NCBI GenBank assembly: GCA_037139415.1
Contig: JBAXGN010000005.1
Span: 1-64,000 of the forward strand
Direction of reading: 5' to 3'
DNA from: Verrucomicrobiota bacterium
GTDB lineage: Bacteria > Verrucomicrobiota > Verrucomicrobiia > Limisphaerales > Fontisphaeraceae
DNA: 64,000 nucleotides
In this document: positions 1 through 64,000 of the stretch, in pieces
Layout of the letters: the number at the start of each line of letters is the position of its first letter
How positions within the stretch are numbered: position 1 is the first letter of the stretch
Position numbers and translations under genes: made by a program
The notes under the pieces: generated by a model
Told to the model about the DNA's origin: nothing
Database searches by the model: none
The model's input: the letters and a program-made list of their open reading frames with translations, nothing else

Positions 1-160
1 GTTCCGCGTGAATCACCCCCCATGCGGTTTTCCCCGCTGTCACTGACGCATTACGGATTCGGAGGCAGACCATTTTGATTCTTCCGGGTTGCTCCCTCAA
101 ATTGGAATAAGGCAGTGCTTGCGGCTTGTTTAATTGGCAAGTTTCGTCCAACCTAATTCT

Positions 161-1411
161 ATGAAATTCATCAACGTTTTATTTCTCTTGCCGTTTACAC
201 TTGTTGCGGCGGCGAATACTGCCAAAGCAGATCGGGTGGATGCCACGTCACTGCGCGGCAAGGTGATGTGCGGTTACCAGGGTTGGTTTCGTTGTCCGGG
301 TGATGCCGCCAACCTTGGCTGGATTCATTGGAGTCGTAATTCCAAAGGTATTACTCCAGAAACACTGACGTTCGAGATGTGGCCGGACATGACCGAATAC
401 GGGGTGGCAGAGCGATTTCCGGCACCGGGGTTTGCTCATGCCGATGGCAGTCCGGCGCAACTATTCAGTTCGGATAATCAGGCTACCGTCCATCGCCACT
501 TTGAATGGATGCGGGATTACGGGATTGACGGTGCATGGTTGCAACATTTCGTTGTGGACCTGCCCGGCGGGCGCAACGAGCTGCGCTACCCCTCGCGTCT
601 TCGCGTGCTGAATCACGTTCGTAAAGCAGCGCAGCAGACCGGGCGGGTATGGGCGATCTCTTATGACATTGCGGGGATGCCAGAAGAGCGCATTTTCGAT
701 GTGCTGACCCGCGACTGGAAAAAACTGGTGGATGACCGGATCACCCAGGAACCGCGCTATCTGCACGAAGGTGGTCAGCCGGTGGTGCAAATTTGGGGCT
801 TTTACTATAAGAATCAGCACAACCTGATGACTGCCGAATTGGCTAACAAGCTTATGGATTTTTTCCAGACGCCGGGGCCTTATGCGGCGTTTCTCGTCGG
901 CGGCGGGGATTGGAACTGGCGCAAGAACCCTGATCTCCAGTGGCAGGCGTTTTTACGGCGATTCAAAGCCTACTGCCCTTGGAATGTCGGCAATGTGTCA
1001 CGCGACCAGACTGGTACGGCCAAGGCTTCCACGGGTTATTGGGCGGCGGATAAGCAGGAATGCGAACGGCGGGGAGCGCTCTGGATACCGGTGATCTATC
1101 CAGGGTTCAGTTGGGATAATCTCACGCAAAAGGCAGCCGGCACGAGCACGTATGCGCGGCGCGGTGGGCGGTTTCTCTGGGAACAGTTCCATGCCTTGTC
1201 CAAGTTGGAGGTGGATACGGTTTACGTGGCAATGTTTGACGAGGTGGATGAAGGTACGGCGATCTTCAAGGTCACCAGTTCCCCGCCTGTGCAGGGGCAC
1301 TTCGTGGGCTACGATGGTCTGCCCAGCGACTGGTATCTGCGGCTCGTTGGGGAAGGCACACGACGCTTGCGCCAAAGGCTTCCAGTTCCGGCGGAAATTC
1401 CCATCAAGTAA
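161..1411 (+). CDS. Secreted glycoside hydrolase family 71/99-like protein
   Basis: The 416-residue product begins with a typical signal peptide (MKFINVLFLLPFTLVAAANT, cleavage near AKA). The ATG at 161 is preferred over one at 134 because it puts the basic n-region and hydrophobic core at the N-terminus. The mature start has the pattern VMCGYQGWFRCPGDA followed by GWIHWS, which I associate with GH71/99-like proteins. Later segments such as the DYGIDGAWLQHF region (about residue 125) and WIPVIYPGFSW (about 310) fit a TIM-barrel hydrolase. These families act on alpha-linked glucans or mannans, but the substrate here cannot be read from sequence. The gene stands alone and converges on the large glycosidase gene to its right. 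Family assignment is by motif memory only. Confidence 0.75.
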   Translation: MKFINVLFLLPFTLVAAANTAKADRVDATSLRGKVMCGYQGWFRCPGDAANLGWIHWSRNSKGITPETLTFEMWPDMTEYGVAERFPAPGFAHADGSPAQLFSSDNQATVHRHFEWMRDYGIDGAWLQHFVVDLPGGRNELRYPSRLRVLNHVRKAAQQTGRVWAISYDIAGMPEERIFDVLTRDWKKLVDDRITQEPRYLHEGGQPVVQIWGFYYKNQHNLMTAELANKLMDFFQTPGPYAAFLVGGGDWNWRKNPDLQWQAFLRRFKAYCPWNVGNVSRDQTGTAKASTGYWAADKQECERRGALWIPVIYPGFSWDNLTQKAAGTSTYARRGGRFLWEQFHALSKLEVDTVYVAMFDEVDEGTAIFKVTSSPPVQGHFVGYDGLPSDWYLRLVGEGTRRLRQRLPVPAEIPIK

Positions 1412-1495
1412 GCATCGAAAGTGGATTCATGTACGTTGTAATCTGAGTCTTTGCAATTCAGTGACCTTGGCTGAACTTTGGCGGACGGGCGATGA

Positions 1496-4486
1496 TTATT
1501 CGCTTACGACCACCGTTCGCCCGGACAAATCCAACCGGACTTCAATCCAGAACGCGTTCCCGGATTCGCCCGAAATAAAGTGTGCCGGAGTGGTGATGGC
1601 GTCCCGTTTGACCAGCACCTTGGTGACCTTGCGCGCCAGGGGAACCCGCAGAATGATCGGTAGCGTTTTGGCGGGTGCATCAGTTGCGGCTAATGTTGTC
1701 GGCGCATTTGGATCGGGCAGGAAATGCACGTAGGCCAACTGGGTGCGTCCGGTCAAGCGGAAAGATAGTTCACCTTGAAATACCCCGTGTTTATTTAGCA
1801 ATTTCCGGTAATCCTTCCTGAATACCCCTGCCTGTTGGTCCACGAATAATTTCGTCTCTTGCTTGTCCGGCGTCTTGAGGCTGAGACTCCACGCTTTGTC
1901 ACACTCAGGCACGCTGACCTCCAAAAGCGGGAAGCGATCCACGTCCACGGTCAGGGGTTTGTAGAAGCCGGCGTACGTTTTGTCGGCACCGGGGGTAACG
2001 ACCACCGTGCCATTGCTGATGACGCTTTTGCCGAAAAAGGTAACCCAATTCGCTAGATTTTTGAAATCATGCGAGGGATCACCCAACGGCTCGCGCTTTT
2101 CCAGCGCGGCCACTTCCGCCGGGTTGAGGATCACGGTTGCACTGCCATCCTGATGGGAAGAGGCAGCAGAATAGACGCCCTGCAATGGTGTACCGTCCAC
2201 CCCCGTCAGGGAAACATCCAGGCGTTTGGCCCCTTTCTGGCCCAGCGGAAAGTAGTCGGCCATTACGGCGTAGGCCGGGCGCGGTTTGCCGTTTTCATCA
2301 ATCAAACCGTAGGGATGTTTGTCCCCTCCGGCGTGGAATACACTCAGCTTGTTCAGGCCGTTGGCCAGCAAGCGGGCCATGGCGGTGTTCAGCAATTTGG
2401 CTTGAACGAAGGGGGTGAAATTCGGCGGCGGCTGGAACCACTCGGAGTTTTGCCACACGAACCCCTCCTCATTACAGTAAATCTCGGTGTCAATGCCGCG
2501 GGAAAAACACAGGCCCTCGTGCATGCCAAAGGGAACATCCCAAGCCGGGGATTTCCCCGCATAGGCGTGGAAGGCAAACAGATTGGCCTGCTTGAATACC
2601 CCCTGCTCATGCAGGGTGATGGTGAACGGTTCGCTGTAGCCCGCCATGCCACCGGTAATTAGTTTGGCATTGGGCTGATGCTTGCGGATGACGGCTGCCA
2701 TGGTTTTAAAAAATTCCGCATATTCCTCGTACGATCCCTGCCAGAATTGGCGGATGTTGGTTTCGTTCCACAGTTCATACCCGGCAATGCGATCCCTATA
2801 TTTTGTGACGAAGTGTTCCACCACCTCGGCGTATTTCGTGTTGTCCGGCGGCACGACATGCGAGCGATTTCCCCCCGCTTTAAAACGTTCCGCACTCATG
2901 GCATCCCATTCCGCCGTTCCTTCAAACAAAAGTTCCACCGGCGCGCCCGCCGCCAGATACATCTCCAGTTTTTCCTCGGAGGTTTTGAAGCGATTGGGCT
3001 TGTCCGGGGCCAGAATGGTTTGCGTGCGGATGTTAGCGCGGATGCTGCCCCATTGTTTGGATAGTTCCAGCGGTACCACGTTTTTCGTGCCGAAAGATGC
3101 CATGCCGTTTAATCCCACCAGCCGCTCCGGACGCGGTTGCGAATCATCCTCAAGCTGGATGGCATCCAAGTATAGGGTGTTCCGGCCAGGATTGCTGACC
3201 ATGATGCTGCGCGCGCCTGATGGTGGAAGAAAAACGATGCGCGTAAATTCAGCCGCCACCCCCTGAATATCCGGCGCGCCGATATTGCCATTGCCGCCCG
3301 CATCGGTGTAATTCAACAACTCGTTCCATAGCAGAATGTCGCCGAGCTTTACCGCCAGCCCGGCGCCGGTGGCCGTGAACGCGCCGCGCACGCGCAGGAA
3401 ATGCCCGCCCGCTGACAGCTCCGGCACCGCGAGCTGCACAATGGCACCGGCTTCCAAGGCGCGGGGCAAAATCGTATTGCCACCCACCGCCACTTCCAGG
3501 GTCTTGTCGGCAGCCAAGGATTCGCCCAGTTCAAAGCTCGTGCCGTCGAATTTTCCCCAGCGCATGACCGGCTTGAGTTTATCCGGCTCCACGCTGCCCA
3601 GTGCCAGTCGGCTGCGCAACGGTTCCGGCGCTTTTTGCGCGATGGTGATTTGCTGGTCGCGCGTGAGTTGGATTTTGCCCGCGCGTAAATCGCCCGCCAG
3701 TTGCACCACGGCCACCAGCGTTTTCTGACTGGCGGGCCAGAGTTCCGTCCGGGAGTTTTTGAAATAACAATCGAGAGTGGCAATGATGGCGCGGGCTTTG
3801 CCGTGTTTGAGCAGGTACAGTTGCGGCACGACGTCCTGCCCATCCATGCGCTGACTGCGAATCAGCGGATACACCTCGGTGTCACCATCGGTGGGCACCA
3901 GGAAATTGCTGGTGAGTTTTTGGCGGCCAATGGTTGGGGCATCCGGCAGGTACTTTTTGAGCAGCGGGGTAACGGTATGCTGCACGCCTTGATCGTGCAT
4001 GCCCACCAGGTAGATGTAATGCAGGCCCAAATGACCCAGCAATGCCTCGGTCTGCCACGCAAACCGGGGTTCTTTGGGTGCCATGGTCCACGCGCCATCC
4101 TTTTCCTTCTCGATGGCAACCAGAAATGGAATCCGCCCAGCCAACGCCACCAACACGCCGCCCTCATCGGTAAACTGCTTCAAGACCGGAATGGCCGTTT
4201 TGGGCACGGAATCCCCGGTCATCACCAGCACGTCGAATTGGTCGGCGGAAAAGATGGCGGCATCACCAAACTGCCCCACCGTGATCCGCGCCACCGCACA
4301 GCCGGCCCCTTGCAAGGTGGCAGCCACCTGATTCAGTTGTTCCAGATCAATGATAAACCGTGCTTCGCGCGTGGTTTGTTCCGGATTCCATACGGCGACA
4401 CGCGGGCGTTCTGCCGCCCGGGCACTCAGTCCCCAGCTACATGCAATTAAAACCAGAACACCGGCAGTAAATTGGTTCCATTTCAT
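1496..4486 (-). CDS. Large secreted clan GH-A glycosidase-like protein
   Basis: The product is 996 residues from the ATG at 4486, which gives a clean signal peptide ending SARA. An upstream in-frame start at 4531 would place 15 residues before it. The N-terminal third resembles a glutamine-amidotransferase-like fold (VLVMTGD, then a DEGGVLVAL segment), as found in some beta-galactosidase-type enzymes. A central (beta/alpha)8 barrel carries YELWNETN near residue 570, the acid/base Asn-Glu pair of clan GH-A. EIYCNEEGF near 670 is a candidate nucleophile. The C-terminal ~300 residues look like beta-sandwich domains. GH39-like or beta-galactosidase-like activity on plant or algal polysaccharide is plausible, but the family is not certain. 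It converges with the GH71/99-like gene. Confidence 0.75.
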   Translation of the reverse strand: MKWNQFTAGVLVLIACSWGLSARAAERPRVAVWNPEQTTREARFIIDLEQLNQVAATLQGAGCAVARITVGQFGDAAIFSADQFDVLVMTGDSVPKTAIPVLKQFTDEGGVLVALAGRIPFLVAIEKEKDGAWTMAPKEPRFAWQTEALLGHLGLHYIYLVGMHDQGVQHTVTPLLKKYLPDAPTIGRQKLTSNFLVPTDGDTEVYPLIRSQRMDGQDVVPQLYLLKHGKARAIIATLDCYFKNSRTELWPASQKTLVAVVQLAGDLRAGKIQLTRDQQITIAQKAPEPLRSRLALGSVEPDKLKPVMRWGKFDGTSFELGESLAADKTLEVAVGGNTILPRALEAGAIVQLAVPELSAGGHFLRVRGAFTATGAGLAVKLGDILLWNELLNYTDAGGNGNIGAPDIQGVAAEFTRIVFLPPSGARSIMVSNPGRNTLYLDAIQLEDDSQPRPERLVGLNGMASFGTKNVVPLELSKQWGSIRANIRTQTILAPDKPNRFKTSEEKLEMYLAAGAPVELLFEGTAEWDAMSAERFKAGGNRSHVVPPDNTKYAEVVEHFVTKYRDRIAGYELWNETNIRQFWQGSYEEYAEFFKTMAAVIRKHQPNAKLITGGMAGYSEPFTITLHEQGVFKQANLFAFHAYAGKSPAWDVPFGMHEGLCFSRGIDTEIYCNEEGFVWQNSEWFQPPPNFTPFVQAKLLNTAMARLLANGLNKLSVFHAGGDKHPYGLIDENGKPRPAYAVMADYFPLGQKGAKRLDVSLTGVDGTPLQGVYSAASSHQDGSATVILNPAEVAALEKREPLGDPSHDFKNLANWVTFFGKSVISNGTVVVTPGADKTYAGFYKPLTVDVDRFPLLEVSVPECDKAWSLSLKTPDKQETKLFVDQQAGVFRKDYRKLLNKHGVFQGELSFRLTGRTQLAYVHFLPDPNAPTTLAATDAPAKTLPIILRVPLARKVTKVLVKRDAITTPAHFISGESGNAFWIEVRLDLSGRTVVVSE

Positions 4487-4677
4487 AATCGTGAACACCG
4501 CCTTTCTCGCATTTAGGTCGGGCTTTGTCAAAGCTGTGGTTGGCTGAATCAGGCCGATTACGTCTCATGCTACGTGACTAAAAATACAACCACCCGTGAT
4601 GACGTTCGCGTCAGCAGCTTTGGCCAGAGCGGGCGAGGCGGACAGACAAAGGGGAAGAGCGGAGTCATGGGGGATAT

Positions 4678-5226
4678 TCAACGCGCTCGAATTTTCTTGG
4701 CGATACGGATGCCCAATGCCCCCAGGTTCAGGAGTGACAGGACTGAGAGGGAAATGAATCCAAGCACAATCCAGCCCGTGAGAATCTGCGCACTAATCGG
4801 TCCGGCTTGAACCAACCATAGCACGGCTCCGAGGACAGTTGACGCCAGCACGCTGTAAACAACAGTTCTTCCACGCGCAGGTGTCTCTGGACTTTTACCT
4901 GCTTTCCACTGTGCCGGTAACAACCACAAGCAGCCAATCAGCCCGCCGCCAAACAGGTAGCCGGTCAGGGTGCGCACCACGGCATCCTGTGGCACCCAAT
5001 GAAATCCGAACGGAACCATCTGCAGGAGCAGCAAGCTGTGCACCAGGCACCAAGCGAACGTGGGGCGCGGGCGCAACCACGCGTGTAAAATCAAGGCCAT
5101 GGCCGCGCCGGTATAGAGCCCCGTGCAACGCTGGCAGACCGGCAGCAACTCGCCACCCGGCATCCAGGTATGAGCGGCATTTTGCCCGCACGCGAAATAA
5201 AACAGTTGGCTCAGCGTGAATGACAT
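4678..5226 (-). CDS. DUF2085-like integral membrane protein
   Basis: This 182-residue protein has about four hydrophobic segments. After the first stretch it carries the cysteine motif VCQRCTGLYTG, which marks DUF2085 membrane proteins of unknown function. The C-terminus is basic (RIAKKIRAR), suggesting a cytoplasmic tail. It starts 31 bases after the end of the interrupted lipoprotein gene on the same strand, so it is probably the last gene of that operon. No function is proposed. Confidence 0.7.
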   Translation of the reverse strand: MSFTLSQLFYFACGQNAAHTWMPGGELLPVCQRCTGLYTGAAMALILHAWLRPRPTFAWCLVHSLLLLQMVPFGFHWVPQDAVVRTLTGYLFGGGLIGCLWLLPAQWKAGKSPETPARGRTVVYSVLASTVLGAVLWLVQAGPISAQILTGWIVLGFISLSVLSLLNLGALGIRIAKKIRAR

Positions 5227-5257
5227 GCTTGCACCGCTCCAGCCGCCAGTGGTGCGG

Positions 5258-6427
5258 CTATTTGACCAACTTCATCGCCACTTTCTGAAATTCCCGTTTG
5301 GTGCCCGTCAAATCCATCTGGTAGAGGCCGGTCGCCTTTTCCCCAAATGGCGCGGCAGAGATATACAGGGTCTTGCCATCCGGAGTGATGGCCGGGCGCA
5401 CCTGCAGTTTGCCGTCATTGGAAGCACTCTTAATAACGGGTATTTTACGAACCGATTTACTGTTGAGATCAATCGCCAGAAGAAGATGCTGATGACTGGT
5501 ATCTCCTGTTGCGTTTTCCATAGTTTCGGTGGCGGTGACATACGCTTAATGTTAAGCAGGTTTTTCAGGCAAAGTTGCGTTTTCCATAGTTTCGGTGGCG
5601 GTGACATACACCGTCTTGTTATCGGGCGCCCATTCCGGCACCAGCAATTCAAATTTCTGGTTTTTATCGTTTACGTTGATCTCGGAATCCAGCTTCCAGT
5701 CGCGATACAGCCGCACCCGGCAAACCTCGCTATTCTTCTGTTTGGCAGTCACCGCCAGCCAGGTTTCACTGGGGGAAATTGTTCCCAGAGTATATTCCAA
5801 TTCATTCTCCGCCTCATTGGTGCCCCGGCATTTCACCAGTACCTCCAGTTCCAGCTTCTCGAGATTCAGCCGGCCAAATTCAGCGGAATCACCATCCCAG
5901 TAATATACCTTGTCGTTACGCTTGAAGAAATAGCGCTCCTTCCCCCCAAGGGCTTTGGTGCTGGTCTGGCCGGTGTTCAAATCCAGCCGCAGCAAATTCT
6001 CCTTTCCGGCGAAATACATGTAATGCCCGACAATGGGCGGCGGGAACAACAGGGCGCTCGCATAATCCGAATCATCCAGGGGATATTCCCGTACCGGGTG
6101 GGACCCGTCCACCGCCATGACCTTTGCGCTTTTGCTCAGGCACACAACGACATCCTTGCCATCCTCGGACCACTGCGGGATGCCCTGCTTGTCATCCGAC
6201 GGCGCTTCCAACAGGACACGCGTAGTGCCAGCCTGGCGGTCATGCAGCATGATGCGAGTGAGGTTGTCATCGGTGGCATCCTTCTCCCAATACACTATTT
6301 TTGAACCATCCGGACTGATGGCTGGCTGGTAGGCTGCACAGGCAACCAAATATATGGCCAGTCCGGCCAGCGCACAGCAGGCGAGAAACAATTTTAGCGG
6401 GGTACGAATTTGCATAAAGTGAATCAT
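5258..6427 (-). pseudogene. Beta-propeller lipoprotein gene interrupted by a 66-bp repeat-flanked insertion
   Basis: Two open segments, 6427-5552 and 5521-5258, together encode a paralogue of the neighbouring 6431-7525 lipoprotein. The N-terminus has a hydrophobic signal with lipobox LVAC, followed by YQPAISPDG, a TolB/PD40-like propeller blade. Coding continues to TATETMENAT, then a 66-bp insertion adds LPEKPA and a stop, with a second in-frame stop two codons later. The same bases then resume at MENATGDTS and run to a C-terminus (KVAMKLVK) matching the paralogue's KVSMKLIK. Because 66 is a multiple of three, removing one repeat unit would restore about 367 residues. As it stands, the gene makes a truncated propeller unless recombination or internal reinitiation occurs. 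Confidence 0.8.
5508..5609. repeat. 36-bp perfect direct repeats (5508-5543 and 5574-5609) with a 30-bp spacer
   Basis: Both copies start gttgcgttttcc and end gcggtgacatac, and are identical over 36 bases. The offset is 66 bp. The spacer at 5544-5573 is not found elsewhere in the neighbouring genes. It opens with the palindrome gcttaatgttaagc (5544-5557) and also holds a short caggtttttcagg direct repeat. The spacer supplies both in-frame stop codons that interrupt the lipoprotein gene. Confidence 0.95.
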
Positions 6428-6430
6428 TGG

Positions 6431-7525
6431 TTATTTGATCAATTTCATGGACACCTTCTTCAGGTCGCGATTGGGGCTGGTGAGATCAATCGTGTATAGG
6501 CCGCGACCGTTTTTCTCCACCACAAACGACGCCACATACATGAGTTTCCCATCGGGGGAAATGACCGGGCGTAACGCCAATCCTTTTTCATCGCTGTCCT
6601 CGGTAAGGACGATGGGGATTTCCCGAATTAGGTCGCGTTCCAAGTCCACCTCCAGCAGGCCGAGTTGGGTGCGGGATTCGTTCTCCACCTTGAAAGGGTA
6701 CGAGTACACCGCATACAGCACTTGGCGGCGCGGCGCCCAAAGCATGAAACTGGTCTTGTACGGATGCACAGCGGTTTCCAGGGTGATTTCCCGGAACATT
6801 TTGTTGTTGCGGTAGAGCCGGATCTTTTTGCCATCTTCAACTGAAATGGCCAGCAAGGATTCATCGGGGGAAAGCGCGACGAACGGCAGCTTGTCGTTAT
6901 CCGTGCCGGCGGATACTTTGAGCAGCAACTTGGGCGCCAGCGTCTCCAGATCCAACGTCCCGAAAGCGCCTTCCTCCGGCGACCAGTAGAACACGTGCCC
7001 ATTATTCCCGATCAACAAAGGCGGCTTGGATTGATTGGTGCTCGACACCACGGCGCCCGTATTAAAATCCAGGCGGTACAGAAATTCCCCACCGAAATAC
7101 TGGTACTTGCCGACGATGGGCGGCGCGTACAAATAGGTCGTTTCCTTATCCAACCCGCCGGGCAGTTCAAACCGCCGCATGGGTGTGCGGCCATCCAACG
7201 ACATCACTTTGACGCCCTGCGCACTCACCACCACCACCTCCTTGCCATCCGGCGTCCATTGCGCCGCCAACATGCCCTCTTTGATTTCGCATTCCATAAG
7301 CTGCCGCGTGGTTCCGGCGATGCGATCGTAAATCATCAGGTCCGCCCGGTTGTTCTTCTGTTCATCGGCGGGGGAGAGATACAGGATTTTAGTGCCATCG
7401 GGGCTGATGGCCGGCTGATACATGGCACAGGCCACCACATAAACCATCCAGGCCGCCAGCGCGAGAATTGCCAGCCAAGGGGCGTTACGTGGGTTATTGT
7501 TCATAGCAACAAACTTGCCGATCAC
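6431..7525 (-). CDS. TolB/PD40-like beta-propeller lipoprotein
   Basis: The product is 364 residues from a GTG at 7525, which has an AGGG seven bases upstream. An ATG at 7504 (MNNNPRN) is the alternative. The hydrophobic leader ends in VVAC, a plausible lipobox, so the mature protein would be a lipid-anchored envelope protein. The mature part starts YQPAISPDGTKILYLS, and SPDG/TPDG turns recur (near residues 45, 95 and 330), as in TolB and WD40-like PD40 blades. It is the first gene of an operon with its interrupted paralogue (3-base gap) and a DUF2085 membrane protein. The function is unknown. A periplasmic interaction scaffold is the family-level inference. Confidence 0.75.
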   Translation of the reverse strand: MIGKFVAMNNNPRNAPWLAILALAAWMVYVVACAMYQPAISPDGTKILYLSPADEQKNNRADLMIYDRIAGTTRQLMECEIKEGMLAAQWTPDGKEVVVVSAQGVKVMSLDGRTPMRRFELPGGLDKETTYLYAPPIVGKYQYFGGEFLYRLDFNTGAVVSSTNQSKPPLLIGNNGHVFYWSPEEGAFGTLDLETLAPKLLLKVSAGTDNDKLPFVALSPDESLLAISVEDGKKIRLYRNNKMFREITLETAVHPYKTSFMLWAPRRQVLYAVYSYPFKVENESRTQLGLLEVDLERDLIREIPIVLTEDSDEKGLALRPVISPDGKLMYVASFVVEKNGRGLYTIDLTSPNRDLKKVSMKLIK

Positions 7526-7738
7526 CTCATTACCCTAATTGAAAAACACCAAAACCGCCAGCAAATTCCGTGGCACCCGATAAGCCTTTGACGCACGATC
7601 TTAACCAAGGAGAGCCGCATTGAATCAAAACTGTCGGTATGGGATGGCATGGCATGGCACCCACTCCATGCCAACCTCCCCACCCGGGGCCAGCGCCACA
7701 CATTCACCCAGGTTCTCCAGACTGAAGTCAACCAACCC
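7526..7738. other. Intergenic region upstream of the lipoprotein operon
   Basis: I see no convincing gene here. It should hold the promoter of the minus-strand lipoprotein operon, but no clear -35/-10 pair was recognised. A short ggcat iteration (atggcatggcatggc, 7644-7658) is the only visible local repeat. Confidence 0.5.
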
Positions 7739-7891
7739 ATGACGCTGCGTTTCTCAGCGGCGGGCACCAGGGAAACCGGCTGGTTTTCCCGGCTCAGCCT
7801 CGGCCTGGGTTGCTTTGTCGCCCTGTGGATCTTGGTCGTCTTATTTTCATTTTCCACCAAGCGCAAGCAGCCTGATAACAGCTTGGTCTAA
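7739..7891 (+). CDS. Possible small single-pass membrane protein
   Basis: A 50-residue reading frame from the ATG at 7739 has a short N-terminal segment, one hydrophobic helix (GCFVALWILVVLFSF) and a positive-inside tail (STKRKQ). It ends exactly where the convergent tex gene ends. There is no good ribosome-binding site and I recognise no homologue, so this may be a chance frame. The membrane-helix-plus-basic-tail layout is the only positive evidence. Confidence 0.25.
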   Translation: MTLRFSAAGTRETGWFSRLSLGLGCFVALWILVVLFSFSTKRKQPDNSLV

Positions 7892-10183
7892 TCACCGTTT
7901 CCGGTCTTGGGCGCGATGCATGGCATCGCTGAACCAGTCGTTCGTGGGCGGCGGGGCGGCGGCGGGACGTTGACCGGGCCGCATTCCTCCGGGTGATCGT
8001 GGTCCACCGGGAGAGGTGCGGGTGTTGGATTGTGCGCCAATTTCCGGATTGGCGCGCATGGATAGGGCGATACGTTTACGTTCCAGGTCCAGGTCTGTCA
8101 CAATGACCGTAACGCGCTGTTGGACTTTGACAACTTCGGACGGGTCTTTGATGAAACGATCGGCAAGCTGGCTGACATGCACCAAGCCATCTTGATGCAC
8201 CCCAATGTCCACAAACGCGCCAAACGCCGTGACGTTGGTAACGATGCCTGGCAATTTCATACCGATCTTTAGGTCCTCCATTTTTTCGACGCCTTCCTGG
8301 AAGGAAAATGTCTCGAATTTCTGGCGGGGATCGCGGCCCGGTTTGGCCAGTTCGGCAAGAATGTCGCTCAGAGTGGGCAGCCCCACGGTTTCGGTGACGT
8401 AACGCTTTAGGTCAATTCTCTGGCGCAGGCCGGCATCCCGCAGCAGATCCGGCACGGCACATTTGAGATCGCGTGCCATGGTATCCACCACGCCGTAACT
8501 TTCCGGATGCACCGCGCTGGCATCCAAGGGATGCGCGCCATCACGAATACGAAGAAAACCCGCGCATTGCTCAAACGCCTTGGTGCCCAAACGCGGCACT
8601 TTCAACAATTCCTGGCGCGATTTGAACGGCCCATTGGCATCACGGTGCGTGACTATGTTGGCCGCCAAGACCGGCCCCAAGCCAGACACGTAACTAAGCA
8701 GTTGCTTACTGGCGGTGTTCAATTCCACCCCCACGCCGTTCACGCAACTGATCACGACGTCATCCAGGCTCTTTTTCAGGTCGGACTGATCCACATCATG
8801 CTGGTACTGGCCCACGCCGATGGATTTTGGATCAAGTTTCACAAGTTCCGCCAGCGGGTCCATGAGGCGGCGGCCAATGGAAACCGCACCGCGCACCGTA
8901 ATGTCGTGGTTGGGAAATTCTTCGCGTGCCACTTCGGACGCCGAGTAGATGGAAGCGCCGCTTTCGTTCACCATCACAATGGGCAGGCTGGACGGCAGGC
9001 CGAGCTTGCGGACCACCGTTTCGGCCTCGCGGCTGGCGGTGCCGTTGCCAATCGCGATGGCCTCGATCTGGTAATGTTTCACCATGGAGAGGATGGCCTG
9101 GGCGGCCTCCCGCACCTCGCCGACGGAGGCGGCGGTCGGGAAAATAACATCGTTATGCAGCAGTTTGCCCTGGCGATCCAGGCACACGACCTTGCAGCCG
9201 GTGCGGAAGCCAGGATCAATCGCCAGCACGTTCTTGCGACCCAAGGGCGACGCCAACAGCAGTTCGCGCAGGTTTTCCGCAAAGACCCGAATCGCTTCCT
9301 TATCCGCCTTTTTCTTGGAGTCCACCCGCAATTCCCCTTCAATCGCAAAACCCAGCAACCGCTTATAGCAGTCTTCGACCGCCAGCCGGACCTGCTCCGC
9401 GCACGGACCTTTGCCGGTGACAAACATGGGCGTCAGCAGCGCCAGGGCGTCCAGTTCATCCACGGTCATGCGCACCAGCAGAAAGCCCTCGGTCTCGCCG
9501 CGCCGAATGGCCAGCAGGCGATGACTGGGAATGCTGGCGACCGGCTCGTTCCAATCGAAGTAATCCTTGAATTTCGCGCCGTCCTTTTCCTTGTCCAGCA
9601 TCACCTTGGATTTCACCACCGCCTTGGTCTGGAACAAATCGCGCAACGCGGCACGGGCTTTGGCGTCGTCACTCACGCGTTCGGCAATGATGTCGCGCGC
9701 GCCCGCCAGCGCTTTGTCGGCATTCTCCACGCCCTTTTCGGCACTGACAAATTTCAGGGCTTCAACTTTCGGGTCGCCCGCGTTCTGGTTGCCGAAGATA
9801 TAGTCGGCCAGCGGTTCAAGCCCCTGCTCGCGGGCGATGATGGCGCGGGTGCGGCGTTTGGGGCGATACGGCGCATAAAGGTCCTCCATGGCGGTCATGG
9901 TTTCGGCCTGCGCCAGCCCGGTACGCAAGGCATCCGTAAGCAGGTGGCGCTCTTCGAGTGATTTGAGCATGGCCGTTCGCCGCTCATCCAGTTCCGCCAG
10001 TTGCAGGAGGCGTTCGCGGATAGAGGTGATGGCCACCTCATCCAGCGACCCGGTGGCTTCCTTGCGGTACCGGGCAATAAAGGGGACTGTGGCGCCTTCA
10101 CCGAACAGGCGGGCCGTGGCGGCCACCTGGCGCGGTTGCACTTTCAACTCGCCGGCGATTTTATTAATATATACTTCGTTCAT
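7892..10183 (-). CDS. tex: Tex family RNA-binding transcription accessory protein
   Basis: This 763-residue protein has the full Tex layout. The N-terminal Tex domain includes VPFIARYRKEATGSLDE. A YqgF/RNase H-like domain follows near residue 320 (VLAIDPGFRTGCK), then helix-hairpin-helix modules (YVSGLGPVLAANIV and VPRLGTKAFEQ). A C-terminal S1 domain spans about 640-715 (GIVTNVTAFGAFVDIGVHQDG), followed by a Gly/Pro-rich tail. Tex proteins bind nucleic acid and affect transcription and RNA metabolism. The ATG at 10183 is chosen over an upstream frame start because MNEVYINKIAGEL is the family-like N-terminus. It is divergent from the RNase D gene. Confidence 0.93.
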   Translation of the reverse strand: MNEVYINKIAGELKVQPRQVAATARLFGEGATVPFIARYRKEATGSLDEVAITSIRERLLQLAELDERRTAMLKSLEERHLLTDALRTGLAQAETMTAMEDLYAPYRPKRRTRAIIAREQGLEPLADYIFGNQNAGDPKVEALKFVSAEKGVENADKALAGARDIIAERVSDDAKARAALRDLFQTKAVVKSKVMLDKEKDGAKFKDYFDWNEPVASIPSHRLLAIRRGETEGFLLVRMTVDELDALALLTPMFVTGKGPCAEQVRLAVEDCYKRLLGFAIEGELRVDSKKKADKEAIRVFAENLRELLLASPLGRKNVLAIDPGFRTGCKVVCLDRQGKLLHNDVIFPTAASVGEVREAAQAILSMVKHYQIEAIAIGNGTASREAETVVRKLGLPSSLPIVMVNESGASIYSASEVAREEFPNHDITVRGAVSIGRRLMDPLAELVKLDPKSIGVGQYQHDVDQSDLKKSLDDVVISCVNGVGVELNTASKQLLSYVSGLGPVLAANIVTHRDANGPFKSRQELLKVPRLGTKAFEQCAGFLRIRDGAHPLDASAVHPESYGVVDTMARDLKCAVPDLLRDAGLRQRIDLKRYVTETVGLPTLSDILAELAKPGRDPRQKFETFSFQEGVEKMEDLKIGMKLPGIVTNVTAFGAFVDIGVHQDGLVHVSQLADRFIKDPSEVVKVQQRVTVIVTDLDLERKRIALSMRANPEIGAQSNTRTSPGGPRSPGGMRPGQRPAAAPPPTNDWFSDAMHRAQDRKR

Positions 10184-10308
10184 CGCAAAAGAGGCGGTCC
10201 TTGTAGCCGAGTGCACCCGGATTGTAAATGGAATTGGCAGCGCACAAATTTAACGAACAGCACGGTTTTCGCTTTCCACCAGACCAGACAAGCTCAATAC
10301 TGGCACCC

Positions 10309-11367
10309 ATGATTACGCGGGATGACCAACTGATGGCGTTTGCCCCGGAGTTACAGTCCGCCCCTTGGGTGGCGCTGGACACCGAGGCGGACAGCCTGCA
10401 CACGTATCCCGAAAAGCTGTGCCTGGTGCAACTGAGCATTCCCGGCCGGGATGTGCTGGTGGATCCGTTGGCCCAGATCAACCTTGCCCCGCTCTGGCCG
10501 GTGCTGACGGGGCACGAACTCATTCTGCATGGCGCGGATTATGATTTGCATCTACTCGTGGAACAGGCTGGTTTTGTGCCAACCGCCGTCTTTGACACCA
10601 TGCTGGCCGCGCGCATATTGGGTTACGATCGGTTCGGGCTGGGCGATCTGGTCACGCGGCATTGCGGGGTGACCCTGGAGAAAGGTTCGCAAAAGGCGGA
10701 TTGGTCACGCCGACCGCTGACCCCAAAGCTGGAAGCCTACGCCCGCAACGATACCCGGTATCTGAAGGCCATCGAAACCATCCTGCGCGCCGAGTTGACG
10801 GCCAAAGGCCGGCTGGCCTGGCACCAGGAAATGTGTACCCGATTGGTGGCGGAGACCGCCCGCGCCACCCCGGTTGATCCGAATGAAATCTGGCGCGTCA
10901 AGGGAAGTTTTGCGTTAAGTCGTCCGCAGTTGGCGGTACTGCGCGAGGTATGGCATTGGCGCGAACAAGAGGCGCTGGCTTCCAAGCGTCCGCCGTTCTT
11001 TATCATGTCGCATGACGCGCTGATTGGCATCGCCCGCGCAGCCGTGGCGCAACAGGACCTGACGCCAATATTGCCCCGAAAATTTTATCCCCCCCGACGA
11101 GACCGGCTAGAGCAGGCGGTGGGACGCGGATTGGCCGTTCCCGCCAACCAACAACCGCTGCCGCCGCACCGGGAAAAGCATCGAATGAGTTATCGGCAGC
11201 GCAAGGCATTCGAGGCGTTGCAAGGCGTGCGGGATCGTCAAGCGACGGCACTCATGCTGGATCCCTCATTGATTGCCAGCAAAGCCACCCTGATCGCGCT
11301 AGCTTCGGATGGGGAGGTTGCCTGGCAGAAGATCATGTCCTGGCAGCGGGACTTGATGAAGGGGTAA
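10309..11367 (+). CDS. rnd: Ribonuclease D family 3'-5' exonuclease
   Basis: This 352-residue protein has a DEDDy exonuclease domain followed by an HRDC-like region. Exonuclease residues are visible as LDTEAD (near 24-26), the HGADYDLHLL motif, and YARNDTRYL with the Tyr and final Asp. The C-terminal half (WHWREQEALASKRPPFFIM) is typical of RNase D HRDC domains. The expected role is trimming 3' ends of tRNA precursors and other small stable RNAs. The ATG at 10309 starts just ahead of the catalytic domain. An in-frame upstream ATG at 10228 gives a non-conserved leader. It is followed after 7 bases by the DUF2721 gene, so the two are likely cotranscribed. Confidence 0.9.
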   Translation: MITRDDQLMAFAPELQSAPWVALDTEADSLHTYPEKLCLVQLSIPGRDVLVDPLAQINLAPLWPVLTGHELILHGADYDLHLLVEQAGFVPTAVFDTMLAARILGYDRFGLGDLVTRHCGVTLEKGSQKADWSRRPLTPKLEAYARNDTRYLKAIETILRAELTAKGRLAWHQEMCTRLVAETARATPVDPNEIWRVKGSFALSRPQLAVLREVWHWREQEALASKRPPFFIMSHDALIGIARAAVAQQDLTPILPRKFYPPRRDRLEQAVGRGLAVPANQQPLPPHREKHRMSYRQRKAFEALQGVRDRQATALMLDPSLIASKATLIALASDGEVAWQKIMSWQRDLMKG

Positions 11368-11374
11368 TGCGGCC

Positions 11375-11812
11375 ATGAACTTCCACGCGCTCATACCCAT
11401 TCTCCAGACGGCCATTGGGCCGGTGATCCTCATTTCCGGCGTAGGGTTGTTGCTGTTATCCATGACCAATCGGTTTGGACGGGTGATTGACCGCTCGCGC
11501 CAACTCGCAGAGTCCTTGCGCAAAACTCCGGAACCGCAGGGTGGCCGGCTGTCCGCGCAGTTGCAAATTCTGTTCCGGCGCGCCCGCCTGGTACGGTTAG
11601 CCATCACGCTGGCCACCATCAGTGTGCTGTTGGCCGCCCTGCTGATCATTGCCCTGTTCCTGATTGCCCTTTTTCAACTCGAACTGGGTTTGCTCATCAC
11701 CATCCTGTTCATTGCCTGCCTGGGTTCGATCATCGCCTCGTTGCTCGTTTTCCTCCAGGATATCAACCTGTCTCTGGTTGCCCTCAAGCTCGAAACGGAT
11801 ATTAAAGATTGA
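11375..11812 (+). CDS. DUF2721-like membrane protein
   Basis: The 145-residue product has an N-terminal hydrophobic segment (AIGPVILISGVGLLLLSM), then a basic loop containing TNRFGRVIDRSRQLAESL. Two closely spaced C-terminal membrane segments and a DINLSL ending follow. This arrangement matches DUF2721 membrane proteins, whose function is not established. It lies 7 bases after the RNase D gene. Confidence 0.75.
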   Translation: MNFHALIPILQTAIGPVILISGVGLLLLSMTNRFGRVIDRSRQLAESLRKTPEPQGGRLSAQLQILFRRARLVRLAITLATISVLLAALLIIALFLIALFQLELGLLITILFIACLGSIIASLLVFLQDINLSLVALKLETDIKD

Positions 11813-12010
11813 GGTGCTGACGGGAGGCGGAGTTTACAGCAGGAAGTTCACACTTGTTGGGTTATACCGGAACGCGTTTTCCACTGCACTTCACTCGTTT
11901 CCAGCCCAAACGGACAAGGGACGTCCACCCTCTTTTCGGCACTTCCCACTCATTAACCTCAAAAGCCGAGAAAGAATCTGATTGCAGTTTTGCCCGAATA
12001 CGGGTTTGCT

Positions 12011-12889
12011 ATGGGTATGAAGCTGCCATTCAGGCTCGCAATACTGTTCTCCTCGTTCACGCTGAGCGCCGCGAACTCTCCGGACAATCCCAAACCATTG
12101 CCCGAGCTGTCGCCTGCCAATCTGCAAAAAATCACGGCAGCCTTGCCCACCGCCAGTGCCAGCCTGAAAAAGCCCCGGAAAATCCTGGTGTTTTACAAAT
12201 GCGAGGGGTTTGTGCATGGGGATGGCATCATTACGGGTAACCAGGCTTTACAACTCCTGGGCCAAAAAACCGGCGCGTGGACCGCCGAGTTCAGCAATGT
12301 TTACACCTCCTTGGATGCCGCCAACCTCGCCCAATACGACGCCATTGTGTTGAATAACACCACGCGGCTGAAGATTCCCACTGAATACAAGGCCGGGTTC
12401 CTGAATTTTGTCAAACAAGGCAAAGGCATCGTGGGCATCCATTCCGCCACTGATAATTTTTATGACTGGCCGGAAGCGGCCGCGATGCTGGGCGGCGTTT
12501 TCAACAGTCATCCTTGGGGTGGCGGCGGCACTTGGGCCTTCAAATTGGACGAGCCCGGCCATCTATTAAACCAGGCGTTTGGCGGCAAGAACTTCAAACT
12601 CAAGGATGAGGTCTATCAGTTCAAAGACCCGTACACGCGCGCCGACCGCCGCGTATTGTTGACTCTGGACCTTTCCGATCCCGCCACCGGCGCGGCAAAA
12701 AACATGAAGCGCGAGGACAAGGATTTTGCGGTGGCCTGGATCAAGAACTACGGTGCCGGGCGGGTGTTCTTTTCCAATCTCGGCCATGCCGGCAATGTCT
12801 TCATGGAGCCTGCTGTGCTCAAGTTCTATCTGGACGGCATCCAGTGGGCACTCGGCGATTTAGACGCGGACGCCACCCCGAATAAATAA
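12011..12889 (+). CDS. Secreted ThuA-domain protein
   Basis: The product has a short signal peptide (MGMKLPFRLAILFSSFTLSA; an ATG two codons later is equally possible). A ThuA-like domain related to class I glutamine amidotransferase folds follows. Supporting segments are KILVFYKCEGFVH, a YDAIVLNNTT strand, GIVGIHSATDNFYDWPE, GGVFNSHPWGGGGTW and the terminal GRVFFSNLGHAG. Verrucomicrobia and Planctomycetes encode many secreted ThuA proteins, thought to act in sugar metabolism, though the reaction is unknown. It lies 33 bases upstream of the helicase gene, but a functional link is not obvious. Confidence 0.82.
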   Translation: MGMKLPFRLAILFSSFTLSAANSPDNPKPLPELSPANLQKITAALPTASASLKKPRKILVFYKCEGFVHGDGIITGNQALQLLGQKTGAWTAEFSNVYTSLDAANLAQYDAIVLNNTTRLKIPTEYKAGFLNFVKQGKGIVGIHSATDNFYDWPEAAAMLGGVFNSHPWGGGGTWAFKLDEPGHLLNQAFGGKNFKLKDEVYQFKDPYTRADRRVLLTLDLSDPATGAAKNMKREDKDFAVAWIKNYGAGRVFFSNLGHAGNVFMEPAVLKFYLDGIQWALGDLDADATPNK

Positions 12890-12922
12890 GACGAACCACA
12901 ACCCTCCAAACCCCAAGCCATT

Positions 12923-14896
12923 ATGACAACCAAACTTTTTTCCGAGCTAGGCATTTCTCCCGAGGTGCTCAAAGCCATTGATAAACTCGGGTTTGAACAA
13001 GCCGCGCCTATCCAGGCGGAAGCCATCCCCGCCCTGATGCAAGGGCGCGATGTCGTCGGCCAATCGCAGACTGGCTCCGGCAAGACAGCGGCGTTTGCCG
13101 TGCCCGCCATTGAAAAGGTGGATCCCCAGTTGCGCGCGGTGCAGGCGCTGATCCTGTGCCCAACCCGCGAATTGGCGGTGCAAGTCTCCGAAGAGGTTCA
13201 CAAGCTGGCCTGCTTCAAGCGCGGCGTCATGGCGCTGCCCATTTATGGCGGACAATCGTATGACCGCCAGTTTTACGGCCTTCGCCAGGGGGCGCAAATC
13301 GTCATCGGCACGCCGGGCCGTATCATGGATCACATGACCCGGGGCACGTTGCGGCTCGATCAAGTGAAGTTGGTGGTGCTGGATGAAGCGGACGTGATGC
13401 TTGACATGGGCTTTCGCGACGACATTGAGTTCATCCTGAAAGCCGTTCCAACCACCCGGCAGACGGTTTTCTTCTCCGCCACCATGCCGCGCGCCATTCA
13501 GGAGTTGATTCAAAAATACGCACGCGACCCCCAGAATATTCGCATCGAGCAAAAAACCGTCACCGTCTCCACAGTGGAGCAGGTGTATTACGAGGTGGAC
13601 CGGCGGTTCAAAGTCGAGTTGATCACCCGTTTGATTGATCTGCACAACCTCAAGCTCGGCATTATTTTCTGCAACACCAAGCGGATGGTGGATGATTTGG
13701 TGGACCATTTGAACGCGCAGGGGTATTCCGCCGATCGTCTGCATGGCGACATGAGCCAGGCCATGCGCGACCGGGTCATGAATAAATTCCGCAAATCGGG
13801 GTTGGAATTTCTGGTGGCAACCGACGTGGCCGCCCGGGGCATTGACGTCAACGATGTGGAAGTGGTGTTTAATTACGACCTTCCTTACGACGTGGAAGAT
13901 TATGTTCACCGCATTGGCCGCACGGGGCGCGCCGGGCGCAGTGGCCTGGCCATTTCCTTCGTCGGCGGGCGGGAAGTATTCCAGATCCAGAATATCGAAC
14001 GCTTTACCCGCATGCGCATCCAGCGCGCCAGGGTTCCCACTCTGGACCAAGTCGAGGAAGCCAAGGCGGGCGCGGTGCTGCATCAAATCCGCGAAGTGCT
14101 GGCCGGCGGCGAATATCGCCAGCAGGAGCACCTCGTCGAGTTATTGCTCGAAGAAGGTTTTGCCTCCACCGACGTGGCCTCCGCGTTGCTGCACTTGCTG
14201 CAAGCCGGCGACACCCCGGAACCGCCGGCGCGCCGAACCCCCGCCGACCTCAGCCATCTGAATCGCGAGCCCGCTGACCGTCCGGCGCAAGAACCCGCCC
14301 GGTCCCGGCTGGCCCCGGAATCCCGCGACGCCCGGCCACCCCAGAAACTGCCCGTCGCCCAGCCACCGCCCGCGCCCCAAGTAAAGCCCACCCCGAGACC
14401 TGCGGTCCCGGTGGCCAAGCCCGCGCCGGCACTCCCCGCCCCGGTGGCCAAACCGGTCCCGGCAACATCCGCGCCCGTGGCCAAGCCCGCAACTATTACC
14501 CCCGCAGTTATAACTACGGTTATACCCGTAGTTGAATCTGCCATCGCCAAACCTGCCCCCACCCCCATTCCGAAATCCGCACCTCCCATTCCGCGATCCA
14601 CAATCCGCAATCCGCAATCCCCCGATCCCTTCCGTTCCCCAAAACACAGTCGGCGCACCCCGGAAGGCCATATCCGCCTCTACATGAATGTGGGCAAAGA
14701 AATGGGCGTGGCGGCCCAGGATGTCCTGGCCTCCATTCAAGGCGAAACCGGCCTGCCCGCAACCGTCGTAGGTACCATTGACTTGCGTGAACGGCATCTA
14801 TTTGTGGATGTCGCCGCCGATCACGCGAAAGGTATTATCGCCAAATTGAATCGTGCCAACCTCAAAGGGAACAAGCTCAAGGTGAAGGAAGCGTGA
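12923..14896 (+). CDS. DEAD-box ATP-dependent RNA helicase with DbpA-type C-terminal domain
   Basis: The 657-residue protein starts with a Q-motif region, then Walker A QTGSGKT (49-55), DEAD (near 154), SAT, RGID and HRIGRTGR, covering both RecA-like domains. A dimerisation-like region follows to about residue 440. Then comes a long Pro/Ala-rich linker (about 450-580) with repeated PVAKPAP-type units. The end (GHIRLYMNVGKEMG to the C-terminus) is a DbpA-type RNA-binding domain, as in DeaD/CsdA. The likely role is RNA unwinding in ribosome assembly or cold adaptation. The linker is unusually long and holds a heptamer repeat and a stem-loop that look like intergenic DNA read in frame. Confidence 0.93.
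   Translation: MTTKLFSELGISPEVLKAIDKLGFEQAAPIQAEAIPALMQGRDVVGQSQTGSGKTAAFAVPAIEKVDPQLRAVQALILCPTRELAVQVSEEVHKLACFKRGVMALPIYGGQSYDRQFYGLRQGAQIVIGTPGRIMDHMTRGTLRLDQVKLVVLDEADVMLDMGFRDDIEFILKAVPTTRQTVFFSATMPRAIQELIQKYARDPQNIRIEQKTVTVSTVEQVYYEVDRRFKVELITRLIDLHNLKLGIIFCNTKRMVDDLVDHLNAQGYSADRLHGDMSQAMRDRVMNKFRKSGLEFLVATDVAARGIDVNDVEVVFNYDLPYDVEDYVHRIGRTGRAGRSGLAISFVGGREVFQIQNIERFTRMRIQRARVPTLDQVEEAKAGAVLHQIREVLAGGEYRQQEHLVELLLEEGFASTDVASALLHLLQAGDTPEPPARRTPADLSHLNREPADRPAQEPARSRLAPESRDARPPQKLPVAQPPPAPQVKPTPRPAVPVAKPAPALPAPVAKPVPATSAPVAKPATITPAVITTVIPVVESAIAKPAPTPIPKSAPPIPRSTIRNPQSPDPFRSPKHSRRTPEGHIRLYMNVGKEMGVAAQDVLASIQGETGLPATVVGTIDLRERHLFVDVAADHAKGIIAKLNRANLKGNKLKVKEA
14512..14533 (+). repeat. 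Perfect stem-loop inside the helicase linker coding sequence
   Basis: Arms aactacgg (14512-14519) and ccgtagtt (14526-14533) pair perfectly around a 6-base loop. The element sits in the low-complexity linker and encodes TTVIPVV. No poly-T follows, so it is not an intrinsic terminator. Confidence 0.6.
14601..14620 (+). repeat. Heptanucleotide caatccg tandem repeat within the helicase linker
   Basis: About three copies of the 7-mer caatccg occur in tandem, with related attccg/atccgc words just upstream. Simple ATCCGNA arrays of this kind are more often intergenic, so reading in frame here suggests that the linker expanded by repeat insertion. This origin is an inference. Confidence 0.5.
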
Positions 14897-15020
14897 TCTG
14901 GTTCAGATACCGCTGTTGCGGTGCTGCGCGCTGGAACCCGTGATATTAAGCGCTTAATTCTCTTCAATTTCGCCATGGTGTGCAAATTAGGAGTTCCCAT
15001 GCAGCTCATGTAATTCGGCA

Positions 15021-15302
15021 CTATAGCGTATGACCTGGTACGGAGCATCGCGGAGGTTGCCGCATGTCGCCGAGCGTGAAAGTTCCCCCCGCCGGACACA
15101 ATGGCATTTGTTTGAGGTGTTTCTGCAGCCCCACCAAATCTTCCCATCGCGGCGGCTCAGTCAGGCTCTTTTTGTGCTCCAGCGCCCATTGCTCCTTGGT
15201 GCCATCAATCAGCCTCAACGAGTTTTCGCAGGCGTGTCTCTGTCGAAAAAGCCGCCGGTCCTTTTCAGCATTCCACAATGAGATGAGCGAGAATATGGCC
15301 AA
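15021..15302 (-). CDS. Small pseudopilin-like CPAGGT-motif protein, start uncertain
   Basis: The product (93 residues from a TTG at 15302) has a hydrophobic N-terminus (AIFSLISLW). It then shows ENSLRLIDGTKEQWALE, a WEDL segment, CPAGGTFTLG and the terminal CSVPGHTL. This series is characteristic of small verrucomicrobial secretion-pilin-like proteins. The frame stays open upstream to 15386 but has no ATG or GTG there, and no GF(T/S)LxE prepilin cleavage site is visible. Either translation starts at the TTG with no clear ribosome-binding site, or the 5' end has decayed. It lies between the helicase and the giant PATR gene, on the opposite strand. Confidence 0.55.
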   Translation of the reverse strand: MAIFSLISLWNAEKDRRLFRQRHACENSLRLIDGTKEQWALEHKKSLTEPPRWEDLVGLQKHLKQMPLCPAGGTFTLGDMRQPPRCSVPGHTL

Positions 15303-15484
15303 TAGGAGATAGGCATAACTTAATCCCGAATCCCGGTCTTGACCGCTCCCTGCACCGGATTTAATGTACTCCAGTATGAGCGCAGGTCATAAAGCAATGC
15401 TCCCTAAGCACATCGCCGCCAGTCCGGCGACAGGGAGGGCTGTGGCTAAAAATATATAATTTCTTGTCAGCATTGCATAAACTC

Positions 15485-18400
15485 ATGTCTCGTTTGATAA
15501 CAGTCAGATGCCGTTGCCTTTGGTTTTTTTCAGTGGTTTGCGCATGGCTTGGCTGTATCGGCGATACCTCCGCGCAAGTGAATTACAGCGGCGGCGCCTA
15601 CCAGCAGAATTTTGACGCGTTGCCCGCCACCGGAAGTTCGATTTCCTGGGTGGACAATTCGACGTTGCCCGGCTGGTATGCCTGGATCAGCGCTCTCAAT
15701 TCGCCGCCAGTCACCATCATCCTCGACACCGGCACCAGCACCACTTCCACGGTGTTGCATGATTATGGTTCCAACGGTTCAACGAACCGCGCGCTCGGCC
15801 TGTTGTCCTATTCGACCACGTCCGGCGATGTGCTGGTGGGGGTGCGCCTGCGCAACACCGGCGCGGAGACATACCATTCCTTCACGATCCATTTCGATGG
15901 CGAACAGTGGCGCTGCGCCAGCGCAGCCGTGCATCCTTTGACCTGTTCCTTCACCACGGACACTCCGGCCAACCTGGGTGACTTCACCGTGAACTGGCAG
16001 TGCTGCGGTCAGTTGAACTTTTGCTCGCCGGTGACGAGCAGCAACAGCTTCGCCCTGGACGGAACCTTGGCCCCGAACCGCACTCCGGACATCACGGCCA
16101 GCGTCGGCGGCTTTTCGTGGGCACCGGGCACGGACCTCTGGGTCCGCTTCAACAATCCCAACCTGTCTCCCGGCTCTCACGGTCTCGCGCTAGATAATTT
16201 TGTATTTTCCGCCAGCACCAACGCGGTGTCCGGCGACGCTAATGTGCCGGCCGACTTGTATAATGAGGCCATTGGCTCGGTCAATTCTCTCGACTATCAA
16301 CTGCGTCTCGGCGCTGCCGTGACCGTGGCGCAATTGCCGCACGCGGCCTACATCGCGCTGGCCCTCAATTATCCCGATCCCGTCACTGCCGTAACCAAGG
16401 CGCAATCGTATCTCAATCAGATGTTCACGATGCAGGACACGAATCCCGTCAGCAGCACCTTTGGCCAATTGCTTTGGACTTCGACCGACACCAATGTGAT
16501 TGACAGAAACTCCATCGAGTTCAGTTTCAGGCCGCTGGGGGCGCTGCTCAAGCGCTATGCGGACCGACTGGGGACCGATTATATCAACAGCATCAAGCCG
16601 ATGATCCTGACGGGTCTGTCCAGCTCGCGCGCCCGCAACGTCAGTACCAACTACTCGAACATCTACACGATGCGCATCGCCAACTGGCTGATGCTGGGCG
16701 AGGCGCTGGGGGACACCACCACCTATAACGCCGGATTGAGTGCCCTTAATAACTGGATCACCGATTTGGGCAACGAAACCATCCACGAATACGATTCCGC
16801 TGGTTATTCCATGGTCACCTACAACAACCTGATCACGGCCGCCAACAACGTCACCAACCCGGTCGCCGCGGATCAACTGCGGGCGCTCGCCAATTATCTG
16901 GCGACCGATCTGTCGGCCAACTACTTCAAAGGCCAGTCACGGCTCGGCGGCTCGCACAGCCGGGATTATGATTTTATGAATGGCAACGGTGCGGTGGACC
17001 ACTTCTACTATCTCGCCGGGTTGCAGGCAAAACTGCCGTCCCTGGGATCGTTTAATGAGGGCATTTACACCTATCTCAACGGGGTTGAAAAGGGCAACCA
17101 GCCGCCGCTGGACGTGGTAGCGTGGGGTAACTCGTGGTCGAACCGTATCGTGAAGTCCGTCTGGGGACCAACCAACACCCCCGGCCAGGATCGGTATCAT
17201 TACCTCACCCCCGATTTCAGCATCGGCAGTTCCGGCAGGTATTATAACGTGACGCAGGACAAAGCCATCGCCGCGGATTTCAATTCCACCTCCGCGTTGC
17301 CGCAAGTCAGTCTGGTCTATGATCCTTACGACGCTCCCTATGGCACCATCAAAGTCCTCGAAACCGGGTCCGGGCATATGAAACAGAACCACCTCTATTT
17401 CAATTCCGCGAATGTCCAGGACCGGGGCACGATCCTCAGCCTGGCAACGTTGGCGCCCAACTTCAACATCGCCGCGAATTGGCTTGGCCCCTACACCAAT
17501 CTCTCCAGCGCGGTCGTTTTTCCGGCCCAGGCTGACGCCATCTACTTGGATGGTGTTGCCTTGAACACCAATATCGCCACCAGCGGTTCGGTGGTCGGCA
17601 TCCAGGAGGGAAATGCCGTGATTGCCGCGCGGTTTTATCGCGTGGATGGCCTAGCTGGCTATGTCCCCACCTACGCTGTGAAATTCGATGGCGGTGCGGC
17701 CGCGCGATTTGTCGCCTACCATTATCAAGGTCTCCCAACGACTTTTGACAACACGTACGTCTCTAATCGTGCGATGGTCGGTGCCATCATTGCCGCGCGC
17801 CTATGCACCAACGCGTTGGCCGTGACCAATTTTCTCAATGAGGTGAAAATGGCCGCGGTCACGCTGGCCACCAATGGCAACCAGTCCTCAGCCAGTGTGA
17901 CAATCGGCGGCACGACGCTCGCTACCACGCTCGATGCCAGTTCGGGTGTCGTCGTTTCCCGAATGGTTAACGGCACCAACTACCTGCCGCAGATGTTTTC
18001 AATCAATGACGGCAATGCCACCACGCGTGATCTTTTCAACGAGCGTTATAAGCGCATGCTCAGCTCGGGCTGGATCTGGACCCCGTTGAGCGGGGTGACC
18101 AACGCTGCCGCCACCTATGCCACCAATGGCGCGGCACCAGTCACCACGGTGACTAGTGGCGACGCCCTGACCACGACGCCGGATGCCGGCGTGTTGGTTC
18201 ATCGAGCTTTCACCGGCGACGCCGAGGTCTCCGCTCGCGTCAACCAGCAGAGTGACACGTCCACCACCAGTCTCGGCGGGGTGGCGTTGCGGGAAACACT
18301 GGATGCAGGCGCTTGCGGGTCGGTGCTCGGGTTCAGCGGCAGTTCCGGCGTGCGCTTTCTCTGGCGGACGACCAATTCCGGTCCGGTCTTATCCATCACA

Positions 18401-21400
18401 AACACCGCATTCACCAGTCCCGGCTGGCTGCGCCTCCGCCGCGTTGGCAATGTGGTTTCCGCCGCCTATCGAGCGGATGCCGGCAGTTGGCAGCCCGTCG
18501 GCAGCGATCAAATCGTGGTCATGAATACCACCCTCTACGGTGGCCTGGCTGCCGCTGGTGGCACCCCCCTCACGCCCGCCAGCACCGTTTTTTCTAATGC
18601 CGTCGGTAACGTCATCGCTCCCCTGGCCTCGACAACCACCCTTGTCCGCCACGCCGGCACGGGCACAAACAGCACTTATGGAGATGCCTTGCAGTTTGAG
18701 GTGACGGTTTCACCGGCGGCCGCCAGCGGCATGGTGGTGATCCGGGAGGGCGGGCAATATGGAACCGACTTGGGCACCGGTTATTTAACGACAGGAACGA
18801 CGAACCCGGCCACCGTGACCATAACGGCGTTGAATGCTCTAACTACGGGAACGCACACGAACATTGTCGCGTACTATTACGGCGACGCCACCTATCTCCC
18901 CAGTGTGTCTGCCGCCTTGTCTGCGCAGATGGTCGGGCCGAAGACCCTGACGATTTCCAGTCCGGCGGCCAGCAACAAATCATACGATGGCACCACGGTC
19001 GCCAACGTCACCGGTAGCTTGAACGGGGTTGTGAGCGGCGATGTCCCAGGCGCGGATGTGTTTTTATTGGGCTATTTTGCCAATACCGGTCCGGGAACCA
19101 ACATTGCCGTCGCCAGTTTTTTTCTGGGTGGTGTCGCGGCGGCGAACTATTCCCTGACTCCGCCCGGCCATCTGGCGGCGGACATCGTGACCACGGCCAT
19201 CTGGAACACGGCGGCCAGCGGCCAGAACTGGAGCACGGCGGCCAATTGGGTTGACAATGCGATTGGCGATGGGCAGCTCGCGGCAGCGGATTTCATGTCG
19301 GTCAACCTCACCAATGATCCGACGGTGGTGCATCTAGACTCTCCGCGCACGCTGCAAACGCTGGTATTTGGCGACCCGGTCCCCGCGAGCGCGGCCAGTT
19401 GGGTTTTGGACAACAACGGCGTGATGGCCAACACTCTGACCCTGGCTGGCACGGCCCCACAGATCACCGTCAATGCGCTGGCTGCCGGACGTTCAGCGAC
19501 AATCGGGACGGTGGTGGCGGGCACCTCCGGTTTGACCAAGGCGGGCAGCGGCACGTTGATTCTGGCCAACCACAACAGCTATACCGGCGGCACCATGATT
19601 TCCGCCGGCACCTTGCAAATCGGCGTCGGTGTCACTCCCGTCATCATGGCTGGCGGAAACATCACCAACAACGGCGTCCTGGTCTTTAACCGTCCCGACA
19701 GCGTGGTCGTGACCAACACTATTTCCGGCAGTGGCAGCGTCATCCAGGGGAGCACCAACGCCCTGACCCTGGCGGGGACAAATACCTACGCGGGCGGAAC
19801 GACCGTGACCAACCTTGGCTCCCTGCTGGTCACCAATGCCGGCGCACTGGGCACCGGCCCGCTCAATTTGCAGACGCGGGCAACCGGCCCTTCCACCACC
19901 TTCCAGGTCACGGGTGGTCTCACGATCACCAATGCCATCAACATGGATTCGACGACCGGTCGGGAATTGATCAATGCCATGGGTGGTAACAACACCTTGA
20001 GCGGTCCCATCACCATCACCGGCAATGGCAACACCACCGTGGTTTTTCAGGATAATGACCCGGTCAATACCGGCACCACGCTCACCTTCTCCAACACCAT
20101 CACGGCTTCAACTTTCACCGGCCAGATTTCACTGCGTGGCAATGCGGGGAATTTCGGCCGGCTGGCCGCGCCAGTGTATGCGCCGAACATGAGGATGGAT
20201 TTCAATGGCAACGCCAATTGGATCATCGCCTCGACAAACAATGTCTGGAGCTACCTGGGCTTTGCCGTTGCTGCAAACAATGGGGGATGGCTGATTTGTG
20301 GCGCGGTGAATTGCCTGCCGTCCGGCACCAGAGTGAATTGGGGATCCGGTTCAAGTAACATTCTAGATCTGGCCGGTTATAACCAGACCATCGGCGGCCT
20401 GGATTGTTCTACCACCACCACCACGGCGGTGACCAATAGCAGCGCCACGAGCGACGCGGTCCTGACCATTAATTCCGGGGCCAATAGCTATACCTTTTCC
20501 GGAACGATCAAAAATGGCGCGACCCACCGGTTGGCGCTCACAATATTGGGGGGCACGACCACGCTGACTGGCTCCAATACCTATAGCGGCAACACGATGG
20601 TTGGCCGGGGAAAATTGATCATCCAACAACCCACCCTGGACAAAAATTCAACCGTTGTGGTTTCTAATGGTGCTATTTTGCAGCTCGGCTTTTCGGCCAC
20701 GAACCAGGTGGGGGCGCTGGTGCTTAACGGCGTGAGTAAACCCCTGGGCGTCTATAACAACACCACCGACCCCACCTACCTCGCTGGCACTGGCAGTCTG
20801 CTGGTGGGGGGGGTGTTCCTGCCCGTTATCAGCGGTTCAACCACGTTCACCAACTTCATCACGAGTTATGGCCTGGCTTCGGCAGCGCAGAATTTCGCGG
20901 TCACCGGAACGAATTTGACCACAGATATCACTGCCACGGCAGCGCCCGGCTTTGAAGTTTCCACCAACAGCGGTACGCCCTACGACACCACCGCCACCCT
21001 CGCCAACGTGGGTGGCTTCGCCAGCGGGCAGATTTATATCCGCCTGTCGGCCACGGCGACGGCGGGCTCATATAACGCCTCCAACATCGTTGTGCTAACC
21101 AGCTTGTGGGCGACCGATGTCACCAACACGAGCACCGTCGCCGGCAACGTAGTAAATCAAGCCACACCGGTGTTGACGATCAATGCCACACCGATTGGCT
21201 ACAATCAGGCTTTGTCGAATTCCAGCCTGGCTGCCAGCGTGGCAACGAATGCAAACAACCACGCGCAGGTATTGGGCGACTTTTCGTTCGCGACCCCGGC
21301 GATTGTGCCCAGCCTCGGCACCACGAATGTGGTCGTCATGTTCACGCCGTTTGATTCCACCAATTACACCAGTGTTACCACCAACGTGATCGTGACGTTC

Positions 21401-24328
21401 AACCAGGCGTTTGCCACGGTCACGTTGTCCAACTTGCGTCAACCTTATAACGGCATGGCCAGGCCGGTGGGGGTCAGCAGCGCGCCGTCCGGGTTGGCGG
21501 TGGGCCTGACCTACAGCAACGCGAGTTACGGCATAAGTTCCCGGGCCCCGACCAATACCGGCAGCTACACAGTCATCGGTACCGTCAACGATCTCAATTA
21601 CTATGGTAGCGCGACCAACACGCTGATCATCGGGTCGGCTGCATTGCACTGGGCGGTCGCCGACGGCATTTGGGACTCGAACACAAGCTTGAATTGGAAA
21701 GATGCCCCCGATGCCGGCGTGGCGGATGCCTGCTATCTCGATGGTGACGCGGTGATATTGGATGACAGTGCGAGTGGGGTGCCGCCGATCAATGTGACGA
21801 ACTCGGTGGTGGTGTGGCCGTCGAGCATCCTCGTCAACGTGACAAACAAGAGTTACAACCTTTCCGGCAATGCCATCACCGGCACCGCCGCGTTGACCAA
21901 AAACGGTCCCGGTACCCTGGCGCTCGCGAGCAGCAATAGTTGCAGCGGCAACCTGACGATCAACGGCGGCGTGCTGATGGTGACCAATGGCGGGACGCTC
22001 AATTCGCCGCAGGCCACGCTCAATATCGGGGCGCAAGCGGGTGCCAATGGCACGTTGGTGCTGGCCAACAGTCCGGGGGGTGTCACGGTGCAAAAGTTGC
22101 TGGCGACGAATGTGGTCTGCGGCGGGCCGACGAACTCCATCTTCAACTTCAATGGGGGGACACTGACGACTTCCAACAGCAACGGACTGGCCTCCAGCAT
22201 TCTGCTGGCCTCCAATGTGAGCTGGACGGTCAACGGCAACTGGAATATGAACGGAGGCACGAACCTCATCAGCAGCGTGGCCACCAATGGCAATCCGTCC
22301 GCCTATGTGTATGTGGGCAATGGAACCAATAATGTGCTGGTGAGCGTGAATGCGAACACGGTCTGGTGGTTAACCATACCGACCAACAGTTTTGCGACCA
22401 ATAATTTGTCTTTAACGATTGGCAGTGGCAATGCGACCAATAACGTGGTCACGATCAACGGCGGCACCTTGATCGTGACGAACGCTTACGGATTAAATGG
22501 CGGCACAATTCCGATCATCGTGGGCGGCAGTGGGGGAGCGGCGGGCAATCAACTGGTCATTACCAACGGGGGTCAGGTTTTCACCAAAGTGCAGGGGAAC
22601 GGTAATCCGCAATGCGGCAACATTGGTGGCAGCACCGGACCTAATAACAGCTTGATTGTGGCGGGCACCAACGTGGCGGGTCGCAAAGCGACTTGGAATT
22701 TCGGTGCAGACCGGTTGAGTATTGGCTTTGGCAATGGGTCCAGCAATTGGGCCTTGGTGGGGCAAGGCGGGGTGATTACGAATGTCAACATATTCACATA
22801 CGGCAAGTACTCTTCTTTGTTCATCACCAATGGGGGCCAGGTTTTCGCAGCCGCGTGTGTCATTGGACGCGGCGCACTTAACGCCAACCTTGTCGTGGCG
22901 GGGGCGGATGTCTCCGGCAGCCCGGCCCTGCTGGCGTTTCCCACGGCCGGCACGTTGACCGTTGGCGGCGGCTCTGCTACCCCAACGTCTCCGGCGCCCG
23001 GCACGAACACTCTAGCGGTGGTGGGGCCGGGCGGCCTCGTCACCAATGCCGGCAGCATTAATGTGGGCCAGGACACGAACTCGATCGGCAACCTGCTGGC
23101 CATCACCAATGGCGGGAAGGTGTTCAGCACCAGTAATAGCGCCATCGGCTTCGTGGCCGGCTGCAACAGCAACTCCGTAAGTGTCGGCGGCGGCGTTGGC
23201 GCCTCGCTGTGGAGTTTGGGCAATGCCGCGCTCACACTTGGCAACAACGCCAACGCGACGAACAACTCGTTGACGCTGCTGGGCGGTGGGGTGCTGTCCA
23301 ATGTGTCCTCGGTGACATTGGGCGGGGTGAATTCCCGGCTTAGCTTCAACGGCGGGACGCTCGCGGCGGGCACCAATGGTAATTTGATTAACACCAACAA
23401 CACCGTCTTCAACGCAACGAGCTATGTGCAGACGGGCGGGGCGGTCATAGACAGCGTCGGCTTTACAGTCACGAACCGCTTGCCGCTGCTGGAAGATCCG
23501 GGCAGTCCCGGCGGTCGCTTGACCAAACTGGGCAGTGGCACACTGAGCCTCCTGGGCACGAATAACTACAGCGGCGGGACGTCCATCAGCGCGGGCACAC
23601 TGGCGCTGGCCGGGAACGGCTCGCTTGCCAACACGCCCTCCATTAGTATTGCTGCCGGTGCCGTGCTCAATGTTTCTGGCATCACCCCGGGCGGTTATAC
23701 TTTAACGGGATCAACTCCCCAGCAGATTCTGTCCGCCAGCAGTAGCTTCGGTGTGGCGACCGTGAATGCGACCGGGAAGGTATTGACGCTCGCTCCGGGT
23801 GCTCTCGCCACGTTCAAGGCCGATGGCGCCGCCGGCACGGTGGGGAAGATCAGTGTGACGGGAAACCTGGCCCTCAACGCCAACGCCATCACCGTGGACG
23901 TTCTCAACGCAGTTCTGCCCGTTGGCACCAACCGTCTGCTGGGGTGTTCCGGCACCCTGGTCAACAGCGGGCAATTCGGAGCCCCCGCCATTACCGGCAT
24001 GGGCTTGGGCTCTGGAAAAATTGCTTCACTCAATGTCGTCACCGGTGCTGCGGGTTATGTGGAATTGCAAGTTGCCGCCACTGTGCCGGGGCCGGGCTTT
24101 CCTGCGAACGGCATCATCGTTCTGCCGGGGGGCGTTGTTTCCCTGGCGGCGACGGGCACGGTGGGGGCGGCTTATCGGCTCTGGGCCGGAACCAATCTGG
24201 CCACAGCGCCGTTGACTAATTCCTGGATGATGCTGACCAATGGCACCCTCACTGTCAGCCCGATCACTATTCAAGATCCAGCGGCAACGAATTACCCACG
24301 CCGATTCTACCGTTTCAGCAGCCCATGA
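15485..24328 (+). CDS. Giant secreted PATR (autotransporter-associated beta-strand repeat) protein with N-terminal enzyme-like module
   Basis: The 2,947-residue product starts at the ATG at 15485, which gives a signal peptide ending TSAQ. Residues ~30-255 form a beta-rich domain (choice-of-anchor or jelly-roll-like). Residues ~260-880 look like an alpha-toroid plus beta module of polysaccharide-lyase type (RNVSTNYSNIYTMRIANW; GSHSRDYDFM near 485). A LamG/DUF1349-like region (~890-1040), a bacterial Ig-like repeat (~1047-1150) and a YDG-type repeat (~1153-1235) follow. PATR units of the form GxGTLxLxGxNxYxGGTxIxxGTLxxG occur near 1350, 1425, 1690, 2140 and 2680, with an MBG-like region near 1890-2050. 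The end (YRLWAGTNLATAPLT) is a verrucomicrobial C-terminal module. No barrel or PEP-CTERM is present. A surface polysaccharide-degrading role is an inference. Confidence 0.85.
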   Translation: MSRLITVRCRCLWFFSVVCAWLGCIGDTSAQVNYSGGAYQQNFDALPATGSSISWVDNSTLPGWYAWISALNSPPVTIILDTGTSTTSTVLHDYGSNGSTNRALGLLSYSTTSGDVLVGVRLRNTGAETYHSFTIHFDGEQWRCASAAVHPLTCSFTTDTPANLGDFTVNWQCCGQLNFCSPVTSSNSFALDGTLAPNRTPDITASVGGFSWAPGTDLWVRFNNPNLSPGSHGLALDNFVFSASTNAVSGDANVPADLYNEAIGSVNSLDYQLRLGAAVTVAQLPHAAYIALALNYPDPVTAVTKAQSYLNQMFTMQDTNPVSSTFGQLLWTSTDTNVIDRNSIEFSFRPLGALLKRYADRLGTDYINSIKPMILTGLSSSRARNVSTNYSNIYTMRIANWLMLGEALGDTTTYNAGLSALNNWITDLGNETIHEYDSAGYSMVTYNNLITAANNVTNPVAADQLRALANYLATDLSANYFKGQSRLGGSHSRDYDFMNGNGAVDHFYYLAGLQAKLPSLGSFNEGIYTYLNGVEKGNQPPLDVVAWGNSWSNRIVKSVWGPTNTPGQDRYHYLTPDFSIGSSGRYYNVTQDKAIAADFNSTSALPQVSLVYDPYDAPYGTIKVLETGSGHMKQNHLYFNSANVQDRGTILSLATLAPNFNIAANWLGPYTNLSSAVVFPAQADAIYLDGVALNTNIATSGSVVGIQEGNAVIAARFYRVDGLAGYVPTYAVKFDGGAAARFVAYHYQGLPTTFDNTYVSNRAMVGAIIAARLCTNALAVTNFLNEVKMAAVTLATNGNQSSASVTIGGTTLATTLDASSGVVVSRMVNGTNYLPQMFSINDGNATTRDLFNERYKRMLSSGWIWTPLSGVTNAAATYATNGAAPVTTVTSGDALTTTPDAGVLVHRAFTGDAEVSARVNQQSDTSTTSLGGVALRETLDAGACGSVLGFSGSSGVRFLWRTTNSGPVLSITNTAFTSPGWLRLRRVGNVVSAAYRADAGSWQPVGSDQIVVMNTTLYGGLAAAGGTPLTPASTVFSNAVGNVIAPLASTTTLVRHAGTGTNSTYGDALQFEVTVSPAAASGMVVIREGGQYGTDLGTGYLTTGTTNPATVTITALNALTTGTHTNIVAYYYGDATYLPSVSAALSAQMVGPKTLTISSPAASNKSYDGTTVANVTGSLNGVVSGDVPGADVFLLGYFANTGPGTNIAVASFFLGGVAAANYSLTPPGHLAADIVTTAIWNTAASGQNWSTAANWVDNAIGDGQLAAADFMSVNLTNDPTVVHLDSPRTLQTLVFGDPVPASAASWVLDNNGVMANTLTLAGTAPQITVNALAAGRSATIGTVVAGTSGLTKAGSGTLILANHNSYTGGTMISAGTLQIGVGVTPVIMAGGNITNNGVLVFNRPDSVVVTNTISGSGSVIQGSTNALTLAGTNTYAGGTTVTNLGSLLVTNAGALGTGPLNLQTRATGPSTTFQVTGGLTITNAINMDSTTGRELINAMGGNNTLSGPITITGNGNTTVVFQDNDPVNTGTTLTFSNTITASTFTGQISLRGNAGNFGRLAAPVYAPNMRMDFNGNANWIIASTNNVWSYLGFAVAANNGGWLICGAVNCLPSGTRVNWGSGSSNILDLAGYNQTIGGLDCSTTTTTAVTNSSATSDAVLTINSGANSYTFSGTIKNGATHRLALTILGGTTTLTGSNTYSGNTMVGRGKLIIQQPTLDKNSTVVVSNGAILQLGFSATNQVGALVLNGVSKPLGVYNNTTDPTYLAGTGSLLVGGVFLPVISGSTTFTNFITSYGLASAAQNFAVTGTNLTTDITATAAPGFEVSTNSGTPYDTTATLANVGGFASGQIYIRLSATATAGSYNASNIVVLTSLWATDVTNTSTVAGNVVNQATPVLTINATPIGYNQALSNSSLAASVATNANNHAQVLGDFSFATPAIVPSLGTTNVVVMFTPFDSTNYTSVTTNVIVTFNQAFATVTLSNLRQPYNGMARPVGVSSAPSGLAVGLTYSNASYGISSRAPTNTGSYTVIGTVNDLNYYGSATNTLIIGSAALHWAVADGIWDSNTSLNWKDAPDAGVADACYLDGDAVILDDSASGVPPINVTNSVVVWPSSILVNVTNKSYNLSGNAITGTAALTKNGPGTLALASSNSCSGNLTINGGVLMVTNGGTLNSPQATLNIGAQAGANGTLVLANSPGGVTVQKLLATNVVCGGPTNSIFNFNGGTLTTSNSNGLASSILLASNVSWTVNGNWNMNGGTNLISSVATNGNPSAYVYVGNGTNNVLVSVNANTVWWLTIPTNSFATNNLSLTIGSGNATNNVVTINGGTLIVTNAYGLNGGTIPIIVGGSGGAAGNQLVITNGGQVFTKVQGNGNPQCGNIGGSTGPNNSLIVAGTNVAGRKATWNFGADRLSIGFGNGSSNWALVGQGGVITNVNIFTYGKYSSLFITNGGQVFAAACVIGRGALNANLVVAGADVSGSPALLAFPTAGTLTVGGGSATPTSPAPGTNTLAVVGPGGLVTNAGSINVGQDTNSIGNLLAITNGGKVFSTSNSAIGFVAGCNSNSVSVGGGVGASLWSLGNAALTLGNNANATNNSLTLLGGGVLSNVSSVTLGGVNSRLSFNGGTLAAGTNGNLINTNNTVFNATSYVQTGGAVIDSVGFTVTNRLPLLEDPGSPGGRLTKLGSGTLSLLGTNNYSGGTSISAGTLALAGNGSLANTPSISIAAGAVLNVSGITPGGYTLTGSTPQQILSASSSFGVATVNATGKVLTLAPGALATFKADGAAGTVGKISVTGNLALNANAITVDVLNAVLPVGTNRLLGCSGTLVNSGQFGAPAITGMGLGSGKIASLNVVTGAAGYVELQVAATVPGPGFPANGIIVLPGGVVSLAATGTVGAAYRLWAGTNLATAPLTNSWMMLTNGTLTVSPITIQDPAATNYPRRFYRFSSP

Positions 24329-24534
24329 TTTCAATCAACACCGAAGGTGTCCAGCCCAGCGGTTGAATCAGCAAGGGCAACCGAAGGCAGAAATCCAATC
24401 CGGAGGATTGGCAGAAAGTAGGCTGTAACTTAAACCGTGAATACCTGCAACCAGGCGAAATATTTGAGTATCGTTACCTCGCCTCCTGCTCATGCCGGTC
24501 TGGAGCGCGACACGATTCTTCCAGCTATATCTCT

Positions 24535-25344
24535 TTAAGGCTCGGCCTCTGAACTGGCGATCAGTTCATCCAACCTGAAGCATTGGTATCCGCCAGCCTC
24601 CAATTGATCCAATACCAGGCTGACGGTCTTTACCAAACGCTCGGCAGGGACGCCGCCATCGTGAAGCAGAAGGATGGCTCCTGGTTGGATACCGCGACCG
24701 ATGCGTGCCGCAATTATCTCCGGGGATGATTCCCGCTTGTCCAAGCCGCGCACCGTGTAACCGGCCACTTGGAGGCCAAGTTCCCGCATGACCTGGAAGA
24801 CGCGCTGGTTGGTCAGGCCCATGGGCGGGCGAAACAAGACGGGCGCCCTGCCGGTGATGCGTTGAATCGCCTGTTGGGCATCCGCAATGTCCGCGCGCAG
24901 ACGGGCGGTGGAAAAGAGGTTGGTCACCGGATTGTGCTGCTGGGTGTGATTTTCCACCAAATGCCCGGCGGCGGCCATCTGTTTGGTCAATTCCGGCTGG
25001 GCGATGACGCGCTGGCCAATGCAGAAAAATGCCGCCCGAACGTGGCGCGCCTCCAGCAACGCCAGCAGCGCCGGGGTACTGGCCGGATCGGGACCGTCAT
25101 CAAAGGTGAGCGCGACCACTTTGCGGCGGGTGGAGACGCGACAGATGCTGGGCCCGAACATCTGCCACTGCGGAAAAGAGACCCCTAGGCCAACACCCAA
25201 GCCGGCGAGGCTGAACAGCATGCTAAGCAACGCAAAGGCGGTCACCGGTTCGGCAAATCGCACGATGACAATTTCGAGCGCGAGCGTTGCAAGCAAGAGC
25301 CATTGGAACCGGGTGACGAGGCTGTATTTCGGAGGGCGGCTCAT
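24535..25344 (-). CDS. Membrane-anchored polysaccharide deacetylase (NodB domain)
   Basis: The 269-residue protein has two N-terminal hydrophobic segments and then a NodB (carbohydrate esterase 4) domain. Motifs are all present: ALTFDDGPDP with the catalytic-base Asp and metal-binding Asp, the HTQQH metal-binding pair, FRPPMG, and ILLLHDGG near the end. Family members remove N- or O-acetyl groups from peptidoglycan, chitin or other cell-surface glycans. The ATG at 25344 is 13 bases after the end of the ketosynthase gene, so it is probably the third gene of the ACP/ketosynthase operon. This suggests a joint role in building or modifying an envelope lipid or glycan (inference). Confidence 0.85.
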   Translation of the reverse strand: MSRPPKYSLVTRFQWLLLATLALEIVIVRFAEPVTAFALLSMLFSLAGLGVGLGVSFPQWQMFGPSICRVSTRRKVVALTFDDGPDPASTPALLALLEARHVRAAFFCIGQRVIAQPELTKQMAAAGHLVENHTQQHNPVTNLFSTARLRADIADAQQAIQRITGRAPVLFRPPMGLTNQRVFQVMRELGLQVAGYTVRGLDKRESSPEIIAARIGRGIQPGAILLLHDGGVPAERLVKTVSLVLDQLEAGGYQCFRLDELIASSEAEP

Positions 25345-25357
25345 GAGTGGCGTTGGG

Positions 25358-27823
25358 TTATCCAGCCTGAACGCAGCACATCGCTTTCGTACCGGACGGG
25401 GATAACGTATAGAGCAAGACCGTGCGACACGGTGATTGCGGCACTGCAGTCGCCGGAAAATCAGCCAGGCAAAGCGCAGGGGCAATTTCACCGCGAACGA
25501 GTCCGATGGCGGTGAGAAAACCAAACGCCGAGGCGGCGGGAAATTCCCCGCACGCGTGTTGATAGGCACCGCAAGGGATGGGACGGCCAGCGCGGCGAGC
25601 AAGAGCGGCAGCCACCGCGTAGTAAAAAGGTTTCAATTGATGATTCCCATTAAATCCGGTCACCAGCAGGTCCACCCGATCCAGTGTTTCACCATTTTGA
25701 GCGAGCGTTTCAATAATCCAATCCGCCTCCGCACAGGCATCAATAGGTTGACCTGCGAGTGCATTGACCCGGCCCAACCGGATACCGTTTACCCAGGCAA
25801 TGGGTGGTTGGTTTCCAGGATTGCGCGCCAAGGCAAAGACTGTACATCCTTCGCCCGGATAGACAGCCGGTTCCGATTTATTCCCCCAGCGTTGCCCGGT
25901 AGCCAGATGGTAGGCATTTAGTTCATCCGCTGCGCCAATCAACATGAGGTCCGCGTGTTGCGTCGCCAGTTCCCGACTGCCATGCCACAAAGCGGCCTCG
26001 AACGAGATTTCGCGCTGCACCATCGTGGAATTGAGCCCCGTTAATTCCAGTTCAAGGGCGATTTGCGACGCCAGCGAATTATGCACGGAATTGGTAAAGA
26101 ACGCCGGGCGCGGTGCGCGCTCGTCATTGATAACCAGGTTTTCCACAAAGGCGGCGGTGTCGTTGAGCGAACCCAGGCCGGTGCCAAACGCCACCCCCGC
26201 ACGCGCATTGGTGACTCCGGCGGCAGCCCAGCAACGACGGGCGGCAGCCACGGCCATCTGCTGAAGCCGGCCAAGCCGTCGGCGTTTCGCGGGCTCGATC
26301 AAGGCATCCGCGCCAAACGGTTTGCACGCCAGCACGGAGACGGTCCCGGCGGATAACGCGGCGGGCATCTCAAACTGCGTGGGCATCGCACCTCCCTGGC
26401 GGAAGGTATCCTGAATTTCTGCCAAGGTGCTGCCAGCAGCAGAAGCCGCACCGTACTCGAGAATCGCAAAACGGCCGCAATCCGGCCAGGGGACTTGCCC
26501 GTGCTCAACCAAGGTGTTTTTTTCGCCGACCACAGTGGGAACAACGCCCGACTGGCTAATACCCGGCCTCGCCGCATCCGCCCGGGAAAAAACCAATGCC
26601 GCGTTATTGCCGCCAAACCCAAATGAATTGCTCAGGATATGCGTCAGGGATTGCGAACGAAACTCAGTAACCGGCCCCCCGCCTGGTAGCCGTCGAGGTA
26701 AGGAGACGGACCGTTCCATCCCAAGGCCCGGATCGAGCGTCTCCATCCCGAGATTTGGCGGAACCGCTTGCTCCCGCAACGCCTGCACACAGATCACCGC
26801 CTTGATGGCGCCACTGGCCGCCAGAGTGTGACCGAAGAAACGTTTAACCGAGGCAAACGGCGGCACCTGGTCACCAAAAAGTTGACGCAAGGCTTTGGCC
26901 TCCATGGCGTCGTTGTCGGGCGTGCCGGTACCATGTGCGCTGACATAGTCAATGCGTGCGGGTTCCAGACCGCTACGCTCCAATGCCTGCCGCATGGCCG
27001 CAAGCGCGCCGCGCCCCTCAGGCTGCGGTGCCGTCGCGTGAAACGCATCGCAACTGGCCCCCCAACCGGAGAGCCGCGCCAGGATGGTGGCCCCACGCGC
27101 ATGGGCGGTTTCTTCCGACTCCAGCACCAACATGCCTGCGCCTTCGCCCAAACTGATGCCGGTGCGACCGGCATCAAAGGGCCGGCACCCTTTCGGATCA
27201 AGCAACAGCAACGAGCCAAAGCCATTTAGCGTCAACCGGCACAGGGAATCGCTGCCACCGGTCAGCACCAGGTCCGCTGCCCCTTGCTCAATCAGTTCGG
27301 CGGCGGCAGCAATCGCCATGGCTCCGGCGGAGCAAGCGGTGGAAATGGTGGTACAGGGACCTTGTGCCTGCACCATGCGCGCGCATAGATCCGTGCTGCT
27401 GGCGCATTCGTGAAACCGCAACGAGCCAAAGCGATGCCGCTTTTCCCGAAGTAATTGGTGAAGGAACTGTTCTGTGCCGCGCATCCCGCCCACGGTGCTG
27501 CCGAAAATAACGCCGATGCGTTGCGGGGACAGACCGGAAGAGTTGGAAACTTCAGCCGGATTCAGACCAGCGCTAGAGAGGGCTTCCCGGGCGGCGATCC
27601 AGGCCAGTTTATCGGAGCGCGAGCCGCGCACCTTCCCGGCGAGGGCATCCACATCCTCCCGCACCTGACCCACCAAGTGATGACCAAAACGCGGGGAGGA
27701 AAAAAGTGTCAGCGGTCCCAAACCGCTCCGGCCATCCCGAATCGCCTCCCACACCCGCCGGCTGCCGCAACCGGCAGCGCAGAGGATTCCGATGCCTGTG
27801 ACGACTGGGCTGCGCCGGGACAT
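25358..27823 (-). CDS. Fused beta-ketoacyl synthase: active KS plus inactive KS (chain-length-factor-like)
   Basis: The 821-residue protein holds two thiolase-fold ketosynthase units. The first (1-415) is FabF-like with a complete triad: Cys164 in STACSAG, His297 in SAHGTGTPDND, and Lys327/His332 in SVKRFFGHT. The second (about 430-820) aligns without gaps around MVQREISFEAA (601-610), where Glu605 takes the place of the active Cys. It keeps a QHACGEFPAASAFG segment corresponding to the last His. This resembles the KS/chain-length-factor pairs of type II polyketide or aryl-polyene pathways, but fused in one chain. The start overlaps the ACP stop by one base (TAATG), indicating translational coupling. 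The product of the pathway is unknown. Confidence 0.85.
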   Translation of the reverse strand: MSRRSPVVTGIGILCAAGCGSRRVWEAIRDGRSGLGPLTLFSSPRFGHHLVGQVREDVDALAGKVRGSRSDKLAWIAAREALSSAGLNPAEVSNSSGLSPQRIGVIFGSTVGGMRGTEQFLHQLLREKRHRFGSLRFHECASSTDLCARMVQAQGPCTTISTACSAGAMAIAAAAELIEQGAADLVLTGGSDSLCRLTLNGFGSLLLLDPKGCRPFDAGRTGISLGEGAGMLVLESEETAHARGATILARLSGWGASCDAFHATAPQPEGRGALAAMRQALERSGLEPARIDYVSAHGTGTPDNDAMEAKALRQLFGDQVPPFASVKRFFGHTLAASGAIKAVICVQALREQAVPPNLGMETLDPGLGMERSVSLPRRLPGGGPVTEFRSQSLTHILSNSFGFGGNNAALVFSRADAARPGISQSGVVPTVVGEKNTLVEHGQVPWPDCGRFAILEYGAASAAGSTLAEIQDTFRQGGAMPTQFEMPAALSAGTVSVLACKPFGADALIEPAKRRRLGRLQQMAVAAARRCWAAAGVTNARAGVAFGTGLGSLNDTAAFVENLVINDERAPRPAFFTNSVHNSLASQIALELELTGLNSTMVQREISFEAALWHGSRELATQHADLMLIGAADELNAYHLATGQRWGNKSEPAVYPGEGCTVFALARNPGNQPPIAWVNGIRLGRVNALAGQPIDACAEADWIIETLAQNGETLDRVDLLVTGFNGNHQLKPFYYAVAAALARRAGRPIPCGAYQHACGEFPAASAFGFLTAIGLVRGEIAPALCLADFPATAVPQSPCRTVLLYTLSPSGTKAMCCVQAG

Positions 27824-28077
27824 TATTTGCGATTGGCGCAGACGAATTCGGCGAGTGATTGCAGGGAAGCGAACGCTTTATCGGCCACGGCACGCTCCTG
27901 GATGAGAATGCCATAGTCCTGTTCGAGCAGGGCCACGATTTCCAGCGCATCAATGGAATCCAACCCCAGACCGACCCCAAATAGCGGGTCGTTGGGCTTG
28001 ATATCCGCCGGCTTGACCCCTTCCAGGTTCAGCGCCTTGATGATCTTGACCTTCAGCTCTTCAATCAGGGTTTCCAT
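27823..28077 (-). CDS. Acyl carrier protein
   Basis: The 84-residue protein starts METLIEELKVKII and carries GLGLDSIDALE, with Ser41 as the 4'-phosphopantetheine site. It has the expected four-helix length. The ATG at 28077 is chosen because the longer frame adds a basic, non-conserved leader. It is the first gene of the operon with the fused ketosynthase and is likely its dedicated carrier, distinct from the housekeeping FabF-linked AcpP. The promoter should lie in the divergent gap before the prepilin-like gene. Confidence 0.9.
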   Translation of the reverse strand: METLIEELKVKIIKALNLEGVKPADIKPNDPLFGVGLGLDSIDALEIVALLEQDYGILIQERAVADKAFASLQSLAEFVCANRK

Positions 28078-28245
28078 ACGTCTATTGCTTCTGTATCTGC
28101 GTTCCATTGTTCATATCCACCGGGAAAGGTCAATTTCTCTCTGGTAAGAGCCTGAATAAATCTTGCCGCACGGCTTTGGCAGAGACCTGATATGGATCGT
28201 TGAATAGCTTTGGAAAATCTGCCGTCTAACTTGAAAGCATGCGCT

Positions 28246-29010
28246 ATGGATCATAAAAAACACGTAACCGATCACGCCACTCGGGGAAATAGGGTTGTGG
28301 CTGCCTTTACCCTGATTGAACTGCTGGTGGTAATCGCCATCATTGCCATTCTGGCAAGCCTGCTGTTGCCGGCGTTGGGGCGCGCCAAAGAAATGGGCCG
28401 GCGCATTCATTGCATGAACAATACCAGAAATCTGGGCATGGCGACGCGCCTTTATGTGGATGATAACGATGGCTTTTTTCCACCCCGCACCCGCACCAAC
28501 CGCTGGCCGACCCTGCTGAAGCCCTGCTACCTGGATTTTAGGATTCTCATTTGCTTGAACGACTTCCAGGATGGACGGGATTTTAGCACATTCTCCGATA
28601 TTGATACCAATTCCTTCCCGGCCGATGCCGCGCCACGCAGTTATATCATCAATGGCTGGAATGATTATTATCGCACCACGGGCAGTAATGTAACGAGTTA
28701 TAAGTTCGGTTCGCTTAACATTGCCATGCCGGAAACTTTCATTCAGGAACCGTCGGAAACGGTGGTCTTTGGCGAAAAGGATAAAAGCTCCGGCCATTTC
28801 TATATGGATTTCGACATGTATGACGACATCATGCAGTTGGACCAAAACAAACACGCGACCAATGACAAAAACAGCCGCACTGGTGGTTCCAATTATATCT
28901 TCGCTGACGGTAGTGCCCGCTTTGTCAAGTTTGGAAAAACCTTGGCCGGTCCTTCCAATCTTTGGGCGGTCGTTGGCGCAGATCGCGCCTTGGGGCTTGC
29001 GACGCCTTAA
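28246..29010 (+). CDS. Prepilin-type N-terminal methylation domain secreted protein
   Basis: The 254-residue protein has a basic leader ending [27 protein letters not shown], the class III prepilin peptidase site with Glu at +5, followed by [19 protein letters not shown]. The C-terminal part holds [15 protein letters not shown], matching the H-X9-DG type of verrucomicrobial and planctomycete pseudopilin-like proteins. It is probably exported through a type II secretion or pilus-like system after PilD-like cleavage. The ATG at 28246 is preferred to a TTG at 28210. A 247-residue antisense frame over the same DNA is rejected. Confidence 0.9.
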
Positions 29011-29179
29011 GCCAGCTTATTCCAAATCGCTATCAAGATGGGACTAATTCGCTGGTCTTTTGAGCTGCTGGCTTCGTTGCTCGCTCGTTGCAGACCGCTA
29101 CGGGTATGCGCCTCGCTCGCGGCTCGCCAGCCGCCCAATATCCTGCGCGCCTTAGCCTCATCTTGAAAGCTCATTGGAA
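29011..29179. other. Convergent intergenic region with a GC-rich iterated segment
   Basis: The stretch around 29064-29135 is rich in short iterations such as gttgctcgctcgttgc and gcctcgctcgcggctcgcc. It resembles an interspersed chromosomal repeat rather than coding sequence. No T-tract terminator was seen. Confidence 0.4.
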
Positions 29180-30058
29180 TTATTCAAAAATCTCCACGAG
29201 TAATCCCGTACGCGCACGAATTGCCTCGGCAAACTGCGCCAAAACATCAGGTTCCAGGGGCGTCGCATACGGTTCCGGGGTGGCGCGCGCAACGGTATAG
29301 GCGTGAACAGCCTTGATCTGTGCGCCGCCATGAACGAGTTCCACCAAGCATTGGCAGTAGGCCTCCAATTCCGCCGCTGGCATGGCTTGACCATGCACCC
29401 GCAGCAACATGGTCTGGATGATGATGGGGCGGACTCGGGCGGTTTCCAGCAGGTTACGGAGAATACGGTCAAAGCAAACATGGGATCGGTTTACCAGTCG
29501 GAAATACGGGTCCGTACCAGCGTCCAGTTTGCCCCAGATTTCCCCCTGATTGGCATCCATGATGGCCAACCCGCGTTTTACATCCACCTTATCCAACCCG
29601 GCGGCATCGGTAATCAACACAATTTTGGTTTCGGCCAGCCCTTCGGCGCGTTTGACTCCGGCGACCACGCCCACGCACTCGGCAAAATTGGGAATCATCG
29701 TTGGCTCGCCATCTCCACTAAATGCCAAGTCACGGATTTGTTGAGCCAACTCCCGGGTTTCCCCGAACTTGGGCACGATGGTCAACTGGCCAGCTTTGAC
29801 CATCTGGATCAGCGCCGTCAGCTCCTCGCGCAATTGCGGCACATTCACTTCCTTGGCCTGCCCCGGAATACGGCGATCCACCTCACAATAGATGCAATTA
29901 AAGTTGCACACCTTGTCCGGGTTCAAGTTGACCCCCAAGGAAAGCCCGCGCGACCGGCGCGATATCACCGGATAGACAAATACAAAATCGGAGAACCGCC
30001 GGTCGTGATCCCGCACAGCGGCTAGCGAACTGGATACCTTTGTTTTGCTCTCAGACAC
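29180..30058 (-). CDS. Radical SAM protein, COG0731-like
   Basis: The 292-residue protein carries the radical SAM cluster motif CNFNCIYC (about residues 51-58), preceded by RSRGLSLGVNLNPDK. FSGDGEPTMIPNF (the GGEPT-like SAM contact) follows near residue 115. This arrangement resembles the wyosine-synthase-like COG0731 group, but bacteria lack wyosine, so the substrate is unknown. The short C-terminus lacks extra Cys clusters of SPASM type. It is followed by fabI on the same strand with a 55-base gap, which may contain a separate start site. Confidence 0.82.
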   Translation of the reverse strand: MSESKTKVSSSLAAVRDHDRRFSDFVFVYPVISRRSRGLSLGVNLNPDKVCNFNCIYCEVDRRIPGQAKEVNVPQLREELTALIQMVKAGQLTIVPKFGETRELAQQIRDLAFSGDGEPTMIPNFAECVGVVAGVKRAEGLAETKIVLITDAAGLDKVDVKRGLAIMDANQGEIWGKLDAGTDPYFRLVNRSHVCFDRILRNLLETARVRPIIIQTMLLRVHGQAMPAAELEAYCQCLVELVHGGAQIKAVHAYTVARATPEPYATPLEPDVLAQFAEAIRARTGLLVEIFE

Positions 30059-30113
30059 AGCCTAAAGGTAACCCAACTATCGGAAATAGGCACCATCTAA
30101 ATATACGAGCACC

Positions 30114-30884
30114 TCACATGCCCATGATCTGGTAACCGCAATCCACGTACAGAACCTGGCCAGTCATGGCAGCCGCGCCATCGCTCGCCAGAAACACGCC
30201 CGTTGCCCCCAGTTCCTCGGGCAGCACATTGCGTTTCAGCGGAGAATGCTCCTCGTACTGCCGCAACATTTCGTTAAATCCGGAGATACCGCGCGCCGCC
30301 AGAGTGTTCACCGGGCCCGCGCTGATGCAGTTGACACGGATTTTTTGCGGGCCAAGATCGTAGGCCAGATACCGGGTGCATGCTTCCAACGCGGCTTTAG
30401 CAACCCCCATGACGTTGTAATGCGGAACCACTTTTTCCGCGCCATAATAGCTCATGGCGATGATGCTCCCCCCCTCGGTCATCAAGGGCGCAGCACGGTG
30501 CGCCAGGGCCACCAGGGAATAGGCGCTGATATCGTGCGCCATGCGAAATGCCTCGCGGCTCGTGTTGACAAAGCGGCCTTCCAAGGCCTCCCGCGGCGCA
30601 AACGCCACCGAGTGCAGCAGCAAATGCAGTTTGCCGAATTTTTTCCCAACCTCGCTGAACACGCGGTTGATCTCATCGTCGCGGGTGACATCGCACGGCA
30701 ACATCAAGGTATCCGGGCCAAAGGTGGCCACCAGCTCCTCAACATTTTCCTTGAGGCGTTCACCCTGATAGGTGAAAGCCAGCTTGGCGCCCTGCTTGTG
30801 CCACGCCTGCGCAATCGCCCAGGCGATGGAACGCTTGTTGGCAACCCCGAATACGATCCCGTATTTTCCAGTTAGTAATGACAT
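30114..30884 (-). CDS. fabI: Enoyl-[acyl-carrier-protein] reductase (NADH)
   Basis: This 256-residue short-chain dehydrogenase-type enzyme catalyses the last reduction of type II fatty acid elongation. The N-terminus (YGIVFGVANKRSIAWAIA) is the divergent FabI nucleotide-binding loop. Catalytic residues are in SYYGAEKVVPHYNVMGVAK, which gives the Tyr-x6-Lys spacing specific to FabI. It ends AMTGQVLYVDCGYQIMGM. A promoter-like -35/-10 pair lies directly upstream with a very short leader. Confidence 0.96.
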   Translation of the reverse strand: MSLLTGKYGIVFGVANKRSIAWAIAQAWHKQGAKLAFTYQGERLKENVEELVATFGPDTLMLPCDVTRDDEINRVFSEVGKKFGKLHLLLHSVAFAPREALEGRFVNTSREAFRMAHDISAYSLVALAHRAAPLMTEGGSIIAMSYYGAEKVVPHYNVMGVAKAALEACTRYLAYDLGPQKIRVNCISAGPVNTLAARGISGFNEMLRQYEEHSPLKRNVLPEELGATGVFLASDGAAAMTGQVLYVDCGYQIMGM

Positions 30885-30900
30885 AAATAACGCGGGCTAC

Positions 30901-30928
30901 TTTATATCATGGATTGGCGGTTTGTCCA
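30901..30928 (-). promoter_or_regulatory. Putative sigma70-type promoter of fabI
   Basis: On the minus strand, TGGACA (30928-30923) is followed after 16 bases by TATAAA (30906-30901), each 5 of 6 to consensus. Transcription would start near 30894, about 10 bases from the fabI ATG, so the mRNA would be nearly leaderless. No Shine-Dalgarno sequence is seen before the ATG, which is consistent. Confidence 0.45.
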
Positions 30929-30973
30929 CCTCACAAAAAAGCCTCCTCAAGACCGCATAAAGAAGTTGGCCAA

Positions 30974-32200
30974 ATGCTCCCAAACTGCTACGGTTCCTGT
31001 GTGAGCTTTGTTGCAGAGTTTGAAGCCCTGCCGATGACAACCCTGTCGCGGCTGGCACTGTCCACCATGCCCGAAACGGCGCGGGAGATTCTGTCGCGTC
31101 CCATCCGGTCACTGGCTGATTTTGCGCGGCTGATTTCCCCGGCGGCCTCCAACGAGTTGGAGACGATGGCCCAAGAATCACAACGTCTTACCCGCCAACG
31201 CTTTGGAAAAGTTATCCGGATGTTCGCACCGATTTATCTCTCGAACGAGTGCATCAATAACTGCCAGTACTGCGGGTTCTCCCGGGATAACCCCATCGTG
31301 CGCGTGACTTTGAATGTGGAGGATGTTAAACGCGAGGCATCGGCCTTGAGCGCCCAGGGATTTCGCAATATCCTATTGGTGGCCGGGGAACATCCCAAGT
31401 TCGTGTCTGCGGACTACTTGGCAGATTGTGTTCGCGAACTGCACGCCGCCACCCCCAGCCTCTCGCTGGAGGTGGGGCCAATGCCAACCGAAGATTACCG
31501 TAAAGTCGTCCAAGCCGGAGCGGATGGTCTGGTGATTTATCAGGAAACATACAACCGCAGTGTGTACGCGGAAATGCACACCACGGGTCCGAAACGCGAC
31601 TTTAACTGGCGGCTGGAAACTCCCGAGCGCGCTTACGCCGCCGGTTTTCGGCGAATCGGAATTGGTGCGCTTTATGGACTGGCCGACTGGCGGGCTGAAG
31701 CCATTTGTGTCGCCGCTCACGCCGCCTACCTAATGCGCCATTGCTGGAAGACATTTTTCACCATCTCCCTGCCCCGCCTGCGCCCCTGCGCCGGGTCCTT
31801 CCAACCGCGCTCGCAGATGACGGATCGGGAAATGGTCCAACTGGTATGCGCTTTCCGCCTGTTCCTGCCCGATGTTGGTTTGGTGCTCTCGACCCGGGAA
31901 TCGGCGGCGTTACGCGACGGTTTGATCCCCTTGGGCATCACTCTCATTAGCGCGGGTAGCCACACAGAGCCAGGCGGCTACACGGGCGCTGGACAGGACA
32001 AACTGCACCTGACGGAACGGGGACGGTTGAAAGAACTGACTTTGGGGGCCAGCGAATGGGCAGCGGAAGGAACCAATCCAAAAGCCACCGTGCAGTTTGA
32101 AATTGCGGATGCTCGCTCGGCTGAGGAAGTCGCTGCCCGCCTGCGACGACTGGGCTACGAACCGGTTTGGAAAGATTGGGACACTGCCCTAACGGCATAA
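30974..32200 (+). CDS. thiH: 2-iminoacetate synthase (ThiH)
   Basis: This radical SAM enzyme cleaves tyrosine to dehydroglycine for assembly of the thiamine thiazole. The cluster motif is CINNCQYCGF, preceded by MFAPIYLSNE. Family segments EVGPMPTEDY, YQETYNRSVY, GIGALYGLADWR and SLPRLRPCAG are all present. The C-terminal SAGSHTEPGGY is also typical. The ATG at 30974 gives 408 residues. A GTG at 31001 (VSFVAEFEALP) better matches the usual ThiH N-terminus and cannot be excluded. The stop codon is immediately followed by the ATG of the next gene. No TPP riboswitch was recognised upstream. Confidence 0.9.
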   Translation: MLPNCYGSCVSFVAEFEALPMTTLSRLALSTMPETAREILSRPIRSLADFARLISPAASNELETMAQESQRLTRQRFGKVIRMFAPIYLSNECINNCQYCGFSRDNPIVRVTLNVEDVKREASALSAQGFRNILLVAGEHPKFVSADYLADCVRELHAATPSLSLEVGPMPTEDYRKVVQAGADGLVIYQETYNRSVYAEMHTTGPKRDFNWRLETPERAYAAGFRRIGIGALYGLADWRAEAICVAAHAAYLMRHCWKTFFTISLPRLRPCAGSFQPRSQMTDREMVQLVCAFRLFLPDVGLVLSTRESAALRDGLIPLGITLISAGSHTEPGGYTGAGQDKLHLTERGRLKELTLGASEWAAEGTNPKATVQFEIADARSAEEVAARLRRLGYEPVWKDWDTALTA

Positions 32201-33316
32201 ATGACCATGCATGGCACCAGCACACACTGTTTTGCCATGGCGCTGGCGCTGGCCGGTTGGTGGTGCTGTCAAGCTGCGGTAATGGCGGAAACCAACGCCC
32301 TGTTACGCGCGGAAACACTCTGCCTGATTTGCGCCAAGCCGCTTCCGCCCGGTACGAATTACCACCACCCGCGTGGTTTCATCTGCGGTCCCTGCTACCT
32401 AGCCGGACCGCGCTGCAATTACTGCGGCATCCCGGCCAAAGACAATGCGGTGCGCACCACGGACGGGCGCATTTTTTGCCAGTGGGACGCGCCAGAACTG
32501 GTCCTGACCACCGAGCGGGCACAGCAAGTGCTGGACGAAACTCGGAATGAATTGGACCAGCGTTTGGGATCACTGATAAATCTTCGTTATACCAATATTC
32601 ATCTGTCGCTATTTGACGTGGATTACCGCCGGCGCAACGACGGTTCGCCCAAACCCGATGAAATGCATCAATTAGGGTTTTCCCACACCCGGGACACCGG
32701 GGATGGCCTGGTGCATAACATGCTGCTATTTAGTGGGCAGTCCCGCAATGCGACCGCCGGAACCTGCGCCCATGAACTCACCCACTTGTGGATGCACGAG
32801 AACGTGCCGGATACGCGGCAGATCGAACCGGACACCATCGAGGCGATTTGTGAGGTGGTCGCTTATCGTTTGATGGTACAACGGGGGGATACCAACCAGG
32901 CCGCCCACATCCGCACCAACCGCTACACCAACGGACGGATCATCACCCTCATCGAAGCCGAAACCCGGCATGGTTTGCGACCCATTCTGGATTGGGCAAG
33001 AACCGGCGACGAAGCTACGCTGCCGGAGTCTTGGACGGATGGCACCCCACGAGCAACGCCGCCAACCCCAGTACCCGTGGTGATCTATGGCACACCGGAC
33101 CCACCGACCTTCAACCGTCTGACCTTGCAAGGCATTCTCGGCACCTCGCAACGCCGGATTGCCATGATCAATAACCATTCATTTGAAAAGGATTCTGAAT
33201 GGGTTTTGCAGATTGACGGACGAGATGTCCGAGTCCGCTGCCTGAACATCGAACCCAAAACCGTGACCTTGCAGATAAACGAGGGCGGAAAACCCGTCAC
33301 TTTGGAATTACCATGA
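32201..33316 (+). CDS. Secreted DA1-like LIM-domain zinc metallopeptidase
   Basis: The 371-residue product starts directly after the thiH stop and has a signal-peptide-like N-terminus ending AAVMA. A LIM-like double zinc module follows: Cys41/44, Cys62/65, Cys72/75 and Cys93/Asp96 (final CQWD). The peptidase part has HELTH (191-195) and the downstream helix TIEAICEVVAY with a candidate third ligand Glu214. The same order (LIM, then HExxH, then EExICQ) defines plant DA1 ubiquitin-activated peptidases. The last ~55 residues (VLQIDGRDVRVRCL) resemble a GspB-like beta domain. It overlaps thiS by four bases (ATGA). Substrate and any thiamine link are unknown. Confidence 0.8.
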   Translation: MTMHGTSTHCFAMALALAGWWCCQAAVMAETNALLRAETLCLICAKPLPPGTNYHHPRGFICGPCYLAGPRCNYCGIPAKDNAVRTTDGRIFCQWDAPELVLTTERAQQVLDETRNELDQRLGSLINLRYTNIHLSLFDVDYRRRNDGSPKPDEMHQLGFSHTRDTGDGLVHNMLLFSGQSRNATAGTCAHELTHLWMHENVPDTRQIEPDTIEAICEVVAYRLMVQRGDTNQAAHIRTNRYTNGRIITLIEAETRHGLRPILDWARTGDEATLPESWTDGTPRATPPTPVPVVIYGTPDPPTFNRLTLQGILGTSQRRIAMINNHSFEKDSEWVLQIDGRDVRVRCLNIEPKTVTLQINEGGKPVTLELP

Positions 33317-33516
33317 GCCAAATCATTGCCAACGGCCAGCCGGTGCCGGCCAAACTCCCCTGTACCATCGAAGCATTTTTAATCGCCCAAGGTCTCCTGC
33401 CACGCAGCGTGGTGGTAGAGCATAACGGCGAGGCCGTGGCCCCATCGGAATTTCCACAACGCCAAATCCAATCGGGCGACCGGCTGGAAATTGTGAAGAT
33501 TGTGGCTGGCGGATAA
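33313..33516 (+). CDS. thiS: Sulfur carrier protein ThiS
   Basis: The 67-residue ubiquitin-like protein ends in VKIVAGG, the C-terminal Gly-Gly that is thiocarboxylated to donate sulfur to the thiazole. MSQIIANGQPV at the N-terminus and the GDRLEIV strand are typical. Its ATG overlaps the stop of the DA1-like peptidase gene, so the three plus-strand genes form one translationally coupled unit. thiG and thiF are not in the window. Confidence 0.9.
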   Translation: MSQIIANGQPVPAKLPCTIEAFLIAQGLLPRSVVVEHNGEAVAPSEFPQRQIQSGDRLEIVKIVAGG

Positions 33517-33539
33517 TTGTATCCCAAAAACACTGCCGC

Positions 33540-34532
33540 TCACAATCCCGACAGCATCGGCAGCTTTACCGTGGCGGGAGAGCGGGAGAAAAACTCCTCC
33601 GCCTGCCGCGATAACTCATCCAGCGTTTGGGCTTTCGCCAAGCCGTGGTAGAACGCGTGTCCGAACGCGTAATTGGCGGCGAAATACTTGGTGAACATCT
33701 TGATCCGCGTAACCGCAGCCTCCGGTGGAAAATCCTCCCGCACGTACTGAAACAATTTTCTCCAAACTTGTGGATAATCCACAGCAATCGTGTTATCCCA
33801 AGCGGCAAAGACCCACGGACGCGCCACCGCCATGCGCCCAATCATGATGGCGCTGGCGGTTTGCAAATGCGGCCACTGCGCTTGCACCTGCTCTGCAAAA
33901 CCAAGGTCGCCATTCGCCACCAACGGCAGTCGTGTCAATGACGCCACCCACGGCACCTGTTCGTGTTGCGCACGCCGTGCAAATTTATCCTCAAAAAAAC
34001 GAGGGTGAACAATCAAGGCATCCACGCCAGCCGCCTCCAGAAATTCCACCCGTTCACGGAAATGCGTTTGCCACTCCGGCCCACGGCTGCCCAAACGCAC
34101 TTTGGCGGTCAGGATGCCAGGCCAGTAGCGGCGCGCCTCAGTCACCACCCGGCGCAGAGCCGCAAAATTCTCGAATAGGGCGCTTCCGGCTTCCTTCGCC
34201 CGGATGGCCATGGCGTCGCAAGCCAGGTTTAAATCAATCGCCTCAACACCGTTTTCCCCCATCCGCTGAAGAATACGATCCAGAGGATCCCCTGCCCTGG
34301 CCATCAACTGGAAGACGACGAAGCCTTCCTCAGGACGGCGACGAAGCCACGGTGATTCTGCGAAGTTTTCTTTGAGAATTTGCCGGGGCGCCAGCATCTC
34401 CGTCCAAAACCCGCCACAACCGCCGAGTTCGGCCACCAAACGGCGAAACGCGCTGTGCGTATAGCCAGCCAGCGGCGCACAGAACCTGGCAGGCGCAAAC
34501 CGCTTTCCCCGAATAACGCAGTGATCAAACAT
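33540..34532 (-). CDS. tRNA-dihydrouridine synthase
   Basis: This 330-residue FMN-dependent TIM-barrel enzyme reduces uridine in tRNA D-loops. The N-terminal CAPLAGYTHSAFRRL corresponds to the Dus PMAGVTD motif, and GRMAVARPWVF to the phosphate-binding GRGALGNPW segment. The catalytic Cys is present in NLACDAMAIRAKEAGS, but the usual CP dipeptide of NxGCP is CD here. Subfamily (A, B or C) is not assigned. It converges with thiS, with a 23-base gap. Confidence 0.85.
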   Translation of the reverse strand: MFDHCVIRGKRFAPARFCAPLAGYTHSAFRRLVAELGGCGGFWTEMLAPRQILKENFAESPWLRRRPEEGFVVFQLMARAGDPLDRILQRMGENGVEAIDLNLACDAMAIRAKEAGSALFENFAALRRVVTEARRYWPGILTAKVRLGSRGPEWQTHFRERVEFLEAAGVDALIVHPRFFEDKFARRAQHEQVPWVASLTRLPLVANGDLGFAEQVQAQWPHLQTASAIMIGRMAVARPWVFAAWDNTIAVDYPQVWRKLFQYVREDFPPEAAVTRIKMFTKYFAANYAFGHAFYHGLAKAQTLDELSRQAEEFFSRSPATVKLPMLSGL

Positions 34533-34596
34533 ACCGCTATAAAATTACCTTAGCACGCGCCGCAGGTCCAAATATTTCCGACTAGCAGACATGAAA

Positions 34597-34628
34597 AAAG
34601 CCCATGAACCTTTCGATTCATGGGCTTT
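34597..34628 (-). terminator. Intrinsic terminator of the PEP-CTERM gene
   Basis: A perfect 12-bp stem (aaagcccatgaa / ttcatgggcttt) surrounds an 8-base loop. On the minus strand it runs into TTTTTT. It begins 23 bases after the PEP-CTERM stop codon. Confidence 0.85.
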
Positions 34629-34651
34629 CAAGCAGGTAACCAGTACTAAAA

Positions 34652-35428
34652 TTAAGCGGGTATCAAAGCTGTTTGACGGCGGCGGAACAGTTGCAAGCCA
34701 CCATACATGGCCAAGCAAAATCCACCACCCACCAAACCATACGTGGTCGGTTCGGGGGCAGCAAAATCAATGCTCATAGAAGGTGTCCCCAGCACCCCGG
34801 CTTCATGCGCATTGAAACCGAAATTATTGTTGTCCACATTGCGAAACAAAATGAAGGTTACCCCGCCATTGACATCGCTGTTAAGAAACTGGGCTAACAG
34901 GCTCGAAGTAATGCTAAATGGAACTTTATTAGCTGGCGTGGAACCAAATGAAAAAGACCCCAAATTCTTTAGATTCGCGTTACCGTTAACAATGTCACTT
35001 CCAGAATAAAAACCGGTTGAGGCACTCTCCACCCAAGGAGCGGCTATATCCCCCGCTGCACCTTCCGCAATCCCCAACAAGGTGACCATACCACTGGACG
35101 ACGGGCTCGTTGGCAGATAATACGTCAAATTCAAAGTGGCGGAAGCGACCGGAGATCCAAGCCCCGGCAGAGAGAAGTGGATATAAGCGTATTGAGAAGC
35201 CGTGGCATCAGGAGTGGGAGTACCAAACCCATCATCTGAAGTTTTGACGGAAAGAACGTTGCCACTAGGCGAAAGCAGTAGGGGAGCCGAAACGATCGGC
35301 ACAGGGGCATTAACCCCGTTCGCCCCGTGAAACGTGGCGTCACCATCGGGTCCGATCACCAAGGAAGCTTGGCCACTAGTGCAAGCCAAAATGGCTGCCA
35401 CACCTGACGTAAAAATCAATTTTTTCAT
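34652..35428 (-). CDS. PEP-CTERM sorted extracellular protein, DNRLRE-like
   Basis: The 258-residue protein has a signal peptide (MKKLIFTSGVAAILACTSGQA). A beta-sandwich like those of DNRLRE/disaggregatase-type domains follows, with YIHFSLPGLGSPVASATL and a C-terminal NNNFGFNAHEA strand. It ends in PEPTTYGLVGGG, a hydrophobic segment and FRRRQ, the PEP-CTERM sorting signal recognised by exosortase. It is probably an exported matrix or surface protein. No exosortase gene is in the window. The ATG at 35428 is chosen over 35437 because it leaves a standard n-region. Confidence 0.85.
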   Translation of the reverse strand: MKKLIFTSGVAAILACTSGQASLVIGPDGDATFHGANGVNAPVPIVSAPLLLSPSGNVLSVKTSDDGFGTPTPDATASQYAYIHFSLPGLGSPVASATLNLTYYLPTSPSSSGMVTLLGIAEGAAGDIAAPWVESASTGFYSGSDIVNGNANLKNLGSFSFGSTPANKVPFSITSSLLAQFLNSDVNGGVTFILFRNVDNNNFGFNAHEAGVLGTPSMSIDFAAPEPTTYGLVGGGFCLAMYGGLQLFRRRQTALIPA

Positions 35429-35628
35429 AACAAACATCCACTAATCAGATTCCGTTAACTCACTCAATCTGTACTCAAGGTACCACCCTATTGTTTTTGT
35501 GCAAAGGAAATTTCAACGTAATTCCCACCCTGATTGGCCAGTGATTTTCCACCTCTTTACCGCCCTGTGCGTAACCCCATTGGGATTCCCACTACATCTT
35601 CGCGCACATCAGTGAAACTAGTCAAAAA

Positions 35629-35656
35629 GAGGCCCGTCTGTTTCCAGACGGGCCTC
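35629..35656 (-). terminator. Terminator of the ribosomal protein block
   Basis: A perfect 12-bp GC-rich stem (gaggcccgtctg / cagacgggcctc) with a 4-base loop is followed on the minus strand by TTTTTGAC. It lies 23 bases past the rplQ stop and should end the transcript of the alpha operon. Confidence 0.92.
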
Positions 35657-35679
35657 CGATGCAATTTATCAAGCGCGGC

Positions 35680-36141
35680 TCAGGCTTTAGCCAACTCGGC
35701 TGCCTTAGCTTCGGCGGGTTTTGCTTCGCCTTCCGTCTTGGCTTTTTGTTCCCCTTCAGCGGGAGCAGGCGCAGGAGCAGTTGACGGCACATCCACCCAT
35801 TGGATGATGGCCATCTGGGCTACATCGCCTTGGCGCTTGCCAAGTCGCATGATGCGGGTATAACCGCCATTGCGCTCCTTTTGAGCGGGGGCGATTTCCT
35901 TGAACAGAATCTTCACCTCTTCCGTTTGATGGAGGCGGGCAACGGCCAACCGACGGGCATGGATGGTTCCTTGTTTGGCAAGGGTGACCATTTTCTCGGC
36001 AATGGGGCGGGCCGCCTTGGCCTTGGCCAAGGTGGTGGTCACAGATTTGTGCCTGATCAGACTGCAAACGAGGTTGGCCAGCATCGCGTTGCGATGTTCA
36101 AACTGGCGGCCAAGTTTGGCGGTACGTTTAAGATGACGCAT
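35680..36141 (-). CDS. rplQ: 50S ribosomal protein L17
   Basis: Residues 1-115 match L17 (MRHLKRTAKLGRQFEHRNAM, then NGGYTRIMRLGKRQGD), which sits near the peptide-exit side of the large subunit. The protein is 153 residues, with a ~38-residue C-terminal Ala/Glu/Lys/Pro tail not found in the canonical protein. It is the last gene of the block, 9 bases after rpoA. Confidence 0.97.
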   Translation of the reverse strand: MRHLKRTAKLGRQFEHRNAMLANLVCSLIRHKSVTTTLAKAKAARPIAEKMVTLAKQGTIHARRLAVARLHQTEEVKILFKEIAPAQKERNGGYTRIMRLGKRQGDVAQMAIIQWVDVPSTAPAPAPAEGEQKAKTEGEAKPAEAKAAELAKA

Positions 36142-36150
36142 AGAGTTCCT

Positions 36151-37179
36151 TTATTCCTTCTGTGGCAGCTTGGGTTCGGCGGGAACCGGAGGCGCTTCAA
36201 ACAGATCTGTTTCGAAGTGCATGCCCAAGTTCAATCCCAAGGTTGAGAGCTTCTCTTTGATTTCGTTCAGCGATTTCTTGCCGAAATTACGGTACTTCAA
36301 CATTTCAGCTTCGGTCTTCATGGCCAACTGGCCGACAGTGGTGATGTTGGCGTTGTTCAAACAGTTGGCAGCACGGACACTCAGCTCAATCTCATTCACG
36401 CTCATGTTGAGCAATTTCTTGAGCTTCATCTTTTCATCATCCTGCCTATCGACTACTTCCTCGAACTCAACAGCGTTCTTGTCGTAGCCGACAAACACAT
36501 CGAGATGATGCTGCAAAATAGCGGAAGCCTGGGTCAGCGCATCGTCGGGCGTAATACGTCCATCCGTGAAAATTTCCATGACCAACCGGTCATAGTCGGT
36601 ACGGTTCCCTACCCGGGCCGGTTCGACGGCATATTTGACGCGGCTCACCGGAGAAAACAGGGAATCAATGGGAATGACACCGATTACCTGTTCCGCCTTT
36701 TTATTTTGGTCGCCCGGACAAAACCCACGCCCCACCTTGACGGTGAGTTCCATTTCAAACTTGCGCTTACGGTCCAAAGTGCAAATGCGCTGTTTCGGGT
36801 TAACCAATTCGATATTCTGATTGAGCGTGATGTCGCCCGCAGTCACTTCGCCCTCTTTATTCACGGAAAGCATCAGCACCTGTTCCTCGCGGGAATGCGC
36901 CTTGAACAGCACTTTCTTGAGGTTCAATACGATATCGGTGACATCTTCCATCACTCCGTCCACGGTGGCAAACTCATGCATGGCACCATCAATGCGAATC
37001 GAAGTAATGGCCGCGCCCTCAAGCGACGACAACAACACCCGGCGCAGTGAATTGCCGACGGTATGGCCGTAACCCGTCTCAAACGGTTCCGCAATAAACT
37101 TTCCGTAGGTTTCCGTGGAAGCGGCATCATCTTTCGTCAACCGCTTGGGCATTTCAAATCGCCCTAGTCTTACTGGCAT
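36151..37179 (-). CDS. rpoA: RNA polymerase alpha subunit
   Basis: The 342-residue subunit has the N-terminal dimerisation domain (GYGHTVGNSLRRVLLSSLEGAAIT) that scaffolds beta and beta'. The C-terminal domain (ANCLNNANITTVGQLAMKTEAEMLKYRNFGKKSL) contacts UP elements and activators. The ATG at 37179 gives MPVRLGRFEMPKR. A longer frame from a TTG at 37200 is less likely. It sits in the usual rpsD-rpoA-rplQ order. Confidence 0.98.
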   Translation of the reverse strand: MPVRLGRFEMPKRLTKDDAASTETYGKFIAEPFETGYGHTVGNSLRRVLLSSLEGAAITSIRIDGAMHEFATVDGVMEDVTDIVLNLKKVLFKAHSREEQVLMLSVNKEGEVTAGDITLNQNIELVNPKQRICTLDRKRKFEMELTVKVGRGFCPGDQNKKAEQVIGVIPIDSLFSPVSRVKYAVEPARVGNRTDYDRLVMEIFTDGRITPDDALTQASAILQHHLDVFVGYDKNAVEFEEVVDRQDDEKMKLKKLLNMSVNEIELSVRAANCLNNANITTVGQLAMKTEAEMLKYRNFGKKSLNEIKEKLSTLGLNLGMHFETDLFEAPPVPAEPKLPQKE

Positions 37180-37288
37180 AACAACTGTCCTTTCCGGCAA
37201 ATTTAATCTGGCTCAACCAGCATTCTCCACTCCCGCCGCCGGGCGAGCCCATGTATTTGCCTTGCTCCATAAAGGAGCGGTTTATTGA

Positions 37289-37897
37289 TTAGCGGGAATA
37301 AAATTCAACCACCATTTGCATGTTCGCAATCGGCTGGATTTCCTGCTGGGAGGGAATACGCATCACGGTACCGCGAAACGCTTCCTTATTCAGGGAAAGC
37401 CAATCCGGCACGTTACGACTGGTGGCCGTTTCCAAACTTTTCACCGCCATCTGGCGGGAGACGTTATGGTCTTTGACCTCGATGATATCATTCACCTTGA
37501 GCGAATAGGAGGGGATACTGACCTTGCGGCCATTGACCTTGATGTGCCCATGGCCAACCATCTGCCGGGCACCAGAACGAGTGTTGGAGAGTCCGAGGTG
37601 GAAAACCACGTTGTCGAGCCGCGTCTCCAAAATTTGGAGCATCTGTTCGCCAGTGACACCACGGCGGCGCACAGCCTGCTCGTACACCTTGCGGAATTGG
37701 CGTTCCAGCAGACCATAGAAATAACGAAATTTCTGCTTTTCATTCAAGCCCACGCCGTAATCCGAATGTTTGCGGCGGGATTTGGGACCATGAACGCCGG
37801 GACCGTAATTGCGGCGTTCCAGATATTTGTCCGGCCCAAAAATGGGCAGACCAAATTTACGATTAATGCGAGTTCGTGGACCAGTATAGCGAGCCAT
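37289..37897 (-). CDS. rpsD: 30S ribosomal protein S4
   Basis: This 202-residue primary 16S rRNA binder has its S4 RNA-binding fold visible at ETRLDNVVFHLGLSNTRSGARQ. The N-terminus has no CxxC zinc knuckle, so it is the zinc-free form. About 110 bases separate it from rpoA, the largest gap within the alpha operon and a possible site for S4-type autoregulation (inference). Confidence 0.98.
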   Translation of the reverse strand: MARYTGPRTRINRKFGLPIFGPDKYLERRNYGPGVHGPKSRRKHSDYGVGLNEKQKFRYFYGLLERQFRKVYEQAVRRRGVTGEQMLQILETRLDNVVFHLGLSNTRSGARQMVGHGHIKVNGRKVSIPSYSLKVNDIIEVKDHNVSRQMAVKSLETATSRNVPDWLSLNKEAFRGTVMRIPSQQEIQPIANMQMVVEFYSR

Positions 37898-37932
37898 AAT
37901 TTAATGCCGGTTAACAGGTGTATTTTTCGGGG

Positions 37933-38565
37933 TTAGACGCGGCGTTTCTTGCGCGGACGACAACCATTATGAGGGATGGGCGTAACATCCTTGATGACCG
38001 AAATTTCCAAGCCGATGGCCTGCAGAGCGCGGATAGCGGACTCCCGTCCGGAACCCGGCCCGCTGACGCGAATTTCCACCTCGCGCAAACCGTGCGCCAT
38101 CGCCTGGCGAGCGGCTTCCTGCGCCACCTGCTGGGCGGCGAAAGCCGTGCTTTTACGCGATCCTTTATAGCCCACGCGCCCGGCGGTTGCCCAACCGAGC
38201 ACATTCCCCTGCATATCCGTGACACTGACATGCGTGTTATTAAACGTTGCGGTGATGTGCGCAACGCCACTGACAATATTCTTTGAACCCTTGGCCTTGA
38301 CCACCTTCTTGCTGGCCATATCGTCGCCCAGCAATTCCGCAGCGGTGGGAGCAGTAGCGGCAACGGGAACGCCGGGAGCGGCGGCCACAACAGTTTCCTC
38401 AGGTTTGGCGCCGGTGTCCGGGGCTAGGGCAGCCTTATCCTTCTTTGCGGTTTTTTCGGCGCCCTTGTCGGCGGCTTTATCCTGCCCTTTTGGAGTTTGG
38501 GCGGCTTCGAGCTTCCCTTCCTTTTTCTGGGGCGCGGGTTTCTTATCTTGTTTCTCTTCAGACAT
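37933..38565 (-). CDS. rpsK: 30S ribosomal protein S11 with long N-terminal extension
   Basis: The canonical S11 body ([20 protein letters not shown] to [13 protein letters not shown]) occupies the last ~125 residues and forms part of the 30S platform. It is preceded by ~82 residues rich in Lys, Ala, Pro and Thr. An internal Met83 ([12 protein letters not shown]) sits exactly where other S11 proteins start. However, starting there would leave a 260-base gap after rpsM, whereas the long start leaves 14 bases. The long form is therefore favoured. Confidence 0.95.
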
Positions 38566-38579
38566 AAGGTGAAATTAGA

Positions 38580-38975
38580 TTAATGAATGCCGGTCTTGGC
38601 GTTCGGGTTGCGAGTGACACCGACGGTCTTGCGCGGCCCCTTGCGGGTGCGCGCATTGGTTTGGGTGCGTTGACCGCGCACGGGCAAACCGCGCAGATGC
38701 CGGATGCCACGATACGATTTGATGACCTGCAGGCGCTTGAGATTTAAACCGATTTCGCGGCGTAAATCACCCTCAATGACGTACTTGCCCTCTTGAATGG
38801 CATGGACAATCTGCGAGAGTTGCTGCTCGGTTAACTCCTTGGCGCGGATTCCCAAGGGAATCCCCGCCTTTTTCAGGATTTCCAAAGCGTTCGTCGGGCC
38901 GATGCCGTACACATAACGGAGCGCAATTTCGATGCGCTTTTCACCCGGAATTTCAACACCAATGATACGTGCCAT
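38580..38975 (-). CDS. rpsM: 30S ribosomal protein S13
   Basis: The 131-residue protein of the 30S head bridges to the large subunit and touches the P-site t[24 protein letters not shown], the helix-hairpin-helix [12 protein letters not shown], and the basic tail [19 protein letters not shown] are all as expected. Confidence 0.98.
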
Positions 38976-38993
38976 AAATTATATTAAATCTGT

Positions 38994-39107
38994 TTAACCC
39001 TGGCGTTGTTTGTGACGCGGATTCGAGCAAATAACCCGAATCACGCCCTTACGCCGGACGATCTTGCAATTTTCACACAGTTTTTTTACTGACGCGCGCA
39101 CTTTCAT
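38994..39107 (-). CDS. rpmJ: 50S ribosomal protein L36
   Basis: The 37-residue protein was found by translating the gap between infA and rpsM. It reads [20 protein letters not shown] and then [17 protein letters not shown]. The three Cys and one His form the zinc ribbon of the C+ type. It lies 7 bases after the infA stop and 18 before the rpsM start. Confidence 0.95.
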
Positions 39108-39114
39108 AACCAAA

Positions 39115-39333
39115 TTATTCTTTCTTCCATTCCAACCGCCCTTTGGATAAATCGCAGGGCGACATCGCTGCCATCACTTTTTCCCCGACGGCAAACCGTA
39201 CTCCCGCAACCACCGCCCGTTTCGGCAGGTGGCCATAGAAGCGGTGGCCGTTCGCCAACACCACGCGGCATAACCGCTCCGACAAAATCTCTTCTACCGT
39301 GCCTTCGGCGCGGATGACATTTTCGCCATGCAC
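39115..39333 (-). CDS. infA: Translation initiation factor IF-1
   Basis: The 72-residue OB-fold protein binds the 30S A site during initiation. The segments [29 protein letters not shown] and [15 protein letters not shown] correspond to IF-1, although the sequence is divergent. Its first 40 bases overlap the end of map in another frame, so it is probably translated by coupling. The start [12 protein letters not shown] aligns with the usual MAKEDVIEVEGT. Confidence 0.88.
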
Positions 39334-40085
39334 GTTAATATCTCAGGTTCGGACTCGGTGACCAGCACCGTGTTCTCGAAATGAGCAGACAGTTGACCAT
39401 CCGCCGTCACTACTGTCCAGCCATCTTTCAAACGTTTTACGTCCGGCCGTCCCGCATTCACCATCGGTTCAATCGCAATGGTCATCCCTGCCCTCAGTTT
39501 AGGCGACGATTTGCCGGGTTCCACAAAATTAGGCACCTGCGGCTCTTCGTGCATTTGCCGTCCCACACCGTGCCCGACAAATTCCCGCACGACACTAAAT
39601 CCACTGCTTTCCACAAACTGCTGAACGGCACGGGATATATCCACCACCCGGTTACCCGCCAGCGCCTTCCCGATCCCTTGTGCGAGCGCTTGTTCTGTCA
39701 CATCAAGCAACTGCTGCGCTCGCAGATCACATCCGCCCACCGCCACCGTCCGAGCGTTATCCCCAATATATCCATTATAAAAAACACCCACATCCAAGCT
39801 TACCAAATCCCCAAAGACCAACCGACGATCACCCGCCAACCCATGCACCACCTGCTCGTTCACGGAAATGCAAGTATGGCACGGATACTTCATCGCCCCA
39901 ACCCGGTATCCCAAAAACGCGCTCCGCGCGCCATAACTTTGGATCCGCTCCGCAGCAAAGTTATCCAAGTCCCGGGTGGTCATGCCCGGCTGCGCCACCG
40001 CCAACGTTTCTTCCAACACAGCCCGCGCAATCTGGCAGGCCGGTCGCATAGCCTCCAAATCCCGTTCGCTTTTTATCACGATCAT
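39294..40085 (-). CDS. map: Type I methionine aminopeptidase
   Basis: The 263-residue dinuclear metallopeptidase removes initiator methionine. Metal ligands and catalytic His lie in YPCHTCISVNEQVVHG, SLDVGVFYNGYIGDNA, GHGVGRQMHEEP and IAIEPMV, with HFENTV near the end. It sits between secY and infA. adk, which is often placed between secY and map, is absent. Confidence 0.96.
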   Translation of the reverse strand: MIVIKSERDLEAMRPACQIARAVLEETLAVAQPGMTTRDLDNFAAERIQSYGARSAFLGYRVGAMKYPCHTCISVNEQVVHGLAGDRRLVFGDLVSLDVGVFYNGYIGDNARTVAVGGCDLRAQQLLDVTEQALAQGIGKALAGNRVVDISRAVQQFVESSGFSVVREFVGHGVGRQMHEEPQVPNFVEPGKSSPKLRAGMTIAIEPMVNAGRPDVKRLKDGWTVVTADGQLSAHFENTVLVTESEPEILTCMAKMSSAPKAR

Positions 40086-40140
40086 GGTCGGTACGGAGTT
40101 ATGCTCTACATGGCGCGCTCCGATTTGATGCTAACCAGAC

Positions 40141-41532
40141 TTAGAAGCGTCCCTTAAGTCGGCCCTTTTTCAGGAACCCGTCATAATGGCGCATCAATAA
40201 ATGCGTTTCCATCTGCCGCATGGTATCCAACATTACACCCACCATGATCAACATGCTGGTACCGCCAAAAAACGTGGCCACCGCATACGGCACGCTGATC
40301 GCGTTATACAACATAATCGGAATGATGGCGATAATCGTCAGGAACACCGCGCCCGCCAGAGTAATCCGGCTCATGGCGTGATGCAAGAAATCACTGGTTG
40401 CCTGGCCGGGACGCACTCCCGGAATATAACCATTGTACTTCTTAAGATCATCCGCGATTTGAATTTCGTTAAATTGCGTGGCCACCCAGAAATAGCTGAA
40501 GAACAGGATCATCAAGGCATAAACAATCAGGTAAAGTGCCTGTCCTTCACGCAGATGCATACCCATGCCGGTAAAGGTTTCTTTCAGCCATTTATTGTGC
40601 ATGATACCGCCAAGGAAGGTAAAAATCTTCTCGGGAAACATGAGGATGGCCTGAGCAAAAATAATCGGCATAACGCCCGCATAATTCACCCGTAACGGCA
40701 TGAACGACGTGCCACCCTGATAAATTTTACGCCCCACCGCCCGTTGCGCATACTGCACGGCAATCTTTCGCTGGGCTTGCGTCACCGCAATAACGCCAGC
40801 AACGACCCCGCACAACAGCAGGATCAACGCCACGCCATGGAAGATATTGAACTTCGCCGCCATTTCGGCCGGCGGGTGGAACATGTCAAAGAGCGCCTGT
40901 CCTGCCTGCGGCAACCGGGCCATGATACCAATGGTAATCACCAGCGAAACTCCGTTGCCAATGCCGCGCTCCGTGATCTGCTCGCCCAACCACATGAGCA
41001 ACAATGTTCCCGTAGTCAAAATCATTGTGGTTTGCAACCGATACCACAACCCTGGGTCTTGAACCAATTTACCGGTGAAATTAGGAAATATGCTCGCCGC
41101 ATTTTCCCAACCGATCGCCATCACCAAGCCTTGCCCTAAACACAGCATCACCGTCAAATAACGTCCATATTGGATGATCTTGGGGCGTCCGCCTTCTTCC
41201 CGTGCCAATTTGCTTAACTTGGGAACTACCGCCGTCAGCAATTGCAGAATAATGGTGGCACTGATATAAGGCATGATCCCTAGCGCACCGATGGCACAAC
41301 GCTCCAGAGCGCCACCGGTGAACATGCTATACATACCCAACAAACCGCCGCCCCCCTGACGGCTCGCATTATCTTCAAAATATTGCGTCAATGCGGCCCC
41401 ATCAATCCCGGGAATCGGAATCATGGAGATCAACCGGCAAATAGCCAGTACAGCCAGCGTAAACAAAATCCGGGATTTAAGCTCCGGAATTTTGAAGCAG
41501 TTGGTAAAAGTGCTTGCGATTTTGGCGAACAT
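40141..41532 (-). CDS. secY: Protein translocase subunit SecY
   Basis: The 463-residue channel protein of the Sec translocon has about ten membrane segments. The N-terminal ELKSRILFTLAVLAICRL, the plug-region MFTGGALERCAIGALGIMPYI, and the C-terminal loop QMETHLLMRHYDGFLKKGR are characteristic. It is 23 bases downstream of rplO, in the usual spc position. Confidence 0.97.
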   Translation of the reverse strand: MFAKIASTFTNCFKIPELKSRILFTLAVLAICRLISMIPIPGIDGAALTQYFEDNASRQGGGGLLGMYSMFTGGALERCAIGALGIMPYISATIILQLLTAVVPKLSKLAREEGGRPKIIQYGRYLTVMLCLGQGLVMAIGWENAASIFPNFTGKLVQDPGLWYRLQTTMILTTGTLLLMWLGEQITERGIGNGVSLVITIGIMARLPQAGQALFDMFHPPAEMAAKFNIFHGVALILLLCGVVAGVIAVTQAQRKIAVQYAQRAVGRKIYQGGTSFMPLRVNYAGVMPIIFAQAILMFPEKIFTFLGGIMHNKWLKETFTGMGMHLREGQALYLIVYALMILFFSYFWVATQFNEIQIADDLKKYNGYIPGVRPGQATSDFLHHAMSRITLAGAVFLTIIAIIPIMLYNAISVPYAVATFFGGTSMLIMVGVMLDTMRQMETHLLMRHYDGFLKKGRLKGRF

Positions 41533-41555
41533 GCGTCAAATGGGTGCGCCGAATA

Positions 41556-42041
41556 TCACTTCTTCGCCTCGGGCGTCGCCGCAACGGGTGGCTTGCGGCC
41601 CACCGTTTCGCATACGCCGCCTTTGGCTTCGATTTTGGCCTTGGCGGTCGCGCTGAAGGCGTGCGCCGCCACCGTTAATTTTTTCGTCAGATCGCCCCCA
41701 CCAAGAATTTTGATGCCGGCACTCTTTCCATTCGCCAGACCGGCAGTGCGTAACACCGTTTCATCCACCCGTGAACCGTCGTCAAAGGCATTTAAATCGG
41801 CCAAATTTACCGGTGAGTAAACTGTGGCATGACGGGCATTATTAAAACCACGCTTGGGAACGCGCCGGATAAGCGGCATCTGACCGCCTTCAAAGGTGCT
41901 GCGAATTGAACTCCCGGAGCGGGCGGTCTGGCCTTTGCCGCCGCGACCGCTGGTTTTGCCGTGACCACTGGATTCACCTGAACCCAAACGCTTACGGCGA
42001 TGCTTGGCTCCCGGACGAGGTGTGAGATTGTGTAAACGCAT
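41556..42041 (-). CDS. rplO: 50S ribosomal protein L15
   Basis: The 161-residue protein begins MRLHNLTPRPGAKHRRKRLG with the Gly-rich GKTSGRGGKGQ loop, and has the C-terminal L15 fold. A Lys/Ala/Pro tail extends it slightly beyond the usual 145 residues. It follows rpsE with a single-base gap. rpmD (L30), normally between them, is missing. Confidence 0.97.
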   Translation of the reverse strand: MRLHNLTPRPGAKHRRKRLGSGESSGHGKTSGRGGKGQTARSGSSIRSTFEGGQMPLIRRVPKRGFNNARHATVYSPVNLADLNAFDDGSRVDETVLRTAGLANGKSAGIKILGGGDLTKKLTVAAHAFSATAKAKIEAKGGVCETVGRKPPVAATPEAKK

Positions 42042-42042
42042 A

Positions 42043-42789
42043 TTACTTTACAATGTTTGTCGGTGCGACCGGTACAACCGGTACGGTGGATATCGCCGGC
42101 GCGGCGACGGGTTGCTGCCCGCCAGTTGGCGGCAGGAGGGGCACCGCCTGCGGTTTCTTGATTTCCAGACCACGGCTACGATAAATATCTTCGCGCAAAC
42201 GCAGTTGTTGCAGCGCGGCCAAGGTGGCTTTGACCACATTGGCGGCATTCTTGGACCCGAGTGATTTCGTCAGCACGTCATGCACTCCAGCCGACTCCAA
42301 AACCGAGCGCACCGTCTTGCCGGCGATGATGCCTGTGCCAGGCGAAGCCGGGCGGAGCAACACTTTGGCGCCACCATAAGCGGCGTACACTTCATGCGGA
42401 ATGGTGGCATCCTTGAGTGATACCGACACCATGCGGGCTTTGGCCACTTCCCCACCCTTGCGGATGGCATCAGCCACCTCGCCAGCCTTGCCCAAGCCAA
42501 TCCCCACACGGCCTTTCCTGTCTCCGGCAACCACCAGCGCGCTAAAGCTGAACCGGCGGCCGCCCTTGACGACTTTGGCAGATCGGTTGATGAATACAAC
42601 TTTTTCGGCTAGCTCATCGCCCTTGCCATCCGAACCGTCCCCATCACCGGGACGGCGACGACGCGGACCGCGATCACGATCTCCGCGACCGCCGCCACGC
42701 ATACCGCCGCGCCCTTCGCGAACGGGTTCCTTGACGACTGAGGTTTCGGGCAACTTGGTGCCTACGTTTGATGGTTCGTTATCTGCCAC
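42043..42789 (-). CDS. rpsE: 30S ribosomal protein S5 with N- and C-terminal extensions
   Basis: The S5 core ([21 protein letters not shown], then [24 protein letters not shown]) helps decoding fidelity near the mRNA entry. At 248 residues the protein is about 80 longer than usual. An Arg/Gly/Asp-rich N-terminal segment ([20 protein letters not shown]) looks like an RGG-type RNA-binding tail. The C-terminus adds a Pro/Ala/Val-rich stretch. Confidence 0.96.
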
Positions 42790-42810
42790 GGTTAAATCTC
42801 CTGGTTAAAA

Positions 42811-43230
42811 TTAGAACTTGAGTCCAGCCTCGCGCGCTGCACGGGCGAGTGCCGCCAGCTTGCCATCCTTGCCCACCAAAACCGGCTTGCCATCCTTGCC
42901 GGTTTCAGTTTTCGCGCCACGATACTTGGAAGATCCGCGATCGAATACCACTGCCACAATTCCCTTGGCCTTGGCCATTTCACCCGCCAACTTGCCAATC
43001 GCGATGGCACTGACAACATTCGCGGCCAGTTTTTCGCGATTAGGCGCTATCTTGCTGGTGGTGGACAGCGCGACGAGCGTCTTGCCCGCCACGTCGTCAA
43101 TAAATTGCACGTGAATATTGCGACCAGTGAAACACACGCTCATGCGCGGGCGTTCCGCCGTTCCAGAGATCTTGTTGCGCACCCGAAAGTGGCGCAATTT
43201 TGCCAGACGATGTTTGACTTGGACTCTCAT
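42811..43230 (-). CDS. rplR: 50S ribosomal protein L18 with internal insertion
   Basis: This 5S rRNA-binding protein is 139 residues. The core (RPRMSVCFTGRNIHVQFIDD) and the C-terminal ALARAAREAGLKF are canonical. About 20 extra residues (KTETGKDGKPVLVGKDGK) lie between the VVFDRGSSKYRG strand and the final helix, where the usual protein has only a short linker. Confidence 0.96.
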   Translation of the reverse strand: MRVQVKHRLAKLRHFRVRNKISGTAERPRMSVCFTGRNIHVQFIDDVAGKTLVALSTTSKIAPNREKLAANVVSAIAIGKLAGEMAKAKGIVAVVFDRGSSKYRGAKTETGKDGKPVLVGKDGKLAALARAAREAGLKF

Positions 43231-43287
43231 GTATATCTTGCGGCCACGGTCTTGGCCGTGACCAATTAATCCTGATTATGACAATGG

Positions 43288-43824
43288 TTATTGGACGGTC
43301 TTGCCTTCCTTACGGACGACCTTTTCACCCACGTAACGCACACCCTTGCCCTTGTAAGGCTCCGGCGGGTAGAAGGATCGCAGTTCCGCTGCAACCTGAC
43401 CCACCACATGCTTGTCAGGGCCTTCCACAGTAATTTTGGTGTTTTCCTCGACCGTGACCTTGATTTGGTCCGGAATATTATAATTGATGGGGTGCGAATA
43501 ACCCAAGTTCATGGTAATGACCTTGCCCGCCACCGCAGCCTTGAAGCCAACCCCTTGAATCTCCAGCTTCTTCATAAAACCCTCCGCTACGCCCTTGACC
43601 ATGTTATTCAGCAGGGCACGTCCCAGCCCATGCATGGCCTTGGCTTCGGCGCTCTCACCTTGGCGGCTAACCAGCGCTTTGCCATCTTGAATGGCAACGG
43701 TGGTGTGCGGCGGCAGGTTAAAATTCAATTTGCCCTTGGGGCCTTCGACCGAGACTTTCCGCCCGCTGACCTCGACTTTGACCTTCGGCGGAATACCGAT
43801 CGGTAATTTTCCAATGCGTGACAT
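43288..43824 (-). CDS. rplF: 50S ribosomal protein L6
   Basis: The 178-residue two-domain protein lies near the sarcin-ricin loop and factor-binding site. MSRIGKLPIGIPPKVKVEVSG at the start and the conserved PPEPYKGKGVRYVGEKV near the C-terminus identify it. Length is standard. Confidence 0.98.
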   Translation of the reverse strand: MSRIGKLPIGIPPKVKVEVSGRKVSVEGPKGKLNFNLPPHTTVAIQDGKALVSRQGESAEAKAMHGLGRALLNNMVKGVAEGFMKKLEIQGVGFKAAVAGKVITMNLGYSHPINYNIPDQIKVTVEENTKITVEGPDKHVVGQVAAELRSFYPPEPYKGKGVRYVGEKVVRKEGKTVQ

Positions 43825-43842
43825 AATTCTAAGGTATATAAG

Positions 43843-44229
43843 TTACCACACGTAGCACAATACTTCGCCGCCCAATTTGTTTTTGCGGGCATCGTTGCCG
43901 GTCATGACGCCTTGCGGCGTAGATAGCACGGAAACTCCCAAACCGCCCCGCACGCGGGGTACTTTATCCGCGCCGACATAACAGCGCCGGCCGGGCGTAC
44001 TGATGCGGCGAAGCCCCTCGATGACGCCCTTGCGCCCCTGGTACTTCAGCTTCAGCTTCAGCTTTTTGATGCTCTTTCCTTCCACTTCGCAATCGGCGAT
44101 ATAGCCTTCCCGCTTCAGGATGAGCGCAAGGCTCTCCTTCAGTTTGGAATGCGGCATATCCACGGTGGGCAACAACGCCAAACTGGCGTTGCGAATGCGG
44201 GTTAACATGTCAGAAATCGGGTCGGTCAT
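43843..44229 (-). CDS. rpsH: 30S ribosomal protein S8
   Basis: The 128-residue protein binds the 16S central domain and in E. coli represses the spc operon. It starts MTDPISDMLTRIRNASLA and ends GLGVSVLSTPQGVMTGNDA plus a short tail. The ATG at 44229 gives the canonical start. The longer frame to 44286 would overlap rpsN. Confidence 0.97.
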   Translation of the reverse strand: MTDPISDMLTRIRNASLALLPTVDMPHSKLKESLALILKREGYIADCEVEGKSIKKLKLKLKYQGRKGVIEGLRRISTPGRRCYVGADKVPRVRGGLGVSVLSTPQGVMTGNDARKNKLGGEVLCYVW

Positions 44230-44248
44230 AACCGTATCAAATGTTCCA

Positions 44249-44518
44249 TTACCAACTGGCTTTGGTGACGCCGGGGATGAGTCCATTCAGCGCCAACTCC
44301 CGGAACGTGAGGCGTGAAACGTTGAATTTGCGAATGTACGCGTGGCGACGTCCCGAGACGGCGCAACGATTCACCACCCGTACTGGGCAGGCGTCCTTGG
44401 GCAATTTTGCCAGTCCGGCATAATCGCCTTTAGCCTTGAGTTCCGCACGAACAGCGGCGTACTTTTTAACGGTCCGCGCTTTGCGGTTATTCCGTTCAAT
44501 CCAGGATGTCTTGGCCAT
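44249..44518 (-). CDS. rpsN: 30S ribosomal protein S14
   Basis: The 89-residue head protein has [20 protein letters not shown] and ends [11 protein letters not shown]. It lacks the paired CxxC zinc motif and is therefore the longer, zinc-independent type. It lies between rplE and rpsH as usual. Confidence 0.97.
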
Positions 44519-44523
44519 ATCGT

Positions 44524-45069
44524 TTATCTTCCTTCTGCAAAGGGCATGCCCATGAGTTTCAACAAGTCCAGCGCTTCCGCGTTGGTAGGCGCGCTGGTGA
44601 CAATTGTGATGTCCATGCCTTGCGTGCGTTTGATTTTATCGAGTTCAATCTCCGGAAAAATCGTCTGCTCCGCGACGCCGAGCGAATAGTTTCCACTGCC
44701 GTCAAAGGACCGGCTGGAAATCCCGCGAAAATCGCGAATGCGCGGCAACGCCGCCGCCACAAGCCGGTCGAGAAACTCATACATCACCTCGCGACGCAGC
44801 GTGACATAACAACCCACGGCCTGTCCCTCGCGCAGTTTAAAGTTGGCGATGCTCTTGCGAGACTTGGTGATCACCGGTTTGCGTCCAGTGATCATGGTCA
44901 GGTCTTTGGCGGCATCATCCACCGCGCTCTTTTCCAGCGAGGCGGAGACCCCCATGTTAATGACGATCTTTTGTATCCGCGGCACTTCGTGGATGTTTTT
45001 GTAACCCCGCTTGGCCTTAAGGGCCGGGATCACTTCGTTAACGTATTTTTCCTGTAATCTTGGTTTCAT
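44524..45069 (-). CDS. rplE: 50S ribosomal protein L5
   Basis: The 181-residue protein binds 5S rRNA and contacts the P-site tRNA and the 30S head. It reads [17 protein letters not shown], then [16 protein letters not shown], and has the C-terminal [21 protein letters not shown]. Length is standard. Confidence 0.98.
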
Positions 45070-45118
45070 TGCGCGTTCAAGCAGTTATGGTGGTCGCGTT
45101 GCTTCGGTTGTTTGGCCC

Positions 45119-45403
45119 TCAGGCCTTCGCCGCCGGTTGGACGGCGCCGCGTTTGGCAGCACGCGCGTCATAGCGATCGGCGCGCATCACATTGGACATA
45201 TGCACCGGCGCCTCGCGTTCCATGATGGTGCCTTGCTGCTGTGCGCCGGCCCGCCCCTTTTTCAGGTGGCGCTTGACCATGCGCACCCCTTCGATCAGGA
45301 CGGTTTGTTTCAGCGTCTGTACTTCAATGATGCGACCGCGCTTGCCTTTGTCGGCACCCGCAATCACCACCACTTCATCTGCTTTTTTAACGTGAGCTGT
45401 CAT
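45119..45403 (-). CDS. rplX: 50S ribosomal protein L24
   Basis: The 94-residue KOW-domain protein initiates 50S assembly and sits at the tunnel exit. ADEVVVIAGADKGKRGRIIEV is the KOW motif, and EREAPVHMSNVM is the conserved central segment. It ends with a short Ala/Lys tail. It lies one base after rplN. Confidence 0.96.
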   Translation of the reverse strand: MTAHVKKADEVVVIAGADKGKRGRIIEVQTLKQTVLIEGVRMVKRHLKKGRAGAQQQGTIMEREAPVHMSNVMRADRYDARAAKRGAVQPAAKA

Positions 45404-45404
45404 A

Positions 45405-45770
45405 TCAAACGACCTCCGGGGCCAGGGAAATGATTTTAGTAAATTTCATATCGCGCAATTCGCGGGCAACCGGGCCAAAAATACGGGTTCCGCGCGGATT
45501 GCCCTCTTTGTCGAGGATCACAATGGCGTTGCTGTCAAAGCGCAGGTAAGAACCGTCGTTCCGAGCAATGGCCTGGCGGGTGCGCACAACCACGGCATCC
45601 ACGACCTCACCCTTCTTGACCGTACCATCGGGAGCCGCTTCTTTGATGTGCGCCTTAATGATGTCGCCGACATGGGCATAGCGCTGGTTGCGGTGCAGTA
45701 CACCAATGGCCGCCGCGCGCTTGGCGCCGGTATTGTCGGCCACGTCCAATATGGAGCGAATTTGTAACAT
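45405..45770 (-). CDS. rplN: 50S ribosomal protein L14
   Basis: The 121-residue protein lies at an intersubunit bridge. [21 protein letters not shown] at the start and the [14 protein letters not shown] segment are typical. Length is standard. Confidence 0.98.
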
Positions 45771-45782
45771 ATCCTAGATTCC

Positions 45783-46079
45783 TTATGCCGCCGAACCGGC
45801 GGCTTCGGTATTGCGTTCCACCACTTCCACCAGTCGCCATCGTTTCAACTTGGACTGCGGTCGGGTTTCTTGAATGCGCACGACATCGCCTGGCTTGGCT
45901 TCACCCTTTTCGTCGTGCGCGTAAAGTTTCTTGTAACTGGTGACCACTTTTTTAAACTTCGGATGCGGGAAACGGCGTTCAACGCGCACCACAATGGTTT
46001 TGGCCATTTTGGAGGCAATGACACTGCCAACACGCTCTTTGCGGTTACCACGGTCAATCTGGTTATTGGCGTCAGACAT
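45783..46079 (-). CDS. rpsQ: 30S ribosomal protein S17
   Basis: The 98-residue OB-fold protein binds the 16S 5' domain. [23 protein letters not shown] and [18 protein letters not shown] are characteristic. Both ends carry a few extra residues relative to E. coli. Confidence 0.97.
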
Positions 46080-46088
46080 AATATTTTA

Positions 46089-46289
46089 TCAGGCCGCTTT
46101 TTTCTTCGTCAGTGTGGAAATTTGCGTCTCGACCCGCGCAACGTCCCGGCGCAGCGTACGCAACTTGGACGGTTTTTCGAGCTGGCTGCCGGCTTGCTGC
46201 AGGCGCAGGTTAAACAGTTCCTGGCGCAGCTCGCGGCCTTTGGCCTGCAGCTCCACCAGCGTCAAATCTTTTAATTCAGACATCTTCAT
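46089..46289 (-). CDS. rpmC: 50S ribosomal protein L29
   Basis: The 66-residue helical hairpin protein lies at the exit tunnel. It reads MKMSELKDLTLVELQAKGREL, then ELFNLRLQQAGSQLE. The ATG at 46289 is preferred because an AAGG lies nine bases upstream. ATGs at 46295 and 46283 are alternatives that change only two residues. Confidence 0.95.
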   Translation of the reverse strand: MKMSELKDLTLVELQAKGRELRQELFNLRLQQAGSQLEKPSKLRTLRRDVARVETQISTLTKKKAA

Positions 46290-46302
46290 AGGCATCAACC
46301 TT

Positions 46303-46722
46303 CTAGGCGTGACGGTGACGGGAGATAAACTTGGTGTGAATCGGCAGTTTGGTGGCCGCCAAGCGAAGCGCTTCACGCGCAATCTTTTCCGGCACCCCGT
46401 CCAATTCAAACAGTATGTTCGCTGGCCGGATGACCGCCACCCAAGATTCCAGCGGTCCCTTGCCGTGACCCATGCGGGTTTCCAACGGCTTTTTAGTGTA
46501 TGACTTCTGCGGAAACACGCGGATCCACAACTTGCCGCGGCGTTTCATATAACGGCTAATGGCCACGCGTGCTGCCTCCAATTGCTTGGTATCAAGCCAG
46601 CAACGCTCCAAGGCTTGCAGCCCAAACTCGCCAAACGCAACCGTATGGCCGCGCGACGCGATCCCGGTGCGGCTGCCCCGGTGCATCTTGCGAAACTTGA
46701 CTCTGGCTGGAATCATCGACAT
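46303..46722 (-). CDS. rplP: 50S ribosomal protein L16
   Basis: The 139-residue protein lies near the peptidyl-transferase centre and orients A-site t[21 protein letters not shown] and [20 protein letters not shown] are conserved. GAGG eight bases upstream supports the start at 46722. Confidence 0.98.
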
Positions 46723-46745
46723 ATCAAAATCCTCAGGCTAATTTC

Positions 46746-47420
46746 TTAGTTGATGGCTGGGGCGGGCGCAGCCTTTTCTTTGTTTTTACTTTCCGGCTTG
46801 TTTTCACCCTTGCAAACCCAGCATTTAATGCCCAGCTTGCCATAAACGGTGCGGGCCTCGGCGAACCCGTAATCAATATTGGCGCGCAGGGTATGCAACG
46901 GCACCCGGCCTTCCAAATATTGCTCAACCCGCGCCAACTCGGCACCGCCCAAGCGGCCCGCGCAACGAATGCGAATACCTTCCGCGCCAAAATCCATCGC
47001 GGTTTGCACGGCTTTTTTCATGGCCCGGCGGAAGGAAACCCGGCGTTCCAATTGCAGCGCAACGTTTTCGGCCACCAACTGGGCATCCGTCTCCGCGTTC
47101 TTAATCTCTTGGATGTCCACGTAAATTTCTTTCCCAGTCATTTTGCCAAGCTCTTCCTTGAGCTTGTCAATTTCAGCACCCTTGCGGCCAATGACCACGC
47201 CCGGACGGGCGGTGAAAATCGTGATGCGACAACGATTGGCGGCGCGCTCAATCTGAATTTTGGGTACCGAGGCCCCTTCCAAGCGTTTCTTTAGTTTCTC
47301 GCGGATGATATAATCCTCGGCGAGTAATTTGCCGAACTCCTTCTTTTCGGAGTACCACTTGGAGCGCCAGTCTTTGTTGACGGCGAGGCGCAAACCGATT
47401 GGATTTGTCTTTTGACCCAT
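46746..47420 (-). CDS. rpsC: 30S ribosomal protein S3
   Basis: The 224-residue protein at the mRNA entry channel has the start [20 protein letters not shown], a type II KH domain ([19 protein letters not shown]) and the C-terminal [14 protein letters not shown] region. The last ~20 residues are a Lys/Pro/Ala tail. Confidence 0.98.
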
Positions 47421-47424
47421 AATG

Positions 47425-47757
47425 TTACTCGTCAGAAACTACGATTTTAATGTGGCAACTGCGTTTGATGATGGGGCCGGCGGAACCACGGGCTTTGGGG
47501 GTGAAACGCCGGATGCTGCGGGCCGTCTGGGCCACCGCCTCTTTGACGTATAACTCCGCCGCCTTGGCCTCGAGATTGTTCTCGGCGTTGGCGATGGCGG
47601 ATTTAAGCGTCTTCGCCACCGCGCGGGCTGATTTGCGCTGCACCGCAGCCAGTTTGGCCTGTGCGACCGCCACGGGCAGACCTTGTATCTGCCGGGTGAC
47701 CTCGCGCATCTTTTGCGCCGCCATCCGTACGTTCTTGGTGATTGCCTGAACTTCCAT
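47425..47757 (-). CDS. rplV: 50S ribosomal protein L22
   Basis: The 110-residue protein has a beta-hairpin ([22 protein letters not shown]) that lines the tunnel constriction where macrolides bind. [20 protein letters not shown] is the true start. The longer open frame overlaps rpsS and is not used. Confidence 0.97.
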
Positions 47758-47761
47758 ACGT

Positions 47762-48043
47762 TTACTTTGCCTCCGCTTTGGCCGTGTGAGCGCCGTGCTT
47801 TTTAAAGGTCCGGGTTGGTGAAAACTCGCCCAGCCGATGGCCGACCATGTTTTCCGTGACAAACACAGGGTTGAAAATTTTACCGTTATGCACATTGAAG
47901 GTGAGGCCGACAAAATCCGGCGTGATCACCGATCGGCGCGACCAAGTCTTGATCGGCGTTTTGGACTTGGCGTCCTTAGCCTTCACAATCTTGTCCATCA
48001 AGTGGCCGTCAATGAACGGACCCTTTTTTATTGAACGTCCCAT
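47762..48043 (-). CDS. rpsS: 30S ribosomal protein S19
   Basis: The 93-residue head protein pairs with S13. [33 protein letters not shown] and [19 protein letters not shown] are typical. It lies 4 bases before rplV. Confidence 0.98.
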
Positions 48044-48062
48044 AATCGTCAGCTCAAATTAA

Positions 48063-48917
48063 TTATTTATGTTTCATTGGCCTGCCATCCCGGCGGACCA
48101 AAATCATCCGGTTGGAGAACTTGCGTTTCACGCGGGTACGATAACCTTTGGGCATCTTGCCATAGGGCGAGCGGAGTTGCAACCAGCCACCGCCTGATTT
48201 GGACTTGCCTTGACCACCACCATTGGGATGGTCCACCGGGTTGCGCGCGACACCACGGCTAATCCCGCGAATACCGCGGTGACGGGAACGGCCCGCCTTG
48301 CCCAGCTTGATGTTTTCGTGCTCGGAATTGCCCACTTCGCCAATCGTGGCGTAGCAATCTTCGCTTACTTTCCGGATTTCATTTGAAGGCAGCCGCACCA
48401 AGGCGTAACCTTGGTCGCGCGACATAAGCATCGCATGGCTGCCAGCGGTCCGCACCATCTGCGCACCCTTGCCATGAATCATTTCCAGATTATGGATTGG
48501 CAACCCAACCGGCACCGACTTCAGCGGCAGACTATTACCTACTTCCGGGGCGGCGGTGGGCCCGCTCACCACTTTGGTTCCCACCTTCAAACCGTTGGGC
48601 GCCAGAATATAGGTCTTTTCGCCATCCGCGTATTTGAGCAGGGCCAAACGAGCGGAACGACGCGGATCATACTCAATGGCCTCGACCACCGCTTCCATCC
48701 CATGCTTTTTACGTTTGAAATCCACAATGCGGATTTTCTGCTTGTGCCCGCCGCCAATGCCACGCGCCGTCACCCGGCCATAGCAGTTGCGACCACCGGT
48801 TTTTTTGCGGGTGAATACCAGGTTTTTTTCCGGACGCGACTTGGTAATTTCGTCGAACGAGGATATAGTCATCCAGCGTCGGGACGGCGTCAACGGTCTG
48901 TAATTTTTAACAGCCAT
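48063..48917 (-). CDS. rplB: 50S ribosomal protein L2
   Basis: The 284-residue protein is needed for subunit joining and peptidyl transfer. MAVKNYRPLTPSRRWMTISS begins it. GIGGGHKQKIRIVDFKR and VARNPVDHPNGGGQGKSKSGG mark the core. The usual DHPHGGG is DHPNGGG, keeping the first His. Confidence 0.98.
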   Translation of the reverse strand: MAVKNYRPLTPSRRWMTISSFDEITKSRPEKNLVFTRKKTGGRNCYGRVTARGIGGGHKQKIRIVDFKRKKHGMEAVVEAIEYDPRRSARLALLKYADGEKTYILAPNGLKVGTKVVSGPTAAPEVGNSLPLKSVPVGLPIHNLEMIHGKGAQMVRTAGSHAMLMSRDQGYALVRLPSNEIRKVSEDCYATIGEVGNSEHENIKLGKAGRSRHRGIRGISRGVARNPVDHPNGGGQGKSKSGGGWLQLRSPYGKMPKGYRTRVKRKFSNRMILVRRDGRPMKHK

Positions 48918-48929
48918 AACTTAGATGCA

Positions 48930-49208
48930 TTAGGTCAGGTTGATGCGGTCGCCATCTTTCAATTTAACGATGGCTTTTTTCCATTCGTTGGTCCAGCCGC
49001 GTTGATGGGTGGATTTCCGACGAATCTTGCCGCGGACGCGTTGGGTCATGACTTTCATCACTTTGACCTTGAAAAGTTCCTGAACGGCCTGCCGAATCTG
49101 AGGTTTCGTCGCGCGCGGATCCACCACCACGGTGTACTGGTTGTCCGCAGACTGCCGGGTGCCCTTCTCGGTCACACGCACGGTTTTAATGACTTCAAAC
49201 GTGTTCAT
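48930..49208 (-). CDS. rplW: 50S ribosomal protein L23
   Basis: The 92-residue protein is the trigger-factor docking site at the tunnel exit. VIKTVRVTEKGTRQSADNQY, ATKPQIRQAVQELFKVKV and the RGKIRRKSTHQRG loop identify it. Confidence 0.96.
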   Translation of the reverse strand: MNTFEVIKTVRVTEKGTRQSADNQYTVVVDPRATKPQIRQAVQELFKVKVMKVMTQRVRGKIRRKSTHQRGWTNEWKKAIVKLKDGDRINLT

Positions 49209-49216
49209 GGCTTTGA

Positions 49217-49840
49217 TTACTTGCTAAGGCGCTCCTCGACCTTCTCGAACGCGAGTTTGGTAAAAACAATCTTATCCGGGCGCAACGCCTGGTAGGTGTT
49301 CAGATCGTCGCTGGAGACGACCTCCACATTGGGCACATTCCGTGAAGCCAGACGTAAATTTTGATCCATCGCCTCGATCACGAGAACTACCGATTTTGTC
49401 ACACCCAAGGCCTTCAAAACGGCTACAAAATCCTTGGTTTTGGATGACGTCAACTTCAGGTCGCCGACAATCAGCACATCGCTGGACTTCAATCGCTCAC
49501 TCAACGCCTTGCGCAAAGCCAGTTGCTTGGTGGACCCGTTCACTTTTTTTGTAAAATCACGCGGTTTCGGGCCGAACACCACGCCACCCCCGCGCCACAA
49601 CGGCGAGGCAAATGAACCAGCGCGCGCGCGACCGGTGCCCTTTTGGCGCCATGGTTTTTTGCCCGTGCCGGCGACATCACCCATGGTTTTAGTACAGGCG
49701 TTACCGCTGCGCTGAGCAGCTTGATAGGCGACCACGGTATCGTGTACCGCTTGGGTTCCCTTGCCGTTGGCAATTACCGGCAGCTTTACTTCAAACTCGC
49801 CGACATCTTTGCCAGCTAAATCTTTAATTGTGAGTTTCAT
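49217..49840 (-). CDS. rplD: 50S ribosomal protein L4
   Basis: The 207-residue protein forms part of the tunnel constriction. In E. coli it also autoregulates the S10 operon. The loop KKPWRQKGTGRARAGSFASP is conserved, as is WRGGGVVFGPKPRDF. Length is normal. Confidence 0.98.
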   Translation of the reverse strand: MKLTIKDLAGKDVGEFEVKLPVIANGKGTQAVHDTVVAYQAAQRSGNACTKTMGDVAGTGKKPWRQKGTGRARAGSFASPLWRGGGVVFGPKPRDFTKKVNGSTKQLALRKALSERLKSSDVLIVGDLKLTSSKTKDFVAVLKALGVTKSVVLVIEAMDQNLRLASRNVPNVEVVSSDDLNTYQALRPDKIVFTKLAFEKVEERLSK

Positions 49841-49846
49841 GGCAGC

Positions 49847-50569
49847 TTACTTCTTTGCGGGGGCGGTGGCAGCAGCGGCCGGTTTCGCGCCAGCTTTACT
49901 TTTCTTCAATGGTTGAGCCGGGCCTTTCTTAACCGTGCCTTTGGGCATTTTTTTCGATTCGCGAATGATGACGTAATCGCCTTCCGCACCGGGCATCGAG
50001 CCCCGAATCAAAAGAATGTTGTCATCCACGAGCACCTGAACGACTTCCAGATTCTGCACCGTTCGTTGTACCTGTCCCATGTGGCCGGGCATTTTCATAC
50101 CACGACGCACCGTACCGGGAAACAAACGGCAACCAATGGCACCACCTCGTCGATGCCAGCCCTTGGCACCATGGGTGCTATCACCGCCGGCAAAACCATG
50201 ACGCTTGACCACACCTTCAAAACCGCGCCCCTTGGTGACGCCAATGGCATCCACAAAGTCACCGACGGCAAACAACGTGGCGCCCACTTTATCACCTGGT
50301 TTGACGCTCGCCGTGTAATCGCGAAATTCTTTGATGTACTTAACCGCCACACCATTGTGCCTCTTTATGTGCCCCATCAATGGCTTGGTGACCCGGAATT
50401 CTTTTTGATCGTCAAAACCCAACTGCACTGCTTTGTAGCCATCGCTCTCGACGGTCTTGCATTGCAGCACATGGTTGGGGCCGGCAAGCACGACAGTCAC
50501 GGGCGTAACGACGCCCTTGGCGTCATATACGCGGGTGTGTCCCAGTTTTTTTCCAATGAGTCCCAACAT
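49847..50569 (-). CDS. rplC: 50S ribosomal protein L3
   Basis: The 240-residue assembly initiator near the peptidyl-transferase centre starts MLGLIGKKLGHTRVYDAKG. It contains THGAKGWHRRGGAIGCRLFPG and GRGFEGVVKRHGFAGG. The C-terminal ~35 residues are a Lys/Ala/Pro tail, longer than in E. coli. Confidence 0.97.
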   Translation of the reverse strand: MLGLIGKKLGHTRVYDAKGVVTPVTVVLAGPNHVLQCKTVESDGYKAVQLGFDDQKEFRVTKPLMGHIKRHNGVAVKYIKEFRDYTASVKPGDKVGATLFAVGDFVDAIGVTKGRGFEGVVKRHGFAGGDSTHGAKGWHRRGGAIGCRLFPGTVRRGMKMPGHMGQVQRTVQNLEVVQVLVDDNILLIRGSMPGAEGDYVIIRESKKMPKGTVKKGPAQPLKKSKAGAKPAAAATAPAKK

Positions 50570-50577
50570 AACAACAA

Positions 50578-50886
50578 TTAAATTTTAATGGTGATATCCA
50601 CTCCCGCCGGGAGGTTCAATTTCTTCAGTTCGTCCACGGTCTTGGCGGTTGGATCAATAATATCCAGCAGCCGCTTGTGCGTGCGCTGCTCGAACGATTC
50701 CATGGACTTTTTATCGGCGTTAGGAGAGCGATTCACGGTAAAGCGCTCAATCCGGGTCGGCAGCGGAATTGGGCCCGCAACTCGGGCACCCGTGCGCTTC
50801 ACGGTCTCCACAATTTCATGCGACGATTGGTCAATGACCCGGTGGTCAAAGGCTTTTAAACGAATACGAATGCGTTGTCCAGGCAT
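50578..50886 (-). CDS. rpsJ: 30S ribosomal protein S10
   Basis: The 102-residue head protein is also the NusE antitermination factor. [21 protein letters not shown] and [19 protein letters not shown] are typical. It follows fusA by only 26 bases. No tuf gene or long S10 leader separates them, so the str and S10 operons appear joined. Confidence 0.98.
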
Positions 50887-50912
50887 ATAAAGAACAATTT
50901 AATTAAATATGG

Positions 50913-53084
50913 TTAACTGCGCGCGGCGGGCTTGTTTTTACTGGAATCCAGCACTTTTTCCAGAATGCTGGCCGGCACTTGTTCAAATGTACTCGGCTCC
51001 ATCGAGTACGAAGCGCGCCCCTTGGAAAGGGACCGCATTGCGGTGGCATAGCCGAACATTTCTGCCAGCGGCACTTTCGCGGTAACAATCGTGGCGCCAC
51101 CCTTGGCTTCAATGTTGTGGACATGGCCGCGACGGCGACTGATATCGCCCAGAATATCACCTTGATATTCGTCCGGGGTGGTCACTTCGACCTTCATAAT
51201 CGGCTCCAGCAAAATCGCGCCAGCTTTCTTGAAGGCGTCTTTCAAGGCAAAAATACCCGCCATCTTGAACGCCAATTCAGTGGAATCCACCTCGTGGAAG
51301 GAACCGTCCACGATGGAAATCTTGAGGTCAATCACCTGATAGCCGGCGTACACACCCGACTTGACCGCTTCATTGAGACCGTCAATAACCGGCGAGATGT
51401 ATTCCTTGGGAATCGTACCACCCACGACCTCATTTAATATTTCGATCCCCTTGCCTCGTTCATTGGGCACCACTTTAATGCAAGCGTGACCGTATTGACC
51501 ACGACCACCAGACTGCCGGATGAATTTACCTTCACCTTCCGCCATCTTAGTGATGGTTTCGCGGTAAGCAATCTGCGGCGCGCCGGCGTTGGCGTCCACC
51601 TTAAATTCACGATGCAGCCGATCCCGGATAATCTCAAGATGCAACTCACCCATGCCAGCAATAATCAATTGGCCGGTCTCATGATTGGTTAATACCTTAA
51701 ACGTGGGATCTTCTTCCGCCAAGCGCTGCAACCCTTCGGAAAGCTTATCACGATCCGCCGTGGTTTTCGGCTCGACCGCCATGCTAATGACGGGCTCTGG
51801 GAACGTCGGCGGCGACAGCGTTACTTCAAAGTCTTCATTCACCAGCGTATCACCCGTGGTAATATTTTTCAAACCGACCAACGCGGCAATATCACCGGCA
51901 TACACGGTATCCACATCAATCCGCTTATCCGCCTGAATGATCATCACCCGGTTGACGCGCTCGCGTTTGCGAGTGCGAGGGTTATAGATAATTTCGCCTT
52001 TTTTCAACGTTCCACTATAGACCCGGAAGAAAACGAGCTTACCCACGTAAGGATCGCTCCACAACTTGAAGGCCAAGGAACAGAATTTGATATTATCGTC
52101 GGAAGGGACTTCCACTTTATTATCCGTGCCTGGCTCGTGGCCGATGGCCGCCGGGATGTCAAGCGGCGAAGGCAGGTAGTCCACGACCGCATCCACCAAC
52201 ATCTGCACGCCGCGCTTGCGAAACGCAGATCCTGGCATCACGGGTATCAGTTCAATTTTGCAGGTCAACCGGCGGATAGCGTCCTTCAAGGTGGCGGCAT
52301 CCACGGGTTTATTCTCGATCACCAACGCCGCGATATGCTCATCTTTGTTGGAGACGGCATCAATTAATTCGGCCAGCGCAAGCTGGGCGCGCTCTTGATC
52401 TTCCGCCGGAATTTCTTCGACGGTGTACTTCAGCCCGGGCTCATCCTCGGTATCATATTGGATGGCTTTTTGATTCACCACATCAATGAGGCCGTGAAAA
52501 TGGTCTTCCTTGCCGATTGGAATATACACGGGATAGGCATACGCCTTGAGCTTTACCCGCATGTCATTCAGCGCGTTTTCAAAATTCGCGCCAGTACGGT
52601 CCATCTTATTGATGAACGCGATACGGGGAACCCCGTACTTGCTGGCCTGACGCCAGACGGTTTCCGACTGGGGCTGCACGCCGGCAACTCCGCAGAACAC
52701 CGCGACCGCGCCATCCAACACGCGCATGGAGCGTTCCACCTCTGCGGTGAAATCCACATGGCCAGGAGTGTCAATAATGTTAATTCGATGTGGCATCCCG
52801 GTAAAACTCTTGAAGATGCCGTCGTTCTTCTGGGTCCAATAACAGGTGGTGGCGGCGGAGGTAATGGTAATCCCGCGCTCACGTTCCTGTTCCATCCAGT
52901 CGGTGACGGTGTTGCCGTCGTCCACATCACCCATTTTGTGAATGAGTCCCGTGTAGAACAGGATGCGCTCAGTAGTTGTCGTCTTGCCGGCGTCAATGTG
53001 CGCCGCAATACCGATATTTCGCGTGCGCTCCATCGCGTACGGCCGGCTGGACGAACTTACTGATTTTTTTTCCGTTACTTGCAT
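50913..53084 (-). CDS. fusA: Elongation factor G
   Basis: The 723-residue translocation GTPase has G1 AHIDAGKT (28-35), G3 DTPGHVDF and G4 NKMDR. Domain IV is marked by QSGGRGQYGHACIKV, and the C-terminal domain V follows. The N-terminus carries ~17 residues (MQVTEKKSVSSSSRPY) before the usual MERTRNIGI start, so Met18 is an alternative. It is preceded by a terminator-like hairpin after rpsG. Confidence 0.98.
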   Translation of the reverse strand: MQVTEKKSVSSSSRPYAMERTRNIGIAAHIDAGKTTTTERILFYTGLIHKMGDVDDGNTVTDWMEQERERGITITSAATTCYWTQKNDGIFKSFTGMPHRINIIDTPGHVDFTAEVERSMRVLDGAVAVFCGVAGVQPQSETVWRQASKYGVPRIAFINKMDRTGANFENALNDMRVKLKAYAYPVYIPIGKEDHFHGLIDVVNQKAIQYDTEDEPGLKYTVEEIPAEDQERAQLALAELIDAVSNKDEHIAALVIENKPVDAATLKDAIRRLTCKIELIPVMPGSAFRKRGVQMLVDAVVDYLPSPLDIPAAIGHEPGTDNKVEVPSDDNIKFCSLAFKLWSDPYVGKLVFFRVYSGTLKKGEIIYNPRTRKRERVNRVMIIQADKRIDVDTVYAGDIAALVGLKNITTGDTLVNEDFEVTLSPPTFPEPVISMAVEPKTTADRDKLSEGLQRLAEEDPTFKVLTNHETGQLIIAGMGELHLEIIRDRLHREFKVDANAGAPQIAYRETITKMAEGEGKFIRQSGGRGQYGHACIKVVPNERGKGIEILNEVVGGTIPKEYISPVIDGLNEAVKSGVYAGYQVIDLKISIVDGSFHEVDSTELAFKMAGIFALKDAFKKAGAILLEPIMKVEVTTPDEYQGDILGDISRRRGHVHNIEAKGGATIVTAKVPLAEMFGYATAMRSLSKGRASYSMEPSTFEQVPASILEKVLDSSKNKPAARS

Positions 53085-53123
53085 TTACGTTCCAATCTAA
53101 ATTTTTCGTTATAACACAATAAA

Positions 53124-53156
53124 AACGCCCCGACACATTGCGACCAGCGGGGCGTT
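53124..53156 (-). terminator. Terminator-like hairpin between rpsG and fusA
   Basis: Arms AACGCCCC and GGGGCGTT form a perfect 8-bp stem with a 17-base loop. On the minus strand the second arm runs into TTTTTATT. It lies about 10 bases past the rpsG stop and could act as a partial terminator or attenuator that sets the ratio of fusA and downstream genes to rpsL-rpsG. Confidence 0.65.
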
Positions 53157-53166
53157 GCAACTCTGA

Positions 53167-53640
53167 CTACCAGCGGAAGTGAGCAAAGGCCTTGTTCGCC
53201 TGCGCCATCTTATGCACTTCGTCGCGTTTACGAATGACGTTCCCCTGCCCTTGATAAGCTTCCATCAATTCGGCGGCCAGCGCCTCTTTCATCGGCGTGC
53301 CTTTGCGGGCATCCGCCGCCGCCACCAACCAACGCACCGCGAGCGACACTTGACGGTCGGTGGTCACTTCCATGGGCACCTGATAGGTGGCTCCGCCCAC
53401 CCGGCGGGCCTTGGTCTCAATTCGCGGCTTCGCATTATCCACCGCGCGCTGCAAAATTTCCAGCGGGTTGGCCTGCGGATTCTTGGCGACCAGTTGGTCG
53501 AAGGCGCCATAAACAATCCGCTGGGCGGTGCTCTTGTTGCCGCTTTTCATCACGGTGTTCACCAGGCGCGTGATCAGCGTACTGTGAAACTTGCTATCCT
53601 CGTGCAAAGATCGTTTGGTGGCTTGTCGGCGTCGAGACAT
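53167..53640 (-). CDS. rpsG: 30S ribosomal protein S7
   Basis: The 157-residue head-assembly protein is the str-operon translational repressor in E. coli. MSRRRQATKRSL starts it. NTVMKSGNKSTAQRIVYGAF, RVGGATYQVPMEV and the C-terminal EVHKMAQANKAFAHFRW are canonical. Confidence 0.98.
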   Translation of the reverse strand: MSRRRQATKRSLHEDSKFHSTLITRLVNTVMKSGNKSTAQRIVYGAFDQLVAKNPQANPLEILQRAVDNAKPRIETKARRVGGATYQVPMEVTTDRQVSLAVRWLVAAADARKGTPMKEALAAELMEAYQGQGNVIRKRDEVHKMAQANKAFAHFRW

Positions 53641-53691
53641 GCGGTCGTTATTATTTAAAGGTTAAATCGTTTAAAGGTTTCAATGTCCAAC

Positions 53692-54105
53692 TCACGCGGC
53701 GGCCGTATTCGTTTTCGCGGCGGCGACCTTGGCATCCTTGGGCCGCTTGACTCCGTACTTGGAACGGCTGACCCGGCGCTTTTCCACGCCTGCAGCGTCC
53801 AAGGTGCCGCGCACAATATGATAACGCACACCGGGCAAGTCTTTCACGCGTCCCCCGCGCACGAGCACAATTGAGTGCTCCTGCAGGTTGTGACCTTCGT
53901 CCGGGATATAGGCGATGACCTCATACCCGTTGGTCAGGCGCACCTTGGCGACCTTCCGCATGGCGGAGTTTGGCTTTTTTGGCGTCCGGGTCATGACCTG
54001 GATGCACACGCCACGGCGGAAGGGCGAACCAGCCAGGGCCGGAGCCTTGGACTTGCTCTTCAGTTTCGCGCGTCCTTTACGGACAAGTTGGTTAATCGTC
54101 GGCAT
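53692..54105 (-). CDS. rpsL: 30S ribosomal protein S12
   Basis: The 137-residue decoding-centre protein starts [20 protein letters not shown]. It has [19 protein letters not shown], the streptomycin-associated loop with the usual Lys, and [20 protein letters not shown] short Ala/Lys tail extends the C-terminus. About 130 bases separate it from rpoC, with no clear terminator. Confidence 0.98.
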
Positions 54106-54234
54106 TGCAAATTTCTTTTTCGGTGATACACCCCTCTCCCCACTAGGGGAAAGGAGCGCGGATTATTATCAAGTGTGCGTTAAGTTGCAACAAATATTTT
54201 GAGTTTTTTTTGCACTCGGTTTTTCACGGCCGTT

Positions 54235-58410
<4,176 letters not shown>

Positions 58411-58453
58411 AATGTGTGATCGGTCGTTGATTGCGATAAGGTTGGGAAACAGG

Positions 58454-62350
<3,897 letters not shown>

Positions 62351-62555
62351 TGTTATATTTGCGGTTGTGCCGCCGTCCAATAATGGACCGCGCAGCAATG
62401 TTTGCTGTTAAACGACAGAAAGCGAGGGCTCCAAGTTCCTTGGAGAACTCGCCAGCAACTATATTTGTTGGCCGTTTGCTTCCCGAATACAGGTTTTTGT
62501 TACAATATCACAGTTTCCAACGCGCGCAACGGTCGGCGGCGCTGGGCCACAAACA

Positions 62556-62579
62556 GGCGGCGGGAACCACCCCGCCGCC
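62556..62579 (-). promoter_or_regulatory. GC-rich hairpin in the rplL-rpoB gap, possible attenuator
   Basis: Arms ggcggcggg (62556-62564) and cccgccgcc (62571-62579) pair perfectly. The hairpin lies 17 bases past the rplL stop inside a ~245-base gap before rpoB. On the minus strand it is followed by TGTTTGTGG rather than a T-tract, so it is more likely an attenuator or processing site than a full terminator. A related hairpin and RNase III site exist at this position in E. coli. Confidence 0.5.
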
Positions 62580-62595
62580 CGTGTGAATCCCACAA

Positions 62596-62982
62596 TTACT
62601 TGACTTCGACCTTGCCACCAGCTTCTTCGAGCTTTTTCTTGGCGGCTTCGGTGTCGGCCTTGTTGGCGCCTTCCAGAATGGGCTTGGGCGCGCCTTCCAC
62701 GAGGGCTTTGGCATCGGCCAGACCCAGGCCGGCCTTGAGTTCCCGCACCGCCTTGATGACGGAGATCTTCTTGTCCGCAGGCGCGGATACCAGAATCACG
62801 TCAAAGGTGTCCTTGACCACGGCGGCAGCGGCAGCCGCACCTGCAGGAGCAGCGGCGGCAACAGCCACCGGCGCGGCGGCAGTCACACCCCACTTGGTTT
62901 CCAGTTCTTTCACGAGATCGGCGATTTCCAATACGGTCGCGTTACTCAATTCCTCTACGATTTTTGCTTTATCCAGTGCCAT
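62596..62982 (-). CDS. rplL: 50S ribosomal protein L7/L12
   Basis: The 128-residue stalk protein has an N-terminal dimerisation helix ([23 protein letters not shown]), an Ala/Gly hinge and the factor-binding C-terminal domain ([21 protein letters not shown], then [15 protein letters not shown]). It activates the GTPases of IF2, EF-Tu and EF-G. Confidence 0.98.
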
Positions 62983-63133
62983 GTTATTTTGTCTTTCTTG
63001 GTCGTCTCGTCGCCCGGCGCGGCCGTGCCGGATTTAAGTTTACTGCCCGCAAACCGACGATTTACTGTTGGTTATGATTTGTTAGTTATCCGCCGCCGCG
63101 CACTTTGCCACGGGCAGCGAAATTGGGTTTTGG

Positions 63134-63667
63134 TCAAGCGGCAGGCGCGGCAGCCTTTTCGCCTTTGTCGGCCTTGGCCTTGAGCACCCGGGCCAGTTGG
63201 CTGGCCGGCGTGCTGAGCAACACCGCCAGTTTGGTGGCCGGCGCCTGGAGCAAGCCTAGTAATTTGCCGCGCAACACCTCGATGGAAGGCAGATCGGCCA
63301 GCGCCAAAATAGCGTCGGTTTCCAATCGTTGGTTGCCGAGGTAACCAAACTTGATTTTCGGTTTCTCAAACTCCGCGGCGAACGTCTTCACCACCTTGGC
63401 GGCGGCGGAAATGTCCTTCTGGCCGGTTAATACGGCCAATTGGCCAGCCATCGAGCCGGTCAGGTCCCCCACGCCGGCTTCCTTGGCCGCGAGGCGGAAT
63501 ATGGAGTTTTTGACAATGTGTATCTGCGCGCCGACTTTGCGAAGACGCTTGCGCATCTCCGTGAGCTGGCCAACCTTCAATCCGGTGTATTCCACCACAA
63601 TGAAGAATGGCGACTGGTTGAGTCGGGCAAGATATTCCTGCGTGATAATGAGTTTTTCTTGACGCAT
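63134..63667 (-). CDS. rplJ: 50S ribosomal protein L10
   Basis: The 177-residue stalk base protein anchors the L7/L12 dimers through its C-terminal helix (LAVLLSTPASQLARVLKAKADK). VVEYTGLKVGQLTEMRKRLRK is the conserved N-terminal segment. About 150 bases separate it from rplL. In E. coli the L10 leader is autoregulatory, but I saw no specific element here. Confidence 0.97.
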   Translation of the reverse strand: MRQEKLIITQEYLARLNQSPFFIVVEYTGLKVGQLTEMRKRLRKVGAQIHIVKNSIFRLAAKEAGVGDLTGSMAGQLAVLTGQKDISAAAKVVKTFAAEFEKPKIKFGYLGNQRLETDAILALADLPSIEVLRGKLLGLLQAPATKLAVLLSTPASQLARVLKAKADKGEKAAAPAA

Positions 63668-63688
63668 GGCTAGTCGTGAAATTCAGGG

Positions 63689-64000
63689 TTAATGGGTGAC
63701 AAACTCGCGCATGTCCACGCGCACCGCCGGACTCATGGTCGTGGAGATGGTGCAACTATGCACATAAGTGCCCTTGACGCTCGAAGGGCGGGCCTTGGTG
63801 ACCGTATCAATAATCGAGCGCACGTTTTCCTCAATTTGTACCGGGGTAAACGAGGCCTTGCCAGCGGACACATGCACATTGCCAGCCTTGTCCGTTTTGA
63901 ACTCCACACGTCCGGCCTTGACTTCCTTCACCGCCTTCGCGGTGTCTTCGGTCACGGTACCTGTTTTGGGATTGGGCATCAGCCCGCGCGGCCCGAGGAT
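63689..64000 (-). CDS. rplA: 50S ribosomal protein L1, partial (cut by right edge)
   Basis: The frame stays open to the window edge, which encodes [20 protein letters not shown], the conserved L1 motif. The 103 visible residues are the C-terminal part, including [21 protein letters not shown] and the terminal SPAVRVDM. L1 forms the mobile stalk that releases deacylated tRNA. The N-terminal ~125 residues lie beyond the window. Confidence 0.95.

Follow-up and report, generated by a model that had tools for sequence, protein, structure and literature searches.

The known DA1 peptidases are plant enzymes that ubiquitin activates. Their bacterial relatives are, to our knowledge, almost unstudied. 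In the plant DA1/DAR proteins (PF12315; Arabidopsis DA1, PMC5322733), a LIM-like module sits just before a clan MA peptidase of the HExxH...E type, and mutation of cysteine in this module abolishes both ubiquitylation and peptidase activity (PMC5322733). DA1-like proteins have been noted earlier in bacteria, namely in Roseiflexus (cited in PMC5322733). Metallopeptidase genes neighboring those of ubiquitin-fold carriers are also familiar, JAB peptidases near ThiS/MoaD-like genes being already known (PMC1779556). A limited literature search found no report of a thiH-DA1-thiS gene order or of a PilP-like tail on such a peptidase.

The DNA analysed here, referred to as the window, is a stretch of 64,000 nucleotides from a Limisphaerales genome (Verrucomicrobiota). 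It contains a three-gene unit on the + strand, composed of thiH, a 371-aa frame and thiS, and flanked by fabI-like and dus genes that both lie on the opposite strand. The features of the unit are as follows.

31001 to 32200, + strand: thiH (2-iminoacetate synthase), first gene of the unit, TIGR02351.
32201 to 33316, + strand: gene for a DA1-like LIM/HExxH zinc peptidase, predicted to be exported, 371 aa.
32201 to 32305, + strand: signal-peptide-like N-terminus, about residues 1-35, with a hydrophobic stretch and an AXA-like site.
32321 to 32488, + strand: LIM-like zinc module, C41-C44-C62-C65 / C72-C75-C93-D96, from ligand conservation.
32693 to 33013, + strand: DA1-like core with HELTH 191-195, E214/C217/E218, YTNG 242-245 and W265, from invariant columns, the PF12315 match (residues 166-226) and hhalign.
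33101 to 33313, + strand: small C-terminal beta domain, about residues 301-371, PilP/GspC-like.
33313 to 33516, + strand: thiS, sulfur carrier with the terminal sequence VKIVAGG, TIGR01683.

The two thiamine genes are well supported by their NCBIfam models, with 452 bits for thiH (cut-off 380) and 58 bits for thiS (cut-off 37). The longest thiH frame opens at TTG 30914; orthologs start with VSFVAEFN, which corresponds to GTG 31001 and suggests that the latter is the true start. The peptidase frame runs from ATG 32201 to a stop codon ending at 33316. Its tight junctions, described in the first-pass annotation, are borne out by the coordinates: the TAA of thiH ends one base before it (32200/32201), and thiS starts inside the region of its stop codon through an ATGA overlap (33313/33316). 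Values of dN/dS between 0.11 and 0.26 in six close ortholog pairs show clear purifying selection on a real gene. Because the ThiG and ThiF-like genes are found on other contigs, the thiH-thiS unit is a small, split-off thiamine unit. An Rfam scan of the whole window gave no match, including none to a TPP riboswitch, and thus no riboswitch control was found; a promoter and terminator scan returned values near or under those of shuffled sequence.

The middle protein had first been read as carrying LIM-type zinc ligands, an HELTH motif and a TIEAICE helix, in the order seen in plant DA1. All three elements are present and strongly conserved. C41, C44, C62, C65, C72, C75 and C93 are invariant in 60 of 60 aligned homologs, as are H191, E192, H195, E214 and E218, and likewise C217, the D and R of a DGR motif, Y242 and W265. 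The eighth ligand, at position 96, is variable (D in 53, E in 5 and C in 2 of the 60). The clan MA signature, an HExxH followed by a Glu-containing helix, is found in every homolog. The LIM-like module lies directly N-terminal of the peptidase, its eight ligand positions being conserved and aligned with those of multi-LIM DA1-like proteins. Its pattern, CCCC/CCCD with six residues between C65 and C72, departs from canonical LIM spacing, and the canonical LIM profile (PF00412) reaches 14.8 bits against a cut-off of 22.9, through its second half only.

Considered alone, the window protein gives mixed Pfam scores that all fall under cut-off: 19.6 bits for M78, 19.3 for DA1-like (PF12315, cut-off 25) and 14.8 for LIM. 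This near tie, together with a viral fold search that returned SprT and IrrE-like proteins, would suit a minimal metallopeptidase of M78/IrrE, SprT or BSP type that acquired LIM-like cysteines by convergence. The wider family speaks against such an origin. Of 60 homologs, 42 have PF12315 as their best Pfam family (best E 1.3e-9) and 15 have M78; three thi-linked orthologs exceed the PF12315 cut-off (G318 with 27.7 bits, G097 with 27.1 and G247 with 25.2), and 33 genomes of the order hold a match above it. Furthermore, hhalign of the family profile against multi-LIM DA1-like proteins (set A3) yields an E-value of 2.3e-38 over LIM module and peptidase, with the LIM-like module, DGR, HExxH and YxxG region all co-aligning. 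The DA1-like identity proposed initially is therefore supported at the level of the family, and the outcome that would have left zinc-ribbon or unrelated metallopeptidase matches only did not occur. The convergent reading is disfavoured, and we regard it as highly improbable.

Plant DA1 and the Limisphaerales peptidase share their motif order and have PF12315 as best Pfam family, the plant motif HEMMHX15EE being represented here by H191, E192, H195, E214 and E218. Unlike plant DA1, the Limisphaerales peptidase is predicted to be exported, bears an added PilP-like C-terminal domain, has no canonical LIM above the Pfam cut-off and no ubiquitin system in view, and lacks ubiquitin-interacting motifs (UIMs), a search for which gave no match for the window protein (E<=1) or for the 60 homologs (E<=0.01). 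A likeness is also seen with multi-LIM DA1-like proteins from other Verrucomicrobiota classes and from Sumerlaeota (L184, L189, L194, L203, L180), which have a signal-like start, LIM-type repeats, a DGR..C motif and the HExxH...E core. They differ in bearing several LIM-type repeats, in having no C-terminal beta domain and in not standing beside thiH or thiS. The source genome itself encodes a protein that resembles them, a third DA1-like copy in which several LIM-type repeats occur together with HELAH (G000:C116, L004:1024-2259). Its second copy (G000:C1:112781-113470; L003, L080) is a 525-aa protein with a long C-terminal extension, located away from the thi genes and adjoining a polysaccharide-deacetylase-like gene.

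A confident AlphaFold2 model of the peptidase (pLDDT 89) was matched in parts by thermolysin-like, M1, SprT and IrrE-type zincins; none of the solved structures in the fold search matches the whole model. A phmmer search of the window protein against the PDB gave no match, and a profile search of the PDB recovered RBM22 zinc-finger and LIM matches that cover the zinc module only. No DA1 peptidase appeared among the PDB matches by sequence or by fold.

The C-terminal beta domain, which the first-pass annotation did not mention, has no Pfam family above cut-off. Its likeness to the periplasmic domains of PilP, GspC and GspB is that of a small seven-strand beta domain. In Foldseek, PilP ranks first with a probability of 0.96 but an E-value above 0.1, and T2SSB/T2SSC (GspB, GspC) are the top Pfam matches, weak and below significance. 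In the present family, it is a tail on an enzyme. It also recurs in Limisphaerales in two kinds of signal-bearing protein (names read from sequence), namely secreted thioredoxin-like proteins, which end with it, and NERD membrane proteins (L212:860-2041(-), L213:1254-2003(+), L214:1251-2468(-)). It may represent an undescribed envelope domain. At the other end of the peptidase, the structure model places a helix at residues 7-35, and 58 of 60 homologs have, by a heuristic call, a hydrophobic stretch together with an AXA-like site. The signal-like start and the PilP/GspC-like tail together argue for export, in agreement with the initial view that the signal peptide points outside the cytoplasm.

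Predicted export bears directly on whether the peptidase has business with its neighbor. The gene adjoins that of a ubiquitin-fold protein, plant DA1 is ubiquitin-activated (PMC5322733), and other bacteria have JAB peptidases next to ThiS/MoaD-like genes (PMC1779556), all of which would fit a peptidase acting in the cytoplasm on ThiS or on a ThiS-modified protein through a DA1-like tie to a ubiquitin-fold partner. The JAB operons are an imperfect precedent: they encode a peptidase of different fold and motif, whereas the Limisphaerales peptidase is an exported-type HExxH protein whose other neighbor is ThiH, not an E1-like gene. The signal-like N-terminus and exported-protein C-terminal domain, the lack of any UIM match in the window protein or its 60 homologs, and a second clade of the family that is not near thiS make cytoplasmic action on ThiS very unlikely. 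Trimming of ThiS by the peptidase was considered and dropped: the neighboring ThiS already ends in AGG at 29 of 29 loci and has no C-terminal extension, so that no trimming is needed. A true working pair, in which ThiS or a ThiS-thiocarboxylate conjugate controls the peptidase or is cut by it before or during export, is less probable still and hardly to be expected. The functional pairing suggested by the first-pass annotation thus fares poorly, given predicted export, absent UIMs, a ThiS that is already mature at its AGG end, unrelated genes in the same interval and linkage lost in several relatives.

The homologs were recovered by an alignment-based search, a single-sequence search of the genome contigs having given no match, and the genomic context of about 80 near full-length copies was examined. 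Among 320 Limisphaerales genomes, 116 contain homologs, a count that includes proteins sharing the C-terminal domain alone. The order thiH-DA1like-thiS is found in 26 Limisphaerales genomes, which represent 8 families and 9 genera; the idea that it might be unique to the source genome was dropped on this ground, and the arrangement is conserved within one order. Of 29 loci, 16 show an overlap of 4 nt between peptidase and thiS, and in 26 the two genes are no more than 17 nt apart. In a tree of 78 copies, thi-linked copies are confined to one clade of 41 (support 100/100), where thiH or thiS adjoins the peptidase in 35 rows; the second clade, of 37, has no such row. According to named records, the thi-linked clade belongs to Verrucomicrobiota, Limisphaerales, and a phylum sample of 388 genomes contains, outside the order, distant DA1-like proteins only, without thi linkage. 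Some contigs of this Verrucomicrobial family bear the MAG names of Klebsiella pneumoniae or Akkermansia muciniphila (L160, L147, L159), which looks like mislabelling.

That the gene has stayed at the same site through 8 families could also reflect a functional link with thiamine. The peptidase might be made together with the thiamine genes at thiamine shortage and serve nutrient supply from outside by releasing or maturing an envelope scavenging protein, which would account for its predicted export and for the tight coupling to thiS kept across many genera. Against this stand the absence of a TPP riboswitch or other Rfam match within the window, the filling of the same interval by unrelated genes in other families, and several relatives in which thiH or thiS has moved off and the peptidase stays. 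Moreover, most relatives with thiS have no peptidase; the remaining two genomes from the family of the source genome both have thiS and gave no peptidase match. A role in thiamine supply is therefore doubtful, if the least improbable of the alternatives.

Within this biosynthetic operon, the thiH-thiS interval of Limisphaerales is a cargo slot. It is empty, with the two genes directly adjacent, in 22 genomes that span 13 families, and in 7 genomes it holds a metallophosphoesterase. Other occupants are pilin-like genes, a GNAT acetyltransferase, a DUF2071-like gene and toxin-antitoxin pairs, and some DA1 loci have also gained a gene for an SPFH protein, a methyltransferase or a pilin-like protein (all these names were read from sequence, not from profiles). 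Varied single genes occupy the slot at L115, L120, L133, L222, L223, L246, L245, L247, L250, L227, L243 and L256. Because the interval admits unrelated genes, adjacency to thiS alone is no sign of a ubiquitin-like partnership. The ThiH tree intermixes slot states, as expected from one old insertion followed by repeated loss, and transfer could also have contributed. Identical ThiH and identical passengers at L230 (G204:C74) and L250 (G089:C232), in genomes assigned to different families, suggest a contaminating contig in one MAG.

The reading we consider likely is that of an anciently inserted and retained passenger gene, encoding an exported, LIM-gated zinc peptidase that does not act on ThiS. 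The gene would have entered the thiH-thiS interval once, early in Limisphaerales, and been retained there as a passenger under translational coupling, so that the peptidase would be produced together with ThiH and ThiS but have no role toward ThiS. Its product would be an exported DA1-like enzyme with a gluzincin-type HExxH...ExxxE core, in which the LIM-like two-zinc module probably positions the substrate or gates the active site, by analogy with plant DA1, and the PilP/GspC-like domain probably docks the peptidase to an envelope complex. Most likely, it cleaves an envelope or extracellular protein and works outside the compartment of vitamin B1 synthesis.

In this bacterial peptidase, the LIM-like module would have a structural or gating function comparable to that in plant DA1, but without ubiquitin. 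The Limisphaerales family combines such a module with a peptidase that presumably works outside the cell interior and has no UIMs, and for this reason it may provide a simple system for asking what the LIM-like module does. The variety of unrelated genes taken in by the thiH-thiS interval is, in turn, a warning against inferring function from adjacency alone.
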